Origin: Alphaproteobacteria bacterium
GTDB taxonomy: Bacteria; Pseudomonadota; Alphaproteobacteria; Reyranellales; Reyranellaceae
NCBI GenBank assembly: GCA_010032545.1
Contig: RGPT01000002.1
Location: 1-53,327, forward strand
Direction of reading: 5' to 3'
Length of the DNA stretch: 53,327 bases
Both the position numbers and the translations under genes were made by a program. Positions 1-53,327 of the stretch are shown piece by piece (the stretch's first letter is position 1; the number at the start of each line of letters is the position of its first letter). Below the pieces are notes generated by a model that did not search any database, was not told the DNA's origin, and worked only from the letters and a program-made list of their open reading frames with translations.

Positions 1-2183
1 GCCGCCGATAGTCGATGCGGCCCTTGGCCCGCTTCAGGAGATCGCCCAGTCGCTTCAGGTCGGCGAGCTGCCAGGCCACATCCTGCTGCGGGCGACACGG
101 CAGGATGTGGCCGGGCTCGTGCTGACGCAGCGTGTCGTAGATCAGGTCGGAACTGAACGTCACCTGGCGGCGCGACTTCTCCTCGCCGGGGAAGCGGCGC
201 TCGATCAGGCCTGCGATCACCGCGACGTTACGGAACGAACGCCGCAGCATGGTCGACTCGTCCATCCAGGCTTCGAGATCGTCGCCCAGCATGTCCTCGT
301 CGAAGAGCTGGTCGAGCTGCGCCTTCGTGGGTGGCCGGAGGCCCCACAGCCCCAGCACGTAGTCGGTGGCGACGAAGCCCAACGGCTTCAGCCCCATGCG
401 TTCCATGCGCCGCGTCAGCAGCATGCCCAGCGTCTGGTGGGCATTCCGGCCCTCGAAGCAGTAGGCCACGATGAATTGCTTGCCGCCCCTCGGGAATCCC
501 TCGATCAGCAGTTGGTCAGCCTGGGGCAGGCCAGAGCGCCAGCGCTGGATATCGAGCCACTGGCGTACCTCGGCCGGCAACTTGGGGTGTCGCGACGGGT
601 CCTGCAGGATGCCGCGGACCCGGTCGGCCAGGAAGGTCGAGAGCGGCAGGCGGCCGCCGCCGTAGGCCGGCACCTTGGGGTCGCCCCCACCGGTCGCCAG
701 CGAGCATTGCGCCATCAGCTCCTTCACACCCTCGAAGCGCAGCAGTCGTCCCGCGAAGGTGAAAGTCCAGCGGCGAGGCCAGCATCCAGCGCCCGCCCGG
801 CAATTCCTTCAGCCGGTGCCAGCGGTCGTAGGCCGCCAGCGCGTAACCACCGGTCGCCACGAAGTCGAACGTGTCGTCAAAATCCTGGCGCGGCAGGTCG
901 CGGTAGGGCTGCGCGCGCCGCACCTCGTGAAAGAACGCCTCGCGATCGATCGGCTGGGCACAGGCGGTGCCCACGATGTGCTGCGCCAGCACATCGAGAC
1001 AGGCCGGCCGCTGCGGATCGCCGTCGAGTTCGCGCGCCTCGACGGCCTCCAGCGCCGCCAGCGATTCCAGAACCTCGAAGCGGTTGGCCGGCGCGATCAT
1101 GGCGCGGCTGGGCTCGTCGAGCCGATGGTTGGCGCGGCCGATCCGCTGCATCAGACGGCTCACGCCCTTGGGTGCGCCCATCTGGATCACGAGATCGACG
1201 TCGCCCCAATCGATGCCGAGGTCGAGCGACGAAGTCGCCACCACGGCGCGCAGCTTGCCCGCCGCCATCGCCGCCTCGACCTTGCGACGCTGCTCGACGG
1301 CGAGCGACCCGTGGTGGAGTCCGATGGGGAGATTGTCTTCGTTGATCCGCCACAGGCCGTCGAAGGCGAGTTCGGCCTGGGCGCGCGTGTTGACGAAGAT
1401 GATCGAGGTCTTGTGCTGGCGGATGATGTTGTAGATCTCCGGCACCGCATGGCGACCCATATGGCCGCCCCACGGGATGCGCTCCTGGGCATCGATGATC
1501 GTCACCACGGGCTGCGCACCCGGCTCGCCCCGCACGATCTCGACCGGCTCGTCGCGCAGCCGCAGGTAATCGGCGAGCGCCGGCGGATCGGCCACCGTGG
1601 CCGAGAGGCCGACGAATCGCGCCTGCGGCGCCAGCGCCGCCACCCGGGCCAGGCAAAGCGCCAGGTGATGGCCGCGCTTGGTGGTGGCGAAGGCGTGCAG
1701 CTCGTCGATGATGACGCACTTCAGGCTGGCAAAGAAATTCGCGGCATCGAGATAGCTCAGCAGCAGCGCCAGCGACTCAGGAGTCGTCATCAGGAAGTCG
1801 GGCGGCCGTTCGCGCTGGCGGAGACGCCGGCTCTGCGGCGTATCGCCGGTCCGGCTCTCAGCCCTCACCGGCAACTTCATCTCCGCGATCGGCAGCTCGA
1901 GGTTGCGCCTTATGTCGGTGGCCAGTGCCTTCAGCGGCGAGATGTAGAGCGTGTGCAACTCGCCCTTGCCCTTGGCGTGCGCCAGATCCACCCCCTTGCG
2001 GCGGCGCTCCGTCAACTCGATCAGCGACGGCAGGAAGCCCGCCAGGGTCTTGCCGCCACCGGTCGGCGCGATCAGAAGAGCGCTCGTGCCCTGGGCGGCC
2101 AAGTCGACCAGCGCAAGCTGGTGCGGCCGGGGCGTCCAGCCGCGACTCTCGAACCAGCGTGTAAACAGATCGGGAAGGCCCAT
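1..2183 (-). pseudogene. Lhr-like DEXH-box helicase, ligase-associated, frameshifted and partial
   Basis: Superfamily 2 helicase of the ligase-associated Lhr type, expected to act in DNA damage repair with the neighbouring exonuclease and ligase. From the ATG at 2183 I see Walker A APTGGGKT (residues 39-46), a DELH box, the SAT motif (GLSATVADP) and the arginine-finger motif QRIGRANHR. The frame is good down to about 760-770 (RWMLASPLDF). The family sequence then resumes in another frame with FTFAGRLLRFEG and runs to position 1 (PRGGKQF, DEDMLGDDLEAW, GEEKSRRQV). Family members have roughly 45-60 more residues at this join, so it looks like a deletion plus frameshift; the intact frame stops at 516. 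The 3' end lies outside the window. An upstream ATG at 2225 is less likely because it overlaps the divergent exonuclease start. Confidence 0.85.
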
Positions 2184-2211
2184 ATTGCTTGGGTAGGATG
2201 CACCACCTTCA

Positions 2212-3231
2212 ATGGCAACCGGCACCTTGAATCCCCGTTCCTGGCTCTACCCCACGCCGCGCGGCCTCTACTGCGAACCCGGCGACTTTTATGTCGATCC
2301 GGCGGTGGCGGTGAATCGCGCAGTGATCACGCATGGACATGGTGACCACGCCCGGCCGGGCCATCGCGCGGCGCTGGCCACGCCCGAAACCCTGGCGATC
2401 ATGCGTGCCCGTTTCGAGGACATGCCCAACACCGCGCAACAGCCGCTGGCCTATGGCGAAAGTGTCCGCCTGGGCGAGGTCGACGTCCGTCTCGCACCGG
2501 CGGGCCATATCCTGGGATCGGCGCAGGCCGTACTCACGTTCCAGGGCCAGCGCATCGTCGTGTCGGGCGACTTCAAGCGCCGACCCGACCCGACCTGCCC
2601 GCCCTTCGAGCCAGTGCCGTGCGACGTGTTCATCACCGAGGCGACCTTCGCCCTGCCCGTGTTCCATCATCCGCCCGACATGGGCGAGATCGGCAAGCTG
2701 CTGCGCTCCGTCGCCACCTTTCCCGAACGCACGCATCTGGTGGGTGTCTATGCGCTCGGCAAGTGCCAGCGCGTGATCAAGCTCCTGCGCGCGGCGGGCT
2801 ACGACAAGCGGATCTGGCTGCATGGCTCCCTGCTCGCCCTGTGCAAGCTCTACGAGGATCATGGAATCGACCTTGGCGACGTGGCGCCGGTCTCCGACGC
2901 CATTCTCGAAACCTTCAGGGCCGCCATCGTGCTCTGTCCACCCTCGGCCATGGCCGACCGCTGGTCGCGCCGCTTCGCCGATCCGGTCGCCGCACTCTGC
3001 TCCGGTTGGATGGGCGTGCGCGCCCGCGCCCGCCAGCGCGGCGCCGAACTGCCGCTGGTGATCTCCGACCATGCCGACTGGCCCGAGTTGACGCAGACCC
3101 TGAAGGACGTGAGCGCCCCCAAGGTCTGGGTGACTCACGGTCGTGAGGAAGCTCTGGTCCATTATGCCCACTCGATCGGCATCGATGCCGAAGCGCTGCA
3201 TCTTGCCGGCCGCGAGGAAGAAGGCGCCTGA
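2212..3231 (+). CDS. Ligase-associated DNA damage response exonuclease (MBL fold)
   Basis: Metallo-beta-lactamase-fold nuclease of the beta-CASP/SNM1 type that in many proteobacteria sits beside an Lhr helicase and an ATP-dependent ligase. The metal-binding HxHxDH motif is visible at residues 41-46 (HGHGDH), and further metal ligands are expected at VVSGDFKR and VISDHADWP. The N-terminus (PRGLYCEPGDFYVDP) is typical of the family and the 339-residue length is normal. It diverges from the helicase across about 28 bp and ends 3 bp before the ligase, so helicase, nuclease and ligase form one repair module. No sign of damage in this gene. Confidence 0.9.
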   Translation: MATGTLNPRSWLYPTPRGLYCEPGDFYVDPAVAVNRAVITHGHGDHARPGHRAALATPETLAIMRARFEDMPNTAQQPLAYGESVRLGEVDVRLAPAGHILGSAQAVLTFQGQRIVVSGDFKRRPDPTCPPFEPVPCDVFITEATFALPVFHHPPDMGEIGKLLRSVATFPERTHLVGVYALGKCQRVIKLLRAAGYDKRIWLHGSLLALCKLYEDHGIDLGDVAPVSDAILETFRAAIVLCPPSAMADRWSRRFADPVAALCSGWMGVRARARQRGAELPLVISDHADWPELTQTLKDVSAPKVWVTHGREEALVHYAHSIGIDAEALHLAGREEEGA

Positions 3232-3234
3232 GCC

Positions 3235-4566
3235 ATGCAGGCCTTTGCCCGGCTCCTCGATTCGCTGTCCTTCGAGGCGGCGCGCAACGCCAAGCTGCGG
3301 CTGATCGAGACCTATCTGCGGCTGGATGCACTCGATTCGACGGGCCGCTGGGCGTTGCTGAAGCTGCTGACCGGGGCCTTGCGGGTCGGTGTCTCGGCGC
3401 GGCTCGCCAAGCAGGCCGTGGCGAACATCGGCAACCAACCCGTCGACGCCGTGGAAGAAATCTGGCACGGCCTCGCGCCGCCCTACCGGCCGCTGTTCGA
3501 TTGGCTGCTGCAGGGCGCGCCGCCACCCCGCAGCAATGCGGGAGGCGCCTTCCTCCCGCCGATGCTGGCCAACCCTGTCGACCGCGCCGAGCTCGACACG
3601 TTCGATCCAGCCCATTTTCGTGCCGAATGGAAATGGGACGGCATCCGCGTCCAGGTCGCCGCCTCCAGCGGCGTCAAGCGACTCTATAGCCGCGCCGGCG
3701 ACGATATCTCCAAGGCTTTTCCCGACATCGTCGAAGCGATCGATTTCGATGGCACCTTCGACGGCGAGCTGCTGGTGCGCCGCGAGGACGCCGTGGCGCC
3801 GTTCAACGATCTGCAGCAGCGGCTGAACCGCAAGAGCGTGACGCCCAGGATGCTCAAGGAGCATCCGGCCCATGTCCGCCTCTACGACGTCTTGCAACTC
3901 GAGGGAGAGGACCTGCGTGGCCTGCCCTTCGACCAGCGCCGCGCCCGCCTCGAAGCCTGGATGACACGGACCCCGCGGGCACGCTTCGACCTCTCGCCGC
4001 TCGTGAGCTTCCGCGACTGGGCCCATCTTGCCGAATTGCGCGAGGCCATGAAGAGCGACGGTATCGAAGGGCTGATCCTGAAGCGCGCCGACAGCGCCTA
4101 CGTCGCCGGCCGACCCAGAGGGCCGTGGTTCAAATGGAAGCGCGATCCCATGCTGGCCGACTGCGTGCTGATGTATGCCCAGCGCGGCCACGGCAAGCGC
4201 AGCTCGTTCTACTCCGACTTCACCTTCGGCTGCTGGCGCGAGGTCGAGGGCCGGCGCGAGCTCGCGCCGGTGGGTAAGGCCTATTCCGGCTTCTCCGACG
4301 AGGAGCTGCGCTGGCTCGACAAATGGGTGCGCGACCACACCACCGACCGCTTTGGTCCGGTACGCGAGGTGACGCAGGACCTGGTGCTGGAAGTGGCATT
4401 CGACGGCATCGCCCGGTCCAGCCGCCACAAATCGGGCGTTGCCCTGCGCTTTCCCCGTATCCATCGTGTCCGTAGGGACAAGCCGGCGGTCGAGGCCGAC
4501 ACCGTCGACGACCTTCTGCGGCTCTTGCCGGAGCCGACCCGCAACACCATTATCGGGTCGACATGA
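3235..4566 (+). CDS. ATP-dependent DNA ligase, with apparent internal N-terminal deletion
   Basis: ATP-dependent DNA ligase that would seal nicks in the Lhr/exonuclease repair pathway. The nucleotidyl-lysine motif is EWKWDGIR with K at about residue 133. Later motifs (DGELLV, EGLILKR, WFKWKRD) and the OB-fold end ([10 protein letters not shown]) are present. At 443 residues it is shorter than the roughly 530 I expect. Comparing with remembered homologues, the N-terminal helical DNA-binding domain jumps from RLIETYLR to [14 protein letters not shown] near 3318-3336, missing about 80-90 residues in frame. The catalytic core is intact, so nucleotidyl transfer may survive, but DNA grip is doubtful. 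The stop overlaps the moaA start (ATGA). Confidence 0.85.
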
Positions 4567-5555
4567 TCGACCCATTCGGCCGCCACATTTCCTACCTCCG
4601 CGTTTCGGTGACGGATCGCTGCGATTTTCGCTGCGTCTACTGCATGGCCGAGGACATGACCTTCCTGCCCAAGGCCGAGGTCCTGTCGCTCGAGGAGCTG
4701 GAGCGGTTGTGCACCGCCTTCGTGCGTCGTGGCGTGAAGAAGCTGCGGATGACTGGCGGCGAACCGCTGGTGCGCAAGAACGTGATGTCGCTGTTCCGCG
4801 GCCTCGGCCGCCACCTCGACAGTGGCGCTCTCGAGGAATTGACCCTCACCACCAACGGCAGCCAGCTCGCGAAATACGCCAAGGAGCTGGCGGCCATCGG
4901 TGTTCGCCGCGTGAATGTTTCGATGGACACACTCGATCCCGACAAGTTCCGCGAACTCACACGCTGGGGTGACCTCGACCAGGTGATGCACGGCCTCGAT
5001 GCCGCCCAGCAGGCCGGCCTGCACGTAAAGATCAATGCCGTGGCGCTGCGCGGCGTGAACGACATGGAATTCGAGAAGCTGATCCGCTTCAGCCACGGCC
5101 GCGGCATGGATCTTGTCCTGATCGAGGTCATGCCCATGGGAGAGATCGGCGACCAGGCGCGGCTTGACCAGTATCTGCCGCTGTCGCTGGCACGGACCGA
5201 GATCGCCAGGCACTTCACGCTCACCGAGACCGACTACCGTACCGGTGGACCCGCCCGTTACTTCAAGGTCGAGGAGACCGGCGGACGGCTGGGCTTCATC
5301 ACGCCGCTCACCCACAATTTCTGCGAAAGCTGCAATCGCGTTCGGCTGACCTGCACCGGCACGCTCTACATGTGCCTCGGCCAGGAGGACGCCGCCGACC
5401 TGCGTGGCCCGCTCCGCGCTTCCGACAGCGACGAGGTCCTCGACCAGGCGATCACCGCGGCGATCGCACGCAAGCCTAAGGGCCACGACTTCATCATCGA
5501 CCGTCGCCACACCGGCCCTGCCGTCCCCCGCCACATGAGTGTCACCGGCGGCTAG
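4563..5555 (+). CDS. moaA: GTP 3',8-cyclase MoaA (molybdenum cofactor biosynthesis)
   Basis: Radical SAM enzyme converting GTP to 3',8-cyclo-7,8-dihydro-GTP, the first step of molybdopterin synthesis. The N-terminal cluster motif CDFRCVYC gives C20, C24 and C27. The second, C-terminal [4Fe-4S] cluster is C254, C257 and C271 (CESC...MC). The protein ends in the conserved Gly-Gly tail needed by MoaA (SVTGG). The 330-residue length is normal. The ATG overlaps the ligase stop as ATGA, so translation may be coupled to a DNA-repair gene. No other moa or mob gene is in the window. Confidence 0.96.
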
Positions 5556-5567
5556 GTCCGGCAGGCT

Positions 5568-6488
5568 TCAAGGAGCGGGCTGGGTCGGCGCGCTCTTGAC
5601 CTTGGCCCGGCGCACTGCCTCGCGGTGGGAAATGTAGAGCGCGCTGGAGAAGATCACCGCGGCCCCAACGAAGGTCCAGATGTCGGGCTGCTGGAAGAAC
5701 AGGAAGTAGCCCAGCAGCGTATTGTAGATCAGGGACAGAAAGCCGATCGGCTGCAACAGCGTGATGTCGGCGAGCTGGTAGCCGCGTTGCTGGCAAAGGT
5801 GCCCGAGCGTTCCGGCAAGACCGGCCGCGATGAACCAAAGCAGGTCGACGCCGCTCGGAGTCTGCCAGAACCAGACGGCAACCGGCGCCGCGCAGATCAC
5901 GATCACGATGTTCTGCCAGATCACGATCGTGTTGGCCGAATCGGTACGGGCCAGCGCCTTGGACATCAGGTTCGACGCCGAGAAGATCGGCGTAGAGATC
6001 AGGATGCAGATCACGCCCAGATGGATGTCGCCGAAGCCTGGCCGGATGATGATCATGGCCCCGGCGAAGCCAACGAAGACGGCGATCCAGCGCCTGAGGC
6101 GCACGTCCTCGGCGAGGAACAGGGCCGCGCCGATAGTGACGAAGATCGGCCCTGTGAAGCCCAGGGCCGTGATCTCGGCCAGGCTTGTGAGAGGCAGTGC
6201 CACGAACCACAGCATCATGCCGACCGTGTGGATGGCGCCACGCGAAACATGCAGCCCGAGGCGATTGGTGTGCAGCGAGCGGTAGAGACCGAGCCGGAAC
6301 ACAACGGGCAAAAGGATCAGCGCGCCGAAGAAATAGCGCAGGAACGCCATGACGTAGGGATTGAGATGCTGCGCCGGGATCAGCGTGAAAACGTTCAGAA
6401 GTGCGAACAGAATCCCCGACAGGGCGACCCAGAGGATGCCGCGCAGGTTGGGCGGCAGCGCAAGCCATCGGACGACGAAAGGGGACAC
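5568..6488 (-). CDS. EamA/DMT-family transporter
   Basis: Inner-membrane protein of the drug/metabolite transporter superfamily, with about ten hydrophobic segments in two EamA halves. The first half contains GILFALLNVFTL and the second half includes LVASLIYN-like helices (FLSLIYNTLLGYFLF). At 306 residues the length is typical. Substrate cannot be told from sequence; members export amino acids, metabolites or drugs. It is convergent with moaA and lies downstream of the ChaC-like gene on the same strand, with about 67 bp between them. Confidence 0.85.
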   Translation of the reverse strand: MSPFVVRWLALPPNLRGILWVALSGILFALLNVFTLIPAQHLNPYVMAFLRYFFGALILLPVVFRLGLYRSLHTNRLGLHVSRGAIHTVGMMLWFVALPLTSLAEITALGFTGPIFVTIGAALFLAEDVRLRRWIAVFVGFAGAMIIIRPGFGDIHLGVICILISTPIFSASNLMSKALARTDSANTIVIWQNIVIVICAAPVAVWFWQTPSGVDLLWFIAAGLAGTLGHLCQQRGYQLADITLLQPIGFLSLIYNTLLGYFLFFQQPDIWTFVGAAVIFSSALYISHREAVRRAKVKSAPTQPAP

Positions 6489-6555
6489 GCCGAGACTATG
6501 TCACACGATGTGCAATGACGCACGCGTGGGCGAGGCGACGGTTCTGGCGCGCCGC

Positions 6556-7116
6556 CTAGGCTTCGCCGGCGAGTTCCGCGGCGGCTGGCGCGGACGCCCC
6601 GGCGGCGTCGCCACGCAGGGTGGCGACCCGTTCCATCAGGTCCTCAATGTAGGGGTCGTGGATGCCGAGCGAGCGTGTATGCTCGGCGGTGTTGAAGAGA
6701 TAGTCGCGGCAGGCGCCGCGGCGGCCCTCGGCAAAGGCGATGTGGTGGGCGGCGCGTTCCATGGACAGGTCGCCGCAATACTGGCAATGGGCCGTGTCGA
6801 CGACGAAGGTGACCGCCGTCACCGTGCGCCCATCGCGCAACTGGGTCGGCACCCACCGCGCCTGATAGACGTTCGACAGCATTTCGCGGTTCCACAGGAT
6901 TGCCAGTTCGCTGCTGACCTGATGCGGCGCCAGACGATAGGCAATGCCCTCGTAGGCGAAGACCCAAGCCTCCTCGCCGGGCTGGTAGCGCTGCAAGGCC
7001 GCGGCGAGGCTGGCCGCGCGCTGCTCGGACGTCAGGAAGAAATCGTAGCCTGCCTTGTGTGCATCGGCGACGATCTGATCGATACGCTCTGAGGTCAGGT
7101 CCTCGCGTGTCAGCAA
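6556..7116 (-). CDS. ChaC-like gamma-glutamylcyclotransferase lacking its substrate loop
   Basis: The flanks match the ChaC family (glutathione-degrading gamma-glutamylcyclotransferase): QPGEEAWVFAY at the N-terminal side, then GIAYRLAP, LWNREMLSNVYQARWV, TFVVDTAH, and a C-terminal CRDYLFNTAEH...GIHDPYIE. In normal members WVFAY continues into the YGSL substrate loop and about 50 more residues before the GxAYRL strand. Here WVFAY joins EGIAYRL directly near 6948-6955, an in-frame loss. The 186-residue product is therefore shorter than the usual 220-235 and probably inactive. Family assignment is firm; activity is doubtful. Confidence 0.75.
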   Translation of the reverse strand: MLTREDLTSERIDQIVADAHKAGYDFFLTSEQRAASLAAALQRYQPGEEAWVFAYEGIAYRLAPHQVSSELAILWNREMLSNVYQARWVPTQLRDGRTVTAVTFVVDTAHCQYCGDLSMERAAHHIAFAEGRRGACRDYLFNTAEHTRSLGIHDPYIEDLMERVATLRGDAAGASAPAAAELAGEA

Positions 7117-7155
7117 GTCAGCTTCCCCCTGCGCACGCTGGTCGCCGCCCCCGTG

Positions 7156-7623
7156 TCAGATGCCGTAGACGATGGACATGGTTTCGGCGACGCAGGCCGG
7201 GCGCTCCTGACCCTCGATTTCGATCGTGACCTGGTTGGTGAGGCGCACGCCCCCCTTGTCCATCGGATCGGCCGCGATCAGCTTGGCCCGCGCGCGCACC
7301 CGCGACCCCGCCGGCACCGGGCTGGTGAAGCGGACCTTGTTGCAGCCGTAGTTGATACCGTTGCGCACGTTGTTGATGTGCGAGATCTGATGATTGAGCA
7401 TCGGAATCAGGGACAGCGTCAGGAAGCCATGGGCGATGGTCTTGCCGCCCGGCATATCCTTCTTGGCGCGTTCGACGTCGACATGGATCCATTGGTGGTC
7501 GCCGGTTGCTTCGGCGAACTGGTTGATGCGCTCCTGCGAGACATCGACCCAGTCGCTGACACCGATTTCCTGGCCCACGTACTTGTGCATTTCGTTGGGA
7601 TGGGAGAATTCTCGCTTGGCCAT
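7156..7623 (-). CDS. MaoC-family (R)-specific enoyl-CoA hydratase
   Basis: Single hot-dog-domain protein of the MaoC dehydratase family, which hydrates (R)-3-hydroxyacyl-CoA/enoyl-CoA. The hydratase-2 signature lies around residues 36-66 (FAEATGDHQWIHVD...TIAHGFLTLSL), with the catalytic Asp and His in DHQWIH. At 155 residues it is full length. It starts 39 bp upstream of the ChaC-like gene on the same strand. Together with the two crotonases that follow, it suggests acyl-CoA or branched-chain acid metabolism; the exact substrate is unknown. Confidence 0.88.
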   Translation of the reverse strand: MAKREFSHPNEMHKYVGQEIGVSDWVDVSQERINQFAEATGDHQWIHVDVERAKKDMPGGKTIAHGFLTLSLIPMLNHQISHINNVRNGINYGCNKVRFTSPVPAGSRVRARAKLIAADPMDKGGVRLTNQVTIEIEGQERPACVAETMSIVYGI

Positions 7624-7794
7624 TTCCTACCTCGATCGTGCTTTCTTCTTGGTCGCCGATGAATACCACGAGATCGCCCGTTCTTGGTCAAGTCCGAAGG
7701 AAAGGCATTACTTGCCGCGCATCGTCTCATTTGTATCGTCGCCGAGTTTTGCCCATCATGCGAGCAACAAAAATGCACAGGAGGAGCCCCGGTA

Positions 7795-8616
7795 ATGGCT
7801 TACGAAACCGTGCTCTATGACGTCGCGGAGCGCATCTGCACCATCACGCTGAACCGGCCGGACAGGCTGAACGCCTGGACCCGTCAGATGCACCTCGACC
7901 TCAAGGACGCCATGCATACGGCTGGCGCCGACCCGGAGGTGCGGGCGATCGTCCTGACGGGTGCAGGGCGGGGTTTCTGCGCCGGGGCCGACATGGGCGG
8001 CCTGCAGGCGATCGGCGCCGGTGCCGCCGCCGACCGCTCGAGCAAGGCCCAGGAAGGCCTCCCCGGCGGCAGCACGCTGGCCGAATTCAAGATGAACTAC
8101 TCGTACTTTCCGTCGATCCCGAAGTTCATCATTGCTGCCATCAACGGCCCCTGCGCCGGTCTCGGCCTTGTCATCCCGCTTTACGCCGACCTGCGCTTCG
8201 CTTCCGAATCGGCGGTGTTCACCACCGCTTTCGCTCAGCGAGGGCTGATCGCCGAACACGGCGTGAGCTGGCTTTTGCCGCGCCTGATCGGGTTGCCCGC
8301 AGCCATGGATCTGCTGTGCTCGGCCCGCAAATTCCGTGCTCCTGAAGCGTTGGCCCTGGGCCTGGTAAGTCGGGTGATCGCCGACGACAGGCTGATGGCC
8401 GAGACACGCGCCTACGCTCGGCTGATGGCTGACACGGTCTCGCCGCGTTCGGTGGCGGTGATGAAGCGCCAGCTCTGGGAGGCCGAATTCCAGACCCTGG
8501 CTGAAGCCACGGTCCAGGCCAACCATGAGATGGATCTCTCGTTCCAGACCGCCGACTTCAAGGAAGGCGTCGCCCACTACCTGGAGAAGCGGGCGGCCCG
8601 GTTCACGGGGCGGTAG
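7795..8616 (+). CDS. Enoyl-CoA hydratase/isomerase family protein
   Basis: Crotonase-fold enzyme acting on acyl-CoA esters. It has the N-terminal strand TITLNRPDRLNAW, the first oxyanion-hole loop GAGRGFCAGADMGG and the second oxyanion loop NGPCAGLGL. I chose the ATG at 7795 because it follows AGGAG by about 10 nt; an open frame reaches back to 7684 but has no crotonase sequence. Product is 273 residues. It faces a second crotonase (8644-9507) tail to tail with about 27 bp between them. Specificity (beta-oxidation hydratase or isomerase) cannot be fixed. Confidence 0.9.
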   Translation: MAYETVLYDVAERICTITLNRPDRLNAWTRQMHLDLKDAMHTAGADPEVRAIVLTGAGRGFCAGADMGGLQAIGAGAAADRSSKAQEGLPGGSTLAEFKMNYSYFPSIPKFIIAAINGPCAGLGLVIPLYADLRFASESAVFTTAFAQRGLIAEHGVSWLLPRLIGLPAAMDLLCSARKFRAPEALALGLVSRVIADDRLMAETRAYARLMADTVSPRSVAVMKRQLWEAEFQTLAEATVQANHEMDLSFQTADFKEGVAHYLEKRAARFTGR

Positions 8617-8643
8617 GCTCCCCGGAGCCTATTCGTCAGGGCC

Positions 8644-9507
8644 CTATTTGAAGGTTCGCTCCTGCCACCACGGGAAGTAAGAGGGCATGCCGTCGCTCAC
8701 CTTCATGGGAAACTTCGCCGGACGCTTCTCCAGGAACGCCACCACACCCTCCTTCACGTCGGCCGACTTGCCGCGGGCATAGATGCCCTTGGAATCGACC
8801 TTGTGTGCCTCCATCGGGTGGTCGGCGCCCAGCATCTTCCAGATCATGTGGCGGTTGAGCGCCACCGAAACAGGCGCGGTATTGTCGGCGATCTCGCGTG
8901 CCAGCGCATAGGCCGCCGGCAGCAGGGCCTCGGGCTTGTGGATCGAGCGCACGAGGCGGCCGGCCAGCGCCTCCTCGGCGGAAAAGACGCGGCCGGTCAT
9001 CACCCACTCCAGCGCCTGCTGCGGCCCCACGAGGCGCGGCAGAAACCAGCTCGAGCAGGCCTCCATGACGATGGCGCGGCGGGTGAACACGAAGCCGTAC
9101 CGCGCCACCTCGGAAGCGAGGCGAATGTCCATCGCGAGCTGCATGGTGATGCCAACGCCCACCGCCGGGCCGTTGCAGGCCGCGATCGTGGGCTTCAGCG
9201 ATTCGTAGGCCCTGAGGGTGAAGAGCCCGCCGCCGTCGCGGTGGCCGTCGAGGCCGGGATCGACCGGCCCACGGTTCTCGGCGTTGAAGGTGTTGGCACC
9301 GCCCGACAGATCGGCGCCGGCACAAAATCCGCGCCCGGCGCCGGTGAAGACGATCGCTCGGACGTCGTCATCGCGATCCGCGCGATCCATCGCATCTAGC
9401 AGCTCCGACAGCATCCGGCCGGTGAAGGCATTGAGCTTGTCGGGCCGATTGAGCGTGATGGTGAGGATGCCGTCCGCGGTCTCGTATTTGATCTGCTCGT
9501 AGTTCAC
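8644..9507 (-). CDS. Enoyl-CoA hydratase/crotonase family protein
   Basis: Second crotonase-fold enzyme (287 residues), with TITLNRPDKLNAF, the oxyanion-hole loop GAGRGFCAGADLSGG and NGPAVGVGITMQLAMD. The middle (FTRRAIVMEACSSWFLPRLVG) carries a Glu where hydratases often have a catalytic acid. It resembles the neighbouring 7795-8616 gene closely enough to be a paralogue, but the orientation is opposite and the insert around NTFNAENRGP is its own. It lies immediately downstream (10 bp) of the small flippase-like gene on the same strand. Confidence 0.9.
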   Translation of the reverse strand: MNYEQIKYETADGILTITLNRPDKLNAFTGRMLSELLDAMDRADRDDDVRAIVFTGAGRGFCAGADLSGGANTFNAENRGPVDPGLDGHRDGGGLFTLRAYESLKPTIAACNGPAVGVGITMQLAMDIRLASEVARYGFVFTRRAIVMEACSSWFLPRLVGPQQALEWVMTGRVFSAEEALAGRLVRSIHKPEALLPAAYALAREIADNTAPVSVALNRHMIWKMLGADHPMEAHKVDSKGIYARGKSADVKEGVVAFLEKRPAKFPMKVSDGMPSYFPWWQERTFK

Positions 9508-9517
9508 GCTGGAGTCC

Positions 9518-9850
9518 TCACGGCTGGTTGATGAGAACGACGCCGCCCATGATCAGCGCAAGGCCGCCAATCTGTTTGAGGCCGAACGGCTCGCCGAATA
9601 TGAAGTGCCCGAGGATCGCCACCAGGGCATACGACACCGACACACTGGGAAAGGCCACGGACACCGGGATCTTGCGCAGCGCCACGATGTAGAGGAATGC
9701 CGCCGATCCATAGAGCGCCAGCCCGCATAGTGTCGACGGCCGCAGGACCTGGCTGACGAAATCCGGTGCATCGGCGCCGGCCTTCAGAAGGATCTGCCCG
9801 CCGATGCCGGCCAGGATGCCTATTCCAAGAGCCACGTAGTAGATGGTCAT
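9518..9850 (-). CDS. Small 4-TM EamA/SMR-like protein (ArnE-like flippase subunit)
   Basis: 110 residues with four hydrophobic helices (GIGILAGIGGQILLK; LYGSAAFLYIVAL; ALVAILGHFIFGE; GGLALIMGGVVLI). This is the half-size EamA/SMR architecture shared by SugE/EmrE exporters and ArnE/ArnF. The pattern PVSVAFPSVSVSYALVA resembles the ArnE side of the family. Its neighbour 4 bp upstream is a polyprenyl-phosphate glycosyltransferase, so I infer a role flipping the lipid-linked sugar to the periplasm rather than drug export. It lacks the SugE-type signature seen in the 44243-44560 protein. Confidence 0.75.
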   Translation of the reverse strand: MTIYYVALGIGILAGIGGQILLKAGADAPDFVSQVLRPSTLCGLALYGSAAFLYIVALRKIPVSVAFPSVSVSYALVAILGHFIFGEPFGLKQIGGLALIMGGVVLINQP

Positions 9851-9853
9851 CTA

Positions 9854-10882
9854 TCAGGACTCCGATCCGGAATGCTCTCGGTGGGGCTGCCCTCCCGCAC
9901 GGGTGTCGACCTTGGGCCGCTCAACGTCCAGCCCCGTTCCGCCGCGGCGGAAAACCTCGCGCACGAGATACTGCGGCTTGCGGTTCAGGGTCAGGAACGT
10001 GCGCCCGAGATACTCGCCGATCAGCCCCGCCAGCACGAGTTGCACACCGGCCAGCACCAGCACGGCAACCATCAGGGACGCCCAGCCTTGCGGCGGCTGG
10101 TCGGAGATGATGGCCTCGACGATGGTGATGGTGGCAGCAATCGCCCCCAGGGCACCGAACGCCAATCCGAACAGGGTGGCGAGCCTGAGCGGCATTACCG
10201 AAAAATTCAGGAACATCGCCAGCCACAGCCTGATCAGCCGGCGCATCGTGTAGTTGGACGCACCCTCGTTGCGTGGCAGATGATGAACTTGCAGGCGGCC
10301 GACGTTCTGCGTCACCTGAAACACCAGGCCGTCAATATAGGGAAAGGGGCCCTCGTAACTCGCCACGACGCGCTCGCGTACGAAGGCCGAGAGGCAGCGG
10401 AAGCTCGAGAGATAGAGGCCGGCGGGCTTGTCGAGCAGCCGGTCGGCGCACCAGTTGGTGAAGCGGCTTCCCAAGTTACGCCAGGGCGCGTGCTTCTTTT
10501 CGGCATAGTAGGTGTAGACCGCATCGTAGCCGCCGTCGCGCGCATGCTCGAACAGGCGGCCGACCTCGCCGGGCGGATTTTGCAGATCGTCGTCCATGGT
10601 GATGGTGAAGGCGCCGCGAGCGCGGGCGAGCCCCGCCATCACGGCGTTGTGTTCGCCGAAATTGCGGCTGAGGCTGAGCAGCGTGATCGGGGCGCCCGGC
10701 AGGGTGACAAGTTGCTTGCAGACATCGAGGCTGTTGTCCGGGCTGCCGTCGACCACCAGCACGATCTCGAGGCCACCGTCTATCTCGAGCGCCCGCAGGG
10801 CGGCAACCAGTTCGCCGACCGGCTCGGCGCCGAGGTAGACCGGCACGACGACGGAGAGTGCCGGCGCGGAGGCGTCATTCAT
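9854..10882 (-). CDS. Glycosyltransferase family 2, ArnC/GtrB-like
   Basis: GT-A-fold transferase that probably loads a sugar from a nucleotide donor onto polyprenyl phosphate at the cytoplasmic membrane face. The N-terminus (LSVVVPVYLGAE) and the DDDLQNP motif (Asp 97-99) are diagnostic. After the catalytic domain come two C-terminal membrane helices (residues about 235-260 and 275-300) and GEYLGRTF, typical of ArnC, GtrB and DPM1-like enzymes. 342 residues. The 4 bp gap to the small flippase-like gene indicates co-transcription. It is divergent from the GT-C-like gene at 11185. Confidence 0.9.
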   Translation of the reverse strand: MNDASAPALSVVVPVYLGAEPVGELVAALRALEIDGGLEIVLVVDGSPDNSLDVCKQLVTLPGAPITLLSLSRNFGEHNAVMAGLARARGAFTITMDDDLQNPPGEVGRLFEHARDGGYDAVYTYYAEKKHAPWRNLGSRFTNWCADRLLDKPAGLYLSSFRCLSAFVRERVVASYEGPFPYIDGLVFQVTQNVGRLQVHHLPRNEGASNYTMRRLIRLWLAMFLNFSVMPLRLATLFGLAFGALGAIAATITIVEAIISDQPPQGWASLMVAVLVLAGVQLVLAGLIGEYLGRTFLTLNRKPQYLVREVFRRGGTGLDVERPKVDTRAGGQPHREHSGSES

Positions 10883-11184
10883 CGCGCGCCGCCACGATGG
10901 CCGGGCCTGTACCGGCGGTCGGACTGGAAATGACGATGGAGCGGTGTCAGAGGAGGCAAAGGCGTGTTCCGTAGGCTTGATCTGGAGGCGTGGCGCCCGC
11001 GGTCCCCGGGCAAGGCAACAGACCGACGGCAGGTGCCGGCGCGGGCATTGTGCACGCTTCTGTCATGTTTCGACAACTGCCGGCAGCCTACCCGTTCCAC
11101 ACCCGCTCTCCTGCGCCAAATCCCGGCGCGACGCCCAAGCCCCAGCCTCGTGTTCCTGTCTGCTTATGTTATCTTCGTCCCGCC
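10883..11184. other. Divergent intergenic region between the glycosyltransferase and the GT-C-like gene
   Basis: About 300 bp between two divergently transcribed genes. It should hold both promoters, but I cannot pick a convincing -35/-10 pair or operator. The frame of the downstream gene stays open back to 10990 and beyond, but the translation there (PNPGATPKPQPRVPV, CLCYLRPAL) is low-complexity and unlike protein, so I treat it as non-coding leader. Confidence 0.4.
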
Positions 11185-12762
11185 TTGCCAACAGTTCCGA
11201 TCAAACCCCCAACGATCTCACCGCGTATCGAGCGATTGCTGCTGGTGCCGCTGTTCGCGCTGCCGGTGCTTTGGCTCGCCGGCTACTTCTTCCCGCCAAT
11301 CAATCATGACGTGGCAGCCATCCTCGACGTTTCAGCGCGCTGGGTCGGTGGCGAAAAGCTGTATGTCGAGATAATCGACGAGAACCTGCCGCTCACCTTC
11401 GTCGTCCACGCCCTGCCGGTGCTGACCGCCAAGTGGCTGCCGGGTGGTGCCGCCTTCTGGTTCACGGCCTGGGTCGTGGCCGGCATTTTTGCCTCCTTCG
11501 TGGCCTGCCGGCGGCTGGTCAGACTCGTTCCATCGGCCGACCACGCGCTGACCGAGGCGCTGCTGCCACCGGTCTTGCTTTTCCTGTTCTCGGTCCTGCC
11601 GAACGAACATTTCGGACAGCGCGAGCACATCATGTTCGTGGCCTGCGCGCCCTACCTCGTCGCTTCGATGGCCCGCGCAGAGGGCATTGCCATCGGGCGT
11701 GGCGCCGCGCTGGCGATCGGCCTGGTGGCCGGCGTGGCCTTTGCCCTCAAGCCGCACTATCTCGCCATACCGGCCGCGGTCGAGTTCTACCTTCTGAGCC
11801 GTCGCGGCTGGCGTGCGACCTTCTTCGACTTGATCCCCTGGTCGATCGGACTGGTCGCCATCGCGCATCTCGTGGCCATGTACACGGTGTTCGCCGATTT
11901 CGGTCTCGTCGTGATGCCGCTCGCCGTAGAAGCATATGCCCCGATCGGCGACGCCGGATGGCGCAATGTGCTGGGCAGCGACGTGCTTGCCCCGACCCTG
12001 GTCGCCCTGGCCATCTTCGGCGTCATCGCCATCGTCTTCACAAAGACCATGTCCGCCCGCGTGCTCGTCGTGTTCGGGGTCGGCGCGGCGCTTTCGGCGG
12101 TCGCCCAGGCGAAAGGCTGGCCCTACCATGTGCTGCCGGCGCTTTCAGCGGCGATCCTGCTGGCGGCTCTCACCGTCTCGCAAACCGTCGACCGCTATCT
12201 GCCGATCAGCCGCACCGGCCACCACCTGCCAGTGGCGGTGATCTCGGCGACCCTGATGGTACTGCTTTACTTCCAGGCCGCGCTCTATACGCCGCCGTTC
12301 TACAAGCAGCGCCAGTTTGCCGATTCGATCGGCGGACGGCTGCAGCACATCATCGAGCAGAACGCACCCCATCGCACTTTCCTCGCCCTGTCTCCCGGCA
12401 TCTATCCGCTGTGGCCGATGATCAACTACCTCGATGGCAGAATGACCATGCGGTTTCTCACCATGTGGGTGCTGCAGGGAGTCTATGCGACCTGCGACGA
12501 CTTTCCGGCTCTCTACAACCCGCCCGACACGATGGGCGAGTCGGAAAAGTACTTCTTTGACGCCGTCAGCGACGATTTCGCGCGCGAGCACCCCGACCTT
12601 CTGATCGTCGACCGCATCGCCGGTATCCCGCGTTGCCAGGGCAAGGAATTCGACTACCTCGAGTACTTCCTCCAGAACCGCACCTTCGCCGACGCCTTCG
12701 AGGGCTACGAGCACCTCATGGACTTCGACCGCTACCGGATCTACCGGCGAAAGAAGTCGTAG
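11185..12762 (+). CDS. Polytopic membrane protein, probable GT-C-type glycosyltransferase
   Basis: About 525 residues with ten or more hydrophobic segments. The first periplasmic loop has INHDVAAILDVSARWVGGEKLYVEIIDENLPLTF, shown in halves as INHDVAAIL and IIDENLPLTF; this resembles the acidic first loop and DxNPP motif of GT-C transferases such as ArnT or Pmt. A conserved-looking NEHFGQREH follows. The soluble C-terminus ends FDRYRIYRRKKS. I infer transfer of a lipid-linked sugar in the periplasm, fed by the divergent GT2/flippase pair. The start is uncertain: a TTG at 11185 precedes the first credible protein sequence, while ATGs at 11065 and 10990 are also in frame. Confidence 0.65.
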   Translation: MPTVPIKPPTISPRIERLLLVPLFALPVLWLAGYFFPPINHDVAAILDVSARWVGGEKLYVEIIDENLPLTFVVHALPVLTAKWLPGGAAFWFTAWVVAGIFASFVACRRLVRLVPSADHALTEALLPPVLLFLFSVLPNEHFGQREHIMFVACAPYLVASMARAEGIAIGRGAALAIGLVAGVAFALKPHYLAIPAAVEFYLLSRRGWRATFFDLIPWSIGLVAIAHLVAMYTVFADFGLVVMPLAVEAYAPIGDAGWRNVLGSDVLAPTLVALAIFGVIAIVFTKTMSARVLVVFGVGAALSAVAQAKGWPYHVLPALSAAILLAALTVSQTVDRYLPISRTGHHLPVAVISATLMVLLYFQAALYTPPFYKQRQFADSIGGRLQHIIEQNAPHRTFLALSPGIYPLWPMINYLDGRMTMRFLTMWVLQGVYATCDDFPALYNPPDTMGESEKYFFDAVSDDFAREHPDLLIVDRIAGIPRCQGKEFDYLEYFLQNRTFADAFEGYEHLMDFDRYRIYRRKKS

Positions 12763-13230
12763 CTACGTCTTCCAAGGCGGCGCGAGCGCTGCGGCGCGAG
12801 CCTGTTCGGGGATCTTGTCCACATCCGGCACCTTGAACACACCGGACGACACCAGAACGATCTCCCCGCCGCAGATCAGATCGCAGCTGCAGAAGCAGAA
12901 GTTCACCGTGCGGCGGGCGACGCGTGCCTTGCCTTCGAGCCACTGGCCGAGCCTGGCGCCATGGACGAACTCGCTGCCGAGCGAGATGGTGGGGTGCGGC
13001 CAGAAGATTCCGGTGGCAAAGCCCGAGCCCACGCCCATGGCCATGTCGGCGACGGTGACCAGCAGGCCGCCATGCGCCCAGCCCATGGGATTGCCGTGCT
13101 TCTTCTCCAGCGGCAGGCCGATGCGCAGGCCGTCGGCCTCGGCCTTGAACCACAGCGGCCCGGCGAGGCGGATGAATTCGTCGGGGACATCGAGCTTGCG
13201 AAAGCCATCGGGAATGAGAGCACCGGTCAT
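12763..13230 (-). CDS. PaaI-family hot-dog thioesterase
   Basis: 155-residue hot-dog-fold protein with the PaaI/YdiI pattern NPMGWAHGGLLVTVADMAMG around residues 50-70, where the HGG and the Asp/Glu of the long helix form the active site. It presumably cleaves an acyl- or aryl-CoA. The ATG at 13230 was chosen because it overlaps the stop of the upstream 4HBT gene (ATGA) and the family sequence begins right after it. It is the last gene of a four-gene minus-strand unit (MaoC, VOC, 4HBT, PaaI). Confidence 0.85.
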   Translation of the reverse strand: MTGALIPDGFRKLDVPDEFIRLAGPLWFKAEADGLRIGLPLEKKHGNPMGWAHGGLLVTVADMAMGVGSGFATGIFWPHPTISLGSEFVHGARLGQWLEGKARVARRTVNFCFCSCDLICGGEIVLVSSGVFKVPDVDKIPEQARAAALAPPWKT

Positions 13231-13670
13231 GTCGGCAATCCATCGTGGGAAGAAGCAAGGCGATCGAGCATGTCGCGCACCGCCGGATCGAACGGCGTGC
13301 TGCGGTGGGTCTCCTCGTTCAGCGACACCATGGTGACGCGCTGGATGGCGGTGCAGTTGCCCTCGCCATCGAACAGGCCCTGCCCGATGACGCACTTGCG
13401 TTCGTGCGCCTCGATCAGCCGGGCGCAGGCGGTGGCGCTGCCGGGGTAGAACATCTGACGCTTGAAGTCGGCTTCGATGCGACCGATGACCAGGCGAAAG
13501 CGCGGCAGGCCGGAGCGCACGATCTGGCGCAGGTAGGAGACGCGCGCACTCTCTAGCAGTTCGATGAACGCGCCATTGTTGACGTGGCCGTTGGCATCGA
13601 GGTCGGCGAACCGGAGGGTTTCGGAGGTCGAGAAGCCGTAGATGCCGCGATCGGCAAGGTCGAACGCCAT
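13227..13670 (-). CDS. Acyl-CoA thioesterase, 4HBT/FadM-like
   Basis: 147-residue hot-dog protein of the 4-hydroxybenzoyl-CoA thioesterase/FadM type. The active-site segment is TLRFADLDANGHVNNGAF, with the catalytic Asp in DLDANGHVNN. The C-terminal half (LIEAHERKCVIGQGLFDGEG, RVTMVSLNEETHRSTPFD) follows the family. The ATG at 13670 is the start that begins just ahead of the domain. It overlaps the PaaI-type gene by ATGA and lies 5 bp after the VOC gene, so all are co-transcribed. Confidence 0.88.
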   Translation of the reverse strand: MAFDLADRGIYGFSTSETLRFADLDANGHVNNGAFIELLESARVSYLRQIVRSGLPRFRLVIGRIEADFKRQMFYPGSATACARLIEAHERKCVIGQGLFDGEGNCTAIQRVTMVSLNEETHRSTPFDPAVRDMLDRLASSHDGLPT

Positions 13671-13675
13671 GAAGA

Positions 13676-14521
13676 TCAACGCTCCGTGAATTCCAGGGTG
13701 AGGTGGGCGGCCTCGCCGGGCGGCACGATCAGCCGGCCGGCGTCGGGCTTCAGGACGGCAACGCCGTTCTTCTTCAGGAGAGCCTCGCAATCGGCAAGGC
13801 TGTCGACCCGCACCGAGAGCAGCGCCGGATGATCGCCCGGCCGCACCGGCACGACGCCGGGATAGCGCGCCGCGTAATCCTTGCGGGTGAGATAGCGGAT
13901 CGGCTGCGTGCCGGTGTTCACCACCAGCCCCTCGCCGTCGCGCCGGACCGAGCCTGCACCGAAATACTTCTCGAGTTCGGCAATCCACTTGGCCGGCTGC
14001 TCTGCGATCACGGTGACGCCCAAAATGCCGCGTGCGCCGTTGGCGTGCTTCGCCCATTCCGGGCGATAGACGAACTCGGGCGTCTGATGTTCGCAGACGA
14101 AGAAGCCGACCACTGGCATGTGCGTCTTGGGAATGCGCACGGTACGGAACTTCGCATGCTCCGTCTTGCCCGCGATCTCGACAGCGCGGTCGAAGAACAG
14201 CGGCGCGTCGGGCTGCAGGCCCGCCTGCTTGAAAGCATCGAAGGCGAGGTCGGCACCATCGGTGGCCAGCGCCACGTTGGCGAGGCCGCCGCCATCCCTC
14301 AGCCATTCGCGGCGCTCGGCATTGAACTCGGTATCCTCAACGATCCCCAGAATCTCGAAATAGTCCTTGTCGAAGATCATCAGGTGGTTGGCCGTTCCAA
14401 GCTTCCTGTGGAAGCCGCGTGGCTGAACCTGGAACCCGAGGCGGCGGTAGGCGGCCTCCGCGGCGTCGATGCCGTCGACCATGACCACGACGTGGTCGAG
14501 CCCTTTCACCGCGCGTCTCAT
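13676..14521 (-). CDS. VOC-superfamily (glyoxalase-like domain) protein
   Basis: 281 residues with a glyoxalase-like N-terminal domain: GLDHVVVMVDGIDAAEAAYRRLGF is the classic VOC opening, here split as GLDHVVVMV and AYRRLGF. LGTANHLMIFDKDYFEIL supplies a candidate His/Glu metal pair. The C-terminal half looks like a second, diverged VOC module (HPALLSVRVDSLADCEALL). The reaction is unknown; such proteins in CoA-ester operons may act as lyases or isomerases. The ATG at 14521 overlaps the MaoC stop (ATGA). Confidence 0.8.
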   Translation of the reverse strand: MRRAVKGLDHVVVMVDGIDAAEAAYRRLGFQVQPRGFHRKLGTANHLMIFDKDYFEILGIVEDTEFNAERREWLRDGGGLANVALATDGADLAFDAFKQAGLQPDAPLFFDRAVEIAGKTEHAKFRTVRIPKTHMPVVGFFVCEHQTPEFVYRPEWAKHANGARGILGVTVIAEQPAKWIAELEKYFGAGSVRRDGEGLVVNTGTQPIRYLTRKDYAARYPGVVPVRPGDHPALLSVRVDSLADCEALLKKNGVAVLKPDAGRLIVPPGEAAHLTLEFTER

Positions 14522-14976
14522 GCCGGCCTCCTCCGCACCATGTTGATGCCCTTCATCGTCACCACCAGATCGCCCTTCTGGTTGGTGGCGCCCCAATGCT
14601 CGTGGATGACGCCGAGATCGGGCTTGCTGCGGGACGGCACCTTCGATGCGCACTCGACCCAGGCGGTCAGCGTGTCGCCTGGCCGCACCGGCTTCAGCCA
14701 GCGCACCTCATCGAGGCCGGGCGAGCCCAATGCCGTGCGCGTATCGATGTAGTTGTCGACGAACAGCCGCATCAGCTTGGAGGTGACGTGCCAACCCGAG
14801 GCGATCAGCCCCCCGAACAGTGACTCTCGAGCGGCCTCGGCATCGACGTGGAAGCTCTGCGGATCGTATAGCCGGGCGAAGTCGACGATCTCCTGCTCGG
14901 TGAAGGTGGTCGAGCCCAGCGGGTACTTCCGGCCCAGTTCGTGGTCTTCCCAATAGCGCGGGGCATCCGATTGCAT
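14518..14976 (-). CDS. MaoC-family dehydratase
   Basis: 152-residue hot-dog protein of the MaoC family. Motifs: TFTEQEIVDFARLYDPQSFHVD, shown here as FARLYDPQSFHVD, then LFGGLIASGWHV, which forms the substrate tunnel, and LDEVRWLKPVRPGDTL. This subtype replaces the usual GDxxPxH with YDPQSFH, as in many alphaproteobacterial MaoC proteins. First gene of the minus-strand unit. The ATG at 14976 sits just before the domain; the open frame continues upstream without family similarity. Confidence 0.87.
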   Translation of the reverse strand: MQSDAPRYWEDHELGRKYPLGSTTFTEQEIVDFARLYDPQSFHVDAEAARESLFGGLIASGWHVTSKLMRLFVDNYIDTRTALGSPGLDEVRWLKPVRPGDTLTAWVECASKVPSRSKPDLGVIHEHWGATNQKGDLVVTMKGINMVRRRPA

Positions 14977-15072
14977 GGCTTCGGTCTTCGCAGAGCATGG
15001 CCGGTCATGCAAGCGCGGCCTATGGCACGCGCCCCGGCGGTGGGTTAGCCTGCCCCGGGGGAGCGAATTCCA

Positions 15073-16647
15073 ATGAACGAGCCTAGCCCGGTCAGGCGTC
15101 TCACGACGATCCTCGCGATCGACGTCGTTGGCTTCAGCACCATGTCGGCGCGCAACGAGGAGCACGCGCTCGGCCTGTTGAACGCCCGTCTGGCGATTGC
15201 CGAGACATACATCAAGCAGCACCGCGGTCGCGTGTTCAAGATGACAGGGGATGGCCTGCTGGCGGAGTTCGCAAGCCCCGTGGAGTCTGTCCGTGCCGCA
15301 GTCGAAATCCAGGAGGCGATGCGCACCACCAATGCGCTGGCAGCCGAAGGCGATCGCCTCAGCCTGCGAATCGGCGCCAATCTCGGCGATGTCGTCGAAA
15401 ACGGCGACGACCTGATGGGCGATGCCGTCAATGTCGCTGTGCGCCTCGAGTCGATCGCGCCGGTGGGCGGCATCTGCGTGTCGGCAAACGTCTACGAGCA
15501 GATCGTCGGCAAGCTGACGCTCGGCGCCGAAGACATGGGCAAGCAGCAGGTCAAGAACATCCCGCGGCCCATTCACGCCTACCGACTGACTGCCGAGGGC
15601 GCACCGCCAGCCGCCCCGGCGCCAGTTCCACCCCGGCCTGCTTCGCGCCGAAAGACGCTGGCCGCGTTGGGGGTCGCGGCCCTTCTTGTCGCCGCCGGCG
15701 CCGGTTTGGCGGGAAGCTGGCTGATGGTCGGGACGTCGGTGCCACCCGTGGAAATCGCCGCGCCGGCATCGGTCGCGGCAACGCCGTCGCCCCCCGCGGC
15801 CGCCACACCTGCCGCAGCACGTGTCTTCGTCGCGGCGGATGTCCCCTTCCTGCCCGACCGGGCGCGCCGCGAGTTGGAGACCTATGCCGCAGCCGACGGC
15901 GTCAAGGCGCTGGCCATCAACATCCGGGGCGCTTTCTCCTTCGCCAGCCGCCGGGTCGACGAGCCGACGGCGCGCAAGATCGCGCTCGATCAATGCAACG
16001 CCGTGGTCCAGAAGACGATGGCCGCCGCGCGTGAGGTCGATCGCTGCGCGATCTATGCGATCGGCGACAAGGTCGTCTGGTCGTTCCGGCCGCCAGCACT
16101 GCCGCCACCACCTTATGTTCCCAACGCACGCCCGACACCGGCGATCCCGCTTGATGCCGCCGCCGTGCCGCTGATCGGCGATGCCGCGCGTACAGGTGTC
16201 ACCGAGCGCTACATGAAGGCCGAGCGCAACCGTGCCTACGCCATCGGCCGCAACAAGATCGAGACCTGGTCTACCGGCGACTCCGACGCCGAAGCGATCC
16301 GGCGTGCGCTCCAAACCTGCGGCCACCTCGCGGGGCGCCCGTGCGTGATCTATGCAGTGGGTGATCAGGTCGTGGTGCGCGTGCCGCGGACATACCGGCT
16401 CGTCGACGTCTTCACACCGCAGGACCTGCCGGATCTCGAGCCGGCACAGCGCGAAGCGGTCGAGCGCTACCTGGTGGCGGACGACTGGCGGGCCATCGCC
16501 GTCGGCCGCAATGGCCGCATCGGCATCGCCACCGTCCGTGCCAACGAGGAGGCCGCCGTCGAAGCCGCATTGCGCGAATGCGCCCGCGTCGGTGGCACCG
16601 AATGCGCGGTATCGGCGGTCGGGCCCTTCCTCGTCACGCGCAACTGA
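15073..16647 (+). CDS. Class III adenylate/guanylate cyclase with a triple-repeat C-terminal region
   Basis: 524 residues. The N-terminal class III cyclase domain (about 10-180) has metal-binding Asp17 (AIDVVGFS) and Asp60 (MTGDGLLAEF), a candidate purine-selecting Lys56, and the transition-state pair N120/R124 (DAVNVAVRL), so it should make cAMP or cGMP. A Pro/Ala linker leads to one membrane helix (about 196-217, LAALGVAALLVAAGAGLAGS). Beyond it are three related repeats of about 75-85 residues (roughly 254-338, 362-440, 450-524). Each has an N-terminal P and VE.Y..A helix, an Ala-rich helix, a Cys, then CAIYAIGD, CVIYAVGD or CAVSAVGP. I do not recognise this repeat for certain; it faintly recalls DUF4189. 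Confidence 0.85.
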   Translation: MNEPSPVRRLTTILAIDVVGFSTMSARNEEHALGLLNARLAIAETYIKQHRGRVFKMTGDGLLAEFASPVESVRAAVEIQEAMRTTNALAAEGDRLSLRIGANLGDVVENGDDLMGDAVNVAVRLESIAPVGGICVSANVYEQIVGKLTLGAEDMGKQQVKNIPRPIHAYRLTAEGAPPAAPAPVPPRPASRRKTLAALGVAALLVAAGAGLAGSWLMVGTSVPPVEIAAPASVAATPSPPAAATPAAARVFVAADVPFLPDRARRELETYAAADGVKALAINIRGAFSFASRRVDEPTARKIALDQCNAVVQKTMAAAREVDRCAIYAIGDKVVWSFRPPALPPPPYVPNARPTPAIPLDAAAVPLIGDAARTGVTERYMKAERNRAYAIGRNKIETWSTGDSDAEAIRRALQTCGHLAGRPCVIYAVGDQVVVRVPRTYRLVDVFTPQDLPDLEPAQREAVERYLVADDWRAIAVGRNGRIGIATVRANEEAAVEAALRECARVGGTECAVSAVGPFLVTRN

Positions 16648-16664
16648 GCCCGGTCTCAAATCCC

Positions 16665-17108
16665 ATGTCGCGCGACAAACGCCTGCAGGACCGGTCGATC
16701 TATCCGCATTGGTGCACCGACACGGTGCGCTTCTCCGACCAGGACGCGGCCGGCCACGTCAACAACGTGGCGCTTTGCGCCTATCTGGAGACCGCCCGCC
16801 TCACCTTCATCCGCGATATGGGAATGATGGCCCGCAGCGAGGACGGCGTGCGCGGCATCTCGGCCGGCATGAACGTGAGCTTCCTGGCCGAATCCCATTG
16901 GCCGGGTAAGGTCGAGCTCGGCACCGGCGTCATCGCCATCGGCACCAGCTCGGTCACCGTCGGATCGGCGGCCTTCAAGGACGGGGCCTGCATCGTCGCG
17001 GCCGAGATGACCGTGGTCCGGCTCAAGGGGAAAACGCCTCACCCGATCGGCGCGGAGCTGCGGGCGGCCTTGGAAAAGTACCGCTTGAAGGGCTTTCAGG
17101 CCGCTTGA
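16665..17108 (+). CDS. Acyl-CoA thioesterase (4HBT hot-dog fold)
   Basis: 147-residue hot-dog protein. The active-site segment VRFSDQDAAGHVNNVALCAYLE has the Asp and HVNN of the 4HBT/YbgC/FadM group. ARLTFIRDMG and the following strands agree. The ATG at 16665 is 17 bp after the cyclase stop, so it may share the cyclase transcript; an upstream in-frame ATG would lie inside the cyclase. Substrate unknown. Confidence 0.87.
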   Translation: MSRDKRLQDRSIYPHWCTDTVRFSDQDAAGHVNNVALCAYLETARLTFIRDMGMMARSEDGVRGISAGMNVSFLAESHWPGKVELGTGVIAIGTSSVTVGSAAFKDGACIVAAEMTVVRLKGKTPHPIGAELRAALEKYRLKGFQAA

Positions 17109-17132
17109 CCAGATCGGGGGCGGTCAGTATTT

Positions 17133-17155
17133 TTGCGTCTGATAATAAGTCGCAA
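17133..17155. promoter_or_regulatory. Imperfect inverted repeat upstream of bfd
   Basis: TTGCGTC at 17133-17139 and GTCGCAA at 17149-17155 form an inverted repeat with one mismatch around an AT-rich centre (TGATAATAA), 24 bp before the bfd start. The related heptamer GACGCAA also occurs in the bfr/sodB intergenic region near 17990. The position suits an iron-responsive operator (Fur, Irr or similar), but it does not match a consensus I can name. Confidence 0.35.
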
Positions 17156-17178
17156 CTGTGAAAAACGGTCGCCACCAC

Positions 17179-17382
17179 ATGTATCTCTGCATCTGTCAGG
17201 CCATTCGGGAACGCGACGTCGACGCCGCCATACGGGCGGGCGCGCGCAAGCCGTCCGATGTCTTCCGCGCCTGCGGCAAGAACCCTCAATGTGGCAGCTG
17301 CGCCTGCGATCTCCGCCAGCGCATCGCCCAGACAATGGCGCATGAAGAGGCCCGCCCGCCCTCGTTGATGGCGGCCGATTAG
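17179..17382 (+). CDS. bfd: Bacterioferritin-associated ferredoxin Bfd
   Basis: 67-residue [2Fe-2S] ferredoxin of the BFD-like type that reduces the haem of bacterioferritin to release stored iron. The ligands read C-I-C at residues 4-6 and CGKNPQCGSC further on, the Bfd spacing. The ATG at 17179 places MYLCIC at the N-terminus as expected. Its 3' end overlaps that of bfr by 4 bp (convergent), so the iron store and its release factor are adjacent but separately transcribed. Confidence 0.92.
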   Translation: MYLCICQAIRERDVDAAIRAGARKPSDVFRACGKNPQCGSCACDLRQRIAQTMAHEEARPPSLMAAD

Positions 17383-17864
17383 CTCGAGGCTTCGCCCTCG
17401 CCGATCTGGCTCTGCAGATAGTTCTGCTCGCCGACCTTCTCCAGGAGACCGATCTCGGTTTCGAGGAAATCGATATGCTCTTCGGCATCCTCAAGGATGT
17501 CGACGACGATCTCGCGGCTGACGTAGTCCTTCGCCGTCTCGCAATGGGTCACGGAGGCGACCAGCGCGGTGCGCGCCGCGGTCTCGAGCTTGAGGTCGGC
17601 GGCCAAGCATTCGGGAACCGTCTCGCCGATCGCCAGCTTGCCGAGGTCCTGGAGGTTGGGCAGGCCGTCCAACAGCAGGATGCGCTTGATCAGCTTGTCG
17701 GCGTGCTTCATCTCGCCGATCGATTCCTCGTAGATCTTCTTGCCAAGCCGCTCGAAACCCCAGTGATTCATCATTCGGGCGTGCAGGAAGTACTGGTTGA
17801 TGGCCGTCAGCTCGTTCTTCAGGAGTTTGTTGAGTTCGGCGATGATCTGCGGGTTGCCCTTCAC
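17379..17864 (-). CDS. bfr: Bacterioferritin Bfr
   Basis: 161-residue haem-binding ferritin that oxidises and stores iron in a 24-mer. Ligands line up with E. coli numbering: E18, E51, M52 (haem), H54, E94 and H130. The position of ligand E127 reads Ala, with Glu at 128 and 129 (EDAEEHIDFLE); as I recall, related alphaproteobacterial proteins also vary here, so a register shift is possible. I chose the GTG at 17864 (protein starting KGNPQII) because AGGAGA precedes it by about 8 nt and the family starts there; the frame is open further upstream. Confidence 0.93.
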   Translation of the reverse strand: MKGNPQIIAELNKLLKNELTAINQYFLHARMMNHWGFERLGKKIYEESIGEMKHADKLIKRILLLDGLPNLQDLGKLAIGETVPECLAADLKLETAARTALVASVTHCETAKDYVSREIVVDILEDAEEHIDFLETEIGLLEKVGEQNYLQSQIGEGEASS

Positions 17865-18058
17865 GATACGTCTCCTGGGTGATGGTGTGCCCATAAATAG
17901 GCGCGAATGTGTCCGAAGCAACCGCCGAGTGCTCGACTGAGCGCCGTTCGCCGGGAATCCTGTGCACGCCCGCCCACACCTGTGAAAATGAGACGCAACA
18001 AAAACCTAGCACTGGCGTTGCATAGTGCAGGCGAGCGCATATTCCAGGAGCACAGAGC

Positions 18059-18679
18059 ATGCATTTCGACAAAGCCAAAGCCCCCTTCTCTCTCCCGAAG
18101 CTGCCCTATGCCGATGACGCCCTGGCGCCGGTCGTGTCGGCCAACACCATTTCCTTCCACCACGGCAAGCATCACGCGACGTACATCAAGGTGCTGAACG
18201 AATTGATCGCCGGCACACCCGACGAAGCGCTGACGCTGGCCGAGATCGTCGCTAGGAGCGCCGCCGACAAGAGTCCGACCGCCCGGAAGATCTTCAACAA
18301 CGCCGCCCAGGCCTGGAACCACTCGTTCTACTGGCACAGCATGACGCCGAAGGGTTCGGTGCCGGCCGGCAAGCTCAAAGACGCACTGGACAAGAGCTTC
18401 GGTGGCGTCGACGGCTTCAAGAAAGCCTTCACCGCCGCCGCAGTCGGCCATTTCGGCAGCGGCTGGGCCTGGCTGGTAAAGGGCAAGGACGGCGCGCTGG
18501 TGATCGAGACGACGGCGAACGCCGACACGCCGATCGCCCACGGCGGCACGCCCCTGCTGGTCGCCGACGTCTGGGAACACGCCTACTACCTCGACTTCCA
18601 GAACCGTCGCCCGGATCACATCGCAGCCTGGCTCGACAAGCTGGTGAACTGGTCGTTCGCCGAAGAAAACCTGGGCTGA
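18059..18679 (+). CDS. sodB: Superoxide dismutase [Fe/Mn]
   Basis: 206-residue cytoplasmic iron/manganese superoxide dismutase. Metal ligands are H34 (FHHGKHH), H88 (WNHSFYW), D170 and H174 (DVWEHAYY). No signal peptide. CAGGAG lies about 10 nt before the ATG. It is divergent from bfr across 194 bp that should hold both promoters, giving an iron/oxidative-stress neighbourhood with bfd and bfr. Fe versus Mn use cannot be settled with confidence from sequence. Confidence 0.94.
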   Translation: MHFDKAKAPFSLPKLPYADDALAPVVSANTISFHHGKHHATYIKVLNELIAGTPDEALTLAEIVARSAADKSPTARKIFNNAAQAWNHSFYWHSMTPKGSVPAGKLKDALDKSFGGVDGFKKAFTAAAVGHFGSGWAWLVKGKDGALVIETTANADTPIAHGGTPLLVADVWEHAYYLDFQNRRPDHIAAWLDKLVNWSFAEENLG

Positions 18680-18699
18680 CGGCAGGCCTGAAGAAGAGC

Positions 18700-19980
18700 C
18701 TATCTTTCGTTGGCGGGCGCCGACGCATTCCACAGTTGCGCCCGCCAGCGCACGGCGATCAGGAGCGTGAAGCCGATCCCCAGCAGGCTGTAAACCGAGC
18801 CTGTGATCGCGAAGCTGGCGTGCTCGACCAGCGGTCCCGACAGCAGCAACCCGACCGGCAAGCCGTAGACGGCCAGCATGCGGACCCCCATGACGCGGCC
18901 GCGGAAGGCGGGTTCGGTGACTCTCAGAAGAATGACGGCCATAGGCACCATGCAGAAGCTCTGGACCAGACCGGCCGCGAACAGGATCGCCTCGCCCAAA
19001 TGGGCCTGCTCGACCCAGGAAAAAGCGAAGTTGAAGGAAAACCAGGCAAGCGTGCACGCGATCATGGTCCGCGCCGGCCGGATTCGCGCGCCGTGGGTCG
19101 ACACCGCGATCGAACCGAGCAGGGCGCCGGCGGCGAAGCTCGCGATCAGCCAGCCCAGGCCGGTCTGGCCAAGCCCGTAGATGTCGCGCGCAACGTAGGC
19201 GAGGAGCGAGCCGACAAGCGGATAGGCCGCAAAGTTGACGAGAAAGGCCAGCAGCATCACGGCGCGCACGACCGGCGTCGACCAGACATAGACAAAGCCT
19301 TCCTTGAGCGATTGCAGCGGCGAGCCGTGCGCCGGCGCTTCGCCGAGCAGCCTGACGCGCTTGATGCCGACGCCGAATGTCAGCACGAGACTTGTCGCGT
19401 ACACGGCGCACACCGCCACGTAGGCAACGCCCGAACCCAGGGCGGCGACGAGTGTCGCGCCCGAGAGTGCCCCCACGATGCGCGCCGAGTCGGCGGTGGT
19501 GCGCGATACCGCCATGGCACGCATCAGGTAGTCGGCCGGCATGGTCTCGCCGACCAGCAGGTTGCGCAGCGTGATATCGGAGGGGCGCACAAGTCCGATC
19601 ACCGTGGCGAGGATGAACACCGGCACCGGTCCGGCAAGTCCGGTGAGAAAGAGCACCATCAGCGCCAGTGCGACCGCGACATAAGTCGCCCGCATCAGGC
19701 AGAGCAGGTTGCGGTAGCCGATGCGGTCGCCCACCATGCCGTAGGCCGGTGAAATAAGCGTCCCCAGGAACTGCAGCGAGCCAAAGACCGCCAGCGCCAG
19801 GACCGACCCGGTCTCCACCAGCACGAACCAGCCCAGGATGACGCCTTCCATCTCGAACGCCCAAGAGGCAAGCAGGTCGGCCGGCCACTGATACCGGAAG
19901 CTCCTGATGCGAAACGGCGCCAAGGCCGGCACGCGTGTAATGAGACTCACGTCTTGGTCGTTCCCCCTCCCCGCGGGCAT
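18700..19980 (-). CDS. MFS transporter, EntS-like
   Basis: 426-residue major facilitator protein with about 12 membrane helices. The N-terminus (FRYQWPADLLASWAFEMEGVILGWFVL) and the loop GMVGDRIGYRNLL (MFS motif A type) match the EntS/DUF894 exporter group, which includes siderophore exporters. The end RWRAQLWNASAPANER is cytoplasmic. A siderophore role is possible given bfr/bfd nearby, but no siderophore synthesis gene is in the window. The start could be a few codons downstream of 19980. Confidence 0.8.
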   Translation of the reverse strand: MPAGRGNDQDVSLITRVPALAPFRIRSFRYQWPADLLASWAFEMEGVILGWFVLVETGSVLALAVFGSLQFLGTLISPAYGMVGDRIGYRNLLCLMRATYVAVALALMVLFLTGLAGPVPVFILATVIGLVRPSDITLRNLLVGETMPADYLMRAMAVSRTTADSARIVGALSGATLVAALGSGVAYVAVCAVYATSLVLTFGVGIKRVRLLGEAPAHGSPLQSLKEGFVYVWSTPVVRAVMLLAFLVNFAAYPLVGSLLAYVARDIYGLGQTGLGWLIASFAAGALLGSIAVSTHGARIRPARTMIACTLAWFSFNFAFSWVEQAHLGEAILFAAGLVQSFCMVPMAVILLRVTEPAFRGRVMGVRMLAVYGLPVGLLLSGPLVEHASFAITGSVYSLLGIGFTLLIAVRWRAQLWNASAPANER

Positions 19981-20254
19981 CTTGTCGAGGGTGCGCCTCC
20001 GGGAAAGGCGAACTTGCCCGCTCAGGATAGAGGCGGCAATGATCTCCTTCCCGCAAAGCCGCGTATAGAGGATGAGTAAACAGGTCGAAAACCCTACAAA
20101 TTGTGCCTCTTTTGATGCCTCCCCCCTTCAAATCGCCTTCTCTCGCACTTGCGTTGACAGGCCGCTCAGCGCAATGTGGCCGGGACATGCCTTCAGGCGG
20201 TGGAAAGTCAAGATTGGGGCCGCACGCGGGTTAGTAATGTTGGAGAAATCCGTG

Positions 20255-22066
20255 ATGGCCGCTGCGGCAAAGCGAACGACGTTCCATTTGGTGCTGATAA
20301 AGCCGACGCACTACGACGACGACGGCTATCCGATCACCTGGTTCCGCTCCCACATTCCTTCCAATACGCTCGCTGCCCTCTACGGTCTGGGCGAGGATTG
20401 TCGCCAGCGCCAGGTGCTGGGCTCCGATGTGGATATCGTCATCAAGCCGTTCGATGAGACCAATGCCCGCGTCCGGCCGGACAAGATCATGGCCGATATC
20501 AAGCGGGCGGGCGGCAAGGCCCTGATCTGCCTGGTCGGCGTCCAATCCAACCAGTTCCCGCACGCCGTCGATCTGGCGCGTCACTTCCTCAAGGCGGGCC
20601 TGCCGGTCGCCATGGGCGGCTTCCATGCCGCCGGCTGCCTGTCGATGCTGCCGGTCGTGCCGCCCGAAATCCAGGCGGCGATGGACATGGGCATCTCGAT
20701 CTACGCGGGCGAAGCCGAGGAAAGCCGGCTCGACGAGGTTCTGCTCGACGCCTGGCACCACAGGCTGAAGCCGCTTTACAACTATATGGACGACCTGCCG
20801 GGCATCGAGGGCGCGCCGACGCCGCGTCTGCCGCCGGCAGCGCTTGCCCGCAACGAGGGCCACAAGTCGAGCTTCGACCTCGGCCGCGGCTGCCCGTTCC
20901 AGTGCTCGTTCTGCACTATCATCAACGTCCAGGGCCGCAAGAGCCGGTTCCGCACCGCCGACGATCTCGAAGCAATCATTCGGGAGAACTACAAACAGGG
21001 CATCACGTCGTTCTTCATCACTGACGACAACATGGCCCGCAACAAGCACTGGGAAGATTTCTACGACCGGCTGATCGAACTGCGCGAGAACGAGGACATC
21101 AAGGTGTCCCTGATCATCCAGGTCGACACCCAATGCCATCGCATCCCGAATTTTATCCACAAGTCGCGCTGGGCCGGCGTCTATCGCGTCTTCATCGGAC
21201 TCGAGAACGTCAACCCGGACAATCTGCTGGCCGCCAAGAAGCGCCAGAACAAGATCACTGAATACCGCAAGATGCTTCAGGCGTGGCACACCAGCGGCGC
21301 CTCGACCTGGGCCGGCTATATCCTGGGCTTCCCGGGCGACACGCGCGAATCGATCCTGCGCGACATGGAAATCATCAAGAAGGAACTGCCGCTCGACATT
21401 CTCGAGCTCTTCATGCTGACGCCGCTGCCCGGGTCCGAGGACCATCAGAAGCTCTGGAAGCAGGGCGTGTGGATGGACCCTGACCTCAACAAGTACGACC
21501 TTCATCATCGCGTCGTGCACCATCCGAAGATGAGCGACGCCGAGTACGAGCAAACCTACCGCGACGCCTGGCGCGCCTATTACACGCCCGAACATATCGA
21601 GACCGTGGCGAAGCGCCATGGCTCGATCCCCGGCCGCAATCCGGCCGAGCCGGCGCAGTTCATGACCATGTTCAAGATCATGTTCGAAGCCGAGGGTGTC
21701 CACCCGCTGGAAGGCGGCATCGTCCGCCTGAAGTATCGGCGCGACCGTCGCTACGGCATGCCGATCGAGCCGATCGGTGTGTTCCACTGGAAGCTGGCGC
21801 TCGAGACCTGGCGCAAGCTCAAGATCTACGGGCGCCTTGCCTGGCAGGGCTGGCGCATCGGCCAAAAGGTCCGGTTCGATCCCAAGCGACACGAATACAC
21901 TGACCTCGCCCTGCAGCCAGTGGTCGACGACGACATGGACAAGCTCTCGCTGTTCGCCGACACGGCGGGCGGCGGCGCTGCGGTCAACAAGAAGCGCGGC
22001 GAGGATGTCGCCCGCGCCAAGGTGGCCGCGGCCCACAACCTGCAGCGCCTCGAAGCAGCGGAATAG
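20255..22066 (+). CDS. B12-binding-type radical SAM protein of unknown function
   Basis: 603 residues. The N-terminal third resembles a cobalamin-binding domain (LIKPTHYDDDGYP, LVGVQSNQFPHA, MGGFHAAG). The radical SAM core has the cluster motif C213, C217, C220 (GCPFQCSFC), with DDNMARNK and GYILGFPGDT further on. I chose the ATG at 20255 because GGAGA lies about 9 nt upstream; ATGs at 20237 and 20072 are also in frame. Such proteins are often methylases or cyclases in lipid, hopanoid or natural-product pathways; the substrate is unknown and no partner gene adjoins it. Confidence 0.8.
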   Translation: MAAAAKRTTFHLVLIKPTHYDDDGYPITWFRSHIPSNTLAALYGLGEDCRQRQVLGSDVDIVIKPFDETNARVRPDKIMADIKRAGGKALICLVGVQSNQFPHAVDLARHFLKAGLPVAMGGFHAAGCLSMLPVVPPEIQAAMDMGISIYAGEAEESRLDEVLLDAWHHRLKPLYNYMDDLPGIEGAPTPRLPPAALARNEGHKSSFDLGRGCPFQCSFCTIINVQGRKSRFRTADDLEAIIRENYKQGITSFFITDDNMARNKHWEDFYDRLIELRENEDIKVSLIIQVDTQCHRIPNFIHKSRWAGVYRVFIGLENVNPDNLLAAKKRQNKITEYRKMLQAWHTSGASTWAGYILGFPGDTRESILRDMEIIKKELPLDILELFMLTPLPGSEDHQKLWKQGVWMDPDLNKYDLHHRVVHHPKMSDAEYEQTYRDAWRAYYTPEHIETVAKRHGSIPGRNPAEPAQFMTMFKIMFEAEGVHPLEGGIVRLKYRRDRRYGMPIEPIGVFHWKLALETWRKLKIYGRLAWQGWRIGQKVRFDPKRHEYTDLALQPVVDDDMDKLSLFADTAGGGAAVNKKRGEDVARAKVAAAHNLQRLEAAE

Positions 22067-22144
22067 TTCGCAGCCCGGCGCTCCGGCCTTGGAGCGCGTT
22101 CTGTCGGGACAGTGTCATTCCCGTAGCTGGGCGCGCAGCCCAGC

Positions 22145-23023
22145 CTAGTGCAGGACGGGCGGCTTAACCTCGTTCAGGCCGTCGGCCACGGTGGCGGAAA
22201 CCGTCGTCCGCACCATCGAGCGTTCCTTCGCATAGTCCCACGGCCGGCCGCGGTGAAGCATGGCACGGTTGTCCCACATCACCGCGTCGCCCGTGCGCCA
22301 CTTGTGGGTGTAGACGAACTCGCGCCGCGTCGCCTCGTCGAGCAGTTGCGCCAGCATCTGGCGCGCATCGCGGTCGTCCATGCCGTCGATCGCATAGGCG
22401 TGGCTCGCAACATAGAGCGCGCGCCGGTCGTTGGTCGGGTTACGCCAGTTGAGCCGCCAGCGCACCGGCGGCAGCGCCTTGCGCTCCTCGGCATTGGCGA
22501 GGTCGGGATGGATCTGGTCGCGGCTGTTGGCATAGGAGTGGGTCGCGACCGCACTCTTGAGGCGCTCCTGCAGGTCGGCCGGCAGGCGCTCCCAGGCGAG
22601 CCGCGTCGAAGTGAATTCGGTGTCGCCGTCCTCGCCCGGCAGCACGCGCGCGGTCAGCACGGAGGCCAGCGCCGGCGTCTTCTTGAACGACGAATCGGTG
22701 TGCCAGAGCGCATTGGCCTTGGCGACCAGCACCTGGCGGTCGGTCGGCGGCACGATCTCGCCGTTCCGCCCGACATTGGTCAGGCGCGAATAGAAGCTGT
22801 TCTCGCCCAGCGACGCCGCCTTGGTGAGTTCGAGTGGTCCGAAGGCGCGGCTGAAGGCGACCTGGATGTCGTCGGCGATCGGTTGGTCGCGGAACACCAG
22901 CAGCGAATGGGTCTCGAAGGCCTCGCGCACGGCCTTGTAGGCCTCGGCGTCGGTGGCGACATCGAGCATGGTGACGCCCTTCACTTGGACGCCAAACCCA
23001 GGTCCCAGCGGAACCAGTTCCAT
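22145..23023 (-). CDS. TauD/TfdA-family Fe(II)/2-oxoglutarate dioxygenase
   Basis: 292-residue cupin-fold dioxygenase. The iron facial triad is H108-x-D110 (LWHTDSS) and H257 (MLHRGRPWD), with R272 as the likely 2-oxoglutarate contact (SMVRTT). It should use O2 and 2-oxoglutarate to oxidise a small substrate, for instance a sulfonate, phenoxyacid or related compound; the substrate cannot be inferred. It stands alone between the radical SAM gene (convergent) and nadK (divergent). Confidence 0.9.
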
Positions 23024-23124
23024 CGCGTTCCTCCTTACGGTTCTTATTTGATGGGGAATTTATCGCAAGGCGGCACCATCCGGCTATAGTGTGGTTCTTG
23101 CATAGAAGGCATTACAGCATCCCG

Positions 23125-23901
23125 ATGGCCGACTCCCACACGCCTAAGCTCGCATTCGTCGCGGCCGCCACGCCGACGGCACGGGCCGCGCGCGCGCGCC
23201 TGGAGAAGCGCTACGGCGCCGTTCAGCCGGCCGAGGCCGACATCATCGTAGCCCTGGGCGGAGACGGGTTGATGCTGCAGACGCTGCACCGCCACATGAG
23301 ACGCCAGATACCGATCTACGGCATGAACCTCGGCACCGTCGGCTTCCTGCTGAACACTTTCAGGGAAACCGGCCTGCTGCAGCGGCTCAAGCGCGCCCGC
23401 AAGGTGAGCCTGACACCGCTGCGCATGATCGCCACCAACACGAGAGGCCAGACCTTCGAGGTCATGGCGATCAACGAGGTATCGCTGTTGCGGTCGAGCC
23501 GGCAGACCGCCCGCCTCGCCGTCTCGGTCGACGGCCAGAAGCGTCTGGCCGAGCTCTCCTGCGATGGCGCCCTGGTTGCCACGCCGGCCGGCTCCACCGC
23601 GTACAACCTCTCTGCCCACGGCCCGATCCTCCCGCTGGGCGCTGGCCTTCTGGCGCTGACGCCGATCAACGCCTTCCGGCCCCGGCGGTGGCGCGGCGCC
23701 CTGCTGCCGCGGGCGTCCCGCGTCGATCTCACCATCCTCGACTCGCGCAAGCGGCCGGTGGCGGCGGCGGCCGACTCGGTCGAGATCCCCAACGTGGCAA
23801 AGGTGACGGTGACCGAAGCCAACGACGTGGAACTCACGCTGCTGTTCGATCCCGAGCACGACCTCGAGGAGCGCATCCTCAAGGAGCAGTTCGCGCCTTG
23901 A
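23125..23901 (+). CDS. nadK: NAD kinase
   Basis: 258-residue ATP-NAD kinase producing NADP. The GGDG motif is at residues 45-48 ([10 protein letters not shown]), followed by the NAD-binding region MNLGTVGFL, then INEVSL and the glycine-rich [15 protein letters not shown]. The family end ([16 protein letters not shown]) is intact. The ATG at 23125 begins the protein just ahead of the domain. The stop overlaps a TTG start of the next gene (TTGA). Confidence 0.95.
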
Positions 23902-24986
23902 GCGGCAAAGCGGCCCCTCTCAAGATCGAGAAAAAGCGCATCATCGGTCACGACGGCTGGGGCCCGCTCGCCCTGGCGCTGCTGATCGGCACGATCGGCG
24001 GATTCGTCTTCAACTGGCTCCGCATGCCGCTGGCCTGGATGCTGGGCGCCTGCGTCTTCTCCACGGTGGCCGCCTTCTTCGGCCTGCGCATCGGCATGCG
24101 GATCAGGTTGCGCCAGGGCATGATCATCATCCTCGGCGTGCTGCTGGGCTCGGGCTTCACACCGGATCTGGTCCAGCGACTCGGCGAATGGGCCGTGAGC
24201 CTCTGCGTGCTCACCGGTATGACCATGACCGGTGCTGGCCTGTGCTACGTCTGGCTGCGCGTGTTCACGGGCTGGGACCGCGTCACCTGCTACTTCGCCT
24301 CCATGCCCGGCGGGCTCAACGACATGACGATCATGGGCGGGGCCCTGGGTGGCGACGAGCGCTCGATCGCGCTCGCCCATGCGCTGCGCATCCTCACCGT
24401 CGTGCTCACGATTCCCATCTGGTATCGACTGGTGAGCGGTGCCCAGACCAGCGTCCTCACCATGGTGCACGGGCCCACAGGCAACGACTGGAAGGACTAC
24501 GCCGTCCTGATCGCCTGCGGCATCGTCGGTGCCGTCGTGGGCCGCCTGCTACGCATGCCGGCGGCCTTCATGATGGGGCCGATGATCGCGAGCGCCATCG
24601 TCCATCTCGGCGGCCTCACCGACTCCCAGCCGCCGGGCGGGCTGGTCGCCGCCGCCCAGGTCGTGGTCGGCACCGGCATCGGCTGCCGCTTCGTGGGCAC
24701 GAACTTCGACAACCTGCACAAGGAGATGGCGGCCTCCATCGGGGCTGCCTTCCTGCTGATCGGTTGTGCCGTGGGATTCGCCCTGATCACGGTGGCGCTG
24801 ACCGGCCTCAACCTCGATGCCACGGTGCTGAGCTACGCGCCCGGCGGCTTCGCCGAGATGAGCCTGATCGGCCTGGCGCTAGGCATCGAGATCGCCATGG
24901 TAGCGACGCACCATCTTTTCAGGCTCTTCCTGATCGTGCTCACCGGCCCGCTGGTCTTCAGGACATTCCTTCAGCGCGCGCCCTAA
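23898..24986 (+). CDS. AbrB-family membrane protein (ammonia monooxygenase-like, Gate fold)
   Basis: About 362 residues with ten or so hydrophobic segments in two repeats. Family motifs appear twice in related form: [12 protein letters not shown] and [12 protein letters not shown], and also [12 protein letters not shown] and [17 protein letters not shown]. This is the AbrB/YdfV-type protein, often mislabelled ammonia monooxygenase or transcriptional regulator; function unknown, probably transport. The TTG at 23898 overlaps the nadK stop and is my preferred start because the frame upstream is nadK in shadow. Confidence 0.8.
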
Positions 24987-25798
24987 GCCCTCACCGTAAT
25001 TCCGCCATCGACCACCAGCAGGTGGCCGTTCACGTAGGCCGCCTCGTCGGAAGCGAGGAACAGCGCGGCGTTGGCGGTGTCCCAGCCCGTGCCCATCTTG
25101 CCGGTGGGCGAGGCCTTGTCGCGGAGCGCAATCATCTTGTCGTAGGCCTGGTTGTGGTCCTTCTCGCCCTTGGCGTACTGCTCGGCCAGGAAGTCGATCA
25201 TCGGCGTGTGCATCAGGCCGGGCAGGATGGCATTGCAGCGGATGCCCTTCTCCGCGTACTGCGAGGCGATGGCGAGCGTGAGCGAGTTCACCGCGCCCTT
25301 GCTCGCGTTGTAGGCGAGGTAGGAGATGCCCTTGGGGCTGCGGATCGAGGCGATCGAGCTCACATTCACGATCGAGCCCCTGCCCTGCTTCTCCATCACC
25401 GGGATGACGTGCTTGGCCGTCAGGAAGAAGCTCTTCACGTTGACGTCGAAGACCTTGTCCCACTCGTCCTCGCTGAGGTCGACCGGCCCGCCCTGCGAGC
25501 CGATGCCGACATTGTTGTCGAGGATATCGACGCGGCCCCATTTGGCGAGACAGGCATCGACCATGGCCTTGACGTCGGCATTGCTCGACGCATCGGCCTC
25601 GAAGGCCGCCGCCTCGCCGCCTTCCTTGGCGATGAGACCGACCGTCTCCTCGGCCGCGGCGCGCTTGCGATCGACGCAGAACACGCGAGCGCCCTGTCGC
25701 GCGAAGGTGACGGCCGTGCACTTGCCGTTGCCCCAACCCGGTCCGCTCGACCCCGCGCCGACCACGATCGCCACCTTGTCCTTCAGCCTACCCGTCAT
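24983..25798 (-). CDS. SDR-family oxidoreductase
   Basis: 271-residue short-chain dehydrogenase. The cofactor loop is VVGAGSSGPGWGNG (TGxxxGxG variant), with NNVGIG in the NNAG position, catalytic Ser in NVSSIAS, Y-x-x-x-K in YLAYNASKG, and the C-terminal [10 protein letters not shown]. Substrate unknown. The start at 25798 lies 5 bp after the CobW-type gene, making it the last gene of the DUF1801, amidohydrolase, CobW, SDR unit. Its 3' end overlaps the AbrB gene by 4 bp, convergently. Confidence 0.9.
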   Translation of the reverse strand: MTGRLKDKVAIVVGAGSSGPGWGNGKCTAVTFARQGARVFCVDRKRAAAEETVGLIAKEGGEAAAFEADASSNADVKAMVDACLAKWGRVDILDNNVGIGSQGGPVDLSEDEWDKVFDVNVKSFFLTAKHVIPVMEKQGRGSIVNVSSIASIRSPKGISYLAYNASKGAVNSLTLAIASQYAEKGIRCNAILPGLMHTPMIDFLAEQYAKGEKDHNQAYDKMIALRDKASPTGKMGTGWDTANAALFLASDEAAYVNGHLLVVDGGITVRA

Positions 25799-25803
25799 GT
25801 CGT

Positions 25804-26599
25804 TCACTCCCTTTGCAGGGAGCCTAGCATGGGCTTGAGGCCAAGCATCACCAGCCGCGACTCGGCCGTATCGCCCCATGGACCTTCATCGCCAACTTCG
25901 AGGCGGCGGCCGACCAGGTGCACCACCGAGCGGCGATCGGGTGCGTCGGCAAAGCGCACGATGCCCTTGGCCCGCAGGATTTCGCCAGGTGCGTCGCGCA
26001 GCATGGCCAGCAAGGCGTCGCGCTCGACGGGGGCCGGCCACGTGTAGGACCAGCTCGCAAAGGTGTCCAACCGGCGCGACGGACTGCGCGCCGAGCCACA
26101 CCCGCAGGACGGGCAGATCATCGGCGAGATCGGTCTTGTTAAGCACCAGCAGATCGGCCGCAGCGAGCTGGCGCTGGATCGTGTCGCCGACCCTCCGGTC
26201 GGCCGCACGCGCCTGGACCTCGGCCGCATCGACGACGACGATCACGCCATCTCGCGCGAGCCGCGGCTCCAGGACCGCAAGATCGGCGATGCGGCCGGGG
26301 TCGGCGACGCCCGAGGCTTCGACGACGATATGGTCGAAGCGCTCCGGCCGTTCCAGCAGGCCGAGCAGGGTCGTCACCAGCGAATCGCCAATGGTGCAGC
26401 AGAGGCAGCCATTGGCCAGCGCCACCGTGTCGCCGCCATGTGCCGCCACCAGGCTTCCGTCGATATCGAGCGCGCCGAAGTCGTTCACCAGCACCGCGAA
26501 CCGCCGCCCATCCGCTTGCCGCAGCAGCCGGTTCAGCAGCGTCGTCTTGCCCGCCCCCAGGAAGCCACCGATGACGGTGAAGGGGATGGGTGCGCTCAC
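25804..26599 (-). pseudogene. CobW/COG0523 GTPase, internally deleted and frameshifted
   Basis: G3E-family GTPase and putative metallochaperone. The GTG at 26599 overlaps the amidohydrolase stop. Walker A is GGFLGAGKTT, the metal motif is GCLCC, and the NKxD motif is LNKTD. The frame is good to VWLGAQ near 26085. The C-terminal CobW domain resumes in another frame at RLDTFASWSYTW and runs to the stop at 25804 (RAKGIVRF, VVHLVGRRLEVGDEGPWG). About 45-60 residues of the usual linker and domain start appear to be missing at the join (26065-26090). As written, the reading frame cannot give the C-terminal domain. Confidence 0.82.
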
Positions 26600-28230
26600 G
26601 TCCTTGGCGCCTCGAACACCTTGCCACCCAGCACCGTGCCCCAGACACCGATGTCCTTCAGATTCTCGGGCGGCACGGACAGGGGATCGTCGTCGAGGAT
26701 GGCGAAATCGGCGCGCTTGCCGACGTCGATGCTGCCCAGCTCCTCGTCGAGCTTCAGCGTATAGGCCGCCCCCAGCGTGATGGCGCGCAGCGCATCGGCC
26801 ACCGGGATCTTCTCCGCCTCACCCAGCGTCCGGCCCGACGCCGTGAGGCGATTGACCGCGCACCAGGCGGTGAACAGCGGCCCGATCGGCGTCACCGGCG
26901 CGTCGCAATGGATGGCGAAGGGCACGCCCGTGGCCAGTGCCGTCGCGCACGCATCCATGCGCTCGGCACGCTCCGGCCCCAGCGTCTTGGCGTAGTGGAT
27001 ATCGCCCCAATAGTAGAGGTGGTTGGCGAACAGATTGGCACACATGCCGAGCGCCTTCATGCGGCGGAACTGGCTGGCATCGGCCATCTGCGCGTGCTGA
27101 AGCGTGTGGCGGTGATCCCAGCGCGGCGCCGCGGCCAGCGCCCGCTCGACCGCCTCGATGCCGACCTCGGAGGCCTCGTCACCGTTGGTATGGATATGTA
27201 CCTGGAAGCCGGCGCGGTGATAGGCGAGCAGGATGCGGTCGATGTCGTCAGGGCCGACGTTCCATACGCCGTTGGGCGTGCCGTCGTAGTAGCCGGGCCA
27301 GCGCATGCGCGCAGACAAGCCCTGGATCGACCCATCGGTCACGATCTTGACCAGCTGGAAGCGCAGCTTGTCGTTGCTCTTCTTCACCAACGCCTGCAAG
27401 CGCGTCACGCCTTCGGCGGGCGGCGTGGCAGTCGCGGCGAAGGCCGGCAGCAGGCGGATGGGAAAGTCGTCCGACGCGGTTGCCTTCAGATAGCCCTCGA
27501 CCGTGCTCTCCGGCAGTTCGTTGTGCAGGTCGGTGGCGGTGGTGACACCCGCGAGCTGGGCCACCCGGGCGAAGCGCCACACCGCCTGTTCGTCGCTGAG
27601 CACCGCGGCAATCTCCACGCCGGCAGCGCGATAGGCCATGTACTTGGCCGCCATCTCCTGCAACTCGCCGGTCGGCTCGCCCCTTGCGTCCTTCACGATG
27701 CCATGGACGTTGGTGGTGCGCGTGATATCGGCCTTGGCCATCACCACACTGTTGGCGTTGGCGACGTGGAAGTTGGAGTGGATGATCACCACGGGCCGCT
27801 CCGTCGAAATCCTGTCGACGTCGGACAGAACCATGCGTCGGCCGCCGAAATAGATCGGGTCGAAACCCCAGGCGAGCAGCGAGGCGCCCTTGGGCAGAGT
27901 CTTCTCGTGCACCTGCAATGCCGCCACCACCTCGTCGATGCTCTTCAGGCCGGGCGCCGCCTTGCCGTCAGGGCTCGTGCGGTCGAAGTAGCCGACATAG
28001 GGGAACTTCCAAACGCCGCCCTCGAAGGCGTGGCTGTGTCCCTCGACGAAGCCGGGCAGGATAACCTTGTCGGCGAAGCGCGCGTCGAGCTCGACCTTGC
28101 CCCAGCCCCTGAGTTCCTCGAGCGAGCCCGCACCGAGGATGCGGCCGTCGCGCACCGCCACGTGCGTGGCGAAGGGACGGTTGGGATTCATCGTGACGAT
28201 GCGGCGGGCAGAATAGACGGTGATGCTCAT
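26596..28230 (-). CDS. Amidohydrolase family 3 (YtcJ-like)
   Basis: 544-residue metal-dependent hydrolase. The N-terminal metal motif H65-x-H67 is in PGFVEGHSHAFEG; later ligands include QVHIHTNGDEA, HTLQHAQM and FAIHCDAPVTP. The C-terminal beta-sandwich (GSIDVGKRADFAILDDDPL) closes the composite domain. Substrate unknown; family members hydrolyse amides, esters or cyclic compounds. The ATG at 28230 overlaps the DUF1801 stop (ATGA) and the stop overlaps the CobW GTG, so metal enzyme and putative metallochaperone are translationally coupled. Confidence 0.9.
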   Translation of the reverse strand: MSITVYSARRIVTMNPNRPFATHVAVRDGRILGAGSLEELRGWGKVELDARFADKVILPGFVEGHSHAFEGGVWKFPYVGYFDRTSPDGKAAPGLKSIDEVVAALQVHEKTLPKGASLLAWGFDPIYFGGRRMVLSDVDRISTERPVVIIHSNFHVANANSVVMAKADITRTTNVHGIVKDARGEPTGELQEMAAKYMAYRAAGVEIAAVLSDEQAVWRFARVAQLAGVTTATDLHNELPESTVEGYLKATASDDFPIRLLPAFAATATPPAEGVTRLQALVKKSNDKLRFQLVKIVTDGSIQGLSARMRWPGYYDGTPNGVWNVGPDDIDRILLAYHRAGFQVHIHTNGDEASEVGIEAVERALAAAPRWDHRHTLQHAQMADASQFRRMKALGMCANLFANHLYYWGDIHYAKTLGPERAERMDACATALATGVPFAIHCDAPVTPIGPLFTAWCAVNRLTASGRTLGEAEKIPVADALRAITLGAAYTLKLDEELGSIDVGKRADFAILDDDPLSVPPENLKDIGVWGTVLGGKVFEAPRT

Positions 28231-28649
28231 GCGGCCTTTCCGGATTTCTTTCGGGCTTGGTGGGTAAACGCGAGCCCGATGCAATGAGACAATGCCCGGA
28301 CCGGTACGCGCGTCGCGGCCTCGAACACAATGGCGCGGTTACCTTCAAAGGCGAATGTATCGGGGTAGATCGCGCGGAACTGGTCGACCAGGCCGCTCTG
28401 GCAGTGGAAGTAGATGGCGTAGCCGTCGCTGTCCTTCAGACGGTCAATGCGCACGGTTGAGCCGCTGCCGCTCTCAGTCGTGAGGTAGCTCGGCTGGCCC
28501 CACTTCAACGTTTCGTCGAGCCGACCCACGCCTGGTGTGCGGGCGGCGGTGTCGAACACCAGCTCGCGCAAAGCCATCAGCCGAGTCCGCAGGCGGGGCG
28601 GGTAGGCCTTGAATATCGCCGCCACCCGGGCATCACCGAACTGTTTCAT
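28227..28649 (-). CDS. DUF1801 domain protein
   Basis: 140 residues matching the YdhG/DUF1801 fold: DETLKWGQPSYLT is the signature, followed by HCQSGLVDQFRAIYPD and FEGNRAIVF. The function is not established. First gene of the four-gene minus-strand unit, overlapping the amidohydrolase by ATGA, and divergent from the Bug receptor across about 85 bp. Confidence 0.85.
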   Translation of the reverse strand: MKQFGDARVAAIFKAYPPRLRTRLMALRELVFDTAARTPGVGRLDETLKWGQPSYLTTESGSGSTVRIDRLKDSDGYAIYFHCQSGLVDQFRAIYPDTFAFEGNRAIVFEAATRVPVRALSHCIGLAFTHQARKKSGKAA

Positions 28650-28734
28650 CGCCGGAGCCTAGCACACGGCTGGCGGCCGAAGGCGAGCCATGGAATGCTC
28701 CCGGCAACAAACGAACCCCGGGAGGGTCGCGAAC

Positions 28735-29697
28735 ATGCGTCGTCGGACGTTTACGGGCGCGTTGGCGTTGGGTGCCGCTGCATCGGTGCGGCCGGCCGCC
28801 GCGCAGACTTGGCCGGCCAAGCCATTGCACATGGTCATCCCCTACCCGCCCGGCGGGCCGTCGGACGTCTCGACCCGTATCGTGATGGAACGTGTCGGCC
28901 AGATCCTCGGTCAAGGCGTGCTGTTCGACAACAAGGCCGGCGCCTCGGGCATGATCGGCGCGGAGTACGTCAAGAACCAGCCGGTCGACACCTACACGTT
29001 CCTGACGACGACGACGGCGATGATCTGCATCACCCGCCACCTGCAGCCCATCCCGTTCGATCCAGAGAAGGATTTCATCCCGGTCTCGCGCATGACGACT
29101 TCGTGGGGCGCCTTTGCCGTCCATCCCTCGGTCCCGGCCAAGACGGTCGCCGAGTTCGTGGCCTACACCAAGGCCAACCCCGGCAAGATCAATTTCGGCT
29201 CGGCGGGCCTTGCCACCATCACGCACCTGTTTGGCGAGATGCTGAACCTCGAAGCCGGCATCGACATGGTCCACGTGCCCTATCGCGGCAGCGCACCCGC
29301 CACCAACGCCTTGCTGGCAGGCGAAATCCAGGCCCAGTTCGACCAGACGACGCTGCCGCACATCAAGGCGGGCAAGATCCGCGGGCTCGCCATGCTGGCC
29401 GAGGTGCGCCATCCTGACTTTCCCGACATGCCGACATTGCGCGAGCAGAGCTATGGCAAGGAGGGCGGCGATTCTTGGTTCGGCGTGCTTGCCCCCACCG
29501 GCACGCCGCTGTCTGTCGTGGCCAAACTCGACCAGGCGATTGCCACAGCGCTGCGCGCGCCCGATATCATGGCGAAGGTCCACAATGGCGGCATGCGCGT
29601 GACCTATCTTGGCCCGGCCGACTTCAAGGCCCGCGTCACCACCGAGACGGCGATGTTTGGCGACATCATCCGAAAGGGCAACATCAAGCTGACGTGA
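28735..29697 (+). CDS. Bug-family tripartite tricarboxylate transporter substrate-binding protein
   Basis: 320-residue periplasmic binding protein of the Bug (TctC) family, which is greatly expanded in Burkholderiales and some alphaproteobacteria. The signal peptide runs to about residue 22 (RRRTFTGALALG...AAAQ), with a weak twin-arginine look. The mature protein begins TWPAKPLHMVIPYPPGGPSDVSTR; PYPPGGPSD is the family signature. No TctA/TctB membrane partners lie nearby, as is common for orphan Bug genes. GGGAGGG precedes the ATG at 28735. Confidence 0.92.
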   Translation: MRRRTFTGALALGAAASVRPAAAQTWPAKPLHMVIPYPPGGPSDVSTRIVMERVGQILGQGVLFDNKAGASGMIGAEYVKNQPVDTYTFLTTTTAMICITRHLQPIPFDPEKDFIPVSRMTTSWGAFAVHPSVPAKTVAEFVAYTKANPGKINFGSAGLATITHLFGEMLNLEAGIDMVHVPYRGSAPATNALLAGEIQAQFDQTTLPHIKAGKIRGLAMLAEVRHPDFPDMPTLREQSYGKEGGDSWFGVLAPTGTPLSVVAKLDQAIATALRAPDIMAKVHNGGMRVTYLGPADFKARVTTETAMFGDIIRKGNIKLT

Positions 29698-29718
29698 CAC
29701 GGCCGCAACGATTTCCCG

Positions 29719-31077
29719 TCAGCGCGTAAACCAGACGCGCGGCCACAGGCAGGAGACCGCGAGCGCGCCCAGAAGGCCGAGCGCCGCCACCGTAAAGGCG
29801 AACCGGTAGCCGGCCAGGAAAGCATCGGGGCCACCCTCGCCGGCAGCACCTGCGGCCTGCAGCGCGGTCAGGATCGTGGCGCCGCTCACGATTCCAAGCG
29901 TCCGTGTCAGCAGGGCCAGACTGCCGGCCACACCACGATCGCGGCGCGCCAGGGTGGCCGTCACGATGTCGGTATAGGCCACGGTGAGCAGGCCCTGCCC
30001 CAGGCCCAGGACCAGCAACGGCAAGGCCACCAAAAGCAACGGCGTGTCGGCGCCAGCGCGGCCGAGCGCAAGCAATGCCAGACTCTCGACGACGATCCCG
30101 GCGAACGCCGCCGGGCGCTGACCGATCCGCCGGACGATGCCGGCGGCCAGCGAGGCGCTGGCGATGCCGCCCGCGAAAGTGAGCGTCAGGACAAGACCAC
30201 TGGTAAAGGCCGACAGGCCCAGCACGTCGATCAGGTAATACGGCGTCAACAGCAGAATCCCGAAGCCCGCGAGATTGGCGAGCACGTTCAGGATGTTGGG
30301 CACGCTGAAGGCGGCGTCACCAAACAGCGCCGGCCGGATGATCGGCTCTGAAAAGCTGTTCTCGCGGCGAATGAAGGCCGCCACGCCGGCCAGTGCCGCG
30401 ACGGCAAGGGCCGCCGCCATCCACCCCGGAACGGCCGCTCGTTGCGACAGCGCCAGCGCCAGCAGAAGCGCGCTCATGCTCAACGCCAGCAGCAGCGCGC
30501 CCAGCGCGTCGAACGGCCGGGCATCCGGCTTGGGCGACGGCAGAACACCGGAGAGGGCGAGTGCCAGCAGCGCCACCGGCACGCGCATCCAGTAGACGGC
30601 CGGCCAGTCCCACAGGCCGATCAGCACGCCGCCGATCAGCGGCCCGGCGGCCGCGGCAATGCCTTGCGCGGCGGCAAAGGCGCCGAGCGCCCGGGTGCGG
30701 CCGCTTTCGGGATAGAGCGAGGTGGCAAGCGCGGGGGCGCAGGACAGCGCCAGCGCCGTGCCGACGCCCTGGCCCGCCCGCGCCCACAGAAGCAGCGGCC
30801 AGTCCGGCGCCGCCGCGCAGGCGGCACAGCCCGCGGCGGAGATCGCAAGGCCCGCGCGGAAGATCAGCCGATGACCGAAAAGGTCGCCCAGCTTGCCGCA
30901 CACCAGCATCAGCGAGCCGTAGACCAGCACGTAGCAGATCACCAGCCACTGCACGTCGCCCAGCACCAGCCCGAAGTGGCCGGTGATCGCCGGCAGCGCC
31001 ACGTTGACGGCGATGTCGAGTGGCGCGAGCGAGGCGCCCAACCCGACCACGACAAGGCCAAGCGCCGGCCTCGTCAT
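29719..31077 (-). CDS. MFS transporter, DHA2 (EmrB/QacA) type
   Basis: 452 residues with about 14 membrane helices. The start (LDIAVNVALPAITGHFG) is typical of DHA2 drug pumps (LDxTIVNVALP), and GKLGDLFGHRLIF is motif A. Probably a proton-driven efflux pump for a lipophilic compound. It lies 14 bp downstream of the dienelactone hydrolase on the same strand, so both belong to one unit with the acyl-CoA synthetase. Confidence 0.87.
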   Translation of the reverse strand: MTRPALGLVVVGLGASLAPLDIAVNVALPAITGHFGLVLGDVQWLVICYVLVYGSLMLVCGKLGDLFGHRLIFRAGLAISAAGCAACAAAPDWPLLLWARAGQGVGTALALSCAPALATSLYPESGRTRALGAFAAAQGIAAAAGPLIGGVLIGLWDWPAVYWMRVPVALLALALSGVLPSPKPDARPFDALGALLLALSMSALLLALALSQRAAVPGWMAAALAVAALAGVAAFIRRENSFSEPIIRPALFGDAAFSVPNILNVLANLAGFGILLLTPYYLIDVLGLSAFTSGLVLTLTFAGGIASASLAAGIVRRIGQRPAAFAGIVVESLALLALGRAGADTPLLLVALPLLVLGLGQGLLTVAYTDIVTATLARRDRGVAGSLALLTRTLGIVSGATILTALQAAGAAGEGGPDAFLAGYRFAFTVAALGLLGALAVSCLWPRVWFTR

Positions 31078-31091
31078 CGGTGCGGCGTTCG

Positions 31092-31751
31092 TCAGAGGTG
31101 CTTGCCCAGGAACGCCATCATCCGCTCCCAGGCCTGGCCGGCGCAGGCCACGTCATAGGCTGCGCTACGCTCGTTGGCGAAGGCATGCGCGGCGTCATAG
31201 CGGTGGATTTCCGGCTTCGTGCCACCGGCGTTCATCGCCTTCTCGAAGTCGTTAACGACCGCAGGCGTGCACCAGTCGTCCTTGTTCGCGAAGTGGCCCT
31301 GGACCGGCACCTTGATCCTGGCCGGATCGGCGAGCTGTCCGGGCGGGACCCCGTAGAACGGCACGCCACAGGCGATGCCCGGCAGGCGCGCGCAGGCGGC
31401 GATCGTGAGCGCACCGCCCATGCAGAAGCCCATCACGCCTACCTTCCCGCCTATCCCGGCCAAGTGCTTCACCGCGCCGGCGATGTCCTGATCGGAGGCG
31501 CCGACGAAGTCGAGCCCGCTCATCATGTGATTCGCCTCGTCGGGCTTTTGCGTCACGCGGCCCTTGTAGAGGTCGGGCGCCAGGGCGTTGTAGCCCGCAC
31601 GCGCGAAGCGGTCGGCGACGCCGCAGATCTGGTCGTTGAGACCCCACCATTCCTGGATCACGACGATGCCGGGCTTGCCCTTGCCCGCTTCCGCGACATA
31701 GCCCTTGCAGCTGCTGCCGTCGGGGCGCTTGAAATCGATCATGCTTCCCAT
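31092..31751 (-). CDS. Dienelactone hydrolase family protein
   Basis: 219-residue alpha/beta hydrolase. The cysteine nucleophile C110 sits in GFCMGG, with E34 in QEWWGL, D158 or D159 in NKDDW, and H189 in AAHAF: the Cys-His-Asp triad plus gating Glu of dienelactone hydrolases. Whether the substrate is a dienelactone is unknown; no ring-cleavage genes are nearby. It lies 26 bp after the acyl-CoA synthetase. Confidence 0.9.
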   Translation of the reverse strand: MGSMIDFKRPDGSSCKGYVAEAGKGKPGIVVIQEWWGLNDQICGVADRFARAGYNALAPDLYKGRVTQKPDEANHMMSGLDFVGASDQDIAGAVKHLAGIGGKVGVMGFCMGGALTIAACARLPGIACGVPFYGVPPGQLADPARIKVPVQGHFANKDDWCTPAVVNDFEKAMNAGGTKPEIHRYDAAHAFANERSAAYDVACAGQAWERMMAFLGKHL

Positions 31752-31777
31752 GGTGTCCTCGTGGTTCGGTCGGAAGA

Positions 31778-33298
31778 TTAGAGCTTGGAGCGCAGTTCCG
31801 TCTTGAGAATCTTGCCGTAGTTGTTCTTGGGCAGCGCGTCGATGAACTTGTAGTCCTTCGGTCGCTTGAAGCGCGCGATGTTGTCGAGACAGAGCCGGTC
31901 GAGGTCGGCGGGTGCCACGCTAACGCCCGGCCGCACCACCACGAAGGCCACGACATCCTCGCCCCATTCCGGATGCGGGCGGCCCACCACCGAACATTCG
32001 GCAACGCCGGGATGCAGGTTCAGCACGTCCTCGATCTCCCGCGGATAGATGTTCGAGCCGCCCGAGATGATCATGTCCTTGGAGCGGTCTTTCAGCGTCA
32101 GGAATCCTTCCTCGTCGAAGGCGCCGACATCGCCAGTCCACAGCCAACCGCCGCGCAGCGAGCGCGCCGTCGCCTCGGGGTTGTTCCAGTAGCCCGCCAT
32201 CACCGGATCGCCCTTGGCGATGATCTCGCCGACCTCTCCCGTGGGCACCGGGCGGCCGTCCTCGTCGACGACCCGAACCTCCATGCAGGTATCGGCAACG
32301 CCGGCCGAGGCGAGCCTCGCCTCCCAGCGCGGGTGATCCTTCTGGGCATGGAATTCGCGGCTGAGGTGAGTGATGGTCATGGGGCTTTCGCCCTGGCCGT
32401 AGAGCTGGGTCAGCACATTGCCCAGCGTGTCCATGGCGCGCTTGAGGTCGCTCACGTACATCGGCGCACCGCCGTAGGTGATGAGCCGCAGTGCGCCGGG
32501 CCTCAGCTCGGAAACACTGCCGTGCTCGACCAGGCGCTTCACCATGGTCGGCGCGAGAAAGATACTGCAGTCGGGCCAGCGGTTCATCAACTCGACTGTC
32601 TCCGGCACCTGGTAGTGGCCGCTCTCGGGGAAGACCTGGACCGAGCCGCGCGCCAGCATCGGGAAGTTCCACAGGCCGGAGCCGTGGCTGATCGGGGCAG
32701 CGTGCACGATCGAGCCGCCGGGAACCGGCCGGTCGACATCGGCATAGTAGTTGAGCGTCATTGCCAGCAGATTGCGGTGCGTCAGCATCGCGCCCTTGGG
32801 CCGCCCGGTTGTGCCGGAGGTGTAGAACAGCCACGCAAGATCGGTGGGTTCGCAGTCGGCGATGGCGCTCGGGTCGCCCACCGCCATGAAGCTGTAGGCG
32901 CGTGTCGTCGTATCGACGATCTCCTTGAGATCGGGCGCCTCGCGCGCAGCCTCGGCGATGGTGGTGGCGAGATCGGGCGTCACGAAGCAAAGCCGGGCGC
33001 CGGAATTCTCCAGGATAAAGGCGAATTCCTTGGCATGCAGCTTGGCGTTCATCGGCACCGCGCAGAGCCCGGCGTGCCAGATGGCGTACATGACCTCGAT
33101 CGATTCGACGCAGTTGGTCATGGCAAAGGCCACGCGGTCGCCCCGCTGCAACCCGAAACGCACCCGCAGATGCATGCTCATGACCGAGACCTTGCGCCAC
33201 AGGTCGCGGTAGCCGAGATGGAGCGAGTCTCCGCGCGCCAGCGCCGGCAGGTCGCGGAACTCCTGGGACGAGCCCAGCAGTAGATGGGCGATGTTCAT
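31778..33298 (-). CDS. Acyl-CoA synthetase (AMP-binding)
   Basis: 506-residue ANL-superfamily ligase that activates a carboxylic acid to its CoA thioester through an acyl-AMP. Motifs: P-loop YTSGTTGRPKGAML, YGQGESPMT (A5), WTGDVGAFDEEGF (A7), the hinge KDRSKDMIISGG (A8) and the C-terminal catalytic Lys in NNYGKILK (A10). Acid specificity is not readable. It is divergent from the FAD oxidoreductase over 65 bp, and the dienelactone hydrolase and MFS genes follow it. Confidence 0.93.
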   Translation of the reverse strand: MNIAHLLLGSSQEFRDLPALARGDSLHLGYRDLWRKVSVMSMHLRVRFGLQRGDRVAFAMTNCVESIEVMYAIWHAGLCAVPMNAKLHAKEFAFILENSGARLCFVTPDLATTIAEAAREAPDLKEIVDTTTRAYSFMAVGDPSAIADCEPTDLAWLFYTSGTTGRPKGAMLTHRNLLAMTLNYYADVDRPVPGGSIVHAAPISHGSGLWNFPMLARGSVQVFPESGHYQVPETVELMNRWPDCSIFLAPTMVKRLVEHGSVSELRPGALRLITYGGAPMYVSDLKRAMDTLGNVLTQLYGQGESPMTITHLSREFHAQKDHPRWEARLASAGVADTCMEVRVVDEDGRPVPTGEVGEIIAKGDPVMAGYWNNPEATARSLRGGWLWTGDVGAFDEEGFLTLKDRSKDMIISGGSNIYPREIEDVLNLHPGVAECSVVGRPHPEWGEDVVAFVVVRPGVSVAPADLDRLCLDNIARFKRPKDYKFIDALPKNNYGKILKTELRSKL

Positions 33299-33363
33299 GG
33301 CTTCTTCACAATGACCGGAGGAGACTATTGCAGGCGTGGCATCGACCTTGCAATGTGCCGGCC

Positions 33364-34500
33364 ATGCAGGATTTCGATTTCGCCATCGTCGGCGCCGGCA
33401 TTGCCGGGGTTTCCGCCGCCTACCACCTTGCGCCTCACGCCCGGGTGGTCATCCTAGAGCGCGAGCACGTGCCCGCCTACCACACCACCGGACGGTCGGC
33501 AGCGCTGCATTCGGAGACCTACGGCAACGCCTCGATCCGCGCCATTACGGTGGTCTCGGGCCGCTTCTACCGCGCACCGCCGCCCGGCTTCGCCGACACT
33601 CCGCTGCTGACGCCGCGCGGGGCGATCGTCGCTGGCCGGGCCGAGCAGGAATCCGCCGTCAAGGCCGCCGCCGCGGACTATGCCCAGCTGGTGCCCAGCG
33701 TGCGTTGGCTCGACCCTGCCGAAGTGCTTCGTCTGCAGCCCCTGCTTAAGCCCGAGGCCGCCCGCGGCGGCGCGGTCTTCGAACCCGAGGCCGACGACAT
33801 GGACGTAGCCGCCATCCACGCCGGATTCCTGAAGGGCGGACGTGCAGCCGGGGCCGTGCTGCGCCTGAACGCCGAGGTCGTGGCGCTGGATCGCCGGAAC
33901 GGACGCTGGACGATTCGCTTGCGCGACGGCGAGAGCGTTGGCGCCGCCAACATCGTGAATGCCGCCGGTGCCTGGGCCGACGTACTGGGCGGTCTGGCCG
34001 GCTGCGCGCCAATCGGGCTGGTGCCCAAGCGACGCACCGCCTTCACTTTCGATTCCCCTCAAGGCCTGGACCTCACCCGCCTGCCGATGGTCATCGACTT
34101 CGACGAGAGCTTCTACTTCAAGCCGGAGGTCGGCCAGTTCCTGGGTTCGCTCGCCGACGAGACGCCCTCGCCGCCGTGCGACGCCCAGCCCGAGGAAATC
34201 GACGTCGCCACCGCGGTCGACCGTATCGAGACGGCGAGCACCCTCACGATTCGCCGCATCAAGAACAAGTGGGCGGGCCTGCGGAGCTTCGTTGCCGACA
34301 AGAGCCTGGTGGCCGGCTACGACCCCAGAGTTGAGGGCTTCTTCTGGCTGGCCGGCCAGGGTGGCTATGGCATCCAGACCGGCTATGCCGCCGGCCAGCT
34401 TGCCGCCAGCCTGGCGCTGGGCAAGGAACTGCCCGCCGACGTGGCTGCGCTCGGCGTCAGCGAGGCAGCGCTCTCGCCTGCGCGCTTCACGGCCAAGTGA
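33364..34500 (+). CDS. FAD-dependent oxidoreductase (DAO family)
   Basis: 378-residue flavoprotein with the N-terminal Rossmann motif DFAIVGAGIAGVSAAYHL, a second FAD contact TTGRSAALHSETYG, NAAGAWAD in the middle, and the C-terminal GQGGYGIQTGYAAG. This is the D-amino acid dehydrogenase/glycerol-3-phosphate oxidase group; the substrate is unknown. The ATG at 33364 directly precedes the FAD motif, which is better than an upstream in-frame start at 33328. The bufferin locus starts 120 bp downstream. Confidence 0.9.
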   Translation: MQDFDFAIVGAGIAGVSAAYHLAPHARVVILEREHVPAYHTTGRSAALHSETYGNASIRAITVVSGRFYRAPPPGFADTPLLTPRGAIVAGRAEQESAVKAAAADYAQLVPSVRWLDPAEVLRLQPLLKPEAARGGAVFEPEADDMDVAAIHAGFLKGGRAAGAVLRLNAEVVALDRRNGRWTIRLRDGESVGAANIVNAAGAWADVLGGLAGCAPIGLVPKRRTAFTFDSPQGLDLTRLPMVIDFDESFYFKPEVGQFLGSLADETPSPPCDAQPEEIDVATAVDRIETASTLTIRRIKNKWAGLRSFVADKSLVAGYDPRVEGFFWLAGQGGYGIQTGYAAGQLAASLALGKELPADVAALGVSEAALSPARFTAK

Positions 34501-34620
34501 ACGGACGATCACACTGCGTCGCAAAGCCCTGACTTCCCGGTGAGCGCGTCATGGGCGCATGGTTGCGGTGTGGAGACGCTCCCGCGTCGTCCGCAAGTGA
34601 TTTTTCCAACGGAGTGACAC

Positions 34621-34854
34621 ATGACCAGGAAGACCCTCATCGCCACCGCCACCGCGATCTTCGCCGCAGGCGCCTTCGCGACCTCCGCCAGTGCCCAGAC
34701 CGTGAAGTGCACGGGCGCCAACTCCTGCAAGGGCACCAGCGCCTGCAAGACCGCCTCGTCGGCCTGCAAAGGCATGAATGCCTGCAAGGGCCAGGGCTGG
34801 ACCGATGCCGCCAGCGCCGATGCCTGCACCAAGTCCGGCGGCAAGGTGATCTAA
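34621..34854 (+). CDS. bufA2: BufA2-type bufferin precursor (copper-binding RiPP)
   Basis: 77-residue secreted peptide. The signal peptide runs to A25 (TSASA before Q26). The core carries six cysteines at 30, 36, 42, 49, 55 and 69 in repeated CKG units (CTGANSCKG, ACKTASSACKG, MNACKGQGW). This is the pattern of BufA2 bufferins: periplasmic peptides whose Cys residues are modified by a DUF692 (MNIO) enzyme to thiooxazoles that bind copper. The maturase and partner genes follow at 35284 and 36138. GGAG precedes the ATG by about 8 nt and a strong terminator follows the stop. Modification of this particular peptide is inferred. Confidence 0.9.
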   Translation: MTRKTLIATATAIFAAGAFATSASAQTVKCTGANSCKGTSACKTASSACKGMNACKGQGWTDAASADACTKSGGKVI

Positions 34855-34879
34855 ATTCGTCGCTCCCCTGACGAACAAG

Positions 34880-34910
34880 GGGCGCCGCGGGCAACCGCGG
34901 CGCCCTTTTT
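34880..34910 (+). terminator. Strong rho-independent terminator after bufA2
   Basis: An 11-bp perfect stem (GGGCGCCGCGG at 34880-34890, CCGCGGCGCCC at 34895-34905) with a GCAA tetraloop, followed by five T. It lies 25 bp after the bufA2 stop and should end most transcripts there, making precursor mRNA more abundant than that of the maturase genes. Confidence 0.9.
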
Positions 34911-35033
34911 ATTCACCGAAGTGTGAGAAGACCGCGCTCATCGGTGATTGGCCGGTCGCCGTATCAAGAGCGCAGGATCGCGTTGCCGCGTGGGCGTTGC
35001 CGCCGACACGAAACAACCCCGGAAGAATGAACC

Positions 35034-35194
35034 ATGACCAAGAACACCATGTTCGCCACCGCCATCTTGGCCGTCAGCACGTTTTCGACTGCTTCCTTCA
35101 CCTAGGTGCCTGCATCGGCGCCAACGCCTGCAAGGGCCAAGGCTTCGTCAATGCCGGCAGCTCGTTCGAGTGCACCGTGCTCAAGTCGAAGTGA
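35034..35194 (+). pseudogene. Second BufA2-like precursor, truncated and frameshifted
   Basis: The ATG at 35034 starts a signal-peptide-like sequence (TKNTMFATAILAVSTFSTASF) that stops at TAG 35103-35105. In the next frame a bufferin end follows at once: ACIGANACKGQGFVNAGSS, then FECTVLKSK, to a TGA at 35192-35194. It matches the bufA2 tail ACKGQGW...C but keeps only three Cys. The repeated CKG units and the end of the signal peptide appear lost at the join near 35095-35105, with a frame change. As read it cannot make a bufferin. Recombination between the repeats or an assembly error would both explain it. Confidence 0.7.
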
Positions 35195-35228
35195 CGATCT
35201 TCTAGCGGCTTTCGCCGGAGAGACAGGC

Positions 35229-35264
35229 GGGCGTCCCGGGAGACCGCGGACGCCCATCCCTTTT
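35229..35264 (+). terminator. Hairpin with T-tract before bufB
   Basis: An 8-bp stem (GGGCGTCC at 35229-35236, GGACGCCC at 35248-35255) with an 11-nt loop, followed by ATCCC and four T (35261-35264). It ends 20 bp before the bufB start. Probably a terminator or attenuator limiting read-through from the precursors into bufBC. Confidence 0.7.
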
Positions 35265-35283
35265 GTGGAGTAAACTGGTCAGC

Positions 35284-36141
35284 ATGTGCGCCGCCGACAT
35301 CGATTTCGGGCTGGGACTCCGGCCCGAGCACTACGAGGAGATCGCCGCCAGCCCCGGCCGCGTGAACTGGTTCGAAGCTTTGTCGGAAAACTACATGGTG
35401 CCAGGCGGCAGCCCATTGCATTGGCTCGACCGCATCCGCCGCGACTATCCGGTGGCGCTGCACGGTGTGTCGCTCTCCATCGGCTCGATCGATCCCCTGG
35501 ACGGGCGCTATCTCGACGACCTCAAGGCCCTCGCCGACCGTGTGCAGCCGATGTGCATCTCCGACCATCTCTGCTTCACCGGCCTGCGCGGCGTCAATAT
35601 GCACGACCTGCTGCCCCTGCCCTACACCGAGGAGGCGCTCGACCACGTCGCCGAGCGCGTGAAGCGCGTTCAGGACCATCTTGGCCGCCGCCTGGTGCTG
35701 GAGAACGTCTCGAGCTACGTCACCTACGCCGCCTCCGAACTCAGCGAATGGGATTTCATCACCGAGCTCAGCCGGCGCGCCGACTGCGACATCCTGCTCG
35801 ACATCAACAATGTCTATGTCAGTGCCTTCAACCACGGGTTCGACGCGCACGCCTTCCTCGGCGCCATGCCGCGCGAACGCGTGCGCCAGTTCCATCTAGC
35901 CGGCCATACCCACAAAGGCAGCCACATCATCGACACCCACGATCACCCGATCGTACCCGGCGTCTGGGAACTCTATGCCGAGGCGGTGAGACTGTTTCCC
36001 GGCGTGCCGACCATGATCGAACGCGACGCCGAGATCCCGCCCTATGTCGAACTGCTGGCCGAGCTCGACGTCGCGCGCAGCATCGCCACCGGCGTTGCGC
36101 ACGAGGTCGCGGCACCTGTCCTGAGCAGAGCCGAAGGATGA
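35284..36141 (+). CDS. bufB: BufB, MNIO-family (DUF692) bufferin maturase
   Basis: 285-residue TIM-barrel enzyme of the multinuclear non-haem iron oxidase family, which modifies peptide cysteines. Candidate iron ligands are in order: H60 (LHGVSLSIGS), D94/H95 (ISDHLCF), E140 (LENVSS), D173 and N176 (DINNVYVSA), H204 and H208 (HLAGHT), D217, H219 and H221 (DTHDHP), and E near 249 (MIERDAE). The ATG at 35284 gives the usual N-terminus FGLGLRPEHYEEI. Its stop overlaps the bufC start (ATGA). The substrate should be the BufA2 peptide at 34621. Confidence 0.93.
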   Translation: MCAADIDFGLGLRPEHYEEIAASPGRVNWFEALSENYMVPGGSPLHWLDRIRRDYPVALHGVSLSIGSIDPLDGRYLDDLKALADRVQPMCISDHLCFTGLRGVNMHDLLPLPYTEEALDHVAERVKRVQDHLGRRLVLENVSSYVTYAASELSEWDFITELSRRADCDILLDINNVYVSAFNHGFDAHAFLGAMPRERVRQFHLAGHTHKGSHIIDTHDHPIVPGVWELYAEAVRLFPGVPTMIERDAEIPPYVELLAELDVARSIATGVAHEVAAPVLSRAEG

Positions 36142-36962
36142 GCGGGGCGAACACGGGCTCGAACGCGGGTTCCCTGGGCGACCTGCAGCGCGCCTTTCAG
36201 GACTACCTGCTGGTCACCAGCGACGCCTTCCAGGCCGCAGTGCGCGACACCCAGAAGGCCGACCGGATTACCCTGCTCGACGTCTACCGCGACGGCTATG
36301 CACTGCGCCTGATCGAGGCGCTGACGACCGACTATCCCGGCCTGGTGGCGATGGCCGGACCCGCAGATTTCGACCATGTGGCGCGCGCCTACATTGCCGC
36401 CCACCCCTCGCGCCATCCCTCGGTGCGCTGGTTCGGCAGAGGGTTGGCCGATTTCATGGCGACCACCGCGCCCTACAGTGCAGCGCCGGCGGCCGTGGAG
36501 ATGGTGCGCTTCGAATGGGCGCTGGGGGAGGCCTTCGACTCGCCCGACGTGACGCCGATTGCCGCCGATGCGCTGATGGCCCTGCCGCCCGATGCCTGGG
36601 AGACACTTTCCTTCACCACCCTGCCGTCGCTCCGCCGCAGTACGTTCGAGTACGAGGTGGCGCAGGCCTGGCAGCGCCGCGACGACGTCGAACCGGGCAA
36701 TCTCGAGGTCGCCCGCGCCGAAGCGCCCGTGACCTGGGCAATCTGGCGGCCGGAGCGCGTCTCGAACTTCCGCTCGCTCGACCCGGACGAGGCCTTGATG
36801 CTCGATGCACTGGTCGCTGGACGTTCATTCCCCGAGCTGTGCGAGGCGGTGGCGCCGCTCACAGGCGACGACCAGGCCCCGGCCCGCGCCGCGGGCTTGC
36901 TGCGGACCTTCGTCGAGGGCGGGATGATCGCCGGATTCTCGTCAGGAACCTCGGCCGGCTGA
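36138..36962 (+). CDS. bufC: BufC, DUF2063-family peptide-modification partner
   Basis: 274 residues of the HvfC/BufC (DUF2063) family, the usual partner of DUF692 maturases, thought to recruit the precursor peptide. The N-terminal region LQRAFQDYLLVTSD...ITLLDVYRDGYALRLIEALTTDYPGL is the signature, seen here as VYRDGYALRLIEAL and TDYPGLVAMAG. HPSRHPSVRWFGRGLADF follows. The ATG at 36138 overlaps bufB by 4 bp, so the two are made together. The first 12 residues (SGANTGSNAGS) are poorly conserved. The 3' end overlaps the convergent phosphatase by 21 bp. Confidence 0.9.
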   Translation: MSGANTGSNAGSLGDLQRAFQDYLLVTSDAFQAAVRDTQKADRITLLDVYRDGYALRLIEALTTDYPGLVAMAGPADFDHVARAYIAAHPSRHPSVRWFGRGLADFMATTAPYSAAPAAVEMVRFEWALGEAFDSPDVTPIAADALMALPPDAWETLSFTTLPSLRRSTFEYEVAQAWQRRDDVEPGNLEVARAEAPVTWAIWRPERVSNFRSLDPDEALMLDALVAGRSFPELCEAVAPLTGDDQAPARAAGLLRTFVEGGMIAGFSSGTSAG

Positions 36963-37544
36963 AACCCCGTGGACGTCGATGCGGCCGACGATGATGAACA
37001 TGCCGTCCCCGGCAGGCTTCACGATCGCGCCCTGCCCTTCGGCCAACTCGATCCCGGTGGCATCGCGGAACGTGGGTGCATGACCGACCAGGGCGACATT
37101 GCCGGCGGCGGGCCGTCGGCCGAGCAGCGCCTTCAGGCGGCCGGTAGCGGCAGCGATCTCCGCCGGCGTCTGGCTCACGTGATAAAGCAGATCGGCGCTC
37201 ACGGTCGGCGCGCGACCGAAGACCAGTTCGGCGGTCTGTCGGGTGCGGCAGAAGCCGCTGCTCTCGACGGCGGCGAAGGCAATGCCCTGCTGGCGCAGCA
37301 TCGCGCCCAGGGCCGCGGCCTGGGCGCGGCCCTGCTGGCTCAGGTTCCGCTGCCAGCCGCAGTCTTCGAGATCGCGCACCGCGGGCTCGGGAGCGACCGC
37401 GGTATCGGCGTGGCGCAGGTAAAGGAGGTAGCCGCCCTGGCGCAGGCCGGCCAGCAGCGCCGCTTGAGAATCGCCGGCCGCCGCCGGCGGCGTGGCGCAT
37501 GCCGCGAGAAGGCCCGTTAGCAGGCAGAGCAACAGAACACGCAT
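36942..37544 (-). CDS. Histidine phosphatase-family lipoprotein
   Basis: 200-residue phosphoglycerate-mutase-like protein. The N-terminus is a lipoprotein signal with lipobox LLAAC (Cys about 15), so it is anchored in the envelope. The catalytic RH is in YLRHADT. SSGFCRTRQTAEL and VALVGHAPTFRD (second His) complete the pocket. The substrate is unknown. It is convergent with bufC, and the tRNA gene lies 40 bp upstream on the other strand. Confidence 0.87.
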   Translation of the reverse strand: MRVLLLCLLTGLLAACATPPAAAGDSQAALLAGLRQGGYLLYLRHADTAVAPEPAVRDLEDCGWQRNLSQQGRAQAAALGAMLRQQGIAFAAVESSGFCRTRQTAELVFGRAPTVSADLLYHVSQTPAEIAAATGRLKALLGRRPAAGNVALVGHAPTFRDATGIELAEGQGAIVKPAGDGMFIIVGRIDVHGVSAGRGS

Positions 37545-37584
37545 GGCTTTTCATTAGCACGCACGCCGACTAAGGTCGCATCAC

Positions 37585-37671
37585 GCCCGCTTGATGGAAC
37601 TGGTAGACATACGGGACTTAAAATCCCGAGGCCGCGAGGCCGTGCCGGTTCGAGTCCGGCAGCGGGTACCA
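37585..37671 (+). tRNA. tRNA-Leu (UAA anticodon)
   Basis: 87 nt including an encoded CCA. The acceptor stem pairs GCCCGCT with AGCGGGT (one G-T pair). The anticodon stem-loop is CGGGA-CTTAAAA-TCCCG with anticodon TAA at 37619-37621. A long variable arm (GGCCGCGAGGCC region) and the T-arm GGTTCGAGTCC follow. The long variable arm and sequence are those of class II tRNA-Leu. No integrated element flanks it. Confidence 0.96.
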
Positions 37672-37737
37672 CACCTTTCGATCGTTGCGATGATCAGGCA
37701 GCGAGGCCCCTCGTCGGCAGGGCATGCCGGACCTAGA

Positions 37738-38361
37738 ATGGCGGGAATGGCCACGCGCACTCTCCTGTTCATGGTGATCACGACGGTAGCGCTCGCCGCC
37801 TCCGTCCCCGCGTTCGCTCAGGCCCCCTCGCCCGACGGGTGGATCGCGGACAGCAAGACCGGCTGCCGGATCCGCAATCCGACTCCGCAGCCGCGTGAGT
37901 CGGTGACTTGGTCGGGCGCCTGCCCGAACGGGATCGCCGAGGGCACTGGTGTCCTGGAATGGTTCGACGATGGCCGTCCGACCGATCGCTACGACGGCGA
38001 GATGCGCGACGGCTGGGAGCACGGCCGCGGCATCGCCACCAGCACCGTGATCGCCGACCGCTATGAAGGCGAGTGGCGGGAGGGTTGGCGACACGGCCGG
38101 GGAATCTATGAGTTCGCGAACGGCGACCGCTACGACGGCGACTGGTTCGAAGGCCTGCGGACCGGCCAGGGCGCGATGGTCTGGGCGAACGGCGCGCGCT
38201 ATGAGGGCGAGTGGCTGGACAGCAAGCCGAGCGGGCAAGGCGTCTATACCGATGCGGCAGACGCCGTGTTCTCGGGAACATGGTCCGCGGGCTGTTTCCG
38301 CGACGGCAACCGCAAGCAGGCGATCAGCGGCACGACACCAGCGGACTGCGGCTTCCAATAG
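37738..38361 (+). CDS. MORN-repeat exported protein
   Basis: About 207 residues with a signal peptide (LLFMVITTVALAASVPAFAQA). The rest holds at least four MORN-like units of YxGxxxxGxxHGxGxxxxxxG type: RYDGEMRDGWEHGRG, RYEGEWREGWRHGRG, RYDGDWFEGLRTGQG and RYEGEWLDSKPSGQG. Two cysteines before the repeats and two after may form disulfides. MORN units usually mediate lipid or protein contact; no enzymatic domain is visible. The ATG at 37738 is preferred; one at 37747 is equally in frame. Confidence 0.85.
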   Translation: MAGMATRTLLFMVITTVALAASVPAFAQAPSPDGWIADSKTGCRIRNPTPQPRESVTWSGACPNGIAEGTGVLEWFDDGRPTDRYDGEMRDGWEHGRGIATSTVIADRYEGEWREGWRHGRGIYEFANGDRYDGDWFEGLRTGQGAMVWANGARYEGEWLDSKPSGQGVYTDAADAVFSGTWSAGCFRDGNRKQAISGTTPADCGFQ

Positions 38362-38384
38362 CCCCGCGGCTCGCTCGGTCCGGG

Positions 38385-39397
<1,013 letters not shown>

Positions 39398-39401
<4 letters not shown>

Positions 39402-40369
39402 AGCACACACCTCACATAATGCCCGGGTCCGACTTCCTTGAGCGGCGGCAAGCCCTGGGTGCAGACGTCCATGGCGAACTTGCAGCGCGCGGCGAAGCGG
39501 CAACCCAGCGGCGGGTCGAGCAGGTTCGGCACGGTGCCGGCGATGGCCTCGAGCCGCTGCTTCTTCTCGGCCGAGCGGTCGACGCGCGGGATGGAGCGGA
39601 TCAGGCCCTGCGTGTAGGGGTGCCGCGGATCGCCGAACAGCGCCTCGACCGACGCCTCCTCGACGACATTGCCGGCATACATCACCGTCACCCTCTGGCA
39701 GGTCTCGGCGACGACGCCCATCGCGTGGGTGATCAGCATGATCGCCATGCCGAACCGCTCCTTCATCTCCTGCATCAACTCCAGGATCTGCGCCTGGATG
39801 GTGACGTCGAGGGCGGTGGTCGGCTCGTCGGCGATCAGCAGCTTGGGCTGGCAGGAAAGCGCCATGGCGATCATCACCCTCTGGCGCATGCCGCCGGAGA
39901 ACTGGTGCGGATAGTCGTGCACGCGGCGCTCGGGGTTGGGAATGTCGACCAGCCGAAGCATCTCCGCCGCGCCGGCGATCGCCTGCTTGCGCGACAGCTT
40001 TTGATGCAGCGCGATCACCTCGGCGATCTGGTCGCCCACCGTGTAGACGGGGTTGAGCGAGGTCATCGGCTCCTGGAAGATGATGGCGATCTCCTTGGCG
40101 CGGATCTTGTCCATCTCGTCCATGGAAAGCGGGATCAGGTCCCGTCCCTGCCACAGGATCTGCCCGGCCTCGAAACGGCCGGGCGGCATGTCGATCAGCT
40201 TCAGCACCGAGCGGGCGGTAACGGTCTTGCCGCAGCCCGACTCGCCCACGACACCCAGCGTCTCGCCGCGGTCGATGTGCAGGTCGACGCCGTCGACGGC
40301 ACGCACCATGCCGTCGTCGGTCTTGAACCAGGTCTTGAGACCGCGAATGTCCAGCAGAGGTTCGGCCAC
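39398..40369 (-). CDS. dppD: Peptide ABC transporter ATP-binding protein DppD/OppD
   Basis: 323 residues. Walker A is GESGCGKTV, the Q-loop [10 protein letters not shown], the signature [15 protein letters not shown] and Walker B LLIADEP. The H-loop reads [10 protein letters not shown] where most members have ITHDLGVVAE: the His is kept but Asp-Leu is Ala-Met. The C-terminal [14 protein letters not shown] motif is the oligopeptide-family cysteine cluster. Pairs with dppF to power the permease. About 12 bp after dppC. Confidence 0.93.
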
Positions 40370-40381
40370 GCTACACCAGCC

Positions 40382-41329
40382 CTAGAGAACGCGCCGCGGA
40401 TCGAGCGCGTCGCGCAGTCCGTCGCCGATGAAGTTGATCGCCAGCACCGTGATGAAGATGAGGGCGCCGGGAAACAGCGCCCAGTGGGGCGCGATGTCGA
40501 GATAGTCCTTGGCGTCGCGCAGCACGCTGCCCCAGGTCGGCACGTCCGACGGGAAGCCGAGGCCCAGGAACGACAGCGTCGACTCGGCGATGATGGCGGC
40601 GGCGACGTCGATGGTCGCGACCACGATCACCGGGCCCAGAGCGTTGGGCAGGATGTGCTGCGTCACCTGGCGTAGACGCGAGGCCCCGAGCGCCCGAGCG
40701 GCCTCGACGAACTCCTTTTCGCGCAGGGACAGGAACTGAGCGCGCACCAGCCGCGCAGCGGACATCCAGCGCGTGCCGCCGATGACCGCAACGATCAGCA
40801 CGAAGGCGCCGCCCTCGACGCCCAGCACGCCTTTCACCGGTTCGCGGAACAGGTAGATGACCAGCAGCAGCAGCGGAAGCTGTGGCAGCGACAGGAAGAG
40901 GTCGGTGACCCACATCAGCGCCGCGTCGACCCGTCCGCTCGACATGCCGGCGATGGCGCCGACCAGCACGCCGAAGAAGATGGCGACGACCATTGCCGCG
41001 AAGCCGACCGCGATCGAGATGCGGCCGCCGTAGATCAGCCGCGACAGCAGGTCCTGCCCGAGATCGTCGGTGCCCAGCGGGTGTTTCCAGGACGGCCCTT
41101 GCAGCTTGGCGGCGAAGTCGATCTCGTTGATCGGCACGCGCCAGATGAACGGACCGGCCAGGACAGCGAACAGGATCACGGCCAGGGCCAAGGCCGAGAC
41201 CAGCGCCATCCTGTGCCGCCGGAAGCGCCGCCAGGCCTCATGCCAGGGCGAGAAGCCTTGTGCCTTGCGCGCGGCGGGTGCCCCGCCGGGAGCGCTAGCG
41301 GAAAGCGATGCGGGGGTCGAGCCAGCCAT
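40382..41329 (-). CDS. dppC: Peptide ABC transporter permease DppC/OppC
   Basis: 315-residue inner-membrane permease with six or so helices. The N-terminal oligopeptide-permease region ([24 protein letters not shown]) is typical; [24 protein letters not shown] and the EAA loop ([26 protein letters not shown], seen as EAARALGAS) bind the ATPases. The ATG at 41329 overlaps the end of dppB by 35 bp; the frame is open to 41389 but deeper overlap is unlikely. Confidence 0.92.
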
Positions 41330-42257
41330 AAAGGATATCTGCGATGAGGTTGAAGATGACGACCAGGCAGGCCGAGACGAAGGTGACACCCATCACGACG
41401 GGGGTGTCGTTGGCGAGCATCGAGGAGATCAGCAACGAGCCGATGCCGGGCACGCGGAAGATCTGCTCGGTGACGATGGCACCGCTGAAGACGATGGGCA
41501 TCTGCAGGGCGACGAGCGTCACCACCGGGATCAGGGCCGTGCGCACGACGTGCCGGGTGATGACCTTGCGCTCGCCGATGCCCTTCGACCGCGCCGTGGT
41601 GACGTAGTCGAGGCGAATGACGTCGAGCACCGAAGAACGTACGAAGCGTACCAGCGCCGCGCCCTGGAACAGGCCGAGCACCGTGACCGGCATGATCGAC
41701 TGCTTGATGTGCTCCCAGTAGAACGCCCAGCCGGTCGCGGCGATGTCGGCGCGATAGACGAAGGGCAGCCAGTCGAGCTGGATGGAAAAGACCAGGATCA
41801 GCACCAGGCCCGTGAAGAAGGTCGGCAGCGAGAAGCCGATGAAGGCGAAGGTATTGGCGACCTGGTCGAACAGGGAATAAGGACGGGTCGCGGCCAGGAC
41901 GCCCACCGGGATGGCGATCGCGATGGCCAGGATCTGCGACGCGCCGATGACGATCAGGGTCACCGGCAGGCGCTGCATGATCAGCGTGCTCACGTCCATG
42001 CGGCTGACGAAGGAGAAGCCCCAGTCACCCTGCAGCAGCGCGATCAGCCAGTGCCAGTAGCGCATCCAGACCGGATCATCGAGGCCGAACTTGGCACGCA
42101 ACGCGGCGCGCACCTCTGGCGGCACCGCCGGGTTGGTCGCCAGTTCGTCGAAAGGGTCTCCCGGCGCCAGGGCCAGAAGGGAGAAAAGCACGACGCTGAT
42201 CCCGAGCAGACTCGGGATCATGATCAGGAGCTTCCGGATTACGTACTGCCTGCTCAC
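41295..42257 (-). CDS. dppB: Peptide ABC transporter permease DppB/OppB
   Basis: About 320-residue permease. The N-terminus RKLLIMIPSLLGISVVLFSLL, the periplasmic LAPGDPFDEL, GDWGFSFVSRMDV and the EAA loop (YVTTARSKGIGERKVITRHVV, seen as TARSKGIGE) are those of DppB. It ends VPGIGSLLISS...[13 protein letters not shown]. The GTG at 42257 follows AGG by about 9 nt; a TTG at 42272 is an alternative. It lies just after a terminator hairpin that separates it from the binding-protein gene. Confidence 0.92.
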   Translation of the reverse strand: MSRQYVIRKLLIMIPSLLGISVVLFSLLALAPGDPFDELATNPAVPPEVRAALRAKFGLDDPVWMRYWHWLIALLQGDWGFSFVSRMDVSTLIMQRLPVTLIVIGASQILAIAIAIPVGVLAATRPYSLFDQVANTFAFIGFSLPTFFTGLVLILVFSIQLDWLPFVYRADIAATGWAFYWEHIKQSIMPVTVLGLFQGAALVRFVRSSVLDVIRLDYVTTARSKGIGERKVITRHVVRTALIPVVTLVALQMPIVFSGAIVTEQIFRVPGIGSLLISSMLANDTPVVMGVTFVSACLVVIFNLIADILYGWLDPRIAFR

Positions 42258-42270
42258 GCGATGGACCTGC

Positions 42271-42306
42271 AATAAAAAGGCCCTCCCCGCACGTGGCGGG
42301 GAGGGC
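42271..42306 (-). terminator. Intra-operon rho-independent terminator
   Basis: On the minus strand, GCCCTCCCCGC pairs with GCGGGGAGGGC (42280-42306 on plus) around a 5-nt loop, followed by a T-rich tract (complement of AATAAAAA, 42271-42278). It lies between the binding protein and permease genes, so it should reduce read-through and keep the periplasmic receptor in excess. Confidence 0.88.
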
Positions 42307-42315
42307 TAAGCGCAC

Positions 42316-44106
42316 TCAGGCGTCCTTGAACCAGTCGCTGAGGTCCGAGGTGTTGTTGTCCCAGCCGCTTATGTTGCAGTTGAGCTTCGCCGTCTTGGCC
42401 GACACCGTCGGGCGCTGCACGATGCCCAACACGATCTGGTTCTGGATGGCGAGGTCGTTCATCTTGATGAACGAGGCGGCGCGCTTGACGGGATCGAGTT
42501 CCACCTCGGTCTCGCGGTAGAGTTTGTCGGCCTCGGGGCTCTGCCAGCGGGTAATGTTTCGGCCCTGCCACTTGTTTTCCTTGGTGGCCGCCTCCCATGA
42601 GACGAACTGCAGCATGTGCGTGCCCGGATCGGGCTGGCCCATGGTCGTCGTGTACATCTCGAGGTCGGAATAGAACTTCGTATAGGTGTCCGGATTGGCC
42701 ACGTCCGACGAGAAGAAAACCGATGCCGTCACCGACTTGAGCTCGATGTCGATTCCGGCCTTCTGAGCCGCCTGCTTGATGATGGCCTGCGTCTTCTGGC
42801 GCGGCTGGTTGATCGAGGTCTGGTAGACGAACTTGAGCTTCTTGCCGTCCTTGGCGCGGATGCCGTCCGCGCCTTTCTTCCAGCCGGCCTTCTCGAGGAT
42901 GTCGTTGGCCTTGTCGACATTGAACTCGATCGGGTTGTTCTTCGAATCAAAGCGCGCCGGACCGTAGAGGAAGTTGCGGGTCGCCGGACCGGTGCGGCCG
43001 TAGATGTGATCCTGGATCGACTTGTTGTCGACCAGGAGCGCCATTGCCTTGCGCACTTCCGGGTCGCTGAGCGTCGGGTGCTTTGTCTTCAGGCTCGCCC
43101 GCTCGCCGTCGACTTCCGTCCACGGGTCGGTCGTGTTCATGAGCAGGAACTCGATATTGCCGCCCGGCGTAATCGAGACGCTGCCCTTGCCGCCCTTCTC
43201 GAGGCGCTGGAGGATCTCGTCCTCGACCTGCAGGTTCCAAGCGAAATCGAACTCGCCGGTCTGCAGCACCGCGCGCGCCGCCGAGACGGCGTCGCCGCCG
43301 CCCTTCATCTCGACGGTGTCGAAAAACGGCTTGTTGGCCTGATGGTAATTCGGGTTCATGACGCCCGTCACCAGATCGCCCGGCTTGAAGTCCTTGAACA
43401 TGTAAGGGCCGGTACCGACCGGCTTGAGGTTGGTGGGTGCGTCACGCGACTTGGCACCGATGTAGTCGGCGAACAGGTGCTTCGGGATCAGCATGCCGCG
43501 GGTTCCGACGAAGGCATCGGCCCAGAACGGCGTCGGCTTCTTGAACTTCACCGTCACGGTGTACGGGTCGACCTTCTCGACCATGACGTCCTGGTAGGAC
43601 GCGATCGTATAGGCGGCCGTCGCCGGGTCCTTGGCATATTCCCAGTTGAACACGACGTCGTCGGCCGTGAACGGCTTGCCGTCATGCCAGGTGACACCCT
43701 GCTTCAGCTTCCACGTCACCGTCAGGCCGTCGGCGGAAAGGCCGCCATTCTCCTTGGTCGGGATCTCGGTCGCCAGCTTGGGCTTGAGGTTGCCGTCCGG
43801 ATCCCACGCCGCCAGCGGCTCGTAGAACAGGCGCGAACCGTCCTGGTCCTTGGTGCCGACCGCGAAATGCGGATTGAGCAGGGTCGGCCCCTGCCACCAC
43901 AGCAGCTTGAGGGGGCCGCCACCGCCGCGCTTGGTCGGCTTGTAGGTCGCCGGCGCCTGGGCCATCGCAACGCCACCGTGGGCGAGCAACTGGGCGGCCA
44001 GCGGCGCCGTGAGGCCAACAGCGGCCATCCGTTGCACGAAGCCACGACGTGACAGTTTCCCGGCCTTGACCTTGCCAATCAGGCCACGCAATTCATGTTC
44101 GTTCAT
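42316..44106 (-). CDS. Peptide ABC transporter substrate-binding protein (family 5)
   Basis: 596-residue periplasmic receptor. A Tat-type signal is visible: SRRGFVQRMAAVGLTAPLAAQLL at about residues 19-41, ending before QAPATYK. Family 5 features include LATEIPTKENGG, VTWKLKQGVTWHDGKPFTADDVVFNWEY (seen as WHDGKPFTADDVVF) and VGTGPYMFKDFKPGD. The ligand is probably a peptide or another amine-containing compound. First gene of the ABC operon; transcript levels above the permease genes are expected from the following terminator. Confidence 0.92.
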   Translation of the reverse strand: MNEHELRGLIGKVKAGKLSRRGFVQRMAAVGLTAPLAAQLLAHGGVAMAQAPATYKPTKRGGGGPLKLLWWQGPTLLNPHFAVGTKDQDGSRLFYEPLAAWDPDGNLKPKLATEIPTKENGGLSADGLTVTWKLKQGVTWHDGKPFTADDVVFNWEYAKDPATAAYTIASYQDVMVEKVDPYTVTVKFKKPTPFWADAFVGTRGMLIPKHLFADYIGAKSRDAPTNLKPVGTGPYMFKDFKPGDLVTGVMNPNYHQANKPFFDTVEMKGGGDAVSAARAVLQTGEFDFAWNLQVEDEILQRLEKGGKGSVSITPGGNIEFLLMNTTDPWTEVDGERASLKTKHPTLSDPEVRKAMALLVDNKSIQDHIYGRTGPATRNFLYGPARFDSKNNPIEFNVDKANDILEKAGWKKGADGIRAKDGKKLKFVYQTSINQPRQKTQAIIKQAAQKAGIDIELKSVTASVFFSSDVANPDTYTKFYSDLEMYTTTMGQPDPGTHMLQFVSWEAATKENKWQGRNITRWQSPEADKLYRETEVELDPVKRAASFIKMNDLAIQNQIVLGIVQRPTVSAKTAKLNCNISGWDNNTSDLSDWFKDA

Positions 44107-44242
44107 CAGATACCCCTATCGACGTTTCCCAACGCTCCCGCGCCTGCTCTCGCTATCTTGCAAGATGCATGCAAGTCTCGATCAGAACAGGCGGCGGCGA
44201 CGCCGTCAACGACTGCTCAGCCTTAACGAAAGGAAGGATATC

Positions 44243-44560
44243 ATGGCGTGGCTTTATCTTGCCCTGGCAGGGGGCTTCGAGATCGGCTGGCCGCTCGGCC
44301 TCAAACTCGGGTGGACCGAGGCAGGCGCGCGCCCGCTGTGGATCGGCTTCGCGATCGTCTGCATGGCGATCAGCGGCGCATTGCTTTTGCTCGCACAACG
44401 CGACATTCCGATGGGCACCGCCTATGCGGTCTGGACCGGTATCGGCGCGGTCGGCGCCTTCACGGTGGGCGTGCTGGCATTCGGCGATTCTGCGTCGACC
44501 ATGCGCCTGATCTCGATTGCCCTGATCGTGGCCGGCATCGTCGGCCTCAAGCTCGCCTGA
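44243..44560 (+). CDS. sugE: SugE/Gdx-type SMR exporter
   Basis: 105-residue, four-helix small multidrug resistance protein. The essential Glu is at 13 (AGGFEIGW), and the run GTAYAVWTGIGAVGAF plus RLISIALIVAGIVGLKL closely follow SugE/Gdx, which exports guanidinium with proton antiport. AGGAAGGA precedes the ATG at 44243. I looked for a guanidine riboswitch upstream and found no clear one. The SDR gene follows at 10 bp, so they are probably co-transcribed. Confidence 0.92.
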   Translation: MAWLYLALAGGFEIGWPLGLKLGWTEAGARPLWIGFAIVCMAISGALLLLAQRDIPMGTAYAVWTGIGAVGAFTVGVLAFGDSASTMRLISIALIVAGIVGLKLA

Positions 44561-44570
44561 GGAGGCCGTC

Positions 44571-45326
44571 ATGCGGATGAAGGGCAAGGTCGCGCTGATC
44601 ACCGGCGCCGCTAGCGGCATGGGCGCCGCCACGGCGCGCCTGTTTGCCCGTGAGGGCGCCAAGGCGGTGGTGGTGGCCGATATACTGGACAAGGACGGCG
44701 AGGCCACGGTCGCCAGCATCAACCAGGCAGGCGGCCACGCTACCTTTGCCCGTCTCGACGTCACCGACGAGGCCCGGTGGAAAGCCGTGGTCGACGGCAT
44801 CGTGGCCACGCACGGCCGCCTCGACGTCCTGGTGAACAACGCCGGCATCTCGGGCTCGGCGGAGGCCGACCTGTACGACACGGCCGCCTGGAACCGGCTG
44901 ATGGGTATCAACGCCACCGGCGTTTTTTTGGGCATGAAGTACGCCACCGCGGCCATGAAGAAGGCAGGCGGCGGCTCGATCGTGAACCTGTCATCGATCT
45001 CCGGCATCGTCGGCCAAGGCTATATCCATGTCGGCTACAACGCCTCCAAGGGCGCCGTCCGGCTGATGACCAAGGCCGGCGCGGCCCAGCACGGCAAGCA
45101 GGGCATCCGCGTCAATTCGGTGCATCCCGGCCTGATGCCGCCCATGCGGACATCGGGCCGCACCGCCGATCCCGAGACCCGGGCAAAGACCCTGAAGGGC
45201 GTCCCGATGGGCCGGGCCGGCGAGGTCGACGAGGTGGCCTACGCCATCCTGTTCCTCGCCTCCGACGAATCGTCCTATGTCACCGGCGCCGAACTGGTGG
45301 TCGACGGCGGCTGGACCGCCGTCTGA
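44571..45326 (+). CDS. SDR-family oxidoreductase
   Basis: 251-residue classical short-chain dehydrogenase: TGAASGMGAATA cofactor loop, DILDKDG for NAD selection, NNAGISG, catalytic Ser in NLSSISG, YNASKG with catalytic Tyr and Lys, and the C-terminal VVDGGWTAV. Substrate unknown; it resembles 3-alpha/20-beta-hydroxysteroid or cyclohexanol dehydrogenases in layout. It sits between sugE and the Nudix gene with 1-10 bp gaps. Confidence 0.92.
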   Translation: MRMKGKVALITGAASGMGAATARLFAREGAKAVVVADILDKDGEATVASINQAGGHATFARLDVTDEARWKAVVDGIVATHGRLDVLVNNAGISGSAEADLYDTAAWNRLMGINATGVFLGMKYATAAMKKAGGGSIVNLSSISGIVGQGYIHVGYNASKGAVRLMTKAGAAQHGKQGIRVNSVHPGLMPPMRTSGRTADPETRAKTLKGVPMGRAGEVDEVAYAILFLASDESSYVTGAELVVDGGWTAV

Positions 45327-45327
45327 C

Positions 45328-45924
45328 ATGCCGGAAGACGACAAAGCCATCGGGCCCTGGGAAGTCCTCGACTCGACGTACAACTACCGCGACCGCTGGC
45401 TGGCATTGCGCTCCGACACGGTGCGCCTGCCCAACGGCCGCGTGCTCTCGCCCTTTCACGTCATCGAGCAGCCGGACTGGGTCACCGTCATCGCGCTCAC
45501 CCGCGATGGCGGCATCATCCTGGTCGAGGAGTATCGGCACGGCGCGCGGCAGACGGTGATCGAGCTGCCGAGCGGCATCCACGACAAGCCCGAGGCGCCG
45601 CTGGCGGCGATTCAGCGCGAACTGAGGGAGGAGACCGGCTTTGCCAGCGACGATTGGCATCCGCTCGGCGCCTTCTTCGCCAACGCGCCGCGTCTGAACA
45701 ATCGCGTGCACTGCTTCCTGGCGCTCGACGCCGCCAAGGTGGCCGACCCCGTGCTCGACGACAGCGAAGTGCTGCTGGCGCACGAAGTCCCCTTGGCCGA
45801 CTTCGTGGCCGACCTGCAGGCCGGCCGGCGCATGCTCCACGGCTTCCAGGGCGGCGCGATGTGGCTGCTGCAACTCTACGCGAAGTCGAGCGGCGACAAG
45901 CGGCTGGCCGCCATGGTCACCTGA
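45328..45924 (+). CDS. Nudix hydrolase
   Basis: 198 residues with a complete Nudix box at about 83-105: G-x5-E-x7-REL-x-EE-x-GF (GIHDKPEA, then RELREETGF). The upstream strand IILVEEYRHGARQTVIELPSG and the overall layout are like ADP-ribose pyrophosphatase (NudF-type), so ADP-ribose or a nucleotide sugar is the likely substrate. The ATG at 45328 is immediately after the SDR stop. Confidence 0.9.
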   Translation: MPEDDKAIGPWEVLDSTYNYRDRWLALRSDTVRLPNGRVLSPFHVIEQPDWVTVIALTRDGGIILVEEYRHGARQTVIELPSGIHDKPEAPLAAIQRELREETGFASDDWHPLGAFFANAPRLNNRVHCFLALDAAKVADPVLDDSEVLLAHEVPLADFVADLQAGRRMLHGFQGGAMWLLQLYAKSSGDKRLAAMVT

Positions 45925-45939
45925 TCCGGGGCACCTCGC

Positions 45940-46365
45940 CTAGCGTTGCGCGCGCCGCCAGCGATCGGCCACGGCCAGCGCCATGAAACCGCCGATCAGC
46001 GAGACATGCTCGGTGGCGACCCGGAAGTGAAGCGTCCGCGCGGGCTCCACCATCGCCCAGAAATTGTGGGCGAGCACGATGGCGATCACGAGGAAGCCGC
46101 TCAGGATTCCCGCCCCCAGCCAGAGCCAGCGGTCGAGCAGGATCATGAGCGAGCCCACCAGCAGCGTGACGATGAGCAGCGCGTTCATGAGCGGCGCCGG
46201 CTCGAGCTTCAGTGCACGCAATTCGGCGACGCTCGCCTGGAAGTCGACGAGGTGACCGATGCCGGCACCCCAGAAGACGAACGTCAGCACCAGGCGCGCG
46301 AAAAACCAGCAGACGCCGCTGTCCAGGATGGCCGCAATCGCCCGCGGCATGTCGGTTCTGCCCAT
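45940..46365 (-). CDS. DoxX-family membrane protein
   Basis: 141 residues with four hydrophobic helices (FARLVLTFVFWGAGIGHLVDF, LLIVTLLVGSLMILL, LGAGILSGFLVIAIVLAHNFW, HVSLIGGFMALAVAD). The pattern matches DoxX-like proteins. AGGAGG lies 9 nt before the ATG at 46365 (MGRTDMP), which decides against the ATG at 46374, which directly abuts the AGGAGG. Divergent from the copper-type operon across about 120 bp. DoxX-like proteins (BufD) also accompany some bufferin loci, but this one is 9 kb away. Confidence 0.82.
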   Translation of the reverse strand: MGRTDMPRAIAAILDSGVCWFFARLVLTFVFWGAGIGHLVDFQASVAELRALKLEPAPLMNALLIVTLLVGSLMILLDRWLWLGAGILSGFLVIAIVLAHNFWAMVEPARTLHFRVATEHVSLIGGFMALAVADRWRRAQR

Positions 46366-46406
46366 CGTCTGCATCCTCCTTTTGAAAAACGACAGCGACT
46401 TTATTC

Positions 46407-46429
46407 GTGTCGCCTGCTCGATGCGACAC
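46407..46429. promoter_or_regulatory. Perfect inverted repeat in the divergent doxX/TonB promoter region
   Basis: GTGTCGC (46407-46413) and GCGACAC (46423-46429) are exact reverse complements with a 9-nt spacer, 42 bp from the doxX-like start and 55 bp from the first start of the copper-type operon. Placement suits a dimeric repressor or activator controlling both directions. I cannot name the regulator. Confidence 0.45.
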
Positions 46430-46483
46430 TTTGTGGGAAAGCCGTGCCTTGCGGCGGTTCTCGCGGGCGGCCTAAAGTCAGCC

Positions 46484-46840
46484 ATGATCCGCAAGCGCTC
46501 CGAGTCGGGCTGGCGCGTGGCCTCTCTGGCCGCGGCGCTGTTTGCGATCACCCTCAATTTCCTCCAGCCCCTCGCCCACGCCGCCCTGATGCGCGATGCA
46601 GGGCCGCAAGCCGCCGCGAAGATGTGGGGCGCCTTCTGCCTGCCCGTCGCCGGCCAGGACGATGCCGAGGGAACCACGCCCGTTGCCGGCAAGTCCCATG
46701 AGTGCTGCCTCGGCCTCGCCCACGCGCCTGTCCTGGCCGAACTCTCCATCACCTTCGTCCGCGTCGAACCTACCCCGGCCGGAAGCAGCGCCGCGGCCTC
46801 GCGCCCGGCGCTTTCGTTCGTCATTCGTGGGGAGATTTTC
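46484..46840 (+). CDS. DUF2946-like small membrane protein, reading in frame into the TonB receptor
   Basis: From the ATG at 46484 there are 119 codons with a hydrophobic N-terminus (RVASLAAALFAITLNFLQPLAHAA) and Cys/His motifs AFCLP and SHECCLGLAHAP, the layout of DUF2946 proteins that often precede copper-linked TonB receptors. There is no stop codon before the receptor's own ATG at 46841, which has its own ribosome site (GGGGAG) and signal peptide. Either the two are fused, or the stop of the first gene was lost. Family assignment is tentative. Confidence 0.5.
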
Positions 46841-49042
46841 ATGCTGTCGATTCGCGCGGCGACGTTTGCCGCTTTCGTGGGCCTTGCCTTGATGCCAGCC
46901 CTTGCCCGGGCGCAGAACGTGCCGCAAACCACGCCACAAGACACGCCAACGGCCACAACACCACCCGTCGCGACACCGCCGATCAGCCTGCCGCCGATCA
47001 CCGTCACCGCCGGCCGCGGCTCCGATCTTGAAAAGCTCGACGTCAGCACCACCGTGATGACGCGCGCGCAGGTGCAGGCGATGCCCGAGACCGGCGTCGA
47101 CCAGATCGTCAACCGAATCCCGGGCGTGTGGACGCAGAACATCCCCTCAGGCCAGCTCCATCCGACCGGCCAGCCCGTCAGCATCCGCGGCTTCGGCACC
47201 AGCACGACCATCAACACACTGGTGATGGTCGACGGCGTGCCGGTGAACGATCCCTACTTCCGCACGATCAACTGGAGCGCCATTCCGAAGAACACCATCG
47301 ACCGGATCGAGGTCATCCGCGGCGGCGGCGCCACCAGCCTGTGGGGCAACATGGCGATGGGCGGCATCATCAACATCGTGACCCGCGAACCCACCAAGAC
47401 CGCAGCGGCGGTCGACATCAGCTACGGCAACTACAACACCGGCGCCGCCGAGGTCGCGGGCAGCCTCGAGGTCAACGACAAGCTCAAGGTCGGGCTCGCC
47501 TACAATCACAACCAGAGCTCGGGCTACAATCTCACCCCGGCGCAATACCAGAATGTCAACCTGGTGCCGACCGCATCCAAGGCCGACAATATCGCCTTCT
47601 CAGTCTTCCTGACGCCGTCCGACAACCTGAAGCTTTTCGCCAAGGCAAACTTCAACCAGACCTACGAAGACGGGCTGGTGTGGCAGTTCGCGCACAACAA
47701 CTGGTCCAGCTTCCGCGGGCAGCTGGGCGGCACCTACGAGTTCGAGGACAAGACATCGATCAACTTCAACGTCTGGGCCGGCGGCGGCGTGTTCGGCACC
47801 ACCAACGTGGCGAGCGGCTCCTACACGCTGAACAACATCAACGCGACCAACCAGTTCGTCAGCCAGATCGAGCAGGCACCAAACACCGACCAGGGCGGCT
47901 CCATCTTCTTCCAGGGCGACGTCGGGCCGGTCAAGGACGTCAAGATCGGCGTCGACATGCGCCGCACGACGATCAACGATAACAACAACCTCTATGCGAG
48001 CGCCACGGCGAAGCCGACCATCTTCATCGCCAACGGCGAGCACCGCAGCCAGGGCGTCTTCGGCCAGGGCACCTACCGCTTCACCGGTGTTCCGCTCGAG
48101 GTCACGGTCGGCCTGCGCGGCGATTTCTACCAGGCGCTGAACGCCAGCGTGCTGACCGCGAACTCCAACACCCTGGTCCCGGTGGCCAACTCGAACTACA
48201 GCAGCTTCGATCCGCGCATCGGCCTGAAGTACTATCTGTTCGACGAATTCAGCATCCGCGCTGCGGCCTACCGCAACTTCTCGGCGCCGGGCATGAACCA
48301 GATGTACCGCAGCTTCGCCGCGGGCACGGCCTACACCGCCATCAACCCGAACCTGCAGCCGATGACGAACATCGGCGAGGAAGTGGGCTTCGACTTCAAG
48401 TGGCGGGAGTTCACCCTGTCGGGAACGGTCTTCAACAACAACCTCGACAACTTCATTGACTTCGTGACGGTGTGCAACACGAACCCGGCCTGCGCCGCGC
48501 CGTTCATCTCCGCCGCCGGCCTCGGCCCCGGCTTCACAACGGTGCGGCAGTACCAGAACACCGGCAGCGCCGTGTTCCAGGGCCTCGAGATCATCGGCGG
48601 ATGGCAGGCGACGCCGGAGCTTCGTTTCGGTGCCAGCTTCACCAACACCATCGCCTACATGACGACCTCCAACTATCCGGCGCTGATCCGCACCGGGGTC
48701 CAGCTCGGCCAGGTCCCGGTCACGATGTTCAACGCCAATGTCGAATGGCGACCGATCCCCGAGCTGGTGCTGAGCGCCAACCTGAAGTCTTTCCCGAGCT
48801 ACTGGAACGACACCGGCCATACCCAGCTCAACCAGGCCGCCACGCTGCTCGACGTCGGGGCCTCCTATTCGCCCGCCAAGTACGTCGACATCTATGCCAG
48901 CATCCAGAACCTCACCAACGTCCAGTACCTGGCGGCGGGCTATACGACGACCACGTTCGAGGGTCCGACGGTCAATGCCTCGGCGATCCCCGCACTGGGC
49001 ATGCCGTTTACCGCCATCGCCGGCCTTCGGATGCGATTCTGA
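46841..49042 (+). CDS. TonB-dependent outer-membrane receptor, probable copper receptor
   Basis: 733 residues. Signal peptide to about residue 25 (FVGLALMPALARAQ), a Thr/Pro-rich spacer, TonB box-like ITVTAGR, plug domain (DQIVNRIPGVWTQN, VSIRGFGTS, VDGVPVNDPYF, IEVIRGGGATSLWGN) and a long beta-barrel ending in LRMRF with terminal Phe. GGGGAG lies about 8 nt before the ATG at 46841. The downstream propeller, thioredoxin and PCu(A)C genes suggest copper or a copper complex as cargo; a direct reading of substrate from sequence is not possible. Confidence 0.9.
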   Translation: MLSIRAATFAAFVGLALMPALARAQNVPQTTPQDTPTATTPPVATPPISLPPITVTAGRGSDLEKLDVSTTVMTRAQVQAMPETGVDQIVNRIPGVWTQNIPSGQLHPTGQPVSIRGFGTSTTINTLVMVDGVPVNDPYFRTINWSAIPKNTIDRIEVIRGGGATSLWGNMAMGGIINIVTREPTKTAAAVDISYGNYNTGAAEVAGSLEVNDKLKVGLAYNHNQSSGYNLTPAQYQNVNLVPTASKADNIAFSVFLTPSDNLKLFAKANFNQTYEDGLVWQFAHNNWSSFRGQLGGTYEFEDKTSINFNVWAGGGVFGTTNVASGSYTLNNINATNQFVSQIEQAPNTDQGGSIFFQGDVGPVKDVKIGVDMRRTTINDNNNLYASATAKPTIFIANGEHRSQGVFGQGTYRFTGVPLEVTVGLRGDFYQALNASVLTANSNTLVPVANSNYSSFDPRIGLKYYLFDEFSIRAAAYRNFSAPGMNQMYRSFAAGTAYTAINPNLQPMTNIGEEVGFDFKWREFTLSGTVFNNNLDNFIDFVTVCNTNPACAAPFISAAGLGPGFTTVRQYQNTGSAVFQGLEIIGGWQATPELRFGASFTNTIAYMTTSNYPALIRTGVQLGQVPVTMFNANVEWRPIPELVLSANLKSFPSYWNDTGHTQLNQAATLLDVGASYSPAKYVDIYASIQNLTNVQYLAAGYTTTTFEGPTVNASAIPALGMPFTAIAGLRMRF

Positions 49043-49063
49043 AAGGTGTAGAAAGGAAAAGCC

Positions 49064-50245
49064 ATGCGCCGCCTCCTTCTCTGTCTCGCCCTTCTGCTGC
49101 CCGCCGGCATCGCTGCGGCACAACACAACCACGCCGGCCGTGGAACGCCGGAGGCTTTCACCGCCACACCGGCCTTCGGTCCCGATGGCACGCTGTGGCT
49201 GGTGCGGACCGAGGGAAGCCGGGTCGTGGTCGTGCGTTCGTCCGACCTCGGCCGGACGTTTACCGCGCCCGTCCCAGTGACGCCGGAGCCGCTGAACCTC
49301 GACTGGGGGCCCGACGCGCGGGCCCGCATCGCCGTCGACTCCAGGGGCGTGGCGATCGTCACTTTCGCCATCTTCCAGGACAAGAATTTCAACGGCCGCG
49401 CATTCCATGCGCGCTCGACCGACAACGGCGCCTCGTTCACGCAACCGCGGCCGCTCACTGCCGACACGACCAGCCAGCGCTTCGAGACGGTGGCGATCGA
49501 TCCCGCCGGCCGTGTGTTCACCGCCTGGCTCGACAAGCGCAACGGCGCCGCCGCCCGCAAGGCCGGCAAGCCTTATCCCGGTGCGGCGCTCGCCTACGCC
49601 TGGTCCGACGACGAGGGCGCGCGCTTCTCCGACACGGAGGTCGCGCTCGACAACACCTGCGAATGCTGCCGCCTCGGCGTCGCCTTCGCCGGCCCCGGCC
49701 GGCCGGCCGTGATCTTCCGCAACATCTTCCCGGGCTCGGTGCGCGATCATGCCGTCGTCACCTTTCGCGATCCCGCAACGCCGGGTCCGCTCACCCGCGT
49801 CAGCACGGACAACTGGAAGATCGATGCCTGTCCGCACCACGGCCCCAGCCTCGCGATCGCACCGGACGGCAGCCAGCATGCCGCCTGGTTCACCGACGGC
49901 TCGGCTCGAAAGGGCCTGTTCTATGCCCGCGCGGAGTCGGACGGCGCCGCCTTCGGCCCGCCGCGCCCGCTCGGCACGCCCGACCGCCAGCCGGCGCGGC
50001 CCTATCTCCTGTCGGCGGGACCGGCGCTCCATCTCGTGTGGAAGGAATTCGACGGCGACAAGGTGGCGGTACGCTGGCAGGTCTCGACCGACAGCGGCCG
50101 CAGCTGGAGTCCCGCAACGACCGTCGCCGACACCGGCGATGCCTCGGATCATCCCTTGCTGGTCGCCCGCGACGATCGCGTCTATCTCTCCTGGCTGACG
50201 AAGAACGAAGGTTACCGTCTGATCGCCCTGGGTGGCGCATCGTGA
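49064..50245 (+). CDS. Exported sialidase-like beta-propeller with CxCC and CPHH motifs
   Basis: 393 residues, signal peptide to about 19 (LALLLPAGIAAAQ), then HNHAG. At least four Asp-box repeats (SxDxGxxF/W) are visible: SSDLGRTF, STDNGASF, SDDEGARF and STDSGRSW, indicating a six-bladed propeller of sialidase type. The catalytic Arg triad and Tyr/Glu of true sialidases are not evident. Unusual cysteines: TCECC (C199, C201, C202) and CPHH (C256, H258, H259), which could bind metal. Between a TonB receptor and TlpA/PCu(A)C genes, a copper role is more likely than sugar hydrolysis. Confidence 0.8.
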   Translation: MRRLLLCLALLLPAGIAAAQHNHAGRGTPEAFTATPAFGPDGTLWLVRTEGSRVVVVRSSDLGRTFTAPVPVTPEPLNLDWGPDARARIAVDSRGVAIVTFAIFQDKNFNGRAFHARSTDNGASFTQPRPLTADTTSQRFETVAIDPAGRVFTAWLDKRNGAAARKAGKPYPGAALAYAWSDDEGARFSDTEVALDNTCECCRLGVAFAGPGRPAVIFRNIFPGSVRDHAVVTFRDPATPGPLTRVSTDNWKIDACPHHGPSLAIAPDGSQHAAWFTDGSARKGLFYARAESDGAAFGPPRPLGTPDRQPARPYLLSAGPALHLVWKEFDGDKVAVRWQVSTDSGRSWSPATTVADTGDASDHPLLVARDDRVYLSWLTKNEGYRLIALGGAS

Positions 50246-50754
50246 GGCGGCGCGCGCTCCTCGCCACGGCCTTCGGTGGCCTCGGCCTCGTGGCCGCCGT
50301 GGCCGCCGCGCAGGTCGCGACGGTGGATGAGCCGCTGTCCTTTTCGCGCGGCAGCTGGGCCAAACTGCGCGCGGCGCACGCGGGCCTGCCGACCGTTGTC
50401 CATCTCTGGGGCCTGACCTGCGGCCCGTGCCTTGTAGAACTGCCACATTGGGGCGAACTGGCAAAGGCGCGGCCCGACCTTCGCCTGGTGCTGATCGCGG
50501 CCGATCCGCTGCCGCAGGAGCCGGCGCGCGTGTCGGCAACGCTGGCCAAGTCCGGCCTCGGCAATGCCGAGAGCTGGAGTTTCACCGACCGCTTCTACGA
50601 AAAGCTGCGCCACGAGATCGATCCTGCCTGGGCGGGCGAGTTGCCGCGCACCGTCCTGATCGCCACCGACGGCACCGTCAGCGTCCTGCCCGGTGTCGCC
50701 GACCTTGCCCGGGTGCGGGCGTGGCTCGATGCCCAGGCCAAACCTCGCCTTTAA
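50242..50754 (+). CDS. TlpA-like periplasmic thioredoxin
   Basis: 170 residues. The N-terminal hydrophobic stretch (LLATAFGGLGLVAAVAAAQ) exports or anchors it. The redox motif C60-G-P-C63 follows HLWGLT, and LPRTVLIATDG provides the cis-Pro loop (LPRT). It probably reduces disulfides in a periplasmic copper protein, as TlpA does for Sco and CoxB. The GTG at 50242 overlaps the propeller stop (GTGA), so it is translationally coupled to it. Confidence 0.87.
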   Translation: MRRRALLATAFGGLGLVAAVAAAQVATVDEPLSFSRGSWAKLRAAHAGLPTVVHLWGLTCGPCLVELPHWGELAKARPDLRLVLIAADPLPQEPARVSATLAKSGLGNAESWSFTDRFYEKLRHEIDPAWAGELPRTVLIATDGTVSVLPGVADLARVRAWLDAQAKPRL

Positions 50755-50766
50755 GGAGTAGTCCTC

Positions 50767-51243
50767 ATGGTCAGCCGCCGCCTCTCCCTCGTCTTCCTCG
50801 CCGCCGCTCTCGCGGTTTCCGACTCCGCGCCAGGCCTCGCCCAGGACTACAAGCTGGGCACGCTCGAAATCAGCCAGCCCTGGACGCGGGCCACGCCGGC
50901 CACGGCGCAATCGGCCGGTGGCTTTCTCACCGTCACCAACAAGGGCACCACGCCCGACCGGCTGATCGCTGCGCAGAGCTCTGTCTCGGCCAAGGTCGAG
51001 GTCCACGAGATGCGGATGGACGGCAACGTGATGAAGATGCGCGAACTCGAGAAAGGCCTCGAGATCGCGCCGGGCGCCACGGTGATGCTGAAGCCGGGCA
51101 GCTATCACATCATGTTCATGGGGCTGAAGGCGCCGATCGCCAAGGACTCGATGGTCCCGGTGACGCTGGTGTTCGAGAAGGCCGGCAGCATCGAGGTCGA
51201 GCTCAAGGCCGCAGCGATCGGCGCCGCCGCCGCCACGCATTGA
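50767..51243 (+). CDS. Copper chaperone PCu(A)C
   Basis: 158 residues with signal peptide to about 26. Cu(I) ligands H80, M91, H114 and M116 (VHEMRMDG, VMKM, YHIMFMG) follow the H-x10-M-x21/22-HxM pattern of PCu(A)C/PmoF2-type chaperones, which deliver Cu to the CuA site of cytochrome oxidase or buffer periplasmic copper. PWTRATPATAQSAGGFLTVTN is the typical opening, here cited as PWTRATP. Ends in a free His tail (AAAATH). 12 bp after the thioredoxin gene. Confidence 0.93.
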   Translation: MVSRRLSLVFLAAALAVSDSAPGLAQDYKLGTLEISQPWTRATPATAQSAGGFLTVTNKGTTPDRLIAAQSSVSAKVEVHEMRMDGNVMKMRELEKGLEIAPGATVMLKPGSYHIMFMGLKAPIAKDSMVPVTLVFEKAGSIEVELKAAAIGAAAATH

Positions 51244-51289
51244 GCTGCTCGGGAGCCCTTCGCTTGACGCCGGCCAGACGACTCTCCAA

Positions 51290-51482
51290 TAGTGCCATCA
51301 GTGGTTCCCGCAAGGGATCAAAAGGGAACGCGGTGCGCGTCTTCGGGCGCCATGCCGCGGCTGCCCCCGCAACTGTAAGCGGCGAGCGTCCGACCGAACA
51401 TGCCACTGAGGGCCGCAAGGTCGTTGGGAAGGTGGTCAACGCAGCGACCCGCGAGCCAGGAGACCTGCCACGAGCCTTGGTC
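51290..51482 (+). ncRNA. Cobalamin riboswitch
   Basis: Conserved segments appear in order: AAAAGGGAACGCGGTG near 51319-51334, GCCGCGGCTGCCCCCGCAAC then TGTAAGCGGCGAGC in the core, GCCACTG near 51400, GGGAAGG, and the B12 box (GCGAGCCAGGAGACCTGCC at about 51451-51469). This is the AdoCbl/MeCbl aptamer that represses downstream genes when cobalamin is plentiful. A GCCTTC-GCGA-GAAGGC hairpin at 51534-51549, 56 nt before the next ATG, may be part of the expression platform. Exact ends are approximate. Confidence 0.93.
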
Positions 51483-51605
51483 GCGCGCGAACGCATTGGG
51501 CGGGGTGTCCTTGTGCGGCACTTGACCGGCGGTGCCTTCGCGAGAAGGCGTGCGGCCGGGCAGCGCATTTCGCAGCGGCGGAGTCATTGCGTCGCAGGCC
51601 GTCCC

Positions 51606-53327
51606 ATGTCGTCTTCACGTTTTGCCAGCCGCACCGGCATCGCGCCGATCGTCGTGGCCGCGTTCCTTGCGGTAGTCCCGCAGGCGCTGGCCCAAACGAC
51701 GCCTCAACCGGCCGCCCCCCCGCCCGATCAGACCGGCGCCTCGACCGTCCTGCCCATGATCACCGTGGTGGCACCGCAGCAACTGGAAGCCATGCCGACC
51801 GATGCCGCGAGCGAGCAGCGGATTTCCGGCGAGACGCTGAACGCGCGGCCCATCGCCCGGCCCAGCGATCTCCTCGAGGCCGTGCCGGGCTTGATCGTCA
51901 GCCAGCACAGCGGCGAGGGGAAGGCCAATCAGTATTTCCTGCGCGGCATGAACCTCGACCACGGCACCGACCTCGCGCTGTGGCTCGACGAGGCGACTTC
52001 TCTTCGGCCGGCAGCATACGCCTCGCCTACGCCGACAAGCTCGAGAACACCGTCGCGGTGGCGACCGGCGGCATGTACGGCTACTGGCGCGCCCTCGTGG
52101 CCGGATCGTACGCGGCCGGCAACGGCACGCTGACCGCGGCGGGCGAGGTCGTGGCCTACAACGGTCCGTGGCAGGTCGGCGACAACACCCGCAAGTTCAA
52201 CGGCTTCCTGCGCTATAGCGAAGGCACGCCCGACAACGGACTTGCCGTGACGGCGATGGCCTATTCCAATTCGTGGCACTCGACCGACCAGATTCCAAAT
52301 CGCGCCGTTCTCGACGGCAGCCTCGACCGCTACGGCGCCGTCGACCAGACCGACGGCGGCGACACCCAGCGCTATTCGCTGTCGGCGCGCTGGAGTCGCT
52401 CGGACAAGGAATCGGCCGACAAGGTCGAGGCCTATCTCGTCTACTCGACACTGAATCTCTACAACAACTTCACCTACTTCCTGAATAATCCCGACAACGG
52501 CGACCAGTTCCAGCAGAGCGACAAGCGCAAGCTGATGGGCATGAACGCCAGCCACCTGCTGCGCCACGACCTCATGGGGTTCAAATCGGAATCGACGTTG
52601 GGCACTCAGATTCGCTACGACGACATCTCGCTCGGCCTGTTCAACACGGTCCAGCGGGTGCCGACCGGCACGATCCGCTCCGACCACGTGAGCGAGAGCA
52701 GCATCGGCCTCTACGCCAAGAACATGACCGCCTGGACCGACTGGTTCCGCGCCACGCTCGGCGTGCGCGGCGACTTCTACGCGATCTCGGTCGACAGCAA
52801 CAATCCGGCGAACTCGGGCGCCCTCACCGCCTTCGTCGCCAGCCCCAAGGCGGGGCTGGTCTTCGGCCCCTTCAACAAGACCGAGTTCTATCTCAACGCC
52901 GGCCAGGGCTTCCACAGCAACGATGCGCGCGCCGCCGTTGTCACCGTCAATCCTGCCGATTCGACCCAGCAACTGCAGTCGGCGCCGCTGCTGGTGCGCT
53001 CGACCGGCGGCGAAATCGGCATCCGCTCGCAGGCCGTCAGGGGACTCGACAGTACCTTCGCGCTCTTCCTGCTCGACTTCGACTCGGAGCTGCTGTTCGT
53101 GGGTGACACCGGCACGACGGAGGCGAGCCGTCCAAGCCGTCGCGTCGGCTTCGAATGGACCAACCAGTACCGGCCTGCCCCCTGGGCGATGCTCGACCTC
53201 GATGTCGCCTATACCGTGGCGCGCTTCATGAACTCCGATCCCGCCGGCCCCTTCATCCCCGGCGCACCATCGGCCATCGCCTCGGCGGGCATCACGCTCG
53301 GCGCCGAGACAGGCTGGTTCGGCGCGC
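51606..53327 (+). pseudogene. TonB-dependent receptor under B12 riboswitch control, frameshifted and partial
   Basis: The ATG at 51606 starts a signal peptide (VVAAFLAVVPQALAQ), TonB box-like MITVVAP and a plug (DLLEAVPGLIVSQHSGEGKANQY, cited as DLLEAVPGLIVSQ; RGMNLDHGTDLALWLD). At 51985-51995 the frame breaks: the sequence resumes one frame over as GDFSSAGSIRLAYADKLENT and the barrel continues to the window end. Homologues have about 40 residues between these points (the GMPVNMRTH...GPYFAEE part), so a deletion plus frameshift is likely. The original frame stops at 52133. With the riboswitch it would serve cobalamin or cobinamide uptake. Confidence 0.85.

Follow-up and report, generated by a model that had tools for sequence, protein, structure and literature searches.

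A periplasmic propeller with seven predicted blades, encoded between an outer-membrane receptor gene and a copper chaperone gene in Reyranella, is probably an unstudied copper-handling protein. We assign a probability close to even to the fuller reading, in which the genes form a CruR-type copper-acquisition operon whose propeller handles copper, is kept reduced by its own thioredoxin, and hands Cu(I) on to the PCu(A)C chaperone (PCuAC). This reading involves metal binding, reduction, and transfer to PCuAC, which we infer from gene context, residue conservation, and structural models.

A co-directional gene set behind a damaged CruR-type upstream ORF

The window analyzed is the whole stretch of 53,327 nt from contig RGPT01000002.1; Reyranella, the host of the copper-scavenging operon under study, is a soil bacterium. 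Four genes lie in the same direction on the forward strand between positions 46841 and 51243, encoding a 733-aa TonB-dependent outer-membrane receptor (TBDT; 46841-49042), the 393-aa propeller (49064-50245), a TlpA/ResA/CcmG-like periplasmic thioredoxin (50242-50754), and PCuAC (50767-51243). The TBDT and propeller genes are separated by 21 nt, the propeller and thioredoxin genes share a 4-nt GTGA overlap, and 12 nt precede the PCuAC gene; these coordinates and the Pfam matches agree with the short gaps and common orientation given in the preliminary description. The TBDT matches PF00593 and PF07715 (barrel 147.3 bits, plug 77.7 bits) and starts at an ATG at 46841, which is preceded by an RBS-like GGGGAG and opens a signal-peptide-like N-terminus. 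Its closest solved relatives by sequence are CirA/BtuB, and a PDB sequence search returned CirA, BtuB, PirA, and heme and ferric-citrate receptors. The chaperone scores 133.7 bits with PF04314 and carries the ligands H80-x10-M-x22-HxM, conforming to the PCuAC pattern H-x10-M-x21/22-H-x-M.

The range given in the preliminary description begins at 46484; the four genes stand, but that position is the start not of the TBDT but of a fifth gene (46484-46840, forward strand). It scores 24.4 bits with PF11162 (cut-off 23.7) and is the sole DUF2946 match in the genome, which places it in the CruR family, whose members are upstream ORFs (uORFs) that respond to copper. The uORF retains a HECC motif and, having no stop, continues into the TBDT frame. 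The two read as a single 927-aa ORF from 46259 owing to the loss of 97 nt from this genome. Nucleotide alignment with the four closest relatives (L050, L051, L052, and L143) places the clean junction of this 97-nt deletion at 46781..46782 on the forward strand, and the deletion takes out ...SPVGIRDGPxQPRAPPSxV-stop, that is, the RAPP arrest motif together with the uORF's own stop. A single TBDT spanning 46484-49042 was thus ruled out, the fused frame being a deletion product. In the other Reyranella-type loci the uORF is intact (20/20), ending in RAPP or RGPP, and in these relatives its TGA lies 61-70 nt ahead of the TBDT match. Instead of a CxxC copper sensor, Reyranella uORFs show HECC or HDCC, and the distance from this Cys motif to RxPP is 47-48 residues in Reyranella relatives versus 45-46 in other lineages with CxxC, and 45 from Cys to RAPP in Bordetella pertussis CruR. 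On the operon strand, 78 of 84 loci have an RxPP-ending uORF with an upstream Cys motif; on the opposite strand, 1 of 84 does. Such uORFs were confirmed as DUF2946 in several lineages. Since arrest motif and stop are missing here, this copy of the operon should, as far as its sequence tells, have lost copper control of the CruR type. The CruR-type uORF ahead of the operon, the PCuAC gene inside it, and the equivalent gene set in other genera strongly support the copper role originally proposed.

A propeller fold lacking visible sialidase chemistry

Sialidases have six blades and rely on FRIP/Arg-triad chemistry. The AlphaFold2 model of our propeller (pLDDT 84.7, pTM 0.85) has seven blades, with A strands beginning at residues 34, 88, 139, 205, 262, 311, and 365. 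The BNR_2 profile (PF13088) reached 28.4 bits, below its gathering cut-off of 31.4, no Pfam or NCBIfam model exceeded its own cut-off for this protein, and the FRIP motif is absent, there being no RIP anywhere in the translation. Blade number, profile score, and missing motif together bear out the earlier remark that sialidase chemistry is no longer visible. The propeller does share its fold and Asp-box repeats with sialidases and BNR_2 proteins, and differs from them in its seven predicted blades and its Cys loops. A true sialidase would be in keeping with the BNR Asp-boxes, the weak profile match, and the label 'sialidase family protein' attached to its relatives; however, the same three departures, as well as a gene sited in a copper operon, leave that identity with next to no probability. 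Full-text searches for such a propeller with PCuAC, TlpA, TonB, or copper found no paper in the collection searched. The CuZ cluster of NosZ is held by His. NosZ, like the propeller, is seven-bladed and periplasmic, and its CuZ copper offers an analogy only (PMC6530538).

Four invariant Cys in two loops predicted to be equivalent

As first reported, the translation contains TCECC (residues 198-202) and CPHH (256-259). The codons of C199-E200-C201-C202 (49658-49669, forward strand) fall in the loop from blade 3 to 4 and those of C256-P257-H258-H259 (49829-49840, forward strand) in that from blade 4 to 5. In the model, both motifs lie on the same face, in equivalent inter-blade D-to-A loops of neighboring blades and at the same register ahead of strand A, although the CPHH loop has the lowest block pLDDT of the core (66); this arrangement is the opposite of the distant placement that was to count against convergence of the two groups.

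A whole-domain profile search collected 17 propellers with identities as low as 31%. CxCC, CP, and G260 are invariant among them and each folded part has exactly four Cys, which is more than chance would give. In all 58 distinct aligned propellers the folded part has exactly four Cys, always C199, C201, C202, and C256. H258 and H259 are each kept in 15 of the 17 propellers, giving way to E or Q in some members and absent in remote relatives. They are less conserved than the Cys, so that the core of the proposed Cys/His cluster is likely to consist of the four Cys, with the His outside it. The N-terminal tail is rich in His and Met (16-17%, compared with 3% in the body).

Remote relatives share 21-25% identity with the propeller, and one of them belongs to Bacteroidota. 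Four that retain CxCC/CPxxG (L146, L147, L148, and L150) adjoin genes for CopC, CopD, a multicopper oxidase, or a copper P-type ATPase, and this proximity counts in favor of copper handling. The context is one of copper resistance, not uptake, which, with the loss of the His, is a point against copper handling as proposed here. Five weak profile matches (L171-L174 and L177; E 1e-9 to 1e-15) lack CxCC-CPxxG and were excluded, being regarded as BNR proteins of the ordinary kind.

The propeller travels with a thioredoxin behind exchangeable receptors

The AlphaFold2 model of the thioredoxin (pLDDT 86.3) matches DsbF, ResA, and CcmG at Z 13-14, both Cys of the active site C60-G-P-C63 are invariant in 20 aligned sequences, and a conserved Pro sits at the expected cis-Pro place. 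Its score with the NCBIfam TlpA equivalog is 23.1 bits against a cut-off of 230; we class it as TlpA-like, not as rhizobial TlpA itself. The suggested neighborhood survey covered 92 propeller loci, 80 of them found via a CECCR-type pattern, and placed the thioredoxin at 91, a TBDT at 89, and PCuAC close to 76, counts that are not independent because most loci are from Reyranella or Bradyrhizobium. The near-constant pairing speaks for the dedicated thioredoxin that had been postulated. PCuAC is missing near 16 of the 92 loci, some of them on short contigs, and its absence there weighs against copper handling.

The propeller Cys might instead form structural or regulatory disulfides, with the thioredoxin serving oxidase assembly (CoxB, Sco) and merely co-regulated. 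PCuAC is known to serve oxidase assembly, and TlpA reduces the copper chaperone ScoI, as well as CoxB, before metallation, according to a title cited in PMC13038864. Yet the thioredoxin stays beside the propeller at loci that lack PCuAC or the TBDT, plain disulfides would be an odd use for a CxCC triplet with one further Cys, and very remote members, found in copper contexts, still have these Cys, all of which renders this explanation improbable. A disulfide-carrying protein would, for its part, also show a thioredoxin beside four Cys, a further counter-point to copper handling.

At locus L070 the propeller and thioredoxin are 62% and 55% identical to ours, yet the TBDT yields 41 blastp bits, compared with 938 for the TBDT of L069; at the level of sequence comparison, the thioredoxin tracks the propeller while the TBDT gets swapped. 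This exchange bears on whether the propeller is an enzyme degrading or stripping an imported copper-binding small molecule. Among the solved structures nearest to it in fold are CylK, GH145-type hydrolases, ulvan lyase, and virginiamycin B lyase, whose type of face it could use, and the conserved R86, R219, R227, and D157 could bind an anion. Nevertheless, the propeller face remains unchanged when the TBDTs that set the chelate are swapped, and invariant thiols are unusual for such enzymes, so we see only a slim chance for this activity.

Relation to known copper systems

Bradyrhizobium pcuABCDE, said to have been described by Serventi et al. in 2012, is reportedly a copper-starvation operon with a TBDT (PcuB) and a PCuAC (PcuC), the two components it has in common with our operon. 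A cruR homologue is said to stand at its head (PMC9426467). The Bradyrhizobium propeller unit appears distinct from it; in several strains a cruR-TBDT-propeller-TlpA unit is directly followed by a cruR-TBDT-PCuAC unit. The Caulobacter TBDT TccA supplies copper to the aa3 oxidase, and the parts of its account consulted do not feature the propeller (PMC12617631). NHLRC2 and SOQ1 also set a TlpA-like thioredoxin domain facing a propeller, but in a single chain, with a six-bladed NHL propeller, the conserved Cys motif of the cleft on the thioredoxin, and no copper context (PMC6107167).

The Bordetella pertussis cruR-crtA-crpH operon (PMC9426467, PMC12914433, PMC13038864) shares its gene order with the operon type studied here: a DUF2946 uORF with a RAPP end comes first, and genes for a TBDT and for a copper protein of the periplasmic side follow in turn. 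It differs in that propeller and thioredoxin replace the PepSY_TM protein CrpH, PCuAC is added, and our uORF has lost RAPP and stop. In these papers CrpH is the candidate periplasmic copper handler of CruR-headed operons and a proposed copper reductase (PMC13038864), and a PepSY_TM gene follows crtA in >75% of crtA loci. No PepSY_TM match was found close to main-family propellers, anywhere in 5 of 16 genomes, or in the studied assembly, whose TBDT gene is thus not followed as crtA is.

This shared slot raises the alternative that the propeller works as a cupric reductase driven by thiols and is thus the soluble equivalent of CrpH. Electrons from the inner membrane would reach the imported Cu(II)-chelate by way of the TlpA-like thioredoxin and CxCC/C256, freeing Cu(I). 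Import of chelated Cu(II) by CrtA, the missing PepSY_TM, the near-obligate thioredoxin, and receptor swapping, which would suit a protein that acts on copper itself and not on a single chelate, all favor such an activity. However, no cofactor-binding signature is present and thiols reduce Cu(II) non-specifically, and we rate it as rather unlikely. It differs from a carrier solely in whether turnover occurs.

In the copper-handling reading that we favor, the TBDT would carry copper, probably chelated, into the periplasm, as gene context and the studied receptors CrtA and TccA suggest. Conservation and model topology point to a thiol-rich site formed by C199, C201, C202, and C256 where the central channel opens; H258/H259 would assist it in most members, and the His/Met-rich tail may help. 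The near-obligate pairing argues that the thioredoxin would be the dedicated reductant holding these Cys fit to take Cu(I). Cu(I) would then pass to PCuAC and respiratory oxidases, the weakest step, and the propeller-thioredoxin pair would fill the slot of Bordetella CrpH.

Little is known of how copper is handled on its way from the outer-membrane receptor to oxidase assembly, and the propeller-thioredoxin pair is a concrete alternative to CrpH in CruR-headed operons. For an arrest peptide whose copper sensing was described only recently, the damaged uORF is a natural example of a lost switch. Somewhat short of an even chance, the propeller may represent a new class of periplasmic copper protein, seven-bladed, with a four-Cys two-loop site and a dedicated thioredoxin. 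Its members would work as copper carriers or cupric reductases behind many different outer-membrane receptors and, taken jointly, would be spread over Pseudomonadota with remote relatives in Bacteroidota, masked as 'sialidase family protein'. The conserved propeller-thioredoxin pair also suggests that the label 'sialidase family' is mistaken in a large number of annotations.

A CruR-type upstream ORF heads the copper operon

The copper operon runs on the plus strand through a DUF2946-type upstream ORF (uORF; 46484-46840), a TonB-dependent receptor (TBDT; 46841-49042) that keeps its own GGGGAG-ATG, the propeller (49064-50245), a TlpA-like thioredoxin (50242-50754) and a PCu(A)C chaperone (PCuAC; 50767-51243). 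The genes, their common direction, the short gaps and the GTGA overlap agree with the preliminary description, except that 46484-46840, there assigned to the receptor, represents a gene of its own, the first of a CruR-type copper operon. Divergent from it lies a DoxX-family gene (45940-46362, minus strand), which starts ~120 nt from the uORF. Directly behind the operon, a cobalamin riboswitch (51285-51486; 109 bits) opens the next, separate unit, which continues with another receptor-like ORF and is probably B12-controlled.

CruR, a DUF2946 protein, acts as a nascent peptide that stalls on its C-terminal RAPP at low copper, which blocks Rho termination and allows transcription of downstream copper-uptake genes (PMC9426467). 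The close relatives of this genome bear the name Reyranella, and all 20 of the other Reyranella-type loci examined have a uORF with RAPP or RGPP at its end, a few codons ahead of a TGA placed 61-70 nt before the receptor match. For one such locus, L064, the translation covers part of the uORF; in the motif count reported below, it does not figure with the loci without an RxPP-type ORF. The last Cys precedes RxPP by 47-48 residues in the Reyranella-type uORFs measured, close to the 45 reported for Bordetella, while the copper sensor itself reads HECC or HDCC in Reyranella and CxxC in the Bordetella uORF studied.

The window uORF carries a clean 97-nt deletion at 46781/46782, absent from its four closest relatives, which costs it both its RAPP motif and its stop codon and joins its reading frame to that of the receptor. 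According to the published CruR model, loss of RAPP by itself would turn the operon off. The window operon may instead stay on, because ribosomes that meet no uORF stop would continue into the receptor. The deletion could also be an assembly error, since the evidence for it comes from one assembly of 567 contigs.

The propeller is predicted to align two Cys/His loops on one face

No curated Pfam or NCBIfam family scored above cut-off for the window propeller. In an AlphaFold2 model built on 45 homologues (pLDDT 84.7, pTM 0.85), strand order revealed seven blades, with A strands beginning at residues 34, 88, 139, 205, 262, 311 and 365. The top solved-structure matches (Z 24-31), also ranked by Foldseek, were CylK, Photorhabdus PLL lectins, GH145-type hydrolases, ulvan and rhamnose-glucuronate lyases, and YncE, which we take to be mostly seven-bladed. 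Sialidases are six-bladed. The seven predicted blades, a BNR_2 score below cut-off and the absence of a FRIP motif argue against a sialidase and bear out the loss of sialidase chemistry noticed earlier.

The invariant residues across the 17 members collected by a whole-domain profile search (lowest identity 31%) are C199, C201, C202, R203, R219, R227, W251, C256, P257, G260 and H272; H258 occurs in 15 of them and H259 likewise in 15. Exactly four Cys lie in the folded part of every one of these 17, as in 45 closer alignment rows, which together make 58 distinct proteins. His and Met make up 16-17% of the N-terminal tail versus 3% of the body.

Conserved residues cluster in the loops joining the outer strand of a blade to the inner strand of the blade after it (80-86, 136-140, 199-203, 256-261, 308-313 and 359-364), which share one face round the channel of the predicted model. 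Alignment on the inner strands sets N-T-C-E-C-C-R (blade 3-4 loop) over D-A-C-P-H-H-G (blade 4-5 loop), C199 corresponding to C256, and C201 and C202 to H258 and H259. Pseudo-sevenfold symmetry would place the CxCC and CPHH positions of these neighbouring blades close enough for bridging. The convergence of Cys and His groups, put forward earlier as a check, is thus predicted as far as equivalent loops of adjacent blades on one face, the CPHH loop being the least certain core part of the model (block pLDDT 66).

The propeller-thioredoxin pair is conserved across loci

We surveyed the neighbourhoods of 92 loci, using profiles that started from the proteins of the window itself; 80 loci, mostly from Reyranella, Bradyrhizobium and near relatives, were found via a CECCR-type pattern and 12 by profile search. 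Near the propeller, a TlpA-like thioredoxin occurred at 91 loci, a TBDT at 89, PCuAC at 76 and DUF2946 at 75. The 12 profile-search loci retained the thioredoxin in 11 cases and the uORF (motif or Pfam) in six. Among loci having >3.5 kb upstream (n=84), a same-strand ORF with an R[AGS]PP end and a Cys motif 30-62 residues earlier was found at 78, versus one on the opposite strand. L130, a locus from another class of the phylum, carries DUF2946, TBDT, propeller, thioredoxin and PCuAC in the window's order.

Some Bradyrhizobium (L101, L106, L113, L119) have tandem CruR-headed units, DUF2946-TBDT-propeller-thioredoxin and then DUF2946-TBDT-PCuAC; at L088 the second such unit begins as the contig ends. 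L139 (3592-4974) has two RAPP-ending uORFs, one ahead of PCuAC and the other ahead of the TBDT. At L132 (3905-9164), a RAPP-ending uORF precedes ExbB (the one confirmed by Pfam), apparent ExbD and TonB ORFs, the propeller and the thioredoxin, with the TBDT on the other strand, apparently a copper unit with its own TonB energiser.

At L069 the propeller is 68% identical to that of the window and the TBDT scores 938 blastp bits; the corresponding figures at L070 are 62% (thioredoxin, 55%) and 41 bits, a pattern that the Bradyrhizobium loci resemble. Because propeller and thioredoxin change together and the receptor does not, the pair forms a constant core with an exchangeable receptor, which speaks for the pair acting on the metal rather than on a chelate specific to one receptor. 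PepSY_TM follows crtA in >75% of crtA loci, and CrpH, its copper member, has been proposed to reduce copper (PMC13038864). PepSY_TM was not near any main-family propeller checked and is missing from 5/16 genomes, the window's included.

Remote relatives (21-25% identity) reside on plasmids of Methylomagnum, Roseobacter, Tritonibacter and Adhaeribacter (Bacteroidota), all annotated as 'sialidase family protein'. They retain CxCC, W251, C256-P257 and G260, not both His, as judged at four of eight places (L146, L147, L148, L150). Copper genes, namely CopC, CopD, a multicopper oxidase or a domain of one, copper-binding proteins or a copper P-type ATPase, lie within ~5 kb at 8/8 inspected of 12 plasmid places. 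Several of these propellers (L146-L153; Roseobacter-group, Methylomagnum, Adhaeribacter) adjoin mercury resistance genes. The chromosomal relatives L170, L175 and L176 also retain the Cys signature; a DUF2946 gene and a TBDT adjoin L170 (context L180), and a TBDT and a PepSY_TM gene accompany L176 (context L179).

A variant of the CruR-CrtA operon

In its regulatory head and receptor, this is an operon of the CruR-CrtA kind; the propeller-thioredoxin core is a variant for which no description was found in the literature searched. As analogies rather than relatives, NHLRC2 and SOQ1 join thioredoxin and propeller in one chain (PMC6107167), and NosZ is a precedent for copper held by a seven-bladed propeller in the periplasm (PMC6530538). 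What the analysis shows is the operon content, the uORF family, residue conservation, the predicted fold and loop register, and the propeller-thioredoxin pairing. The closest rival reading, a thiol-driven reductase, differs from copper handling solely in turnover. We infer that the propeller binds and handles copper, with electrons flowing from its own thioredoxin, which would keep it reduced, and that its copper would be transferred to PCuAC and so enter the PCuAC and oxidase route.
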